DNA from: Larus michahellis
Taxonomy: Eukaryota > Chordata > Aves > Charadriiformes > Laridae
Assembly: GCF_964199755.1 (NCBI RefSeq)
Contig: NC_133896.1
Coordinates: 91,496,215 to 91,560,214 of the forward strand
DNA: 64,000 bases
Reading direction: 5' to 3'
Shown in pieces: positions 1 to 64,000 of this stretch. Below the pieces are notes generated by a model, which had not been told where the DNA came from, searched no databases, and saw only the letters and a list, made by a program, of their open reading frames with translations. Position 1 is the stretch's first letter, and every line of letters starts with the position of its first letter. Position numbers and translations under genes: made by a program.

Positions 1-3000
1 TTTATCTTGATCTTACTTCTTGTGTGGCTGTATGATCCCAAAGAATTAAAGGCGTTTATCTGGCCATACTGTTATACAGTGGCTTGCAAGCTGCCTGACA
101 TGTTCTGCTGCATAACATGGAGGGGGGCCAACATGCTGTTTAGAGCCCTGAGCCAGAAGTGGCCCTGCTGATCTGCCCAGAACTGCCAGGAAAAGCACTG
201 TGGAAGTGTTCCCTCATCTACAGACAGAGCAGTGACCTGCAGAAATCAACACATTCCTACTGAATAGGTGCCAGAAACCATCTGCTTTGCTTGCAAGTGG
301 TCTTATCTCCTCCTCTCCTACCTCTCAACAATTTGTTTTACGTCCTCGGCTTATTCCCGTTCTCTGCGTCTTGTAGAATTTTAGGCTCAGTGAAATTCTG
401 CCTGTGGTCACCCATAGCTGATGAGTTATCCCAAATCAAGTGCCCAGCTGGTCGGCCAAGCAAGAACCTTGCTGAAGGGGAGGCAAACAACTGGTTCAAA
501 TGGGTAAGAGATGGGAGAAGTTGTAAGAGGCAGCACCATCCTATCACAAGGTGCTAAAACCAGCCCTGTCACAGAGCACTTTTTTCACAGAGCTGCCTTT
601 TTTAAACTCTCAACTTCAAATACATCTCGTTCCTTAAATAATAATAAATAAAAAAAGAGGGTTGCGTGATGCTACACACTGACTGTGCCTACATTAGCAA
701 ATAAAATGTCACAGTAGGAGCAGACCTGTAGAGCTGACTAGTTTGTGTGCGGTACCTGATGTCCTAGCTGTGTGGGTTTGGGGCATTTGCTTTGCATTGG
801 CTTCAGTCCAGTCATAAAGACTGAGCGCCCATTGGAGTGCATTTTCAGTTCAGTTTTGTCAGAAGAGAGTCCTCTTCACATGCTTTGAGACAGTTCTGCT
901 ATGTAAGCTAAAGCACTGTAAGTGGACTTCAAAAGTACACTCCTGGGCTGAATTAAAATACTCATATATATGCACCCAGTGTTCAACAAGGTGTGGGACT
1001 TTTGCAGTATTATAGACAGAAAAAGAGAATATCTTTGAAGTCAGAATATTAGGTAAGGCTTATATTTTAACATGTCTTTTTCCTGTTGTCCCCTTCGTTT
1101 CAGTTTTAGCATTCTAATGAGAAAAAACAGAGACAATCGATCTGCTGGATGTTAACAAAGGTGGAGTTAGCTCATCAGCAAAAGGGAGAAGGGGAAAAAT
1201 AGTCTGATCTGCTGTCTTGAAGATGAAACGAAGGGGAAATAAAGGGAGCAGAGATGAAAAGAATGTTTCTGGTGTTCTTATTTGCAGCTTTATCGCTGGA
1301 AAAAGACAGGTATCTTAATCACCCATTCCAGAAGACAGCAAACTTGACAGCACTATTTTTGCTTGGAATTTGCTTTTCCTTCTGCCTAATCCAGCTTCTT
1401 GATCATTTACTTCTTTTGCTCAATTAGATTCTTGTATCGGTGGACAACCTGGGCGCCGTGCAGTTACCCTCCCAAATGGCTGTGGCGAAGAAGCTGGCTT
1501 TGTCCTTTCCTTCCAGCGCTGGGGTTCTCTTAACCAGGGATCATCCTCATATTCCTCTGAAGGGGGGGGGGGGGGGAAAAAAAGGAGGCATTTATCAGCA
1601 GCAGCATGTCTTGGCTAATTTGTCCCTTTTATATCAATTGCTAATTCCCTCCTATAGAAGGTCTATCTAGAGGCAAAAAATCAACTCTGCGTGCAAACTG
1701 CCTTTTGACTCCATGGTGCATGGAGAAGGAGAATTGGAGGTCAAGAATTGTAGGATCGGGAGGTCACCTTCTGTTTTCTCCCAGAGTTATTACAGCTGGT
1801 TTCCCGCCGGGGTCCGCTCTGCCGGAGGGAGCTGTGAAAGCGGAGTTTGTCAGACCGGGGAGCTCCCGTCCCTCGGCAGCAAGGAGCCGGGAACTCCAGC
1901 CCTGCCATTTCCCAATGGCGAAAGCAAAGCAGGGCCGACATATCCGAACGTGACAGCCAGGTGTGCTTCCAAAACTGCTCCCCAGCTTTTTGTTGCGCTG
2001 ATTCAGGCTCCTTCAAGAACACCCGGGTGGGGTGGGAGTACCGCCGTCGTCATCTGTAGGAATAGCTCGTTATTGAATAGGTATTTTATGGGTGTTGAAG
2101 AATGCACAGGCGTCAGCAGAATGGCCGCTGGCATTCCGTGTCCACTGCTGTTTGGGGGTTAAAGTTTCTGTCTGTGGCGTGGAACTGGCCCAGCTGTAAA
2201 ACTGAGGAAACTACCTTGCGGCAAAACTGGAACTAAATTGCAGTCCAGAGTACCGGAGCTGCTCTGGATATCAGAAGAACTTAGGCTGACGTTGCGACTT
2301 TCGAACTGGAACAGCACCCACATAGTACAAGACCGGGATTTAAATGTGTGGCTTTCTAAAAACATACATCCTAGTAGCTCTCTATTTGCAAGGGCTCATA
2401 ATTATTTCTCCTTCAGAGCAGCGTTGCCCAAGCCACGATACGGTCTCCTGTGTAGAGCTAAAAAGGAGTACGTGTGACAAGTGAGACAGGTCTTTAAAGA
2501 GTAGGAACACTAGTTGGGGATGGGGGAAAATAGATAAAATTTCTGGCTTTTAGAAACTTGAGATACATCATAGTATTCAGGCATAATTTAATTCTGTCTA
2601 CAGCAATGGCTGGAGTCAAAAAGCAGGTATTTTCTTCCCGATGAAAATGGAATGTTTTGCAAGATTGTTCTGATTTTTGAGAGGATGGGAAATCCTTGAA
2701 AATGTGGTTTTAAAACCATAGGTGTCAATGAACAGCAATAAATTATGCTTTGCCTATATTTCTGATCTGATCTTTCTCCCCCTTGCTCAAAAAGGGGAAA
2801 CATTTTTCCACGGTGAACCTCAGCATTTTAACTTTTGATCTAAACCGATGGTAACGCTTTATATTTTTCTACCGCTTTCCATTTCACCAAGCTGTTGTCA
2901 GTTGTTAATATGTTTATTAAAATTCCGCAGGAAAATGGATAAGTGAAAAAGGAATCCGAGAATCTGTATGTTTCTGAGTATAAGGCTGGTAGGCAATACT

Positions 3001-5316
3001 GCCTCTTCTTTTTTTTTAAATCATGTGAATTGCTCTGATTCTTTGAGTTACTTCTGTATCCCCAGAGGGCCTGTGTGACGAACTCTCTTTGCCGATTCCC
3101 TTTTCCCCCCCTCAGCTGGCGTTCAGGGAGGCGATGGGGCAAATGGGACAGAAAGTGCATGCCAGCTAATGAAAAGGCGGCTCTATTAAAAATAAATAAA
3201 AGCATGGGGGAGCAGGAAGGGAAAGGGGTGGTTTGGGTAAGGCGTTTTGCAGGGGAATTTGGAGCCGCTGCTGCGGCAGGGAAGAGTGAGGTTGCCAGGC
3301 TCCGCGGGCGAAGGGCCGTGGTATGTGGGGCTGGCCGGCTGCTCAGCCCGAGAAGGCAGCCTGTGGCGTGGAAACCGGCTAAAAAAGACACAAAAGGAGG
3401 AAGGAACAGGAACAAGGAGGCAGGGAAGACCGAGAGAGGGGTGGCCAGGGGCTGAGGAAGGTTTGTAGAAGCAGCAGGTTCACACCTGGGCTCAGTAGAG
3501 CATGCCGCTGGGGATCTGGAAAGGAGCCCCAAAGTCCCGAACTCTGGGGCTGCCTCCCAAGGGATCTGGGGGGGACGGGAAGGACCTTAAAATGGCTCCA
3601 GTCACACCTCACTCTATTAGCACTGACAGACTGCACGATGTGTATTTTACATAACACGATAGAGTTCCTCATTTCCTCGCACAGTAGTGACTAGATTTGG
3701 CCTTGCTTATTGGAAACCTTCCATCCATCAAACACTTCTCGGCAAAATGCGCATTTCATCACCTTTTATTACTGCTCCATATAAAACATGACTACCTACT
3801 GCTACTGTTACTCCATTAGTGCAGGTAGCAGAAATCCATCCACTGCTACAGATTTCAGCTAATAAGCAGTATGGATTCCAGTATTGTGGTATGTGATTAA
3901 TTTCCTTTCTTTTGTTGTTTTGTTTTTAATCAGGATAAAAAAAAAACACAAGCTTGCAAAGTAAAGCAATCAAGTTACGAAATTCCAGAATTAAAGTTGC
4001 TCCTACTATGCCCGTTCAGCTCATGGTGCACATGCCTTTAGAAACACTAATTGCATGAAAAGACTTCACATACTCATGAGATGGACAATGCTTCCTGTGT
4101 CAATATGTATTAAAACATAATATATTTATTGCCTAATATGTGGCAATGTTTATTATGTGCTATGTGAACCTCACCTAGACTGCAGAATTTAATTTACTCG
4201 TGGGTTTCTGTATGGCACTTCTCACCGTACTACCAGAGTGCTTCACAAATGTTTGCTTCTCACTAGAGCCACAGATGAATAATCTGGCAGCATTCCTAAA
4301 TTAGACTGAGAGCTAACATGCAGAAAATGCAAGGAAAAAACTCTTTCCATTTATCTTAGCTGCTCCATATGAAATGCTTCTGACTGATTTTTTCAGAAGT
4401 AGTACATGCGTAGTCCCAGAGGACTTGAGCTACAGCTTTGTGTGCCCAGTAGTTCACAAATCAGATGCAAATCTGCAGTTGGAGAGTTAGAAAAGAAAGA
4501 GTATGCTACTGGTGATTGCTTGAGGAACTCTCAGATTAAAGCTGGTCAGCATCATGTAAGAACTCATTGAGGTGGGAGCGGGGATTGAATTTTTTAGGAC
4601 AACGTCATAGTGTTAACCAAAAAATTCCCCCCTCTTTTTTCTTTTTTTAAATCTAGCCTCTTGTCACGTTCACTGTATTTGTCACAGAATTTGGAAGTGG
4701 AGACTAAAGTCTGTTTCGTGTATTTCGGCATTATCCATTTCATGTATTGACAAACTGTAGTCCTGGAATTTCTTGCGCTTCAATGTCAACTTTGATATAA
4801 TTATGTTCTTGCTAAAGTATTTTCTTCTGTGTAATATACAGAGTAATTCATCTGGCATCTATCTCCTGAGATGGAAGCACAATATCAGGAATGTATACCA
4901 TTGATGTATACTGCGTTCATGATGTTAGAATCATAGAATTGTCTAGGTTGAAAGGGACCTTTCAGATCTTCAAGTCCAACCATCAACCGAACTCTGACAA
5001 AAACCACCACTAAACCATGTCACTAAGCTCCATGTCGACCTGTCTTTTAAATATCGCCGGGGATGATGATTCCACCACTTCCCTGAGCAGCCTGTTCCAA
5101 TGCTTGATAACCCCTTCGGTGTAGAAATTTTTCCTAATATCCAATTTAAACCTCCCCTGGCACAGTTTGAAGCCATTTCCTCTTGTCCATGATGTATCTA
5201 TGTAAAGTGCACGTTCCTAATAACATGTTCAAGAAAGCTATGATATGGACCATTACAAATGCTTGTCTACACTAATTTACAACTCTCATCTTTTTTTTTT
5301 TCCCTTCTCTACTCAG
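1..5316 (+). other. LPCAT3: LPCAT3 intron 1 (3' part), no coding exon found
   Basis: No exon is recognisable before the LPCAT3 exon that starts at 5317. That exon begins in phase with a split glycine codon and matches human LPCAT3 from about residue 51, so exon 1 (about 50 residues) must lie left of the window. I searched the GC-richer patches near 1.8-2.0 kb and 3.1-3.5 kb for an exon ending in the expected SIFLG-like peptide and found none. The stretch holds a G run near 1561-1575 and one CR1 fragment at 4927-5188. The rest is unique-looking intronic sequence with no feature I can name. Confidence 0.7.
4927..5188 (-). mobile_element. CR1 LINE 3' fragment in LPCAT3 intron 1
   Basis: The left edge reads AGAATCATAGAAT, the reverse complement of the CR1 3' tail. 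It is followed by the typical antisense CR1 3' region (GGTTGAAAGGGACCTTTCA, then CCACTTCCCTGAGCAGCCTGT and TTTTTCCTAATATCCAA). It is 5'-truncated, as most avian CR1 copies are. It carries many differences from a CR1 consensus recalled from memory, so it is not a recent insertion. Confidence 0.93.
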
Positions 5317-8300
5317 GATATCCTTTTGCCTTGTTCCAGCGCTATTTCCTCTTCCAGAGGGAGACCTACCTCGTTCATCTATACAATGTGTTCACAGGAA
5401 TCTCAATTGCTTACTTCAATTTTGGTAAGATGAGTTTGGGAAGAGAGAGCCGCCTGGCCTCGGGCGTGCTGCAGTTTGGGAGGACCTATAATGGGAAAAT
5501 GTCATTTCTACTTCATATCTCTCTCTCTTTCCCCCCTCCGCAGGGACGCAGTTCTTTCATTCCCTGCTATGTGTCCTAATCCAGTTCCTCATACTGAGAC
5601 TAATGGGTCGCACAATCACTGCCGTCTTCACCACGTTCTTCTTTCAGATGGTAAAACTCTCTTTCTTACTGCGTCGGTTTGTAGAAAGGAACCCTCTGTT
5701 CAGTTTTGTGTTTCCCAGTAGCAACTGTGGGTGGAAAAGTGGAGACAGATCAAAACCAGCTGGACGAATTAGTTTGAATAACCCAAACAATGGTTTCTTT
5801 CAGACATACCTTATGGCTGGATATTACTTCACAGCCACAGAGCATTATGACATCAAGTGGACAATGCCACACTGTGTCTTGACACTCAAGTTGATTGGTA
5901 AGTGCCACCTCCTTCCTCTCTCTTCCACTCTGCAAGCCATGCCTCAGGGAAGAACCAGCCCATCATAGGGCTTCAAATAATTGTTTCTCACCCCTAGGTC
6001 TGGCCATCGATTACTATGATGGGGGAAAAGATCCGGTGAGTAAGACACCATTTCTCCTTCATTCCCCCTCCCCTCTTCCATGTCATTCCAGTGATCTAGA
6101 GATCAGAAACTCAAGTTCAAAGGATGCGAGTTAGCAAGCTGTATTCATTGTTTGGTAAAAGCCATAGCTGAGAGGGGAGCATCTGTGAGTGTCTGAAGGC
6201 ACAGAATAATGGAGTGGAAAGAAATAATTTGGAACAGAAACAGGAGTGATTAGAGATGGACAACAGTTGTTTCAGTCATGTCAGAATGTTATTCTGCCCC
6301 CTTCCAAATTCCCCACCATCTCCTTCCCCCAGATCTGTTGCTTTAGATTCCCGATCCCTAATGCTCTGTGTCTTGTGGGTAGTGTACCTTTAACTTGCAG
6401 ACCATCAGCACTGGATCTCAGTTCCCATCTTCCTTTCCTTTGTTTAGTCTTGCCATATCCTTGTGAATGGTTGCCCTTTACCATTTGTTAGGGCCCTGCT
6501 TTTAGAGCAGTTGAAACAGCGAGGGAAGTCACACATCATAGTGTGTGGGAAAGGACAGAACGCTTGCTACAGTCTCTTAATCCGACTTCTAGTATCTGCA
6601 TTCCCCACCCCCTGTTTGGGGCCTGACCCAATCTGGAGCATCCATGGAATCACAGCTGACTGCAAGAAAACAAGGTTGAGCTGGAATTTCCTAACCTGAA
6701 GTTTCAAGTATTTAAAGACAATGAATTCTTGCATCCAGAAGTAGGAATTGTAGGACGATAAGGTCTCGGGAGAGTACATGTGATTGCAGTCAGGGACTGG
6801 TAGAGGTCAGATACAGTGCTTTTACTATGCCCTTGGGGATGCACATCAACAGATCCCTTCCATGTTTTGAGATTTTTTCAGAATAGAGATCTGTGCAACT
6901 GGTCTCAACCATTGGATCTTGTTGCTATTTAGAAGGGGTGGGGATAGAGAGGGCTGAGGAGAGGAATGGACGTGAAGTACAAATTGGAAAGTTCCATGTA
7001 CGTGGAGAGCAAGAACTGAGACCATTAAGGAGGTAGGCTGAGAACATAACATCCAGAAGTAGTATGAGATCCCCTAGGATGAAGTTAATGCCACTCCCTT
7101 TGGTGCAGGAGTTCCTGACCCCTGAGCAGCGGCGATTTGCTGTCCGGGGAGTTCCTACCTTGATGGAGGTCTCAGGATTCTCCTACTTCTATGGTGCCTT
7201 CATGGTGGGGCCTCAGTTCTCCATGACAGACTATCAGAAACTGGCAAGGGGAGAGATGACTGACGTTCCAGGCCAGAGACCCAATAGGTAATAAAAAGCC
7301 ACTTAGCTCCTTGCCTTCCTAAGATCCTGAAACGCTGAATCCTCCACATGTTCCCTGCAGCAGAGTGCCTTCTTACCTGGACGCTAAAGTACTGTGACCA
7401 AAAGTCATTTATAAGACAAGGCAGTCTTTCAAAATCTGCTCATAACTCTCTGCTTAACGTCCTAGCATTGTTCCAGGGCATGAACGTCAACTACCATTTG
7501 GCATCTTTAGTACAGACTTGGTCCCAACCTGGTAATGCTGGCATCCCGCCTTCCAAACAGAGGCATCTGCTGCAGTGGAACATGGTCACTCCCTGTCGCT
7601 ATCTCCCCTACCTCCTCTTCTCCACTTCTGTTTTTAAAATTATGAGTTTGATGGTCTCTTTCCAAGGCTTTTCTTTGACCTTTGTATTTTTCTTTCTCAG
7701 TTTTGTGCCTGCTCTCAAGCGCCTGAGTTTGGGTCTCCTGTTTCTAGTAACCTATACCTTGTCAAGCCTGTACATCTCTGATGAATACCTCCTCTCAGAT
7801 GATTATATGGTATGTATTCATGTCACAGTTCTCAGGTGTGGAAGAATTCCACTTCTCTGGAGGGCGTTGGATCTACAAAAGGGGATTATTTTATATTTTT
7901 TTTAGTTTTGTCTCAATTTAAAATAAGTCAGCAACTAGTAATAAGCCTTTTCACAACTGATTTGGCTTTACTGCCTGTCCTGTGGATTCCATTTGATGCA
8001 GAACAGGAAAGTGTTAAGATGAATTGATCCAAATGAAAACTTTTACAAATAGAGAATTAATCTTAGAAGCTACTGGGTTTTTTTGTATTGAACCAGTACA
8101 TGCAAAGAACTAAAGTAACTCGCAAGGTTTACCAGAATCTTTGAGGTTCTTAGAAAACTCTTGACAAGCAATTCCTACCTGCAGATTATCAGTGTTTCTG
8201 TGTCAGTATGAATAAATGAGGGTGTAACTTCCGCAAGGATTATGCTAATCCCAGGGTCTTCCCAAAGTAGCTATGAAAGTACAGCCAAATATTACCAAAG

Positions 8301-10736
8301 GAAGGAGGATGATGTGTGACTTTGTATAAGCCGATAGCCTGGCAGTCCAGTCCCTGTAGGAGTCTCCACACATACATCAGATTAAAACAGAAGACAGTGA
8401 TGAGATCTCATCTACCTTGTCTCATTATTGCCACTCTGTTTTTCATTTTTATTGTATTTCACTCTTATCTCTGCAGGAGAAGCCTTTCTGGTTCCGTTGT
8501 GGTTACATGTTGATCTGGGGAAAAATTATACTCTACAAATACGTAACCTGCTGGCTTGTTACGGTGAGTCTAGATGTCATTCTAGAAACCAAAGACAAAT
8601 GAACGAAGGTAGAACCTTTGCAGCTACTTAACATGCTCTTGGACGTAGCGCTAAATGGAAGTAATCCAAATTTCTGGAGATCAGTGCAGGTCAATTGAGT
8701 TTGCTTTAAGTTAGCAAAGGCTAGACAATTAAAAAGCAGACAGTTTTTAATCCATTTTTTCCACCTGCAGTGGTGCTTTCCACTCAATGCAGTCAGACCT
8801 TCCCCATCTCCCCATTTTCCAAAAAAAGAAAAAGGGGCAATGTTTTCCTCTCATCTTTCTCGTGAATCTTCTTCCATAGGAAGGTGTCTGCATCCTTGTT
8901 GGTCTGGGGTACAATGGGAAGGACGAGAGTGGAAAGCCTTTGTGGGATGCCTGTGCCAACATGAAGGTCTGGCTGTATGAGACAACACCTTTGTTCCAAG
9001 GGACCATTGCTTCTTTCAACATCAACACCAATGCCTGGGTGGCCCGGTGAGCAGGACAAAATCCTCCTTCTGTAGCGTGTCAGTAACGTCTGTGTCAACA
9101 GAACCAAGATCTTAGGCTGAGAGGGAGCACTGGAGGAACAATCTGCCAGTTCTCAGTTCTTACACTCTTTCTTTCTTCCATGTTTTGCTGCTGTCCCATT
9201 TGAAACAGGCTACTGGGTTAGACAGATGTTTTAATTCAATCTAAAAGGGCCATTCATTAATACGGGCAAGCAGTTGATGGCAGCAGGAAGGCAGAAGCTA
9301 GAACGGGACTAGAGTGAGCCCTTTGGCCTGCCTGGTCCAACAGCCGCAGAACTGCTCCATCAGCTGGTCCCCACATCATGCCTCCTGATGCTCCCTGTGC
9401 AGTGACTCAGACAGGTTTTGGTTCAGCACTTGCTGGGACACACAACTGAGCTCTAAAGTCCCTTCGTTTCTCATTGTTGGATGAGACACTTCTCCCAGTT
9501 AGCTGGGACTTAAGACAAGGGCTGAGGTACCTGGTATGGGGAGATGTTTGTCACCGCAGGGGTGCGCAAAGGCTTATGGTCCCCGGGCCCTGCACCTCTT
9601 GACGTGGAGAGATGGGAGGACAGACAAATAAACTAGAAGCACTTTGTTTCTTTTCTGCTCTAGCTACATCTTCAAGCGTCTGAAGTTCCTGGGTAACAAA
9701 CTGCTGTCACAGGCACTGGCCCTGTTCTTCCTGGCCATTTGGCACGGGCTGCACTCCGGCTACCTGGTGTGCTTTCAGATGGAGTTGCTTATAGTCATCG
9801 TTGAAAGACAGGTGCGCTTTGTCTGACTTACCAGGATGGGGTGGCCGGCGTTAGCCTTTCCCCAGGAGTCTGGAAACGGCCACGCTGCAAGCTTTACTTG
9901 GATTAAATATGAAAAATAAATAGCTGCTCGCTTTGGAATTGGTGTTCAAACATGACACCACTGTGTTGTCAGGAGTTCAGTAGGTTGCTGGCTTCTGCAT
10001 GGGCGAGCCTTAAACGTATTGCAGAAGCTGACAGGAGTGGAGAACTTGGCATACGAGTAGAGGGCAACGTGAAACGCTTGGCAGCTGGAAAAGCTGGAGG
10101 ACAAGCACATGAGCTGAATGCCTCTGCTAAGTCTCCCAGTACTGACAGAACAATATTCCATATTTAAACTTTTTTTTCTTAATTAAAACATTGAGCAGGA
10201 TGGGGTACTTAACTACTTTTTTAGACTAACTGCTTACTAAAATTCATTTTACGCAGCTGGATAGATACTTTGGCCCCAGAGTTTGCACATATCGCCAGAG
10301 GACAACCAACTGAGGAGAATTCTGTTTTTTCATTAAATTAGGTCATAAACCTTGTTCGGGACAGTCCTGCCCTGAGCACTTTGGCCTCCATCACTGTCTT
10401 GAAGCCCATCTTCTACGTGCTGCAGCAGGCTAACCACTGGCTGTTCATGGGTTACTCTCTGGTGCCGTTTTGCCTTTTCACCTGGGACAAATGGATGAAG
10501 GTATTTAGTAGCTACAACCAGACAACCCACGCAACCAGCCCTTTTCCCCTCCGTCTTCTCTCAAACGTTCTTGGCTCAAAGCTGCTTGTTGATCCCTAAC
10601 CCCACCTCTCTCTTTACAGGTGTACAGGTCTATTTATTTCTTCGGCCATGTGTTGTTCTTCACCTTATTATTAGTGTTGCCTTACATTCGCAGATTAATT
10701 GTGCCACGAAAAGAAAAGCTAAAAAAAGCAGAATAA
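5317..10736 (+). CDS. LPCAT3: lysophosphatidylcholine acyltransferase 3 (MBOAT5), exons 2-12, N-terminus outside window
   Basis: This ER membrane-bound O-acyltransferase re-acylates lysophospholipids, preferring polyunsaturated acyl-CoA, in the Lands cycle. Coding exons: 5317-5424, 5544-5650, 5804-5897, 5998-6035, 7109-7287, 7701-7809, 8477-8563, 8880-9046, 9664-9811, 10342-10500, 10620-10736. All have GT-AG borders and phases agree throughout, giving about 437 residues collinear with human LPCAT3 from residue 51 of 487. Visible landmarks are GYPFALFQRYF, MGRTITAVFTTF and YDIKWTMPHCVLTLKL. The MBOAT active-site asparagine lies in WDACANMKVW (exon 9) and the histidine in WHGLHSGY (exon 10). 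Many hydrophobic segments fit a multipass protein. The C-terminus KLKKAE is a dilysine KKXX ER-retrieval signal, as in human (KKME). Identification rests on remembered human sequence; no frame break is seen. Confidence 0.97.
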
Positions 10737-11430
10737 TAGCCAAAAGGTAAGGCTGTACTATGTGGAGAGAATCCCACACTTGGAGCGGGAGGTGAAGTGG
10801 GACAGGAAGGTTACATCCCAAGGTGAAAGGCAAACATGAAAACATCCAAAACAAACCCAGCACTTTTCTCTTTTTCAGATTGTACCACCTGTGCATTTGT
10901 AGGAGTCAATTTCGCACTCCGGAAGCAAAGCATCACCTGCCAAGTCTGCTGTGTTGAAGTATTACTTTTTTCAACGCGAGGAGGGGGATAGAGAAAGCCC
11001 AGGGCCAGAGACCCAAAAGGAGGGGAACGGAGTAAGCCTCCTTCCAGATCCTCCACCTTCTGTATGTTGCCTTATCTCTCTGCCGCCCTCCGGTGGACAC
11101 TCGTGTCTCTCTGCTGATATCAGACGATTGTAAAACTCGATTGGAGCCACCTTCTGACTTTTCTACGTTTGTCATCCGAGATAAAAATTGCTCCTGGTCT
11201 TTTTCATATCGGCTTCAGCTCCTTTCCTCTTGGGTGCCTCGGTGTGGGCGTGCGAACTGTTGCACACCACCGAGCAAGGTGATTCTACAGGACTGAGTAG
11301 CTTCAGCTGCAGGGCCAGCAGGGCACACTTAAGAATTTCAGTTCGTGACAGACTTGGGCTGAGTCTCTGCCATAAAGGGATCAAGCCTGCCCATGTGTTA
11401 AAGATGAGAAAGTAAAATACACAAGCACTC
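10737..11430 (+). other. LPCAT3: LPCAT3 3' UTR with a probable intron
   Basis: Ten bases after the stop codon a strong donor (AAAAG/GTAAGG, intron starting 10747) is followed by a pyrimidine-rich acceptor (CTCTTTTTCAG/ATTG, exon starting 10879). This suggests a 132-bp intron in the 3' UTR. Because the stop lies within about 50 nt of the junction, the transcript should escape nonsense-mediated decay. Human LPCAT3 also has a non-coding last exon as I recall it. The end is placed near 11.43 kb by the polyadenylation-type hexamer AGTAAA. Confidence 0.65.
11411..11416 (+). terminator. LPCAT3: probable LPCAT3 polyadenylation signal AGTAAA
   Basis: AGTAAA is a known variant hexamer. No AATAAA or ATTAAA is seen on this strand between the stop codon and this point. 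Cleavage would fall near 11430, facing the EMG1 signal. Confidence 0.45.
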
Positions 11431-11445
11431 TTACCAAAAATGACC

Positions 11446-11451
11446 TTTAAT
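11446..11451 (-). terminator. EMG1: probable EMG1 polyadenylation signal ATTAAA
   Basis: The plus strand reads TTTAAT, which is ATTAAA on the EMG1 strand, about 190 bases after the EMG1 stop. It sits 30 bp from the LPCAT3 signal on the other strand, so the two transcripts end almost on top of each other. Confidence 0.6.
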
Positions 11452-11637
11452 AGAAAGGAAAAAAAAGGTCGGTGGGGCAGTCCATTTAAAGTCTCGTTGC
11501 TCCAGAAGCTACAAGGACAAAATGGAAGCCTTTTCCCTTCCGCAAGCCCAAAGTCCTCTAGGTCCATACCTAAGTAAAAGAGCCTCTCCAGAATGTGGAG
11601 TCACTGTACAGGAGTCCAGCATGACAGCAGCAGACGC

Positions 11638-13684
11638 TCATACTACTCCCCAGACTTCCTCAAAGGCAGTAGTAATTTTAGCACACGTCAGGGCAGCAGA
11701 AAGGGGATAGTTGCTGATGGAGACCATCTTTTCTGTATAGTCAACATTGACCTAGGGGAAAAGAGAAAAAAAAAAAAAAATAATCAAGCTAGAAGTTTTC
11801 ACTTAGTCCCATCTATCTCCATTGGCTGGAGGCACAGTATTTCTCCAAGGCTGAACACTGCCACAGTGAAACACAGCAGGGTAACTGCTAGCCCTCGCTA
11901 CCACCCTCTCTCGGGAGGGAGGGAAGTCCCAAATGTTGCAGCGTTGGGCCTTTTTTTTTTTTTTTGACAAGCCTACCCGGGGGAAGAAAAGAGGGGGCGG
12001 GACAGGAGGGACCAAGCAAAAGAAAAAAAAAAAAACCCCACACTCGGAACAAGACTGAAATCTACGCTGATAAAAATTTTTATAGCTCCAAGTAAGGGAT
12101 ACATGCACTTACTGAACCATGGGCAAAAGCTCCCACAACAATGGCAACTGGCTCCTCCGCAGGAACCAGTTTACGCAGATCTGACACCTTTGGAACTGCA
12201 AAAGAGGTGCCTATCTTCAGACAGCCCACAGGGAGATGATCACTGACTGGGTTTTTAATCACCTACAAAAAGCAGAAAGTTAGCAGGGGCATAGAAGTAA
12301 GACACCTTGCCACATAGTTAAGTCCATGGTTTGCACAAAAATAAAAAAATAATAATAAAAAAATTTACTCCTACATCACTAGTTGCAAAGGAGGAATGTT
12401 GCAACATTACCTGTGAACAGTCAAAGAATGCTTACCTTCAACAGTTTTTGAGGCCCATCAGCTGCTCGAACGCTGAGCTTATGCAGCAACTGAACTGACG
12501 AGAGAAGAAAATTGGTTAAGCTGTCTGTTCTTTTGCTGGAGGAATCCTATCCTCTACCTGGTGATCAGAGCTAAAGTACACAAGAAGTCCATCCTTAGAG
12601 TTCCCGGCATCTTCTAAAGCAGTCCTAAGAAATACTGATCAACAAGTTATTTTGCTGCTAACACAGTCTCATGCTGGCACTCCCCGCTGTGCTAAGGAAC
12701 ACATACTTGACCTATGCATCCTGGAACTCACCAAAAGACACTTTAATTTCTCTGCTCTTTTCTCACACTCACATTTTTGAGGTTGGTGCAACTTTTAGCC
12801 TCTTCCCAAAATTTTTCTAACCACCTTCCTGCATTATTTTGTGACTGGTATAAAGTTTGAATCACTTACCCATAAGACCACAGAATCTATCAAAAGTTCT
12901 TGGGATTCTGGTTTGTGGATTGACTTCAATTAGAACATTCTTCTGGGTATGGATATAAACCTGCAGGAGACCAGCCCGATTCAGTGGGCTGTCCATGAGC
13001 ATCAGGAGACTCTGAAATAGAAAAATGCACAGTAGGGGAAACAGAAAAGGCACCAGAGAGAGGGCTCTTGGAAAACTTGAGGGTTAGGCCCCACAAATGC
13101 AGAAGAGACCAATATGGAGGCAGAAAGGAGTTATCTAGCTGCATGAGCTCTACCGTAAAGCTGAGAAAAAGCATTCCCATAGCCAAACAAAAAGGATTAC
13201 TAACAAACCACGAGAATAGCGGGTAAGGCCAAACTCACCCCTGTTTCAGGGGCACAAAGCAGAACCCCAGACCTGAGGGACAACCTCCCCCAAGCCGACC
13301 GCCGGGCAGCCCAGGCCGGCACAGACACCACCCCGGCCCGGCCAGTACCTGGTGGGCGATATCGGGCCGCACCTCCCCGGGGTCCCGGCCGTTCCGCAGC
13401 AGCAGCGCCTTGTGCTTGTCGCAGTTGAGGAGCTCGAACGTCTTCCCCACCTACGGCCAAAGCACCGACACGGTGGGCAAGGGCTCCCGCGGCCGCCTTC
13501 GGCCAGGCCCGGCCCGGCCCAGTCCGGTCTGACCCCCCGCCACCGGTACCTTCACGGTCTCCAGACTCGCCCCCTCCAGCACCACCAAGAGCCGCCGCTG
13601 CCCTCGGGGTCGCTTCGCCTCCAGCGAAGCATCTTCAGCCTCCTTCTCCTCTTCCTCCTCACGAGGCCGCCTGGGCGCCGCCAT
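11638..13684 (-). CDS. EMG1: EMG1 N1-specific pseudouridine methyltransferase (Nep1)
   Basis: This SPOUT-class enzyme N1-methylates a pseudouridine in 18S rRNA and helps assemble the small ribosomal subunit in the nucleolus. Coding exons on the minus strand, in order: 13550-13684, 13349-13450, 12870-13011, 12436-12494, 12113-12262, 11638-11751. They sum to 233 residues plus stop with consistent phases. The start chosen is ATGGCGGCGCC, giving [17 protein letters not shown]. This is an acidic, poorly conserved N-terminus followed by the conserved [17 protein letters not shown]. Also seen are [60 protein letters not shown] and VVGAFAHG (SAM-binding knot region), ending AFEEVWGVV. It is head-to-head with PHB2 and tail-to-tail with LPCAT3, as in mammals. 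Confidence 0.97.
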
Positions 13685-13911
13685 TTTGCTAGCACCGCCC
13701 CCGCCCCGCCCCCAGCCCGCCCACCGGCCGCCGCCACCACCCAAGATGGCGGCTGGGGCGCTCTCGTTATCTCCCTCCGGCCGGAGCCACTTCCGGAGGG
13801 CAGCGCGGCCGGAGGGCGGTGGCGGCGTGGCGGGAAGGGGGGTGGTTTCCTCGACGGAGCTTCCTCGGCGGCGGCACCTTCCGGTGTCCTTCCCGGCGGC
13901 GCGGCGCGGCC
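13685..13911. promoter_or_regulatory. bidirectional CpG-island promoter between EMG1 and PHB2
   Basis: Only 227 bp separate the two start codons. The segment is GC-rich with many CpG and no TATA box. AAGATGGCGGC near 13743 is a full YY1-type element. On the other strand AAAATGGCGGC spans the EMG1 start codon itself. ACTTCCGG near 13788 and CTTCCGG near 13878 look like Ets/GABP sites. This is the usual make-up of divergent housekeeping promoters. The CpG island continues into the first exons of both genes (about 13.3-14.4 kb). Confidence 0.85.
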
Positions 13912-16900
13912 ATGGCGCAGAACCTGAAGGACCTGGCGGGGCGGCTGCCGGCCGGGCCCCGCGGCGTCGGCACCGCCCTCAAGCTGCTGCTGGGGGCCGG
14001 CGCCCTGGCCTATGGCGTCCGTGAGTCCGTCTTTATCGGTGAGTGTCCCGTCCGTCCGTTCTCTAACACTCCCCACCACCACCCGGTGCTTTCCTCCGCC
14101 TCCCGCCCTGACTCTTCTCCTTCTCCCCGCAGTGGAAGGCGGCCAGCGGGCCATCTTCTTCAACCGCATCGGCGGCGTCCAGCAGGACACCATCCTCGCC
14201 GAGGGGCTGCACTTCAGGTAAGGCCCGGCTCCCCCAGCCCCGGCCCGCCCTTTCCCCGTCGCCTCGCCTGAGTAACGGACCTCCCGCCCCTCACAGGATC
14301 CCCTGGTTCCAGTACCCCATCATCTACGACATCCGAGCCCGGCCGCGGAAAATCTCCTCCCCCACCGGCTCCAAAGGTGAGAGCGGCCCCGCGGGCCCGG
14401 AACGTGAGGCCTAGGTGGTGTCTGTGGGGCGGCAGGGAGGGAAAGGAGTCATAGAATCATAGAATGTGTTGGGTTGGAGGGGACCTTTCAAGGTAATCTA
14501 GTCCAATCTCCTTGTAGTAAGCAGGGACATTTTCAACTAGATCAGGTTGCTCAGAGCCTCATCAAGCCTTGAATGTCTCCAGGGATGGGGCCTCCACCAC
14601 CTCTCTGGGCAACCTGAGTCCGGCTGCAGTGCTGGCCCCCCCTCATCATCTCTTTTCTCTTCTTCAGATTTGCAGATGGTGAACATTTCGCTGCGTGTCC
14701 TCACACGCCCCAACGCTGCAGAGCTGCCCAGCATGTACCAGCGCCTGGGCCTGGACTACGAGGAGCGAGTCCTGCCTTCTATCGTTAACGAAGTGCTCAA
14801 GAGCGTGGTAGCCAAGTTTAACGCTTCCCAGCTTATCACGCAGAGAGCCCAGGTGAACTCTTCTGGAGGAGAATTACACTCCCATTGTAAAGAAACAACT
14901 AAATTGTGCACGTGGGGAATGTTATAACAGATAAAGGATAAATATATTAGGCTGGTAGATGGTGCATCCAAACAGAAAGGGTGTGGATCTGTACCCAGCT
15001 TACAGTTTGATTCCAATGCAAATACAAACACTAAGGCTGGACCACTAGCATCTGAGAAGACTGGATTCATTGTATAGAGTGCAAAACTGCACCATAATGT
15101 TATGATGGGTGAGGGAGAGATAATTTACATCATAGTTCACAAGTAACAGTAGAGCTGGCTTTTAAAAAACTATTACTTGGCCCTTCATGGGTCTTAGAAG
15201 AGCTATCAGTGCAAATTAAACAGTTTTAAAGGATCTGAAAAGCAAAGTGAGTGAGCAGTTAACAAAGCTGTAAACTTTCAATAATGTATGCTACGGATGG
15301 ATGGTAAATATTTGTGTTTAGAAAAAAATTAGAGGGTAATCTGGAGGGGGTTGCAAAATAATAGAAATATTTAGCTATAAAAAGTCTATACCTGTAAGCT
15401 TGTGTTCTGATAATGTGATTGCCAGGGATTCTGAGAGTATCTGTTACTTATCGCAGGGGAGGGAGAGAGAAGTTGCTGATCTTCTTCTAAAAGATCCTGC
15501 GTGAGGCTGCTAAAGAGGATAAGTTGTCAGAAAGATGAAATGCAAAGCTCTCTTAACTAGTGTGTGATCCATGACAAAAAAGCGAAGAGTAGAACTAAGC
15601 ATCCAGGTCTCGTTGTGAGAACTGATCCGGAATAGGGACTTCAGGGTTTTGTGGTAGGCCACGTGGTGTGCACTGGAAAGATTTGTTAATGATCTTGTAT
15701 AAAGAGAAAGTGGAAAGGAAGGATGTGACAGCAAAGAAACAATGTCTGCAAACGATTTAGGTTTATTGGAAGCAAAGACGACTGTAGGGTATCCGAAACT
15801 TCTGAACAAACTGGATGAATTTGCCTTCTTGTCATCTATTCGTTACTGTAAAGTGATGCATACTGAAGCAGTTGATAATCAGAAGAAAATAAAGTGACTT
15901 TACGTAGTTAAGCACTTGCAGCTCACACAGCGAAGGATTCTGGCATCATTTTAGAATTGTGCTCAGAAACAGCTGCAATAAAAGTGAAATCAAATGCTAG
16001 ACTGATCAAGAATGTGATACTGTAGCAATAATTTCTATTTAATTGATGGATCAATTATATTTGATGGAAGACTTGTCAGCCTGCCTGAAAAAGATACTGG
16101 CAAGTTAAAAGCAACTCAGAAATTAGTAGGATAACAAAAAAAAAATGTCTACCCAAAAACACTCATCGAAAAAGACAAAAAAGCAGAGTAGCCATGCTAG
16201 ATGAGTAGCTACAGTAGTTAAAAGATGTGATATGTCTACAGTGTGTAGCAGTGCGTAGTGGTAACTTATTTTCTTCATCTGAATACAAAGATGAGGGGAC
16301 AGCCAAACTGCCAAGAGTGGCAAATTCAAGGAAATGCTTATTGCCAAAACTTGTGTGGGAACTGTGGAACTAGATGCAATGGCATGTGGAAGCAAAAAAA
16401 CCTTTCAGGAAGGTTTTCATTTTTGTAAAATGAGTTGTGTAGTATAGTTAAGTAATAACTGTAAGTAAGCTGTAGTTTACTTCTGAAAATGCTGTATGTA
16501 GCTGTGGATATGCAGCGTTATTTAGAGGTGACGGATTCAGAGATGGTATTAATTTCAATGAATCAAGGTTTGCTTTAAGTAATGTCTCTCTTGGGCCCAC
16601 TGTGAACGAACTGTGAAGAGCAGTTGTGCTTCACTTTTGGGGGGTGCAGGAAGTGAGAGTCAGCCTGTGTTTGATACTCTTTTTGCTGTATTTGTGTTTC
16701 AGGTGTCTCTGCTCATTAGGCGAGAACTGACAGAGAGAGCCAAGGATTTCAGCCTCATCCTGGACGATGTGGCTATCACAGAGCTGAGCTTCAGTCGTGA
16801 ATACACGGCAGCTGTGGAGGCTAAGCAAGTGGGTGAGTTCGATTTACGCCTGGAAAGAGTGGATTGCCTTTGCCTCTTTAGTGAATTGTTAAACAAGGAA

Positions 16901-19612
16901 GCAGAATTTGGGATAGCGTATCACTGCTTTTGCGTTGTTACGGCTGCCGAGTTATACATCTCGGCCTCCTTCGTAATGGAGCCAAACAGGTTATTTCACA
17001 AGTATTTTCAGAAGACTTTGGGTGATAGCTAATGGGAGAGACCACCGGTGGGACTGAGTTCCCAAGACCGTAGGGTTCCTCTTCATACTGGGACTCTTAT
17101 CGCTTACTATGTGGATTGTGTTCAGAGGGTCTGAATGCTGTTTTAAGAAAAAATAAAGTGTACTCAGATACATTTCTTACTTGTGGGTATGGCCCCAGAA
17201 TGCTATCTGTTCTTTTGGAAGTGAAGCCCCCAGGCCTCAACTGTAGGGTTCTGGTGGGGGCTCAGAAGATGGGATCTGCTTCCAATGCTTTTGGCCATTC
17301 TCTCTGCAGCCCAGCAGGAGGCACAGCGCGCACAGTTTCTGGTGGAGAAGGCCAAGCAGGAGCAGAAGCAGAAGATTGTTCAGGCTGAAGGGGAAGCTAC
17401 AGCTGCCAAGATGATATCCTACTTCGGGAGATTTTGTGGGATGTGTCTTGTGAGCTTGACAGGACCGAGAATCTGTCGCATTGGGCTCACGCTTAGGAGA
17501 CTGTTATCAGATGATAGCTCTAAGTAGGTCACTGTCATTTATTATTTTCACCCTACAGTTGGCTGGAGTGAGATTTGCCTGAGATTACAGGTCAGAGCAG
17601 AGAAGGCTATGAGCTCCCTGTTGTAAGGTTTAACTTTTGCTGTGTGTGACCATAATCCGTAATGTTGTTCTTGATTTGGGGTAGTAAAAATATCCCTGCC
17701 CAAAGGCCCAAGTTACTGGGACAGAGATTGCTTTTTCCCCCTAAGATGTTTGATTGTATGGCTTGGGAAAAATTCCTTGAGCGTAGGTGGCTTCTGTTAG
17801 CAGATTTTTCCCTTAACTTTTGCTGTACCTCGGTGAAGCTCTTAGCAGGAATCCAGGCTACATCAAGCTACGTAAGATCCGAGCTGCTCAGAACATCTCA
17901 AAAACGGTGAGTAATGGTGCACAGAATTACCTTTGTCCTTCTGCAGTCCTTGTGCTGTCCTCCTAGTCCAGTGGCCACATGATGAATTTAAGGCGAATGT
18001 GACCTGCCCTGTCCTGATCTTTGTTCCTGCCCAGTCATTCTCTGCTCAAATAGAGCTTAAGATCTAGCTTGCAATGATTGTCAGTTAGATGTGAGGCTAG
18101 GAGTTCATGCCTTCCATATGACAAGGCCAGATCCACATCAGATTCCATCACCCACGCCCAGCTGCAGCCACCGAAAGCTCTTGGTTTCTTGCAGGCTGGG
18201 AAAAGGGGACAGCTAAGCCTGGGATCAAAGGTCTGTCTGACCGGGAGACAGAATGAGCACTTCTTTTAGAGAGTCTGATGGCACTGGGACAGGAAGTCGG
18301 GAAGTTACAGAGTCGTTTTGGGAATTGCTTTGATTTAATGGAGATCTTAAGTACTGTATCTGGAGGGGGAGACAGATTCTTCGTTAGTGTTATTCTTCCA
18401 TGTGCGTTTATACTCTTCTCCTTTACGCCATCTCTGCACTGGATTTCTTTTTCAGATTGCTGGCTCACAAAACCGCGTGTATCTCACAGCAGATAACTTG
18501 GTACTGAACCTGCAGGATGAGGGATTCACCAGGTAAAGGGGCCAGATGGCTGTTGTGGGTGGATTTAACTGCACCCTACTTGCGAAGCTGGTCCCCTTTC
18601 TGGAGCTCTCTCGATATCTTATTCTCTGAGAGGAGCGTGGTGCCAGAGGACACAGCCAAGTTGGGAGCAGACTTACTGTGGAAATGGAGATTTTTGTTGA
18701 ATCTAATCAATTTACTCTTGTTTTTCTTCCGTTCCCGCGCTTTACTGCATCTCCTGACACACAGAGGAAGGTAAGGCACTGTTTATTTTGATCCTCCTGT
18801 TGGGACTTGTAACAAGAGTGTTGATGTTTGCCTGGTGCCTGGCATGTTTCTGGCTTGGGCCTTTCTGGCGACAGGAAGTTTATTCCGCCTCTACCTCAGT
18901 TTCCATTTGCGATGTGAAGCTTGAAGCCCTTCCTTGCAGGGGCCGCACAAACACCCACATCAAGTAGGAGATAATCAGTAATTGGAGCTCCGCGTGTGTC
19001 CCGTAAGGAGCCTTGCGTGGGGAAGGCAGGAGTGACTGTGGAGCGTCCTCCGATCTGTTCTGTGTATACAGGGCATCCTGCACGGGTGGCAGAGAGGGCT
19101 GTGAGAAGGCAATTAGATAATTGTAGGAGTTTGTGTTGGTTTGGTTGGATCTCTAGGAAAGATGCTCTTGTTGCGCTCCAAAAGCTTTCCAGTCCATGCT
19201 AGAAAACCCCATTCCCGGCTTTCAGAGCTGGCAGGAGCGTGGTAGCTTTGCCTAATCTGTCCAGTGTTTACTGGGCAAGGCAGTGCCAGCTGAGCTAACA
19301 GCATGCAGCTAAAAGCTTAGATGTTTTAGAGTCACGAAGGGAAGCCAGAGCTGGTCTCTTTCTGTGGATTGTGAGATCCTTCTTCTTTACCTCTGACCAG
19401 ATTTTGTCTTACACATTCCAGAAGGCTTAAGGCGTTTTGAAAAAAGTCCCGAGTAGGAAGGGCTTAAAGTCCAGGTCCTTGAGGTGTGACATCCCACACC
19501 CCCAAGTCTGTAGCGAGGGTCTGGTTCAGCTTTGTTTGTGCTTTCTGGACTAATGACTCGCTTCTCTCTCCCTTTCAGTGACAGTCTCCTACTCAAACAA
19601 GGGAAGAAATGA
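13912..19612 (+). CDS. PHB2: prohibitin-2
   Basis: This inner-mitochondrial-membrane scaffold forms rings with PHB1. It is also reported as a mitophagy receptor and nuclear corepressor (REA). Coding exons: 13912-14038, 14133-14217, 14297-14376, 14668-14852, 16703-16832, 17310-17413, 17829-17906, 18456-18532, 19579-19612. The total is 900 nt, 299 residues, the same length as human. [18 protein letters not shown] and a hydrophobic segment ([14 protein letters not shown], the membrane anchor) are followed by the SPFH/PHB domain ([40 protein letters not shown]). The coiled coil runs from [20 protein letters not shown] to [24 protein letters not shown] contains the LC3-interacting YQRL motif. The C-terminus ends [10 protein letters not shown]. 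Intron 6 (17414-17828) has AT-AC borders; all others are GT-AG. Confidence 0.98.
14449..14616 (-). mobile_element. CR1 LINE 3' fragment in PHB2 intron 3
   Basis: It starts TCATAGAATCATAGAATG, the antisense CR1 tail, and continues with GGTTGGAGGGGACCTTTCAA and the CTGGGCAACCTG block. It fills more than half of the 291-bp intron 3, ending about 50 bp before the exon 4 acceptor at 14668, with no visible damage to splice sites. Confidence 0.95.
15660..16420 (+). mobile_element. ancient CR1-type LINE (reverse-transcriptase region) in PHB2 intron 4
   Basis: Sense-strand blocks match the older amniote CR1 consensus as I recall it. They are ATGTCTGCAAACGATTTAGG (the FADDTK region), AACTGGATGAATTTGCC, TGTAAAGTGATGCATACTG, then AACAGCTGCAATAAAAG and CAAATGCTAGACTGATCAAG. 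Heavily diverged with many indels; both ends are approximate. Intron 4 (14853-16702) otherwise shows nothing I can name. Confidence 0.7.
17414..17828 (+). other. PHB2: U12-type AT-AC intron (PHB2 intron 6)
   Basis: The exon before ends GCTGCCAAGATG (A-A-K-M) and the exon after starts CTCGGTGAAGCTCTTAGC (L-G-E-A-L-S), exactly the residues adjacent in human PHB2. The intron begins ATATCCTACT, matching the U12 donor ATATCCTT at seven of eight bases. It ends GCTGTAC with no AG and no polypyrimidine tract. A branch site TCCCTTAAC (17809-17817) has one mismatch to TTCCTTAAC and lies 12-13 nt before the 3' border, the spacing required by the minor spliceosome. No GT-AG pair nearby keeps the frame. 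Confidence 0.95.
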
Positions 19613-20128
19613 AAGAAACTAAAGCCTCCTAGAGCCACCGGTGCTGACCAGCAGAAGAGATGAGTGAGGAAATCTGAACTCCCTCCACTGGCGTTGTTTG
19701 CCCTCACTTTGAAGTTGTTGATCCAGTAGCCATGTTTGGTTCCCATGCCCCTGCTCCATTTGTGGTGACCCAGTTATGGGATTGGGCTCTGCCACTAGGC
19801 AGCTGGAATCCCTTCCTCACCCCACCAGTTAAATTTGGGGAGGGGGCAAGGGTGCTTACTGGTAACCCATGTGGATATAGTAATTCACCTCTAACCTTCA
19901 TTAATCTTTAGATTTCTGTAGGGTAAAATCAGAGTAATTTTTTGGCTGAGCTTGGGAGTTCTGCTGCCATCAGCACCAGGCTTTTTTTTCTAGTAAATTT
20001 TGTTTCTTTCACTCTTGATCCCAAGAGAACCTGGGACTCAATTCAGGAAAATGTCATTCATTGGGTGCCTGTCACTGCTGGAATACGCGTCACTGTCTGC
20101 TCAGTGATTCTTTCAAACATTTGTAAAA

Positions 20129-20134
20129 ATTAAA
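20129..20134 (+). terminator. PHB2: PHB2 polyadenylation signal ATTAAA
   Basis: ATTAAA lies about 515 bases after the PHB2 stop, with a T/GT-rich stretch (ACTGTGTCTAAGTGTG) some 20 bases downstream. The 3' UTR is therefore 19613 to about 20150. Confidence 0.75.
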
Positions 20135-20611
20135 ACCCCCCCAAATTTATACTGTGTCTAAGTGTGCTTAGTGCTGGAAAAAGAGGTTGTTTTCCATAGG
20201 GGGAGGTGGAACAGAGCTTTTATTTGGGTGAAGGCAGAAGCAGGATGTCATGGGGAAAGGAGCAAGGAGTGGGGGGCGAGGGGGCGGAGAATGAGCAGGT
20301 GTGGGTGCCCGTATGGCTGCACGGGTGACCAGGGCCAGTTCCTTAGTTGCCTATAGATGCTAGAGATGAGCAGAGGTTTACCTGCTTTCCCATGTCACAG
20401 CAGCATGTGTGTACTCTGTCCTGACCTCCATTCTTACACCTTTCCCCCCCCCCGCCCCGCTTTCCTGGCCAAAAGCATAGGAGAAGTCTTCCTCCACTGA
20501 GCGAACTCTTTTCTGTGCTTGGGTTTCAAAGGCAAAATCGCGTCTGCTTCAGGGGCTGGCTTTTCCTCTCTCTCTCTGGGCTCCCCTGTACTAGATTTAG
20601 GCCTTGGAGAT

Positions 20612-21310
20612 TTCACAGAATCACAGAATCGTAGAGTATCCTGAGTTGGAAGGGACCCACAGGGATCATCGAGTCCAACTCCTCACTGCACGCAGGGCAA
20701 CCTGAAAGTTAAGCCATGGATAAGAGTGTTGTCTAAACACATCTCAAACAGAAACAGGCTTGAGGAGCTCGCCATCAGCCAAAATGCCCAGGTCCCTTTC
20801 TGCAGGGCTGCGCTCCAGCCTTCTGTCCCCCGGTCTATAGATACGGCCAGGATCACACTGTTCCGGGTGTAGCACGAGGCTTTTGTTCGTGTTAAATTTC
20901 ATGTGGTTGGTGATTGCACAGCGTGCTAATCTGGCAAGATCTTGCTGTAAGGCCTCTGTCCAGTCAAGGGAATCAACGGCTCCTCCTAATTTATTACTGC
21001 CAGCTTTTAGCGTGCACTCGATTCCTGTGTCTAGGTCACTGATACAAGCTTTGAAGAGAAGTGTCCCTAAAATTGAGCCCTGGGGAGCACTGCTAGCGAC
21101 TGGCCACCAGCCTGATATTAGTAAGGCATGGCTGTCCCTTCATGCAAGGCTTTTTCAAAAACTCCCAGAATAACCTTCTCCATAATTCTACCAGGCACCG
21201 GAGTGAAAATGGGCGGCCTGTAATTACCAGTGTTGTCTTCCTTGCCCTTCGTGACAACTGGAGTAACGTTTGCTAGCTTCCAGTCAACTGGCACCTGAAG
21301 TCCAGCCCAT
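20612..21310 (-). mobile_element. CR1 LINE, reverse-transcriptase fragment with 3' tail
   Basis: It begins with the antisense CR1 tail (TCACAGAATCACAGAATC, then GAGTTGGAAGGGACCCACAG). On the minus strand it encodes recognisable but broken CR1 ORF2 pieces: VPVDWKLANVTPV and NTGNYRPPIFTPVPGRIME near 21.2-21.3 kb, then a region matching GS(V)LGPLLF, LGGAVDSLDWTEALQQDLA and SPAERDLGILADG. The middle of the RT and much of the end are missing. It is an old insertion with many changes. Confidence 0.9.
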
Positions 21311-22707
21311 GGGGAAGAGGGTCTGATCACAAAGTATCTTCTATCTTCCGAATGCTTCCAACCACGTTTCTTGCCGTATCGAATGGACAGCAAGCAGCGT
21401 CCTTCCTCCCAATATACTGTGTCTCAGGTACGTGTCTTTACCCCAGGCAGCTTTCTCAGCCACGTGCTCCAGAACCAGCTGCTGATCCGGGAAAGGATGG
21501 GATTGCTGCTGTGGGGTTGTTTCTGCCTTTGGTTGCTTGAGGCAGAGTCTGTCCCCCTCGTATGTGCAGGACGGCAGGTGGCACTCATCCTTGGTGCTGT
21601 GATCTGTCCCTCCTAAGCGTGCCTGGTGCCTAGACGTAGGGTGAAGTTGCTTTTCCTAACAGGATGAGTTCTTTCGTCTTGAAATTGCATTATTGCTGTA
21701 CTGGCTTGGGAAATGCTATTCTCAGTGTTAGCGTGGCTGAAATGCTGCAGCATCTGTAGCGCTTGCCCGCTCCTTTGTACACCGTCCGGCCCTGCCTCGG
21801 CTCTGTTCATGCGTTTGGCACCAGATGAAAAGCAGGGAAATGAGCTGAGGTTGCCTGAATCACCCTGCCACTGCCTTGCTGCTGGGGTTCCTGCTCCCTC
21901 CTGCAAAACTCACGAGCGTGGGCCTGTCTGCTGGCCGGTGGCGGGGTTACAAGGATGCAGTGCCTGCTGCCAGCTGGTTCGTACAGGCCAGTAGCTGCTT
22001 CACCTTGCTGGCTCCCAGGCAGGGGCATCACCTTGCAGGCACACTGGCCCTTGCCCCTGTCCCACAAGCTACATGGAACAGAGCTCCGTCTCGTTCCTTC
22101 TCTTTTCTACCCCTTCCCCCATCTGCATTTGTGCCCTAAACTGAGAGGAGAGAGCCTGGTCCTAACATCCCCACGCCAAAGCAGGGGACGATTTACAGCT
22201 GGGCTTTTGTCATAGTGGTTGATTGTGCAATTATCTTCCCACGTGGGGCCCAGCCATGTCTCAGACCAGAAAAAAAAACCCTGTCCCACATTTCCAAGTG
22301 TTCTCGGTCTGGATCTTAAGGTCAATTTGTGACCCAGTTCATGCTTTTCCCTAAGTGGGACTGAGCTCTTTGGGCCATTAGCTCTAACCAGGTCTGAGTC
22401 CAGGACACTTGAGCCATCTTTTCCTTTGAGTAGCAAATGTCCACAGCCTGAGCAGTATCTGTACCTGTAAATTAAAGGATCCCTGAGCATGTTCTCTGGG
22501 ATCTAAGCCAGCCGCCACAGAAAGGTTCAGCTCTGCACTCTTCAGCTGTGGCTTTAGCTAAACTCTCTCAGCATTCTCCCAGATGGTTCCTGGGTACAGT
22601 TCACAGGCTGGGGCTTGGTTTTAACTGGCAAGACTTTAAAAACTATGCTGAGCCCCATTCCAACACCACCAAGGATAGGCTCCAGCGCTAAGGAATGCTC
22701 TCTGTCA

Positions 22708-23170
22708 CTCACAGAATCATATAAATAGCGGTGGGAAGGGACATCTGGAGGTCTTTAGCCCAGGCAGCTGCTGCAAGTGGCTCTGTTGCCAGCACTAGGG
22801 TCAGATCAGCTGTGGCTTTGTCCATTCAAGTATTGAAAACCTGCAAGGACAGAGTTCCCCCGCTGAGCGTCTGTTTGGATGCTGTCTGATGAAAGCAGGC
22901 TCAAGCGTTCAACCCGAACCTCCCAAGCTGCGATTTGGCACCGTTGCCTCTGGTTTTATTATGTCACTACCATCATCTTCTTACCAGCCCTCTGTGTAGT
23001 TGCAGGTGAGGTGTGTTGTAGCTTAGCCCTCAGCCTCCTCTTTATCAGACTAAACAATCCAGCTGCTTTAGTCCCTCCTGGCAGGTGACTGACGAGCGTC
23101 TGTGAAGTCACAATACGGCCGTGCTCTGGTCTACCTTCTCCAGAAGATGAAGTTTCGTTTCTACCAAGCA
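22708..23170 (-). mobile_element. CR1 LINE 3' fragment
   Basis: It opens CACAGAATCATATAAATAGC, a degraded antisense CR1 tail. It then runs through the usual blocks: GGGAAGGGACATCTGGAGG, CTCTTTATCAGACTAAACAA and CCAGCTGCTTTAGTCCCTCC. It is more diverged than the copy at 14.4 kb. Confidence 0.85.
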
Positions 23171-23588
23171 GTATCTAGGAAGGAGCAGTCAGGCTGTTTG
23201 CTGAAGCAGCCCTTATGCCTTACCCTCCAGCTCAGGCTGGGTACCACCAAAGGCAGAGGAGACTAATGATTTGGAGGCATGAAGATGACTTTTCCAAATA
23301 CCAAAATTTAAGCGCAAAACCCCCCGTGTCTGAGTTTGTCACAGCTAACGTTTTGTGTTCGCTTACCTGACAACTACCAACACTCAAGTGTCACAGCAAG
23401 AAGCCACCCTAATTGGTCACAGCTTCTGTTCGGGCGTCCAAAGGCCGCAGGAATTGATGAAAACTAAGCAAGAGCCATTCTTGCAAGTCTTTGCAGGGCT
23501 GCAAGTGAAGCCAGGAGTACAGCTATACTCAAAGAGAAATTACAGGGGAAAAAAAAAAAGTGTGACTCAGCATTCAAACAAATACATG

Positions 23589-23594
23589 TTTATT
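23589..23594 (-). terminator. PTPN6: PTPN6 polyadenylation signal AATAAA
   Basis: The plus strand reads TTTATT, that is AATAAA on the PTPN6 strand, about 630 bases after the stop codon. This sets the 3' UTR at about 23570-24220. Confidence 0.7.
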
Positions 23595-24220
23595 TACAAA
23601 CAAAGGAGAAAACACGGCCATCACATTGAATTCTGGTATATTTACAGCATCCAGTCAAAAGATCAAGTAGAAAAGGGAGGATAGGGCAGAGGGTTGGTAT
23701 TAAGGCAAGAGGAATTTTCCTGTTGAATTGCAGAGGAGCTGAGCTGAAACGGGGCAAAAACTCCAGAGTTTAAAAGGTGAGGCTTCAGGGAACACTACCA
23801 GGGTAAACTCGAACTCTCAGCAGCGGGCAGAGATGTAGCTCCCGTAAAGAGCGTCCTTAGCTCTTCCTCAAGAAGTCAGCTGGAGCCGACACAGCAGAGG
23901 TGTGTTTGGGCCCCAGGGTGCAGAGAGCAAAGGAAAGAAGGGCTGTGATTTTATCCCACCCCCACCCCGGCCCCGTTAATGAATGATGAAGGGGCAGCAG
24001 GAGACTCCACTGGCCGGCAAGGGCAAGGGACAGTGAAGTCGGTCAGCTGAGCTGGAAAGCAGTCTGGCTCAGGGCACTGAAAGGCAGCGCGGAAGAGAAA
24101 GGGCAGGCCTAGTTCCGGCCCAAGCGCGAGGAATGCGAAGCCAGGACAGCCTGGATGTGAGCTCCAGCCCTGCACCCCAGGTTCAAAACCCGCCATGGGG
24201 CTACTTGCTTATTTTTATGC

Positions 24221-27200
24221 TTATTTTTTCTTTAGTGAGCCTTTCAGCTTCTTCTCTGAGGAGTGCTGTTTCCGCACCTTCTCCTCCTTTTTCCCCAAGT
24301 TCTCATAAACCGTTGACTCCTCTTTCTGCCTGTAAGACCAGGGAAAAACAAGGGGAAAAGTGAGCAAGAGGAAGAAGGCAGCCAAGCCAACAGGGAGGCT
24401 ATTGCCAGAGGCAGGTGTAGCTGGGCCTCTGGTTTAGGTGAGCTCTTACTTGGAGGATTTTCGTGAAACCTTGCCGTGCACGTTCCTCGCTGCAGGGGGG
24501 TAGGCGATGTTCCCATATTCAGACTCGTTCGGCTTGCCTTTCTGAGACTACAGGAGAGAAAAACCGAGCTGGGAAAAGCGCGGTCTGGGAGAAGCACATG
24601 AGGAGTCATGAAGAGTTCTGGCTGTTTAACCAGAATGCTTCACGCGAGGATCTCAGCGGATTTCGGTGGAGTGCTGAAGTCCTCTGGCTCAGAGCACTCT
24701 GCCCACTGCTGTCGCAGGGGTGAGCAGCAGGGATGCAAATGTAGCCTTGTAGGGGGGTGAACAGTGGGGCAACAGATTTCTAGAGGCACCGGAATGCCTG
24801 GGAGCACCACGTGCCAGCTAAAGAATATTAAACAGGTAGCAGCAGCTAGTGGATGCTGCCAGAGGCTACAAGGAGAGAGAAAAGATGCCACTTATCAGCC
24901 AGTAGGAGAAAAGCCTTTCCACAAGGGCATGGGAGGCAACTGCAGGACCAGGATGGGAAAGACAAAAAGGAAAGGAAGAGGGCAAAGTCTTCGCCTGTCT
25001 TAGATTCGGCTTGTAACAAAACAGCAGTTGGCGGAGATGTGATATAGAACTGCTTAGTTTAAATTAAAGAATAACCAAACATCTTACTGCTATTTAGCGG
25101 TTCAGAAGGGGTTGATACTTGAGCTGCTAATGTTGTCCCCTGAATTTTAAAGGGACTCAAACCGTGGTGCACCATCGTAGCCTGTGTAGGTCCCGGTGCT
25201 AGCTCAAAGCTTGGGAAACGGAGCACTTGGGCTCAGAGGCAGCACCATGCAGGGCCTGAACTCGCAGGACAGGAAAGTAGAGTCCCCTTCCTCACCTGGA
25301 TAACTTCCAGCTTTTTCTTGGTCGTCTCTATGAACTGGCAGATGGCCATGTAGATGAACTTGTACTGGGCCTCCGTCTGCACCATCCCTGAGCGTTGGGC
25401 CCTCACCATCTGGATGGTCTTCTGGATGTCAATGTCACAGTCCAGCCCTAGCAAGGGGCACCAGAAAAGCTTATGGATGTGTCCACTGACCCCCCCCTCC
25501 CAATTCTCCACCAAAAGCAGTCACACCGGAGGTCAATCAAAAGGTTTCCACCTCCCTCCATACTCTTTACTCCTGTATGGACCTCCTATCCCTCCTTCCT
25601 GCTCAGCATCTTCCAAGTCTGGCCCTGGAGGAAGAGCCCCAGCTCAGGGAAGCTTGAAGCCACGGTTAGTGGATACGGTGCAGAGGTCCAGCAGCTGCCA
25701 CATAGCAAGGACAGCACAGCATTCTCAGGGCTGTGGCAGGATCTCTCCCTCTGATACCTGATAGCCTTCATCCCTTTGCAGCTGGCTTTAAGGGCACAGC
25801 CCTACTGGGTAGGCCAATTCACTTCAAGACACTTTGGGGTCCTCTTACCCTTGGTGGAGATTGTTTCCACTATCATATCAATGACGATGATAGTCCCAGT
25901 GCGGCCAATCCCAGCACTGCAAGGAGAGGACAAGCAGAGGTCAGAGCAATGCAGCTGCCGAAACAAAATGCAGCTGCTTCTGGGGAAGGACGAGGCGCTT
26001 GGAGCAGGTGCTCAGCAACACCAACAGGCAGCAGAGGTTGGTTTGGGGGCATCAAAGAGGAAAAAGCAAATACTGGGGCTGGCATAAGCTTCGCTCGCAA
26101 GTCTTCCGGGGAAGAGCTGGTGCAGCAGGACAGACTTTCTACACCTGACCCTATAATAAGGATGGAGAATGCTTCAAACCCCAGCCTCTGTACCAACCTG
26201 CAGTGCACCAGAATAGGTCCTGCGTGTGGGATGCTCTCCTGCTTCTGGTTTATTTGGTCGAGGAAGCTGAGCACCCCTCCCGGCTCGCTGGGTACACCGT
26301 GGTCAGGCCAGCTCAGGTACTGGTAGTGCCAGATGTCACGCACAGCCTTACCCTGATAATAACAAAACACCCTACTGGTAAAACTGCAACCCAGCCCTAG
26401 CCCTGGCCTCTGTCCCAGGGGGAGGCGGATCTGAAGCCAGAGGGAACCTCCGTCTCCCACGCACTTCTTGGTGATTCCAGCAATGTGATTCCAGCCCAAA
26501 CCAGGTGGGAACAGCAGCCCCAAGACTGATACAACAGCAGCATCACCACAGCACCCAGCAGTTCCCAGCCTTCCAAGCCTACAGTGACCGTTAGGCCCAC
26601 GGGCTCCATGACAGCCCTCGACCAGGCACACTCACGTTATCCATCGGACACACGCAGAGGTGCCGCAGTTTGTACTCCAATGCATCGTGCTCCCCAGCGT
26701 TCTCCACAAGGTAGGGACCGTATTCCTTCGTGCTGCCCACCTCTGGCCAGTAAGGCACGCATTTGTTCTGTGTGGGCAGAGAGCTCAGGGTGAGGACGGG
26801 CAGAAGGCAGGGAAGAGATAAAGAGCAGAGCAGTGGTTGGACGGGAAAAGAGGGCAGCTCCGAGGCACCTACAAACTGCTACTTACCCGCCCTTTTTCTA
26901 CCTCCCGTGTGGTCATCACAATAATGCGCGTGTTCTCCTGCCACACCATTTGCCAGAAGTCATTGACTGTGGCATCCAGGCAACCCTGGCTAGCGATGTA
27001 GGTCTTGGTGCGCTCATCCGGGCTGATCAGGTTGTTCTGAGTGTGGACAAGGGGAGATCAGGATCAGAAGGGCTTCAGGAGCAGGCAGGCCCTCCCCCAT
27101 TTTGGGCATACAGCCATCTTTCAAGAGTCTCACCTTGACGTAGTTGGCATTGATATAGTCAGATCCAGGGATATTTGGGTCCCTTCCTTGGAGGATGACT

Positions 27201-30200
27201 CTGGAGTGATCAACTGGGATGCAGTGAAAGAATAAACAGAACGATGAGATACTCTGTGCCCAGGGTATCCTTCACCGAAGCTCCTTCACCGCCCCACACC
27301 ACCACATTCACGTAACCCAAGTGCATGCAGCATGACCCATAGCTTTACCTCTCCTTCTCTGGAGTCAGACTGATCTCACCCCATCCTCCCACCTCTCTAC
27401 CGCTATGATGGACCATGAGGAATTTGATACATCCCTCCCTCCTTCCTTCAAGGACATGTGACCTCTCTCATCATCTCTTAAATCCCCAATGCTGCACACC
27501 TCGTAACCCGCCCAGGAGGACAGAGTGGGCTGAGGCAGGGCCAGGGATGACTGGGACAGCTCTTCGTTGCCTGTCTGTGTCTATTTGTTGGTTTGGTTTT
27601 TTTTATAGTGGAGAAGACTCACAGGGCAAGATGTTCTTGTATCGGTTCTTGCTCTTGTTTTCGGGTCTCTGGCCCTCATGACGGTCAAACAGGTGCTTGG
27701 CTTCCTGTTTTTGCAGACTCTGAGAGCAGAAGAGAGAATAGTCATGGCAAGATCGCAATGACAGGGGAGGTGGGCACTCAGAGGAACAGTGGAGACGCTG
27801 GGGACACATGGGCATGCTTGGGGGGAAGCAGAGAAGTGAAAAGCAAACCTAGACTTCAAAAGTCCAAGGTTTACACCCTTACTGTCTTGGTGACTCGTTC
27901 TCCCAAACATGAAAAAGCACATTTCTACCTTACGGGGTTCACTTAAAGATGACACTCACTCCCCAGAGGAACAGATTCCAAACAGACACTTCTTTCAGAG
28001 ATAAATTGACGAGAATTTACAAGACACCTGGGGAGTTTGTGTCCAGGGAGAAATCAAGGGTGGAGAATGAGGCGGTGCACAGAGACTTTCCAAAAAGCCA
28101 GAATAATGTCCCTCAGCAGTTTCTTACATCAAATTCCTCCCAGAATCCAGCCTTGGATGTCTCCTCAGATAGACTCTTCTTGTTCAGTTCCTGCACTCTA
28201 TTCTCAATGTCAGCAGCATTCACCCTCGTAGCATAGTAGGGCTGGGGATGGGAAAACACAATGGGTCAGCATGAACGAGAGACTCTGCTGGAGACCAAAG
28301 TCTCCTCTGTGTGCTGGGGAGAAAAGGAGGAAAGGGACGCAAAGCAGAAACAAACAGCAAGCAGGTCCCTCCCAAGGATCCCTAAGAAAGAGAGGAAATG
28401 GGATTTACCTGCTTCAGGTACACAAAGGAGCCAGACATCTCCTCAATTCCAGTCTTCTTGAAGTGCTCCACCAGATCTGCCAAGCTGTCAAACGTTTCAG
28501 CACCTCCAACTGTGTAGCGTCCATTCTAAATGGAGGAAGAACGTGTAACGTCCCACTCATAACATTCCTATAGACAAAGCTGTTAACGCTCAGGAAAAAG
28601 GTAACGCTGGGGTGCAAAGCCACGGGCAGCATCCTGTGCTATCTAGAAAAGCATTTCATCTGGCAGGGAGGTCAAATGGTAGCGTGCCCTGAGAACACTA
28701 AGTTCTGAAGAACCGACTCCTGTTCTCAGTGGATGGAAGCCCAGAGAAGGTATATTGCCCTCAGCTCTCATTTAAGGTCAGTTGCTTTCCGTCCTTGAAA
28801 TCTCCCTCCACTCTCTGCATCATCCCACATGAAAGAAATAGGAGAACTTGTGACAGCCAGGTTGGTAACATCCTTCAGACTAAGTGTGGAGGCCTTGCAG
28901 ATGCCCTTCCTCCCTCTCCTCCTCCAAGAACTTTTAACTCTTTCAACGAACTCATAATTAGATTGTGAATCCTCCCCTCTCTTTCACCACAAGCTCCCTG
29001 TACTGGGGCACTCAGTCACACTGAGCCCCGCTTCCTCCCGTGTCTGAGCACCCCGCACTGCCCATGGTCGCCCAGGTTGGGGCGAGGGCATAAGGAACCT
29101 CCAAAGGTGACAGCACTTTGATCCAAATTCAGAAACACTGCTGGTGGTGTTCAAGCTGACAGGGCCCGTGCTTTTGAGGAACGATCGTCAGAGATCAGCA
29201 GAGATCTCTTCTACTCCCTTTCCTTTTGCTCTCCCAACTGCTCACCTCACACATGATCTTGATGTGCGTGACTTTGAGCCGGGCCCCAGAGGCACTGGTC
29301 GCCCCAGCTGGTGGGGCATCAGACCCAGGTTTAGGCTGGTCAGTGAGGACAGACAAGACAAAATCCCCAGGTTTGCTGAGGCTCTCCCGCACCAAGAAAG
29401 TCCAAGGGGTGGCTTTGGCCTGGAGAAGTGACTCAGCTGCAGAGCCTGACAGATGCCCATGGTACCACCTACGAAAAAATAAGAGAGGGTCAGAAGAGAG
29501 GCGGAGATGCAGGTAAGTGGATGCCCTTTAGCTGATGGGTGAAGGACAGCAACAGTGGGGAAGGGTGAGGGAGGAAGAAAAGAAAGGGGAGACAGGGGGG
29601 AGGGAAAGAGAGAGGGAAGGAAGCCAAGGGAGGAGCAGGGTTTTGGGAAAAGCAGATGAGACAGAAAGAAGTAGAGAGCTGACAAGAAAAGGAAAGGGCA
29701 AGGGATGAGGTGGAGGTAGAAGGGACCCAGGGAGCAGAATGCTGGTAGCAGAGGATACAGAGGGAAAACACCAAGCGTGATACACACAAGTACAGGTAAG
29801 CGATGCTTGCTGGCTTGAAGACCAGTTTGGGGAGAGTAGTCCCTGGGTTTCAGCGTCTCTTAGCATTACTCAAACACTAGGGAAACCAAAATAAACCTCC
29901 AATGAGTCAGAAACTCTTCCATTGGGTTTAGCAGCACCCAGATGAATGTGTTGAGATCAGATCCATTAAAGAACCATCCCAGTGACCCCTCTTTCTGAAA
30001 CTCAGTCACCTCTTCAGTCAAAGGATAATTCCCATTCTCTGGGCACATCACAGTGCAGCAATCAGCCTAGCCGTGGGAGTGACCACCAGGAGCCACCTGC
30101 AGCCCGTATTCTGCTCCTGGTACTTACCGCTGTTGTCGATCCATGTGCGCGTTCCTGTCGTCAATGCAAACACCCAGTCAGCAGCTCCTTCTCTCCTCTC

Positions 30201-33200
30201 AGCACAAGGTGAGGAGCATCCCCATTTGTCCGAGGTGTTCCCTGCCTTGCTGCAGGACTGGACCCAGGGCACAGAGGGATACAAGCAAATGGCACAGCTG
30301 CTGCCAAGCCCCTTCCCACCTACAAAGGTCGCTGGGGGAGGTTTATGCCTGCCTGGTGGGATCTCACTGCACTGTGTGGTGTGGGTACAAGTGATGGTCA
30401 CCAGAAGCAGGCTGGGAGATGGGATAATCCTGGCCTCTCCTCCTCCTGCAGGGCTCTGGCCCTGCAGAAACTCCAGATGTGACCCAGGTTGTCTCTGTGA
30501 AGATCCTCTAGTTCCTCACGCCTGTCCCATGCTCCACAGTCTCTTTGGACCACACCAGAAGGTCCTGGGGGCGCTGCTGAGCTGCCAAGTAGAGATGCTA
30601 AAGGCCATTTCATAGCAGCTCTGTCCTGCCTCCACAAAACTCCCTTGGAAGCTGGAGCTAGAGATGCAAACCGTAGAAAGCTGAGAGATGCTGTAAATCA
30701 TCCCATTCCTCCTGGTACCCATTTCTGGTGGAGCCTCTGCTGGGTCTGGACCCATGTCAGCCCAGGGGCCACCTGGAGACACAGCCGTTTTGGCCATCTC
30801 CCCTGGCGAACAGCATTTCAAAAGCAGGCAGCTGTTGCATCGGGCTGACTTGCAACGCCCCTCCCTGTTCCCGCCTGGGTCGGGTACCGAAACAAGGACC
30901 AGCCACGCTCCATACGTCACCACGTGCACTGCCATCAAGGCCACGCTGGAGCTCAGTAGACGAGCCAGTGTTGGTTAGAGCTGCGGGAGCGGGATTGCTG
31001 CCCACGGAGCAGCTAACAGTGGAGGCCTGGGGCGGTACTGGTATCTACAGTGAGCTTCACATCGTTAGGGCTATCGGTTCCCAAGAACTGAAATGGAGTT
31101 CAGGAGGCCATGCCCCAGTCACAGAAGCTTTCATGCACTCCTGCATCTGGCCAGGGCAATGCATTCCTCTCTCCACACAACATCCAGGACCCATTGCAAC
31201 AGGAAGATGTGGCAGACAGTTATCGTGCCTCGGCAAGTAACTTCTGTTGATCCTCACCTCACGCACGGCAAGAAGTAGCCAGTGACTTTCACTCCGTGGC
31301 AGTGATTAATTTCGGAACTTCCCCCCAAAGAAGCGTTCAGCCACCATGTGCCGGCGCTCAGACACGCCCCCCAGGGAATGGCTGACCCCTTCTGCCCATC
31401 AAAGAGGTCTCTGGGCCTCCCCTCCGCAGGTAGGACGTGGTTAATGGCTCCCATCCCTCCCTCCCTTCCCCCAGTAGAGCCCAGCTCTTCGAAGACACGT
31501 GATGGAAAATCACTTGGGGAGCGAGTGCGAGGAGCTTTCGTAAGAGCCTGAGGGGGGGGAGCAGAAGTTTCCAACCGCAGGGAGGAAGGGAGGAAACTGC
31601 AGGGCCACAACCCAACGGGCGAGTGGAGAGGACAATCGGCAGGCAGAGGCGAGCCCCTCTGCAGCCTGACCCCAGAGCCAGCAGGGGTGTACCCAGGAGC
31701 GTCCCCCCCGGCCATCTTTGCTCCCCGTCTGCAGGAGCACAAGGAGGAGCTGCCCGCCCCAGAGCCGGGGCACGACGGCTCCCCGCGCTGCATCAAAGCG
31801 CCTGACAGCACAACGCAAGGGCAAAACCACCTGATTTGATTTAGGAACTTGGTTGTCAGAGACATATGCAAAGCGGGGACAGGAAGGAGACTAAGCAGGC
31901 TAGGAATAGCAGGGGAACATGGTCCCGCTCTCATCTACTTGAGTCATCCAGGCCTGGAATAACCAAGGAGGTTTGGGGCAAGGCTGAGGGCTTCCACGTA
32001 ACAGGTCACTCTCCATACCGCGGCAGACCCATAACTAACGCCACAACCTTTGCTTTTAGGAACAGTATATAAATAGCAAGGGCAACAGGAAACCACAAGT
32101 AAAAATAGAGCCCTATTTGGTCTGCTGTGATGGGTTAAGGTACGTCCAGCTACTCCTGGGGATGCTGCCCCCATGGAAGCACAGGAGGATACGGGAGGGA
32201 GGAGAAACTTTTTGCAGGGTTTGCCCTGGGGATGCAGGCAAGGCACAAAGGCGGCCATGAAACACAGAGGAGGTCTCATCACAGACACACCAGCTGCTTT
32301 GCCTTCGCCGTACCTCTCTGTAGTGGGGTCGGAACAGTTGAGCGGGTATCGCAAGTCGATGATGGTTCCATCTTTGTCCTGCAGTGAGCCCTGTTGCTGC
32401 GTGTAGTACTCCACCAGTTCTGACAAGGTGGCAAACTTCTCCCCTCCATACAGGTCATAGAAATCCCCAGTATTCTGGATACGGATGTGGGTTACCTGGT
32501 CACCAACCCTGTGGGATAATGCACAGTGAGGCAGCTAGAAAAGAGGCAGAAAATGTTCTGCATTACCTCCTGCCATGGAACCAGAGCAAACCACCCCAGT
32601 GAAAGGAGGTGACTGGAAAAGGAAGCTCCTGGGGCAACTTGAGGGAGGGGTCTAGAAGATGCTGGGAAGCTCAGGTCCTTTTACAGCTTGGAAAGAACTC
32701 AAAGGAATAAGGACAGGGTGAAGAAGGTGCCACAGGACATGTGAGGGTCTAAGCATTCTGCGTATATAACTCTGGAAAGACAGAAGTTGGGGTCTAAGTT
32801 ACGTACCGAACTGAAAGAGAAAAATCCCCCTGATTCTTCCGACTGGGTCTGGCCAGAAAGCTGCCATGGACACCCCGTCCCTTCAGTAAGGCTTCAGCTT
32901 CCAGCCCACTCAGGTCACGGTGAAACCACCTAGGAGAGGAGATAAAAACAAGCCCAAGTGAATAAAAAAGGCCAGGTGCTACTGTGGTGACCTGTACAGT
33001 GAAGAATGGTCCCCAGTCAGCATCCCTAGAGATGCTCATATAGGTGACAGTGGCCAGCAGCATCCCTTCCTACCTGATACCTCCCCCAGCTTACGAAAGA
33101 TTTCTATTGGGATATGCCTTCTAGGATGATCCCCCCGCCCTCTGATCTGTCCTACTTTCACGGTCCCCCTCCCTACACACACACACTTCTCGTGTCCTCT

Positions 33201-33211
33201 TACCTCACCAT
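24221..33211 (-). CDS. PTPN6: protein tyrosine phosphatase non-receptor type 6 (SHP-1)
   Basis: This is the cytosolic tyrosine phosphatase that damps immune-receptor signalling after its SH2 domains bind ITIMs. Coding exons (minus): 33204-33211, 32807-32929, 32314-32508, 29246-29468, 28409-28525, 28128-28241, 27623-27719, 27134-27213, 26887-27036, 26636-26767, 26198-26352, 25849-25916, 25296-25447, 24450-24547, 24221-24329. They total 606 residues against 595 in human. N-SH2: WFHRDLSG...[12 protein letters not shown]2: WYHGHLSG...WTFLVRES, with an 11-residue longer loop. PTP domain: [18 protein letters not shown] loop [10 protein letters not shown], signature [10 protein letters not shown] split across exons 11-12, Q-loop QTEAQYKF. 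The tail keeps two phosphotyrosine sites, SEYGNIAY and TVYENLG, and a basic end KGSLKKK. Exon 1 codes only ATGGTGAG (MVR), the haematopoietic type of start. Confidence 0.98.
29469..32313 (-). other. PTPN6: PTPN6 intron 3, no embedded gene seen
   Basis: This 2.8-kb intron separates the exons coding the two SH2 domains. Near exon 4, about 29550-29720, the plus strand is nearly all purine, giving a long pyrimidine tract upstream of the acceptor. The rest has moderate GC and scattered short open frames with no coding signature or family match that I can see. Confidence 0.6.
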
Positions 33212-34857
33212 CGTGGAGGGCGAAAGAAGAGCAGGCCAAGTGGCTACCACCAGAGCAACTCAAAAAACACAGAGGAAAAATCAGTTCGCGCTGGCGAGAA
33301 AAGGGAAGTCGGAGGTCCGTGCTGGAGCACCCAATGCCAAGCTGTTCCTGCGCCTCTTGGGAGCTGGCCATGTATCTCTCCAGGCGTCTACTGTCAGTCC
33401 ATTCAGACCCTCTCCATCCACCACTCTCTGGATGCACGTCTTGATCTCTGGTCCCCGGCGCAGCGCTGTGGGCACAGGCAGGCGCAAGCCCCTGCGCAGC
33501 TGGGCACGCGCGGCGCCAGGAACAGGAAGCTCTCTGAGCCATCCGCTCCCCAGCCCTGAGCTGCTTTGCACACACTTCTGCTTCTCCTTTTGTCTCTTTC
33601 CTCCCCATCCCCCCTGTTGTTTTTGGGTCCCTGTCTTTTTTTTTTTTCTTTTTTTTTTTTTTTTCCTGTCCCCACCAGGGTTGACTCCACGAGTGCATCT
33701 CAGCTCCCGGCCATGCTCACAAAACTCAGTTCTGCACATCCTCCCATTCCCCTTCTTCCCCAAAAGGCCAGCGAGAGCCACAAGTTCTCCCCACTCCCAA
33801 GGCCTCGCCGTGGTGCCGAGGGGACCGCGGCTGCCTGGTGTCACCCACACAGCGTCAAGGCTGAAGCGGGTAGCGCAGGCTTGCAAACATTGAGCAACGA
33901 AGCACCCTAGGACAGGTTACGACCGCCCAGCCACGCGGCTCGGCTCTGCTGGGCTGCCCTCAGCTACCCGACCAAAGCCTCCATACTCCAGCTGATGAGC
34001 CCTACGGGCAGGTAAATATCCCAACGTGGGCTCTGTAGAGCCGCAGGGGGAATCCGTGCAGACCCAGAGGCGCAGACTTGGAGGTGCAGGCACTCTAGCA
34101 CTCCAAGCACAGCCGCTGCCTTCCTGAAAAGAGCCTGCTGGGGGACGCGACAGCCTCGAGCGGAGGGAGGTAGTTTGAAAGGCTACTTTCAGCGGGCCCA
34201 CGCAGCACCAAGAGAGCTTAGCCTGGGACCTTCAAGCTCCCAGCAGACCGATGAGGCCAAAGCTGTCAACCTGGACAGCCAGATAAAAAGAAAGAAAACT
34301 AACCATTTCCAGTTACCTAGCCATTTCCAGACACGGCCCCTGCCTGCCCTTTCCCATAGGACTGGTTTCAAGGTCTGCAGGGCTCGTGAAGCTAAGCAGT
34401 GGCCAAAGAGAGCAATCCCGCTGGCAAAGGAGCCAGGCTGTTCCCTGTGGCCATCTCAGCCCCCGCTGCGTGGTGGTGCAGGCAGCAGGAACGGTGAGAC
34501 ACTTGCTCATTTCAAGTACCAGCAGCTGCAGACTTCCCTGCACACCACCAGACTGGGAAATCCCGCAAAAAGCTGAACAGGTTGGTAGCAACGATCGAGA
34601 CAAAACTCGTGGCCAAGACAGAAACTAACAACAAAGGGAAGCAGAGGAGAGACAAGTGGGAAGCTAAACTTCATTGCTAGAAAGGCAGCCCAGGCACCTA
34701 ACAACAGCTTCGTTTGAAATACTTCTGGTTTCACACACATGATGTGCTGGGATGTGGTGAGCTGCAGGGATCCAGCTGTACTGACTTCAAAATGATATTT
34801 AAAAAAAAAAAATCATAATGAGACTTTAAAGGCACAGAGACTTGTGGCTCAAGGGAA

Positions 34858-34885
34858 CAACTTCTACAAAAAGTTGTAGAAGTTG
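34858..34885. repeat. perfect 12-bp inverted repeat
   Basis: CAACTTCTACAA and TTGTAGAAGTTG are separated by AAAG, forming a perfect stem with a four-base loop. A short direct repeat (GCACCTAAAT, twice) follows immediately. No gene or known element is associated. Confidence 0.85.
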
Positions 34886-35729
34886 CACCTAAATTGCTGC
34901 ACCTAAATCAGAGCCAGTCTAGCACTGGCATGGGAAAGAAATACCGTTTAGTGCTCGGGGAGAAATGTCGGGAACTTCTGGGCAGAAGTCCCAAAAGAGA
35001 ACTCCTGATATCAAAAGAATATGAGATTATGTAGGGTGGATATGAAGCCACGGCAGCCAAAAATAAAACCTGGGCATTCCTACACCTTATGAACTGGCTG
35101 AAGCAGCAAATCTGTCCGAGGAAGAGAACATTAGTGAGACACCAGGGAACAGGGGAAAAAACAAGGTAGCAAAGAGTCGGGATCAGAACAGAAAGGGTGA
35201 GTTAGCACTGAACTCATGGAATCCCGTATCCTCCAGCAGGACAAGCCACGGGGTGCGGCGTAACCCACATGTCAGTATTTGTGTGGATACAAATCCCAAA
35301 TCACATAATTTACAGGATGAATTTATACTTGTGGTTGCTTTCAGCTCCGGAAAGGACTGGATGCACGCAGCTGCCCACCGGCGTCTTTTGATCGGGGCCA
35401 CCTAATTAAAAACTACCAGTGAGGAGCTCCTGCTGGTAAGGGAGGGAAATACCACGGTAGAGAAGCAATCGGTTGCGTATCTTTGAGGTTGCTCTCCCAA
35501 ATGGCTGCAGCACGCAACAGCAGACTGTAATTGAGCCGCTAAAATACTTTCTTAATATAATTAACAGGTCAAGAGATTTCAGCAAAGAGACTACTCTTAC
35601 GCTGCTGTTTGGCTTTCAGTGCAACACAGATGGTAGAACCTCATCTTGTAAATCCCTTTGTGGAGCCAAGCCACAGCTAGCACAGGAAGAAATTTAGAGG
35701 TGAAGATAAGTGAAATAGCTAATTAAAAG

Positions 35730-36190
35730 ACACCCACATCTGGACTACTGTAAAAGAGATGCCGAGAAGCTGGACAGAATCCAGCATAAGGCCACTAAGG
35801 CGGTGAGGAGCCTGCAGCACAGCGGAGCCGGAGGAAGCTGGGTTTGTTCTGCTTGGAGGAAAGATGCTGAAGGAGGGATCTGACAGCCGTCTGAGACTAC
35901 CTAGAGGGGGACTGGGGGTCGTAGAGCCACATTCTTCTTTGTGGGACACCGCAAGCGGACGAGGGGCAACAGACATAACTTGCAGGGAGGGAAATTCTGA
36001 TGAGGGATCAGGAAAAATTGCACAGTCGCCCCCCCCCAAGGGGGGTTCAGCCATTGCCGCAGGTCCCCAGGGAGGCTGAGGACTCTCCAGTCTTGGAGAC
36101 ATTCTGGACTCGCCTGAACAAGGCCGAGAGCAACCTGACCTAGCTTTGGGCTTAGCTCTGCTGCGAGCAGGGGCTTGGACGAGGTGATCC
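35730..36190 (+). mobile_element. diverged CR1 LINE 3' region
   Basis: Sense blocks resemble the CR1 end: GAAGCTGGACAGAATCCAGC, AAGGCCACTAAGGCGGTGAG, CTGCTTGGAGGAAAGATGCT, GACGAGGGGCAACAGA, then the AGCAGGGGCTTGGACGAGGT ending. The terminal ATTCTATG units are gone. It is old and gapped; limits are approximate. Confidence 0.75.
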
Positions 36191-36799
36191 ATGGGTCAAA
36201 ATGGTTGTCGAAGGAAGGGTAGAGGAAGAGGCCCTGTATAGAGTTTCTTTTCCCCCTGTACTCCCTAAGTCTCTGTTAGCAGCTACTTGTAGAGTCAACT
36301 GTCAAATCCATAACAAATTTAGCATCACTGCACAGCTACAGAAACACACTCCCTCCTCTGGCTTGCTTATACCCTGCTCCCTGCCCATTTTTATTAATAT
36401 CTGGTTGTTGTAAAGATAGAAAAATCAACGACTGATTCCTATTTGCCCCCTCCAAGCTGGACCCGTAACACCCATATCCTTCCTCAGCTCTTTGCCAGGC
36501 TGAAGACTCCAACCCTATGTAGGTGTTCTTCGTACAGAGCTTTTCTACACCTCCGATCATCTTTGCTGTCCGCCTCCAAGATGTTTCCAACTCTATTGTA
36601 TTGTTTTGGAGATAAAGATGAAGGGTGGCACAGAACTGCAGTGCTCAAGATGCTGGTGAGACATGAACATATACATATACGTAGAGAGAGAGAGACACAG
36701 TGATGATTTCTGCTACCTGTTCGCCATAACCAAGCATTAAGCTAACAATTGCGTGGACTTACATATGATCACAGGCTTACTTCAGAGAGGTTACAATTA

Positions 36800-37380
36800 G
36801 TTCACAGTCCATTGTTTTGTATGTAAATTTTGAATTATTCTTCTCCATGAACACGGTTTTCCATACGCCTGTAGTTCTATTTCACCTGCGGTTCTATTGC
36901 CCACTCATTCGTTATCATAACGTCCTTCTGCAGTTATTCACAGTCAGCTCCCAACCTGTTATCCTCAATAACTTTCTACCATCAGCCAATTTTCTCACCT
37001 CACCACACAAGCTCTGTTTCCAGGTCACCTGGGAATATACTGAACAGCGTATATTTCAGGTTAGGCCACTGTGATCTCATCAATGATGACTTCCCTTTGC
37101 TGTAAAAACTGGGTGTTTATTCCCACATTCCATTTCCTATTTTCTACTAATTATTTACCCAACAAAAACATCATCTTCTTTCTTATGCCACGACTTTAGC
37201 TTTATTTAAAGACTTTGGTGAGAAAATCTTGTCAAATAATTTATTTTGGAAATCCAAGGAAACTGTATCAGCCAGGCCTCCTTTATCCACAAGCTTGCTA
37301 AGTCCCTCAAAAAACTCATTTTTACAAGACAGGATTTGCCTTTACAAAAGCAGATGCTGAGTCTTCAATATCTCACTCAT
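36800..37380 (-). mobile_element. ancient amniote CR1/L3-like LINE, antisense
   Basis: Antisense blocks match an old RT-region repeat common in reptile and bird genomes: CTCCCAACCTGTTATCCTCA, CAGCCAATTTTCTCACCTCA, TTTATTCCCACATTCCATTT, GACTTTGGTGAGAAAATCTT, TTTTGGAAATCCAAGG and ACAGGATTTGCCTTTACAAA. Divergence is high, fitting an insertion that predates birds. Confidence 0.85.
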
Positions 37381-39629
37381 CATTTCCTCCATTATACTGC
37401 CTACCCTCTTGCCCAGACACCAACTTCCTTGTTCTGTGTTTCCCTCACATTTAGGGCATCCCACCTGGAGCCCTTTCGGAGAATCGGCTTTGCATTTGTC
37501 GCTTCTAATTCTCAGCACTGAGACGACTTGAGGCAGGAGGTTTTGCCATTCTGCACATCGTACTTCGCTTGCTAGTGCAGAGCGAAGGGCCACCTGGGCT
37601 TGGGGAACAGGCAGACAGACCACCTTCCGGGGACTTGCCAAGATGATCTCTGTCAGGCCATGGGACACCAGGACAGTCCTGGACTACCGTGGTTGCCCAG
37701 ATCCTTACCACAGAATAATGCTGTTGCCAATCCCATTTCCTTACACCACGCCACTGCAGTCCCCAGAGCTCAGCACCTGTTTGGACTGACCGTGAAGATT
37801 TTATGTCCTGCTGCTCCATAAAGAGCTATGAAGACCGTAGCAAATCGAGAAACGACCAGGATTAAAAAGGGTCAGCCACCTGATGACCTCTCCCTCTGTA
37901 TAAAAACATTCAGAGAAGCAGCTGCGGGGCTGGAAGACTACCTGTAGCGGACTGGGCAACACAAATCCTGCTTGTTCTTTATCAAAGTGAGAAGGAGCAT
38001 TGGTAACAGCAGTAACAATCTAAACCACCATGAACTCCAGTCCTCAGCTATCCTCGAGCTCTTAATAGAAGGTGAGGGTTTTTTTTTTTCCCCTTCTGTG
38101 TCTGATCCCTACTGGCGGTATTTTTCTTTTTCTCACCAACAATTCTTGTTTTCTTCCCCTAACTTGCATTCACAGCACTCACCCACAGGATGGCATCAGC
38201 TCAGGTCCCCACTGACAGGGGACTGACAGCAGCTAGTGAAGGAAGTACCACAGCCCTTAACCAAGGGGTCCTACTAAAGAAAATAAAGCAATATTGGAAT
38301 TATCATGACAGTATCTTGAGACGGACTTGGGAGAGAGATCAAAGCCCTTGAGAGAGGTGGACTCGCGCCCTCCCGACAGAGCTGGATGCTCATGGCAGTG
38401 AGTGCCACGGCTCTGGAGGAGCAGCTGGCAGCGCTTGGGGCTGTGGCACCTCCCGTGACTCACCTGTGTCCAATCCGCACAGGCACAGTCCCAGACTCTG
38501 CCCTGTTCCTCGGAGGACTGGGAAGGAGATAGCTCTGGGCCAGGCAAACTGCAGGCCTCACCCAGAAGGCTTAATTCTCACCATTTGCAAAGCACTTCCT
38601 GGGCTGTAGTTAATGAATAATTAGAGGGGTGGGGGAAGGCCAAGGCCAAGCTGGGAGAGGTGGATGGAGACGGAAGGGACTGACGGCTCTTCCTGCCTCC
38701 TATCCACTAAGCTCACGCCCTCGCTGGCTACATTCCTGCCTGGTTTGTAACCTAAACGCACAGAAGGCAAAACCGGACGCGTGCCTATCACACCTGGCAC
38801 GCAGCTCCCCCCTCTCCCTAGCTCTGCTTCTTCACCCCCAGCCCTGCCACCCTGGTGCCCACCACCCTCCCCAAAGATCTCAACGCTTCCAAGGGCAACA
38901 GGCACGCCGGCCAGGAGGCTGCAAGCGGACGCACCTGAAGCCCCTTCGTTTGAAATCAAGCCATAAACACAAAACCTCACACTGGAGCACGGCTGCTCCG
39001 CGGGGTTTGTCTCCCTCCAGTCCCAGAAGACACAAGACAGAGTTTTACATCGCGTTCTTCTAGCTCAGGCTGCAGCCAAACGGGGCAAGCCCCGTCCTTC
39101 CACACCGTGCCGCTCCCTGCCGCATATCTGACATCTTTTTCATTAGGGCTGACGTGTTTGATGGCACATTCAGCCCAAAAACAATGCGGACACGGCACCG
39201 GTGGTAAGAGAGAGTTAGCGGCACCGACGCTGCTGGGAACAGGGGTCTCAGCTGCATTTATGGCACTTGCTGAACAGCACTAGATTGTGTTTATGGACGC
39301 AGTATGTTTCAAATAGCGCATTACCTGGTATGTTTCAAACACCACTTTTGTAAATGCTTGCTTTTAGGGCTTAGCACCTCTGAAATGTTTAAAAAGAAAA
39401 AAAAAATCACTTTGAGATCAAGTCCTAGGGCTTCACACCAAGGACTGCGTAAGCAATGACCTTTTTGCAGAACTGGGTATGTGCTGGGCTCCTCAAAACA
39501 CTAGCACAGGTTTCACCAGGCGTGAGGTATAGCACGAGTGCTACAACTGCCTCTGCACCGGGGAGCAGCAGCTGCGCCCCAGGAGCACCGCACGTTCTTC
39601 CATAAAACAAAGGCATTTTCAAGACATTT

Positions 39630-39635
39630 TTTATT
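39630..39635 (-). terminator. C12orf57: C12orf57 polyadenylation signal AATAAA
   Basis: The plus strand reads TTTATT, 164 bases after the stop codon in transcript sense, giving a short 3' UTR (about 39610-39798). Confidence 0.75.
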
Positions 39636-39798
39636 CAGGAGCAGACACACACAAGCATGCACAGAGCGGTCCATTCCCTTCAGAGCAGCCTCTCCCTTCT
39701 TCAAGCGCTCCGTTCCCAGGGCTGACGGGAGGCCAGCTCCGGCCGGGGCACGGCCAGCCGGCGGCGGGGCAGGGCAGGGCAAGGCAGGCCGGCGGGTC

Positions 39799-40361
39799 TC
39801 AGGTGGCCGCCACCCCGCCGGTCCCAGCCCCATGCGGCGGCAGCGTCATGGGCGGCAGGAACATGGCCTTCAGCTTGCCCGACATGCTGGCGATCTCCGG
39901 GTCCTGCGACTCGTACGACTTGATCAGCCGGGCGAACTTCAGGACCCCTGCAAGACACGGCGGCTGGGAAAGGCGGAGCCCGCCCGCCCCCTCGGCGGGC
40001 CCGCAGCTCCCCGCCCGGCGTCGGGGGTAGGCGGAAGGGGACACAACCCACCTTCGCCGTCGTTGCTGAAGCCGTAGGCTTTGATCACGTCCTGCTGGAT
40101 CTGGGTGGCCACGGGCAGGAGGAACTGCAGCATCTTGCCCATGTCGTTGCAGGCGTTGTCCCGCGCCTCCTCCATGCGCTGCGCGTTCTCCGGCGCCCCG
40201 AACGCCTTGATCACCTCCGCCAGCACCGCTGCCGGGAAACGGGCACACAGCTACCAGCCAGCCCGCCCCGACGGGCCGCCGTTCAGCCGGCCCCAACACT
40301 CACCCTTCGCCTGCTCCGCGCTCAGCGACACGGCCCCCGGCGCTTGAGCGGAAGCGGCCAT
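39799..40361 (-). CDS. C12orf57: C12orf57 / GRCC10 (camkinin-like small protein)
   Basis: Small conserved vertebrate protein with no assigned enzyme activity. The human gene is mutated in Temtamy syndrome, with brain and eye malformation. Three exons on the minus strand: 40304-40361, 40052-40228, 39799-39947. They make 127 residues against 126 in human. MAASAQAPGAVSLSAEQAK is followed by the nearly invariant core AVLAEVIKAFGAPENAQRM, EARDNACNDMGKMLQFLLP, VATQIQQDVIKAYGFSNDG and FARLIKSYESQDPEIASMSG, ending FLPPMTLPPHGAGTGGVAAT. The first ATG is used and matches the human start. It sits in a CpG island, 100 bp downstream of the U7 snRNA gene. Confidence 0.98.
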
Positions 40362-40416
40362 CGCGCCCGCCGGGGCGGCCGCGCTCCCACCCCCCTCACA
40401 ACTCCCTGCCGAAGAC

Positions 40417-40428
40417 ACGCATGCGCGT
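40417..40428. promoter_or_regulatory. C12orf57: NRF1-type palindrome ACGCATGCGCGT
   Basis: The core CGCATGCG fits the NRF1 site (TGCGCATGCGCA) and lies about 60 bp upstream of the C12orf57 start codon and 33 bp past the U7 3' end. A second CGCATGCG occurs at 40588-40595. Both fit a TATA-less CpG-island promoter. Confidence 0.6.
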
Positions 40429-40460
40429 CTCCTCCTTTTCCTGCCATTACACCGGTGGGT

Positions 40461-40518
40461 GAGGCTTCCCGCTCGGCGGGAAACCTACTGGACAAATACT
40501 AAAAGAGCTGAAATCACT
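40461..40518 (-). ncRNA. RNU7-1: U7 small nuclear RNA
   Basis: U7 snRNA base-pairs with the histone downstream element to guide 3' processing of replication-dependent histone pre-mRNAs. On the minus strand the sequence reads AGTGATTTCAGCTCTTTTAG, against human CAGTGTTACAGCTCTTTTAG. Next come the non-canonical U7 Sm site TATTTGTCCAG (human AATTTGTCTAG) and a terminal hairpin with arms GGTTTCCCGC and GCGGGAAGCC around loop CGA (one T-G wobble). The length of about 58 nt is near the usual 57-63. In human, RNU7-1 also sits beside C12orf57, so synteny supports a functional copy over one of the many dispersed pseudogenes. Exact 5' and 3' ends are inferred. Confidence 0.93.
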
Positions 40519-40556
40519 GCCGGTTTTGCGCCCCAGCGACGGGCCCCCCCCGGGCC

Positions 40557-40573
40557 GATTCGCCCCTAGGTGA
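40557..40573 (-). promoter_or_regulatory. RNU7-1: U7 proximal sequence element (PSE-like)
   Basis: TCACCTAGGGGCGAATC starts 55 bp upstream of the U7 5' end, the position where snRNA genes carry the SNAPc-binding PSE. The TCACC start and a trailing GAA fit the vertebrate consensus, but the middle is weak. No TATA box follows, as expected for a Pol II snRNA gene. Confidence 0.6.
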
Positions 40574-40721
40574 GGGCGAGGAAACCCCGCATGCGTCCAG
40601 ACGCCTCCAGCTGCCTTCCGCCCGAGCTGCCCCCATATCCCCCGCCCGATACCGCCGCCCGGCTCCGCTCCGCCCCGGGCAGCGGCGGCAAAGCCCGGCC
40701 CTGCCGCGCCGGTCGGGCTGT

Positions 40722-40729
40722 ATGCAAAT
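40722..40729 (+). promoter_or_regulatory. RNU7-1: octamer ATGCAAAT, U7 distal sequence element
   Basis: This is a perfect Oct-1 octamer 204-211 bp upstream of the U7 start, the standard place for a snRNA DSE. A CCAAT box (ATTGG at 40742-40746) lies next to it. No other gene starts nearby on the plus strand, so U7 is the likely target, with possible shared effect on C12orf57. Confidence 0.8.
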
Positions 40730-41149
40730 CAACCGCTTCCCATTGGTGCGCGGCGACCACGCCCCGCCCCGCCGAAGGGGCGGAGCTCGCCGTTGTCGCC
40801 ACCGCCCCCGCCGGCAGCTGTCCCCCGACCGGGGCCCTGCGCGCCTCCCGCCGGCTTTCCCGGGGTAGTGCCCGCCAGCGGGGCACCGGTAGGCCTCTCT
40901 CCCTTCCCCCCGCTCCGCCGGCGGGGCCTGGTTCACCGGTTCCTCCGCGGCGTTTCCTGCGGCCCCGCCCGCTCCCAGCGGCCCCGCGGCGGGCTCCGGT
41001 TCCCCGGCCCCGGTTTTCACCCCCGCGGCCCCGCACAGCCGGGTCCCCTCCTGGCCCCTCCGCGGTAAAAAAAATGAATGAAGACAATGGAGTCTGTTTC
41101 TGGAAGGGTTTTTTTGTTTGTTTGTTTTTGGTGTTGTTTTTTTTTTTCC

Positions 41150-42418
41150 TTTTTTAAGAGCTTCATATATATATTTATATATATAAATTATTAGAATGTG
41201 TGTTGGGGCTTGGGAGTGCGTGGGGAAAACTTCGTTTTGGGTGTTTTTCCATAGCTGGGTTGTCAGTTTGGTTTTCTTTTCCTTTTAATGGTTAAGTAAA
41301 TATATATATATATATATATGGGGACCAATCGAGAGAGATACAACTGTGAAATCAGACACGCACGCTGGGGAGGGACTGGGGGGGACGGGGGGACGAGGGC
41401 GAGGGAGTCACAAGTTGCTACATAAAACTGCCACGTCTAATAGGATGTGCATGAGTTAAAAGTACATCAATTTGGAATGGGTGAGGGGAAAAGGGCAGCC
41501 GCCATCTTAAAGATTTCAGTCCCAGGACGCTCGGCCACGTCGTCATCGTCGTCCTCTCCCCGCCGGGCTCAAAGGAGCCGTGGTGGTGGCGGTGGTGACA
41601 CGGCGGGCTGGAAAACAAGTCTCCCGGTGCTTTGCACCTGGTGGCCGTGCCCCTTTCCCCGCCAGCCCTGGGAAAGCACGGCCACCACCTTGCAAACGAG
41701 TCCTTTTGCGGTGCTTTGCACCCCACCCCCCCGATGGCTGGGACCGGTCCCCTCCAGGCAGGCAGGAGCTTCTGAAGGGGTCCCGTCATGCTTTGTTGGC
41801 ACCTGGAGGGATGTCGGAGAACGGGAAGCCGCTCTGGCTAATCTGAAAAAAAAAAAAGTTCCGCGTTGCTTTCCTTGTATCGCTAAGCAGTTATCTTACA
41901 CCTAGGAAGGGGCGGTGGGGTGGGAGGAGGCATCTTGAAAAAAGGCGCTGTGGGGTTTTGAGCTACTTCTTGGCCGCGGCTCCTCCTCGCAGAAGCAGAA
42001 AAGGCAGCAGCATCGCGTACGTGGAGTCCTGCGATGCGATGCTCTTCGGATTTAATGCAACCGTTGCCCCCAAACAAAAGATGGAGCTGCTGCCACCCTG
42101 CATTCACGTCAGTCTTTTGTCTTTTTGAGCTCGGTGCGATGCCGATTCGGTTTTTCTCAGAGCTCTGCTGAAATCACGTACCGATCGTTTTTCATGTCCG
42201 TTAGTGGCGTTTCAGTCCCCCCCCCATTTTCTCTCCTCCACCTTCTGCTCCCAGGATGCCATCCTGTACTTCTCGTCCCGTCGTCTTCTCTTGCACTCTA
42301 CTGCATGGTGGGATCAGGATGTGTCACTCCGCAGCTTCCCCTCCCCCAGGATTTGGTTGACTGATTGCTCCTCTTGAGAGAAAGACATGATGATGTCACA
42401 TTGACAGCAGAAGTCCAT
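41150..42418 (-). other. ATN1: ATN1 3' UTR with AT microsatellites
   Basis: This region follows the ATN1 stop codon. It contains (AT)n at about 41165-41190 and 41300-41320. No AATAAA is seen; TATAAA at 41174-41179 and ATTAAA near 41285 (minus strand) are the best candidate polyadenylation signals, so the end is uncertain. Beyond it (40.6-41.07 kb) the CpG island of U7/C12orf57 begins. Confidence 0.55.
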
Positions 42419-50311
<7,893 letters not shown>

Positions 50312-50315
<4 letters not shown>

Positions 50316-50338
50316 TCTTTTGGGTGTGGGACCCCCAT
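50312..50338 (-). other. ATN1: ATN1 upstream ORF overlapping the start codon
   Basis: An ATG at 50338 opens an eight-residue frame (MGVPHPKE) whose TGA overlaps the main start as ATGA. This geometry allows termination-reinitiation or leaky scanning at the ATN1 start. It is only relevant if the mRNA 5' end lies upstream of 50338, which the predicted acceptor at about 50352 would permit. Confidence 0.55.
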
Positions 50339-52787
50339 TCTCCTTGGCCCGGCTTGATGAAAACATAAATTTTTATCGCTCCGCACCCCCCTTGGGCTCT
50401 TCCCGGGGAGGTGGAGACGGGCAAGAGCACTTCTGCTGAAAGGGGGGCTTATACCAGCAACGCAACAAGATCCCGGTGAATCCTGAAAGGCAGACAAGAA
50501 GATGAGAGGGGAGAAAGAGCGAGCAGACTGCAGGACACCCTTTTGTGGTCTGCTACAGAAATATGACAAAATTATTAACGTTCCCTTTATTATTATTTAC
50601 AGATGCAAGGATCTTTACCAAAAAGGCAATACACTTCCCCAGCCGAAAGGGAAAAGATTTGGCCACTGTCACATCTGATTTCCAATTCCTAGCAGTGATA
50701 CCCACACGATGCGAGGCAGGCAGCCCTCCAATTTTTTGGAGGAAGCAGGGAGGAATGGTTATCAGTATGTTGATTGCCCTCTGAAATCATTTTAGTATTT
50801 CCATTTCCTTGTTTATTTGATCTTTAGAGACAGACGGGGGGTGGTGGTGGTGGGGAAATAACGGGAAAGTGTTTTAAAATGTTCCTAACTACAACTTCTC
50901 TGACTTCGTAAGTTCCTCCTTGCGCCTGTTGTCAGTGCAGTATGTCACACCACCCTTAACTGGCCACGTGCTGTCATTAGCCAGCTCTGCACAACGAGCC
51001 CCCCGTGGCCTTCGCTGAAGGGGTGTTATACAGCCCTGCCCTCTCCAGAGCACGCGCACGTACATACATGCACCAGCACCTGACGCAGAAAATGTGACAA
51101 ATCTTGCTTAGGCTGTTCGGTGCCCAAGGTACGCAAACAGGTGCGAGAAAAGGCATTTAGCTTTGATTTTTGCACGACGCAAACAGAATCAACTCTGTTT
51201 AGCCTGGAGTGCCTGCCTAGGTCTCCTTCTCCATACACTGGACTGCTTCTCTGTACCACCTAAGAGTCACGCCCAGAGATGCAGAGTACGTCCTTCCACT
51301 TTGCAGCAGTGGGAAGATTTCTCAGCTCCCTCTGAATAAATGTACAGCTTTGCGCGATGTCCAAAAGCACCGTAGATACTTAACGCCCTGTTATGCCCCA
51401 CAGTTCCTAGAGTTTGGAGTATGAAAGCACTGTGATTGTGTTAGCCTGGGATCTGGACTGAAGTGATTCAGGGATGCTGCTCCTGGAGCTAGTTTGCTCG
51501 TCTCCATCCAGCTCAAGATGTTTTACACTGCACTGTACTACGCAGGTGGAACCAAAAAGAGACACTCCTTCCCCAGCCTGCCATTCGAGCTCCTATACTC
51601 GGCCTCTGGAACGGACAATCTGCAAGAAAAGGAAATGTGTCCTGTGGATGATGCATCAGGAGAAAAGAACCACATCTCCTGGGTTATATTATCGGATCTG
51701 GAAGCGTGGGGAAGTTTTTTGAGTAAGTATAAGAAGACTTGAGATTTGGGACTCCTAAGGGCCATCCCAGACCTGGGAAGATGAGCCAGTGCAGGAGCAG
51801 TCTGGATGCACTTTCATTTCTCTGAGAAGGCAGCTGAAACCAGGGATCAGAGCAAAGGCACCAGACAGGAGAACTCCTGGACCTCCAGCCCTGCTGCTGG
51901 AATGTGAGGCCCTGGAGTCGCTGCTCTCCACAGCCTCCATCTCCCTACCTGTGAAAAGGGAGAAATGACACTGGCCCATCTTGTGAGGGTCCACATCTTC
52001 CCTGACCAGTGTTTAGAGAAACCCATCTGGAAGATACTTGGGATGAGCAGGGGATTGTTTGTTTTAATTTCATTAATATTTTATTTGACCCTCATCATGA
52101 AAGCCACGGGGGACTCATCCAGCCTTAACTCCCACACACAACAATTCATTAACTGAGACCTCTTCTTTAATAGAAAAATAGCTCGTGACGGTTTATAACT
52201 GACCTAATGGAGGCAGAGCACTCTCCTAATCCCCACCAGTTGACGTGTTTTACAGGCTTACATTTCTGCCATACTTCGGCCTTCGGTTGCTAATTCAGCC
52301 AGTTAGACCGAGGATGCTATTCTAGATAAGCATCTAGAATTAACATTTCTTACACGGAACAAACGTGGTACGTAAGGCGATCCTAATTTAACTCAACTTC
52401 AGCAACACACACCACGTCGGCAACCTTCAAGTACCAGCTCAGCCCTGAACGCACAGAAGCAGCAGCAGCCCATTGCCAACGCGTCTCTGCTCTTTGCATT
52501 CAACGGGGGCGCCACCCACACCTCCCACACCAAAGAACCGAACATCACAGCGCGGTGCACAGGCCTCACTTCAGCTTTCCAGTAACCCTGCAATGACAAT
52601 TATGGTCTTCTTTCCAGAGAAGTCAGTCAGAGAAATAATAATGCAGCCAACCACAGAGTGAAACTTCCCTTTTTAAAAGAAATACCAACTCGGTACTTAT
52701 GTCAACCGCTGAACATGCAGCACCAAACAAAGCCATGAACAAATAGGTATGTTTCAGTAGACGTAATTAACCATAGGGCAGAAGCTT

Positions 52788-52867
52788 CTACCGCTTAAGA
52801 GAGCGAAGACTTTTCTAAAATATAAAGCTACCGCTTAAGAGGGTGAAGACTTTTTTAAAATATAAAG
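52788..52867. repeat. tandem duplication, 2 x 40 bp
   Basis: CTACCGCTTAAGAG opens each copy and AAAATATAAAG closes it. The copies differ at a few bases (GAGCGAAG against GGGTGAAG; TTTTC against TTTTT). Confidence 0.9.
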
Positions 52868-55804
52868 CAGAACCGACGCACACATTATTAGGCTCAGTAC
52901 AGCAACTGTTAGGTCGGAGGCCAGACGACAGGATCACAACACCGCCTTCCACGTTTATCATTTATGAAATAAAAGCTTGCAATGCGAGCCTTAACAATTA
53001 ACAAAGTTACACCTAGCTCTTCCTGTCACCGAAGATCCCTGTAAATGTCTCTGAAGAGTTATTAGGGCTCTGTGGTTTTGGAAAGGAAATAAGATACTTG
53101 GCAGGGCTGCTGTTGAAGGGATAACCTTTTCCTGGCCCTGTGAAGCCCTTTGCAGGTTTGACTGAGTTATGAGGCATCGCGAATTGCTATTTTCTGTTTG
53201 CGTTTCGTACAACCCAGCTTGGTTTGGCTTCCTGCCCAAACCCCTCCATATTCTCGTGTAAGCCCTGGTGCAGTCTCCTGCGAGCAACGCGCGCTCAACA
53301 GGCATCCCCACACGGGATCCAAAATGGATCCCGCTCCTCCTCCTCCTCCCCAGCTTCAAGAAAATCTCCTTGCCAAAGGTGGACTGTCCTGCACAGGCAC
53401 CCAGGAGATCACGGGCTCCAGTTCCTCTTCTGTTGAAGGAGGCAGCTAATCTCTCTCCTTTTCAGGCTGTAGTGTGGAGCAACTCTTCACGGGTAACAAA
53501 ACAGGAATCAAGTCCATCTCAAATGAGATGCACCCAAGTTTTACCTACTTCAGTATGCACCCTTGGCCTCTCTTAGAAAAATCGGGTGAAGGATAGCATT
53601 TACACGTTAGACTGAGGGCCTGAGAAAATACACTTTCCTAGATGGCAGCAGAAGCAGAGGACACGGGAACAGGACCAAGTTGTCTGGGATGGTGTTTGGG
53701 TGGTTGGCCAGGGCTGCAAATGACAAATGAGTCATGTGCCCCGAAGGCTTGCACATGCCCGGGCTGCACACACAGGTACACCCACCACATGTTCCAACAG
53801 CAGGCAGGCAATTTCCAGTGGCACAGGGAAGTCCGGGAGGTGCCTCCAAATCCTCGGAGGGCTGAAAGGTTTTACTGCGGTGGCTGGTGCTCAACGGCCG
53901 AGCAAGCTCCAGGATGGGCAGCCCAAATCTGTAATTCCAGTGTGCCTGAGAAGGTTAAAAGCCAGCTAAGGTCCAGCTAGCCCTCCCTGGGGCCACTGAC
54001 AGAAGAAGGAAGAGCTGAAGGCTCCTAGCATCCTTGCCACTTAAGAAAAAAAGCTACCACCACCATTATTTCAGCAGTGTTTCTTTAGCTATCAGACATT
54101 TAAGGCCTCCTCTCTTGGGGAAATAAAAAACCCAAAACATCTACTTGTTTTTATTATCCACTACTCCTGATCTTCTCCAACTGTAGCATCCCAATAATCT
54201 CAGGTGGATTCAGACCTGGTCCAAGCAGGAGCGGAGGTGCAGCAGGCAGAACATGACTACGGTACGTGACAGAGGAGTGCCCCCTGAGCTACCCAGTGAT
54301 GATTTGGGGATGGAGTGGAACAGCAGCGATGTAGCCTCCTCTCCTGGTAGACCTAGTTGGAGGCACTGAGTGCAAAGATGTCAAGGTGCATGGCTGGATC
54401 ATCCAGTCTCAAAGAAGAAATGAATTAAAAACTCTGCCACCCATCCGGACCACACATGCTGCAAGAAGGGACAATTTGACACCATTGGTACTTTTAAATA
54501 AAACAGGACAGTGCCTGTTCTCTGGTCCTGGGGGTGGTCAGCGTTACACAGCTTGCACCTGGATGGCAACATTCTCCTACCCTCCAAGAGGGGAGGGAAA
54601 CATCTAACCTGGCCACTGGCCATCAGCACGGTCCAACGCTAACTCCTAAACCACGCTCAGGCACCATCTGGGAGAGCCGTTGTTGGCACAGACCAAAGCC
54701 TGTACAAAGGGAGGCCATGGTAATGGACAGCCAGCGCTGCGCACCAGAGTTGTTACCATAGACATAGCCAGCCTTATCTTCCACTAGATGCCGGTCCGTG
54801 GAAAATAATTTTGGAGTGAGGAGTCGGTTCCTCCATTGGTGTAAGTACAGATGTTCTGAAGTTCAAACCTCTCGTTTTCTTCAGTTGCGAGTTGCTGAAA
54901 GTACGCAGTGACTATTCCTTAAGTCATTTTCTGAAGTGTAGGAACTACATCCAAAGTCCTACATGAAATCAAAGGCATTTGGCTTGCAAAGGCAGGGATT
55001 TAGAAGTCAGAAGATGTGAGAATCAAACTGAGTCTGTTTCTCTGCAATTCATTAGCTCTGTGTTCCCATCCTGGTTTTTCTTTTCCCCCTTCTGCAAATG
55101 GATGGGTTTAGCACTGGAGGGAGGAACCAGGGTAGCAAAGCGAACACAGCTGCTTTCTAACACATTGCAGATGCTGGAAAGTGTCCTGAAAGTAAGATGG
55201 GAGGATAATCAGTGGATCCCCCTTGACAGGTAAAGATGACGCAGGAGGGAATGCCCACTGGAGCAGCATAGCCAGAGGACTCGCACCATGAGTGGAAAGT
55301 CAGAAGTTGGCATATTTATACATACTGCCCAGTGAATGACGGTCCCAGGCAATACATTTTTAATTCCTGTCTCCATTTCCCTCATTTATAAAATGAAAGA
55401 AAAATTCCCAGAAATTTAATCTGGGTTAACAACCGCGTAGTATCTTGAAAACACAAAGTTTCATGCAGAATACTGGAAACAGACAACCTGAAGTACATTT
55501 CCCAATGGCTAAGTACCCGACTTCATGTTTGAACCCTGGTGTCTTTCTACAGGGCATGGGGGAGACGGGGAGGGAAGGAAGGGGAAGGGTGATGCGTTCA
55601 GCATTAGATAGCAATAAGTGAATAGATCAGGGTTCAGGTTGCATGTCACAGTCTTATTGTCAGCCTTTTGATTGAGCATGACATTACTGTAAAAGGGAAA
55701 AATGATTGTGTGAGCAAAGGGATGCCAAAATGGTTGAATACCAAGATGGCGGTGAGCAAACACTTGCAGCTAATATTATCTTGGGCACAACTATTCCCAT
55801 GACT

Positions 55805-55808
<4 letters not shown>

Positions 55809-55840
<32 letters not shown>
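55809..55840 (+). repeat. T32 homopolymer
   Basis: Thirty-two consecutive T. It could be the reverse complement of a poly(A) tail, but no processed gene copy is recognisable on the adjoining right side, so its origin is open. Length may also be affected by sequencing. Confidence 0.8.
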
Positions 55841-55845
<5 letters not shown>

Positions 55846-56779
55846 GTAAACTTTGTGAAGAAGAAATATATTTATGCGACACCAAATGAAAAGTAATTTT
55901 AAGACACGGGCATTCTTCTGTCTCCTACAAAACAATTACAACAGTGGGTAGATGCAGGGGCTGTGAACTCAGGCTGGAAGGTGGATTAATCTAGGAATAA
56001 GACTGCAGACCTGGTCAAATAATCATACTCCAGTTAAAACTCTTGCCTACCCAGTGGATGACGCTTAAGTGCATCCCTCCCGCAACACTAACGTGAAGCT
56101 GAAGGATCCCAGGGGACCGAAATCTTCTCGAGCCCAGGCTGAAGGCAGCGAGCATTAGCTAAAGCTTCCTTCACCTGCTCGCTCTGCTCCCTCAGGCCAC
56201 TCCTGCACCACCGCAGACACGCACCCCGTGATCGGAGCTCACACCTCCCTGTCACTTGCAGCCCCGCAACACTGCATGTGTGACAGGAGCATCCAATCAC
56301 CAGCAGCTGTCAGACACGGCCAGGAAGGGCTGAGACCTGCCCTGCTGAGGAGGCTTGGCAGCACGGCGTTACGTGGCAAACTTAGACAGAAATACCATGA
56401 AACGACCATCTGTAACTGAAGTGGAAACTGCTGTTACTGCTCAAAAATAAAAATACAGTAACCAAAATTCAGTATAAAACCAGTGAGAGTTGCCAATTTT
56501 TGTAATTTTCTATGAGTAAATTGATTTTATATTGGCAACATACTGGAATCTCACTGGATTCTTCTACGTTCAAAATATTGCATAAAATGAATCACTATGC
56601 AATGTTTACATACGCTTTCAGAAACTTCATTCTGTACTGAAGGGCGAATTACGCACACTTTAATAGACAGGCTGAATGAACCCTCTTGAATTACATCTAC
56701 CCATGTATGTAAGAGAAGACGAGATTCAAGACCACCTGAGGAACCTGAACATACACAAGTCCATGAAACCCAATGAATG

Positions 56780-58258
56780 AGATGCACCCCAGAGTCCTGA
56801 GGGATAGGCTGATGTAGTTGCCAAACTACTCTCCATCACATTTGAAAAGTCATGGCAGTCACATGAAGTCCCCAATGACTAGAGAAAAAGAGAGTATTGC
56901 ACCCATTTTTAAAAAAGGGTAATATGGAGGACCCTGGGAACAACAAACCAGTCAGCCTCACCTCAGTGCCTGGTAAGATCATGGAGCAGATCCTCCTGGA
57001 AGTTAAGTCAAAGCATATGGAAGACAGGGCGATGATTAGCAACAGCAAACACGACTTCACCAAAGGCAAATCGTGCCTGACTAAGCTAGTGGCCTTCTAC
57101 GATGGAGTGACTACATCAGTGGACAAGGAAAGAGCTACAGATGTCATCTACCTGGACTTCTCTCAGGCCTTTGATATGGTCCCCCACAACATTCTTGCCA
57201 CTAAATTGGAGAGATATAGGTTTAACGGATAAGAAATTGCTGGATGGATACATCCAAAGAGTAACATTCAACAGCTGAATGCCCAAATGGAAACCAGTAA
57301 CAAGTGGTGTCCCTCAGGGGTCCCTGTTGGGACCAATACTATTTAATATATTCGTCAATGACATAGTGGGATTGAGCACACTCTCAGCAACCTTGCAGAT
57401 GACACCAAGCTGAGTGCTGCAGTTGATACACTTGAGGGGAGGGATGCCCATCCAGAGGGACCATGAGAGGTTTGAGAAGTGGGCCAATATGAACCTCACC
57501 TCATGAAGTTCAACAAGACCAAGTGCAAGGTCTTGCACCTTGGTCAGGGCCACCCCCAGTGTCAATACAGGGTGAGGGATGAAGGGATTGAGAGCAGCCC
57601 TATGGAGAAGGACTCGGGAGTACCGATGGATGAAAAGCTGGACGTAAGCCAGCAATGTGCACTTGCAGCCCAGAAAGCCAACCACATCCTGGGCTTCATC
57701 AAAAGAAGCGTGGCCAGCAGGTCAAGGGAGGTGATTCTGCCCCTCTACTCCACTCTAGCACAAGAAAGACATGGACCTGTTAGAGCAGGTCCAGAGGAGG
57801 GCCACAAAAATGACCAGAGGCATGGAACACCTCTCGTATGAGGACAGGTTGAGAGTTGGGGCTGTGCAGCCTGGAGAAGAGAAAGCTCCGGGGAGACCTT
57901 ATTGTGGCCTTTCAATACCTGAAGAGGGCTTATAAGAAATACAGAGAGATTTTTATATTTTTTTTTTTTACCATAGCCTGTAGCAAAAGGAAAAGGGGCG
58001 ATGGTTTTAAACCGAAAGAGGGTAGGTTTAGATGGGACATACAGAAGAAATTTTTTGTGATGAGGGTGGTGATGCACTGGAACAGGTTGCCCAAAGAAGT
58101 GGTTGATACCCCATCCCTGGAAGTGTCTGACCTGGAAGTCAGGTCAGACGGGGCTTTGAGCAACTTGATCTAGTGAAAGATGTCCCTGCCCATGGCACTG
58201 GGGTTGGACTAGATGATCTTTAAAGGCCCCTTCCAGCCCAAACCATTCTATGATTCTA
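56780..58258 (+). mobile_element. CR1 LINE, 1.5-kb 3' part with reverse-transcriptase region
   Basis: This is the best-preserved repeat in the window. It starts within ORF2 (GGGATAGGCTGATGTAGTTG) and carries [20 protein letters not shown] (RT N-terminal block) and [19 protein letters not shown] blocks for the later RT motifs follow (GGTGTCCCTCAGGGGTCC, GCAGATGACACCAAGCTG), then KCKVLHLGQGHPQCQY, SPMEKDSGVPMDEKLDVSQQ and AAQKANHILGFIKRSVASRS. The 3' end GGTTGGACTAGATGATCTTT runs to the tail ATTCTATGATTCTATG. It is 5'-truncated, with frame breaks and small internal deletions, so it is inactive, but it is the youngest-looking CR1 here. Confidence 0.97.
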
Positions 58259-59234
58259 TGCCTAAAATAACACCTCCCAGACTCAATCTGAGCCAACAGC
58301 TTTAATCCTTTTCTTGTACTTACTTGCTGACTTATTTGTCAACAGTACTTGTTGACAAATTCACTTGTCGTGCTATCTAGGTGCTCATTCTCCCCGCTAA
58401 AATGATAAATAAAAATTAAAATGCTCACATTTCAGGAAAGGGTGCCAAATAAGAGTACTAAAAATAAACTTGCAGAGTGCTGGCAGTCTTAAGAGATAAA
58501 GCCAGTTTACATTTTATTAAGTCTATATTAATGTTTTGTTTTCTTAATTCTGCACAGCCATGAGGAGCAAGAATGTTATTTTAAGTACGAAAGCTGTAAT
58601 TCTGGAACCTTCATTCAATGAAAAACTTATATGAGAAAAAAAATATTTCCTGATGAGCAGAGTGAAATAAAAACAATTAGAGCTAAAGCAAGGTGATAAA
58701 TAATAAAAACACTCATCCATTTAACAACAGCTTAATTTACAGCATAGAAGAAGATACTAATTTTTGCAGAAGCAACTGAAAATAAAGTTTGATTCACTAA
58801 ATGAAGGTTAGATGTACTAAAGAAGGTTACGTTAATCGTAAAACGATTCCCTGAGGGCACACTAAAATGACTGTAAGTATGTAACAGATTTACTTAAAAA
58901 CCTCAGAAGAATCATCTAGTCTCCCCAGAGGAGGGCCTCTGGATCTCTTGGAGACACAGGTTGGCAGAGCCCAGTGGATCACAGAATGCAACACACTGGG
59001 CTCTTCCCTCTGCAAGTGGGGCGGAGGCCTACAAACGCGTGACGCAGAAGAAGGACACATCACACTCTCCATACTCGCTATTTTAAGAAGTCCAGCGTCT
59101 TCTGTATCTGCAATGCCTGAGCACACCTCACCTGTGGAGCTGATAGGGGTTAAGGGTCTATTGTAATACGTAACTCCCCCGTTTTACCCATAGAAGTCCC
59201 TTTACTAAGGAATGCAAAGTAAATTACCCAAAGA

Positions 59235-59490
59235 CATCACAGGCTACCCAAAGAACAATGTCAGCTGGAAAGGACCTCTGCAGGTCCAAACTCCTGCTCA
59301 CAGCAGGGCTGACCCCCATTCTAGAAGAGGTTGCTCAGGGCCTCATCCAGGCCAGTTCTGAACATCTCAAGGAGCGAAACTTTCCCAGCTGACCTAGGAC
59401 ACTCATTCCAGTGCTGAAACACCCATTATCAGTCGTAATTTCCTTGTTGCAACTTGTGACCGTGACTCCACATACCATAGCTCCTCACTC
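59235..59490 (-). mobile_element. diverged CR1 LINE 3' fragment
   Basis: Antisense CR1 blocks are present: GCTGGAAAGGACCTCTGCAG, GAGGTTGCTCAGGGCCTCAT, CCAGTTCTGAACATCTCAAG, CACTCATTCCAGTGCTG. The ATTCTATG tail is lost. Limits approximate. Confidence 0.8.
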
Positions 59491-59879
59491 TAGATACCTG
59501 GAACCATTATGGTTCCAGACTTCTGCTGCAAGTCTTTATTGGGGAAGATTGCTGGTAACTTTGCAGCTGCAGGACATATATAAGAATACAGGAAACCAGA
59601 AGCTGAATCCCAAGTCAGAGTAGCCACACCATCCGTCCCTTCCTTCAATAACAGACCAGTGAAAAGCATGGTCATCTCTTTCTGCTAAGACACATATCGT
59701 TCTGAAGCTGGCAGAGGGAGGTCCGAGCAAGGATACGACGCTGCTCAGAGCCCACAGTCCCAGGCAAACTAGCCAGTGTGTAGAGAAGAACCAGAGAGAA
59801 GCTCAGTAGCTAGAAGGATCAAACTCTGCAAATGGATTTGAATGAATGAAATGATGAAAGTATCAGTCTGGATGGAAAA

Positions 59880-60640
59880 AAAGCCTGGTGGATCCTCACA
59901 AGGATCAATGTCCTACCTCCCAATGGCATTAAGTTAGGAGACACTGTCAGTATCGCAGATGATCACGATTTAAGAGAGAACTTAAGAGAATAAAACAAGA
60001 AGTAAAACCAGGATGGATACAGAAAAGGGACAAAGGGAAGCCAATGTGGCTGACGAGAGTGAATTAATGAGGGTAATAACGATGATGAGAACTAACTGAG
60101 GAGAACTGCAGAAGGACTTTCCAAGAGGAGTGACTGGGCAATTAAATGGCATGTGAACTTCAATCTAGATAAACACAAAGCAATGCACACAGAGGAAAAA
60201 CAACTCCACCTCCACATGTAAAATATGGGACTCTGAGTTGACCAGTGCCACTCAAGAGTGATACCCCTGGGATATGCAAGGCAGATCCAGGAAAATGTCA
60301 CCTTGGCACTGACCAACCATCAAGAAAGCAAACCTAATTCCTAACAAAGTAACTGAAAACAAAACAGAGAATGTCATTATGCCCTTGGACAAACCCATGT
60401 TTTTCCCCACATATTGAAAAGTGCGTGCAGTTCTGCTCCTTCCATAGGAACTAGAAAGGGCAACGAAAAGGCATGACTGAGTGGGTTAGACATCTCTGTC
60501 CAGAGAAAACGTTATTATGTGAGGATGTGATCAAGGACTGTAAAACCATATATGAAAAGTAGAGGTTGGGTAGGAAATATTTTTTCACTGCCTTGCCTTG
60601 TACAAGAACTGAGGATCATCAAGTAATGCTACAAAGAAAC
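59880..60640 (+). mobile_element. ancient CR1-type LINE, RT and 3' region
   Basis: Sense blocks of an old amniote CR1: GGATACAGAAAAGGGACAAA, GACTGGGCAATTAAATGGCA, TCTAGATAAACACAAAGCAA, ACAGAGAATGTCATTATGCC, GTGCGTGCAGTTCTGCTCC. Gapped and broken throughout. Confidence 0.85.
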
Positions 60641-61074
60641 AAGCTCAAAACAAACAAAAAGAGACAGTTCTTCTTGAAATGTGTGGGTGCAGAATTTCCA
60701 GACAAAGGACAGTACGGGTGCTAGAAGTTGGCATGGACTTGAGGGGAGAGTGGGGAGTTTCATGCAAGAGACAGTAACTGCTTCTTACTGAACAGAGAGA
60801 AACCACATCCAGCTATGGCAATCCCTGCACTGAAAACAGTTGGAAGCTGTAGGAATACCAGAGGAAAACAGCACCTAAGCTTGCCTTAAACTACCTTCTT
60901 TCCTAAGGACTTGGCAGTGACCGCTGCTGGAGCAGCGAACTCTGGATGGATCTAGTAGGGTCATTGGTATGTTTTTAACACGTTCAATAGTACAAAGTGC
61001 TGAGTGGTACACTGAAGAGAAGTGAGAAGCACATCCATCCTAGGAACTTCTGCTCATCCGTAGGAACAGCTGAG

Positions 61075-61530
61075 GAGGAAAGGGATTTATTAATCACAGG
61101 ACAGCTATGGGCACCATTGTTGTTTTGAAGGTATCAGACAAGGTATTATCAAGAAATGAGAAAAAGTATTAACACCACAGGACACTGCACTTGTCAAACA
61201 TCCTCTGGTAGACCACGTAATGCTTCAGTTACCCAACATCAGGAAAGATGAAAGTGGACTGGAGAAGGTGCAGAAAGCAGTTTCCAGAATGCTGAGGGAC
61301 ACGCAGAGTCTCTCTGTTACGTACAAGGCCTATAAAGACTTTACTTTCTTAATCTCACAAAATAAAAGCTGAGGTGATGTGATTACCGCGTGTAAAATGC
61401 CAGAAACTAAACACAATGGAGTCCAGAAGGGGTATTTAAGTTAAGAGCGAAGGTTGGTATAAGACCAAATGGGTATAAAAAGGCCACCGACAATTCTAAG
61501 ATGGAAATGAGAAGACTCCTGGCCATTTGG
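61075..61530 (+). mobile_element. ancient CR1-type LINE fragment
   Basis: Blocks in sense order: GATTTATTAATCACAGGACA, ACATCAGGAAAGATGAAAGT, GGACTGGAGAAGGTGCAGAA, AAAGCTGAGGTGATGTGATT, GGTATTTAAGTTAAGAGCG, CAAATGGGTATAAAAAGGCC. The same orientation as its neighbours suggests either one long degraded element or repeated insertion. Confidence 0.8.
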
Positions 61531-63054
61531 TGAAGCTCTGTCCCTGGAGCATAACAGGGGCAAAAGAAAATCATTATTATCAATTATTCACTAAGTTTGC
61601 AAAAGAACGTAGCCGGCATGGTGCTCAAAGGGAGACAGTGACCCAAGGACGCAAGGACTTTGCAGCCAGCAACCCAAGGATGCCCTTTGGATTCTCCTGT
61701 TTCTAGGGATTCATGACTGATGACGAAACCAACGAGACAGCCATTTGTGCAAAGGGCAAGTGTCTGCACAGGATGAAGATGAACAGTAAAATCCAGAAGG
61801 AAACGAGTGAACCAGGGCCAGGGAGATGGGCACAGGAACAACCATACAACAGACCTGAAACACTGATAAGCTTGGGATCCCACAGCTTTTCCTCGGTCTA
61901 CAGAACTGGCCACGTGGGATGATCCTGCCCTCACCTGTGGGGCTGTGGGAAGGAAACCCAACGGTATGTAACAGGAAGATTTACACGGGAAGAGATCACT
62001 GGAGGTCTCCACCCAAAAACCCTGTTCATAGTACACTGCAAAGCTAGATGAGGTTGTCCTGAACACTGCAGAGAACAGAGTCTCCCCAGCCTCCGTGCGA
62101 ACTGTGACAGTGCTGAACCACCCTTGGGAGGAAGGAGAGGTTTTGTCTTACATTCTCCACCAAGTTCATGGTGAAGTATGATTTTAGTCCTTACAATTTT
62201 ATGAAATCAGAAAACATGACGGCTATGGCTAAATCAGGGTCTTCCTGGTTTCAGGAATTCATGATACAATGAAGGATTAAAAGTCAGAAGTATCTAAAAT
62301 TCTCCCCCGTCCCAAGAGAATTCAAAGGAAGCAATTCATGCTAAAGTTCTACCACCAACCTGCCTTACCAACCAGAGACACAGGCCTCTACCTCTCAAGT
62401 GGGCACCTGAGCCAAGAGACTGAGGCCAAATTAGGCTCAGACTGGACCGCCAGGAGAGAACACACAACGGCAAGTGAAACCACTGCCTAAGAAATCTTTA
62501 ATGCCTTGGGTCCTCTCTGTATAGCAGCACGTGACAACCTGTGGGCTAAAGCTTGGTGCACAGCTACGGCACCGGCAAAGAAGACCTCATGCATGGATCC
62601 TCTGTTAAAAAGCAAGTTGCCCAAAGCCTGCTGTTGAGAGGCCTCAGTGGCCCATCATGGAATATTGTTGGTTGCTGGCGAAGGCACCAGCTGAGGAAAG
62701 TTTGCAGAAGCATGGGTAAAATTTGCTGGTGATGCTGAGGCAGGTGAGATGGTAAATGATGGCATGGGAACTCTGGCACAGACCAGCTGGTGTTACTGCT
62801 GCAACAGGGTCACACAGAAAGACAAGCGTTCTAATTACGGAAGATTTTCACATCAAGAACAGAAGAACATAGACAGCTTTCAAGGATTAAAATCCAAGTA
62901 TTCAGAGAAGCTCCGAAAAGGCCTTGTAATTAACAGCTGATGGCAAACTGAACACGAGTCCCCAGCACGAGACTTCTAAGGGGGCTATTCCCGAATAAAT
63001 GAAACCCTCCAGTGCATAAAGAGAGGAATACTCTTCAGGAGCAGGAATAGAGAG

Positions 63055-63480
63055 AGAGTTTTTACCTGACTATATACTGGATTGGTGGGACCATTATGGG
63101 AGTACTGCATGCAGTTTTTACCTGCGTATTCCAAAGGATGCTGACAAATTGAAAACTTCCAAAAAAGAACAAGAAGGAAGTCTGATAATTCCTCCCCCTT
63201 ACAGTAAGAGCCTTAACACGATCGGTATGTTTAGCTTATCAGAGAAAAGGTTAAAAGGTGGCTTGAAGATGGTGGCCTATGAGTACTACAAAGGGAGAAG
63301 GTTTCTGACAGCAGAGGGCTCTTTAATCTACAAGACAAAGACCCCAGATTCAATGGACAGGAGCTGACGCTAGACAAATTCCACACAGAAATAGTGCAAA
63401 ATCTGAAAAATGGGAGCAATCAATCACTTGAAAAACTTGCACAGGGATCTAGCGTATCACTGGAAATCTTTAAGGTTTTT
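63055..63480 (+). mobile_element. ancient CR1-type LINE fragment
   Basis: Blocks in sense order: ACCTGACTATATACTGGATT, GGTGGGACCATTATGGGAGT, TGTTTAGCTTATCAGAGAAA, GAGGGCTCTTTAATCTACAA, GCTAGACAAATTCCACACAG. Another highly diverged copy of the old amniote CR1 group. Between it and the previous fragment (61530-63055) I recognise nothing else. Confidence 0.82.
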
Positions 63481-63894
63481 TATTATTATTTTATTCTAAA
63501 ATAAATACTCTAATATTTCTTGCAAAGACCGCCAGGTGACATTCTCTGCTATGTGCTGGGCAGGAGAGAGGACCAGCCAGTTGGCCAGAACAGGTTTTTC
63601 AATGCTAAAAGTCATTAGCAGTCATAGAGAGGTTGGCCAAGAGGTGATGGGGTCTAGCTCTGGGTGGAAATGTGCTTTGAAAGCAACGGTCTAGCAACGC
63701 ATAAGGAAAGCTCGATGGATAATCGTGACTGGATAAACCACCCTTCACAGAGGATGGACCCTCTTTGCGTGTCTGCCAAACTCTGAATAATTCTGGGGAT
63801 AATCACTTCATCTATTGCACTGCCCGAAAGCAGTAGTGTACCCAAAATACCACGCTATAGACACACTTTATATCCAATACACTACGCTATATAT

Positions 63895-64000
63895 ATCAAT
63901 ATAAAATTGAATATAAGATATATCTTATATAATACATGTTATGTTATGTAGACTATTTTACAGATATTGTGACATATATACACACACATAAATATATATA
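63895..64000. repeat. AT-rich low-complexity sequence at window end
   Basis: TATAT/ATATA runs with interspersed CACACA; no unit is clean for long. Confidence 0.8.

Follow-up and report, generated by a model that had tools for sequence, protein, structure and literature searches.

A minor-spliceosome intron in the prohibitin 2 gene has already been described in animals. The catalogue in PMC2831892 lists CG15081/PHB2 in its Table 2 (row 16) as an AT-AC intron of the U12 type in both fly and human. In larvae of U6atac-mutant flies, no other U12-type gene was reported to be down-regulated as severely as prohibitin 2, and the authors of that 2010 study argued that the mitochondrial and metabolic changes seen in the mutant originate in the faulty splicing of this gene (PMC2952598). 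In 65K-mutant flies, retention of the Phb2 minor intron went up and Phb2 mRNA went down (PMC11304329), and a reduction of Phb2 protein is described for miso-null ovaries (PMC12084885). Dependence of Phb2 on the minor spliceosome has been reported in fly (PMC2952598, PMC11304329) and also in cells in which snRNAs were inhibited. Among bird genomes, U12DB holds 398 U12 introns for chicken, and the AT-AC share among chicken U12 introns is given as 18% (PMC7367187). Minor introns of the A type (AT-AN) are described as strongly dependent on CENATAC, with 92% of them affected on its depletion (PMC8280824).

We analysed a window of 64,000 nucleotides, by which we mean the whole stretch of DNA under study, and found that it carries the PHB2 gene with an AT-AC intron between coding exons 6 and 7. 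We conclude, with a probability of about 0.96, that this is the conserved AT-AC intron of the minor, U12-dependent class in the PHB2 gene of animals. It corresponds to the catalogued PHB2 U12-type AT-AC intron and is therefore already known, not new: the human PHB2 and Drosophila CG15081/l(2)03709 introns belong to the same gene, have AT-AC termini and are of the U12 type as here, in other species. The first-pass annotation of the window had left open whether the intron was catalogued, a question that the listing for human and fly answers (PMC2831892). It had also proposed that a prohibitin dependent on the minor spliceosome would link minor splicing to mitochondrial integrity. That link had already been argued for the same gene from U6atac-mutant Drosophila (PMC2952598), where the evidence came from mutants and expression data; ours comes from sequence. 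Flies and snRNA-inhibited cells have already served to study this consequence, so the present locus adds little to it; what it offers is that an essential mitochondrial gene keeps its minor AT-AC intron in one more vertebrate-type genome, as in human and fly.

Coordinates of PHB2 and of the features of introns 6 and 7, in positions of the window
Feature	Position	Strand	Basis
PHB2 coding region, ten coding exons	13912-19612	+	301 aa and stop; PDB and Pfam matches
PHB2 exons 1-5	13912-14038, 14133-14217, 14297-14376, 14668-14852, 16703-16832	+	joined translation
PHB2 exon 6, ends AAKM, last codon complete	17310-17413	+	sequence, joined translation, PDB match
PHB2 intron 6, AT-AC, U12-type, 415 nt	17414-17828	+	unique protein-preserving pair, motifs, human and fly catalogue entry
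U12-type 5' splice site ATATCCTACT	17414-17423	+	sequence, motif scan
U12-type branch element TCCCTTAAC	17809-17817	+	motif scan, complementarity to same-genome U12 copy
3' splice site AC	17827-17828	+	sequence, splice-pair scan
PHB2 exon 7, starts LGEAL	17829-17906	+	sequence, joined translation, PDB match
Diverged SCARNA12 (U89) candidate, PHB2 intron 7	17964-18292	+	sub-threshold Rfam match, boxes C/D, closing stem
PHB2 exons 8-10	18456-18532, 18765-18770, 19579-19612	+	joined translation

When translated, the ten joined exons gave an open frame of 301 residues followed by a stop. The top PDB match of this translation was Prohibitin-2 (8rrh_B, which we take to be the human protein) over residues 1-296, with an E value of 9.4e-180, and Prohibitin 1 (8rrh_A) matched more weakly, at 6.6e-79. 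Judged by full-length homology, the predicted product is that of PHB2 rather than PHB1. The translation also matched Pfam Band_7, and a Med2 match fell under the Pfam cut-off. The eight coding introns other than intron 6 are all GT-AG. Head to head with PHB2 lie the first exons of EMG1/NEP1 (13349-13684 on the (−) strand; PDB NEP1 match, E 1.7e-26), the start codons of the two genes being about 230 bases apart.

The borders of intron 6 are fixed by the protein. Exon 6 terminates in GCCAAGATG at 17413 and exon 7 opens with CTCGGTGAAGCT at 17829, and the intron sits between two whole codons. Its first bases, from 17414, are ATATCCTACT, and its 3' end has the form TCCCTTAAC-N9-AC, or in full TCCCTTAACTTTTGCTGTAC, of which the last five bases, to 17828, are TGTAC. 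We paired 100 donor with 80 acceptor positions around these borders, allowing any dinucleotides, and found that only one of the 8,000 pairs, the AT-AC pair 17414/17828, yields a PHB2 peptide with AAKMLGEAL, which confirms to the base the intron coordinates proposed in the first-pass annotation. Its further claim that the exons join as in human PHB2 agrees with the alignment to 8rrh_B, which runs gap-free over AAKM/LGEAL; the human borders are thereby compared with those of this gene at the protein level only. Were the true junction formed instead by nearby GT-AG or GC-AG sites, residues would be gained or lost. A second, wider scan around intron 6 did return 36 GT-AG or GC-AG pairs that keep the frame without a stop, but all 30 of the 36 that were listed alter the length of the peptide, and PDB Prohibitin-2 has neither insertion nor loss at this point, so that we regard such a junction as extremely improbable.

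The signals within the intron are those of the minor class. The consensus of the U12-type AT-AC 5' splice site is ATATCCTTT, and that of the U12-type branch element, which lies a short distance before the 3' splice site, is TTCCTTRAC. The intron 6 donor ATATCCTAC fits at 7/9 positions, departing from ATATCCTTT at +8 and +9, and the branch element TCCCTTAAC fits at 8/9. Of its two branch adenines, the first (17815) is separated from the final base of the intron by 13 nt and the second (17816) by 12 nt; donor, branch site and terminal AC are thus all found where they had been placed in the original reading of the sequence, with the branch site 12-13 nt from the border. Taking as an AT-AC-like pair any combination with at most two donor mismatches and at most one branch mismatch, we counted 6 on the (+) strand of the 64-kb window, the PHB2 pair included, and 30 on the (−) strand, where 60 first-order Markov resamplings gave an expected mean of 9.4 per strand. 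With at most one donor and at most one branch mismatch there were 0 pairs on either strand of the window, against 0.9 expected. Across the 64,000 positions of the (+) strand, 58 were donor-like and just 2 were of the branch-plus-AC kind. Since the count of AT-AC-like pairs in the window is at chance level, we rejected the motif scan as proof of a U12 intron. The motifs nevertheless carry weight, because both fall exactly on a junction that is fixed independently by protein homology. As a separate observation, U12-like donor words of the GT type that differ from GTATCCTTT at no more than one position occur at 27265 and 44862 on the (+) strand and at 59736, 43609, 34186, 29758, 16097 and 12102 on the (−) strand.

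That chance frequency of motif pairs of like quality is what would be expected if the matches were non-functional, or if the locus were a decayed copy of PHB2. Against decay or chance stands the open 301-residue frame given by the ten exons, together with the result of a protein search of the genome. Our snRNA and protein searches covered the whole genome of 1,405,500,149 bases in 616 contigs, and the PHB2 protein gave 12 exon-sized matches (E up to 0.001), comprising eight at the PHB2 locus and four at a PHB1-like locus on contig C22; among these 12 there was no second PHB2 locus or retrocopy. We accordingly give decay or chance no more credence than we give the nearby GT-AG or GC-AG junctions. 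The PHB1-like locus provides a comparison within the same genome: its exon (C22:491300-491900) spans the homologous site of this paralogous protein and reads on through it as SKAAELIANSL. As the frame of that exon is continuous, the paralogue has no intron there.

An AT-AC intron could also be taken out by the major (U2-dependent) spliceosome, a reading that we consider very unlikely for intron 6. An absent polypyrimidine tract is a usual trait of U12-type introns and does not define the class. Within the 20 nt that precede the last three bases of intron 6, 16/20 are pyrimidines, and the same measure gives 13-18/20 in the eight GT-AG introns of PHB2; the first-pass description of the intron end as lacking a pyrimidine tract was therefore mistaken, and the richness of the acceptor region in pyrimidines speaks for the major spliceosome. 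So does the report that the U12 intron of fly Phb2 is still partly spliced in strains whose minor spliceosome is disrupted, residual splicing from which its authors infer that the major spliceosome may recognise the intron (PMC7644725). Removal by the major spliceosome is opposed by the base at +5, which is C here, whereas the U2-type AT-AC introns of sodium channel genes are described as all having G at that position (PMC2831892), by the U12-type branch element 12-13 nt from the end of intron 6, and by the cataloguing of the PHB2 intron as U12-type in the same source. Returning to a minor AT-AC intron as the preferred reading, intron 6 is an A-type minor intron by its termini, and homology and sequence together indicate that it is probably removed as such in this species.

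The genome, which its CR1-like repeats suggest is that of a bird, also holds genes for RNAs of the minor spliceosome. U12, U11 and U4atac snRNA each gave one genome match above the family cut-off, at 150.2, 113.2 and 87.8 bits respectively, and U6atac is presumably present as well. In a survey of 48 bird genomes, U11 and U4atac frequently went undetected, and their true loss was judged unlikely (PMC4378963); both were detected in the genome studied here. The U12 copy contains GTAAGGAA and ATGAGTAAGGAAAAT and is complementary to the branch element TCCCTTAAC of intron 6, and the U11 copy begins AAAAAGGGCTTCT. The U12/branch duplex is predicted at -6.9 kcal/mol versus -10.7 for the consensus, with an A and a C of the branch region left unpaired, and the predicted pairing of U11 with the donor is -4.9 kcal/mol versus -7.6 for the consensus. 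Both pairings are weaker than those of the consensus, which, like the departures of donor and branch from consensus, speaks against the minor-intron reading. In the proposed course of events, the U11/U12 di-snRNP would bind with U11 on the 5' splice site and U12 on the branch element, U4atac/U6atac and U5 would then join, and the minor spliceosome would excise the intron, joining AAKM to LGEAL. Were minor splicing to fail, mitochondria would be affected through loss of PHB2 protein, as argued for Drosophila. A U7 snRNA gene also lies in the window, at 40460-40519 on the (−) strand (62.6 bits versus a gathering score of 34).

Intron 7 contains a candidate for a diverged SCARNA12 (U89). The Rfam family RF01294 (snoU89, SCARNA12) matched along the whole of its 270 positions (1-270) at 17975-18272, with a score of 15.5 bits that is far under the gathering score of 44, and with an E value of 0.34 when 6,401 bases were searched and of 0.03 when 561 bases were; SCARNA12 was absent from the default Rfam scan of the window. 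Two of three sub-threshold Rfam matches in the PHB2 region, mir-505 and chrB-b, were taken for chance. In the candidate, box C (ATGATGA) occupies 17979-17985 and box D (CTGA) occupies 18275-18278, and the terminal stem that closes them consists of 9 base pairs and contains one bulge. No other case of C/D boxes closed by at least 8 pairs occurs on either strand of the window, and 100 resampled strands gave 0.03 such stems per strand at 8 or more pairs and 0.01 at 9 or more, in a test devised after the stem had been noticed. Human SCARNA12 is likewise located within a PHB2 intron, from which it is processed, and it guides pseudouridylation of U46 in U5 (PMC10618143).

Exon 9 of PHB2 is a microexon of 6 nt (AGGAAG). 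It is required for the peptide FTRGSDSL, as in PDB Prohibitin-2, and skipping it would give FTSDSL with the frame still open. U5 snRNA is common to both spliceosomes. One could imagine that the 3' half of PHB2 forms a conserved cluster whose behaviour depends on snRNP supply, made up of the minor AT-AC intron, the intron with the SCARNA12-like RNA and the 6-nt microexon, an idea that we think quite unlikely. If it were true, PHB2 output would convey the state of snRNP assembly to mitochondria, and removal of the minor intron would be coupled to scaRNA release or to microexon inclusion. The microexon has a described counterpart in mouse Phb2, where an exon of 6 nt, preceded by one of 77 nt, is among the SMN-dependent events listed in Table 2 of PMC5063418, with a Bayes factor of 8.85 that is below the cut-off of 10 for motif analysis. 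Exon 8, which precedes the microexon here, is likewise 77 nt long.
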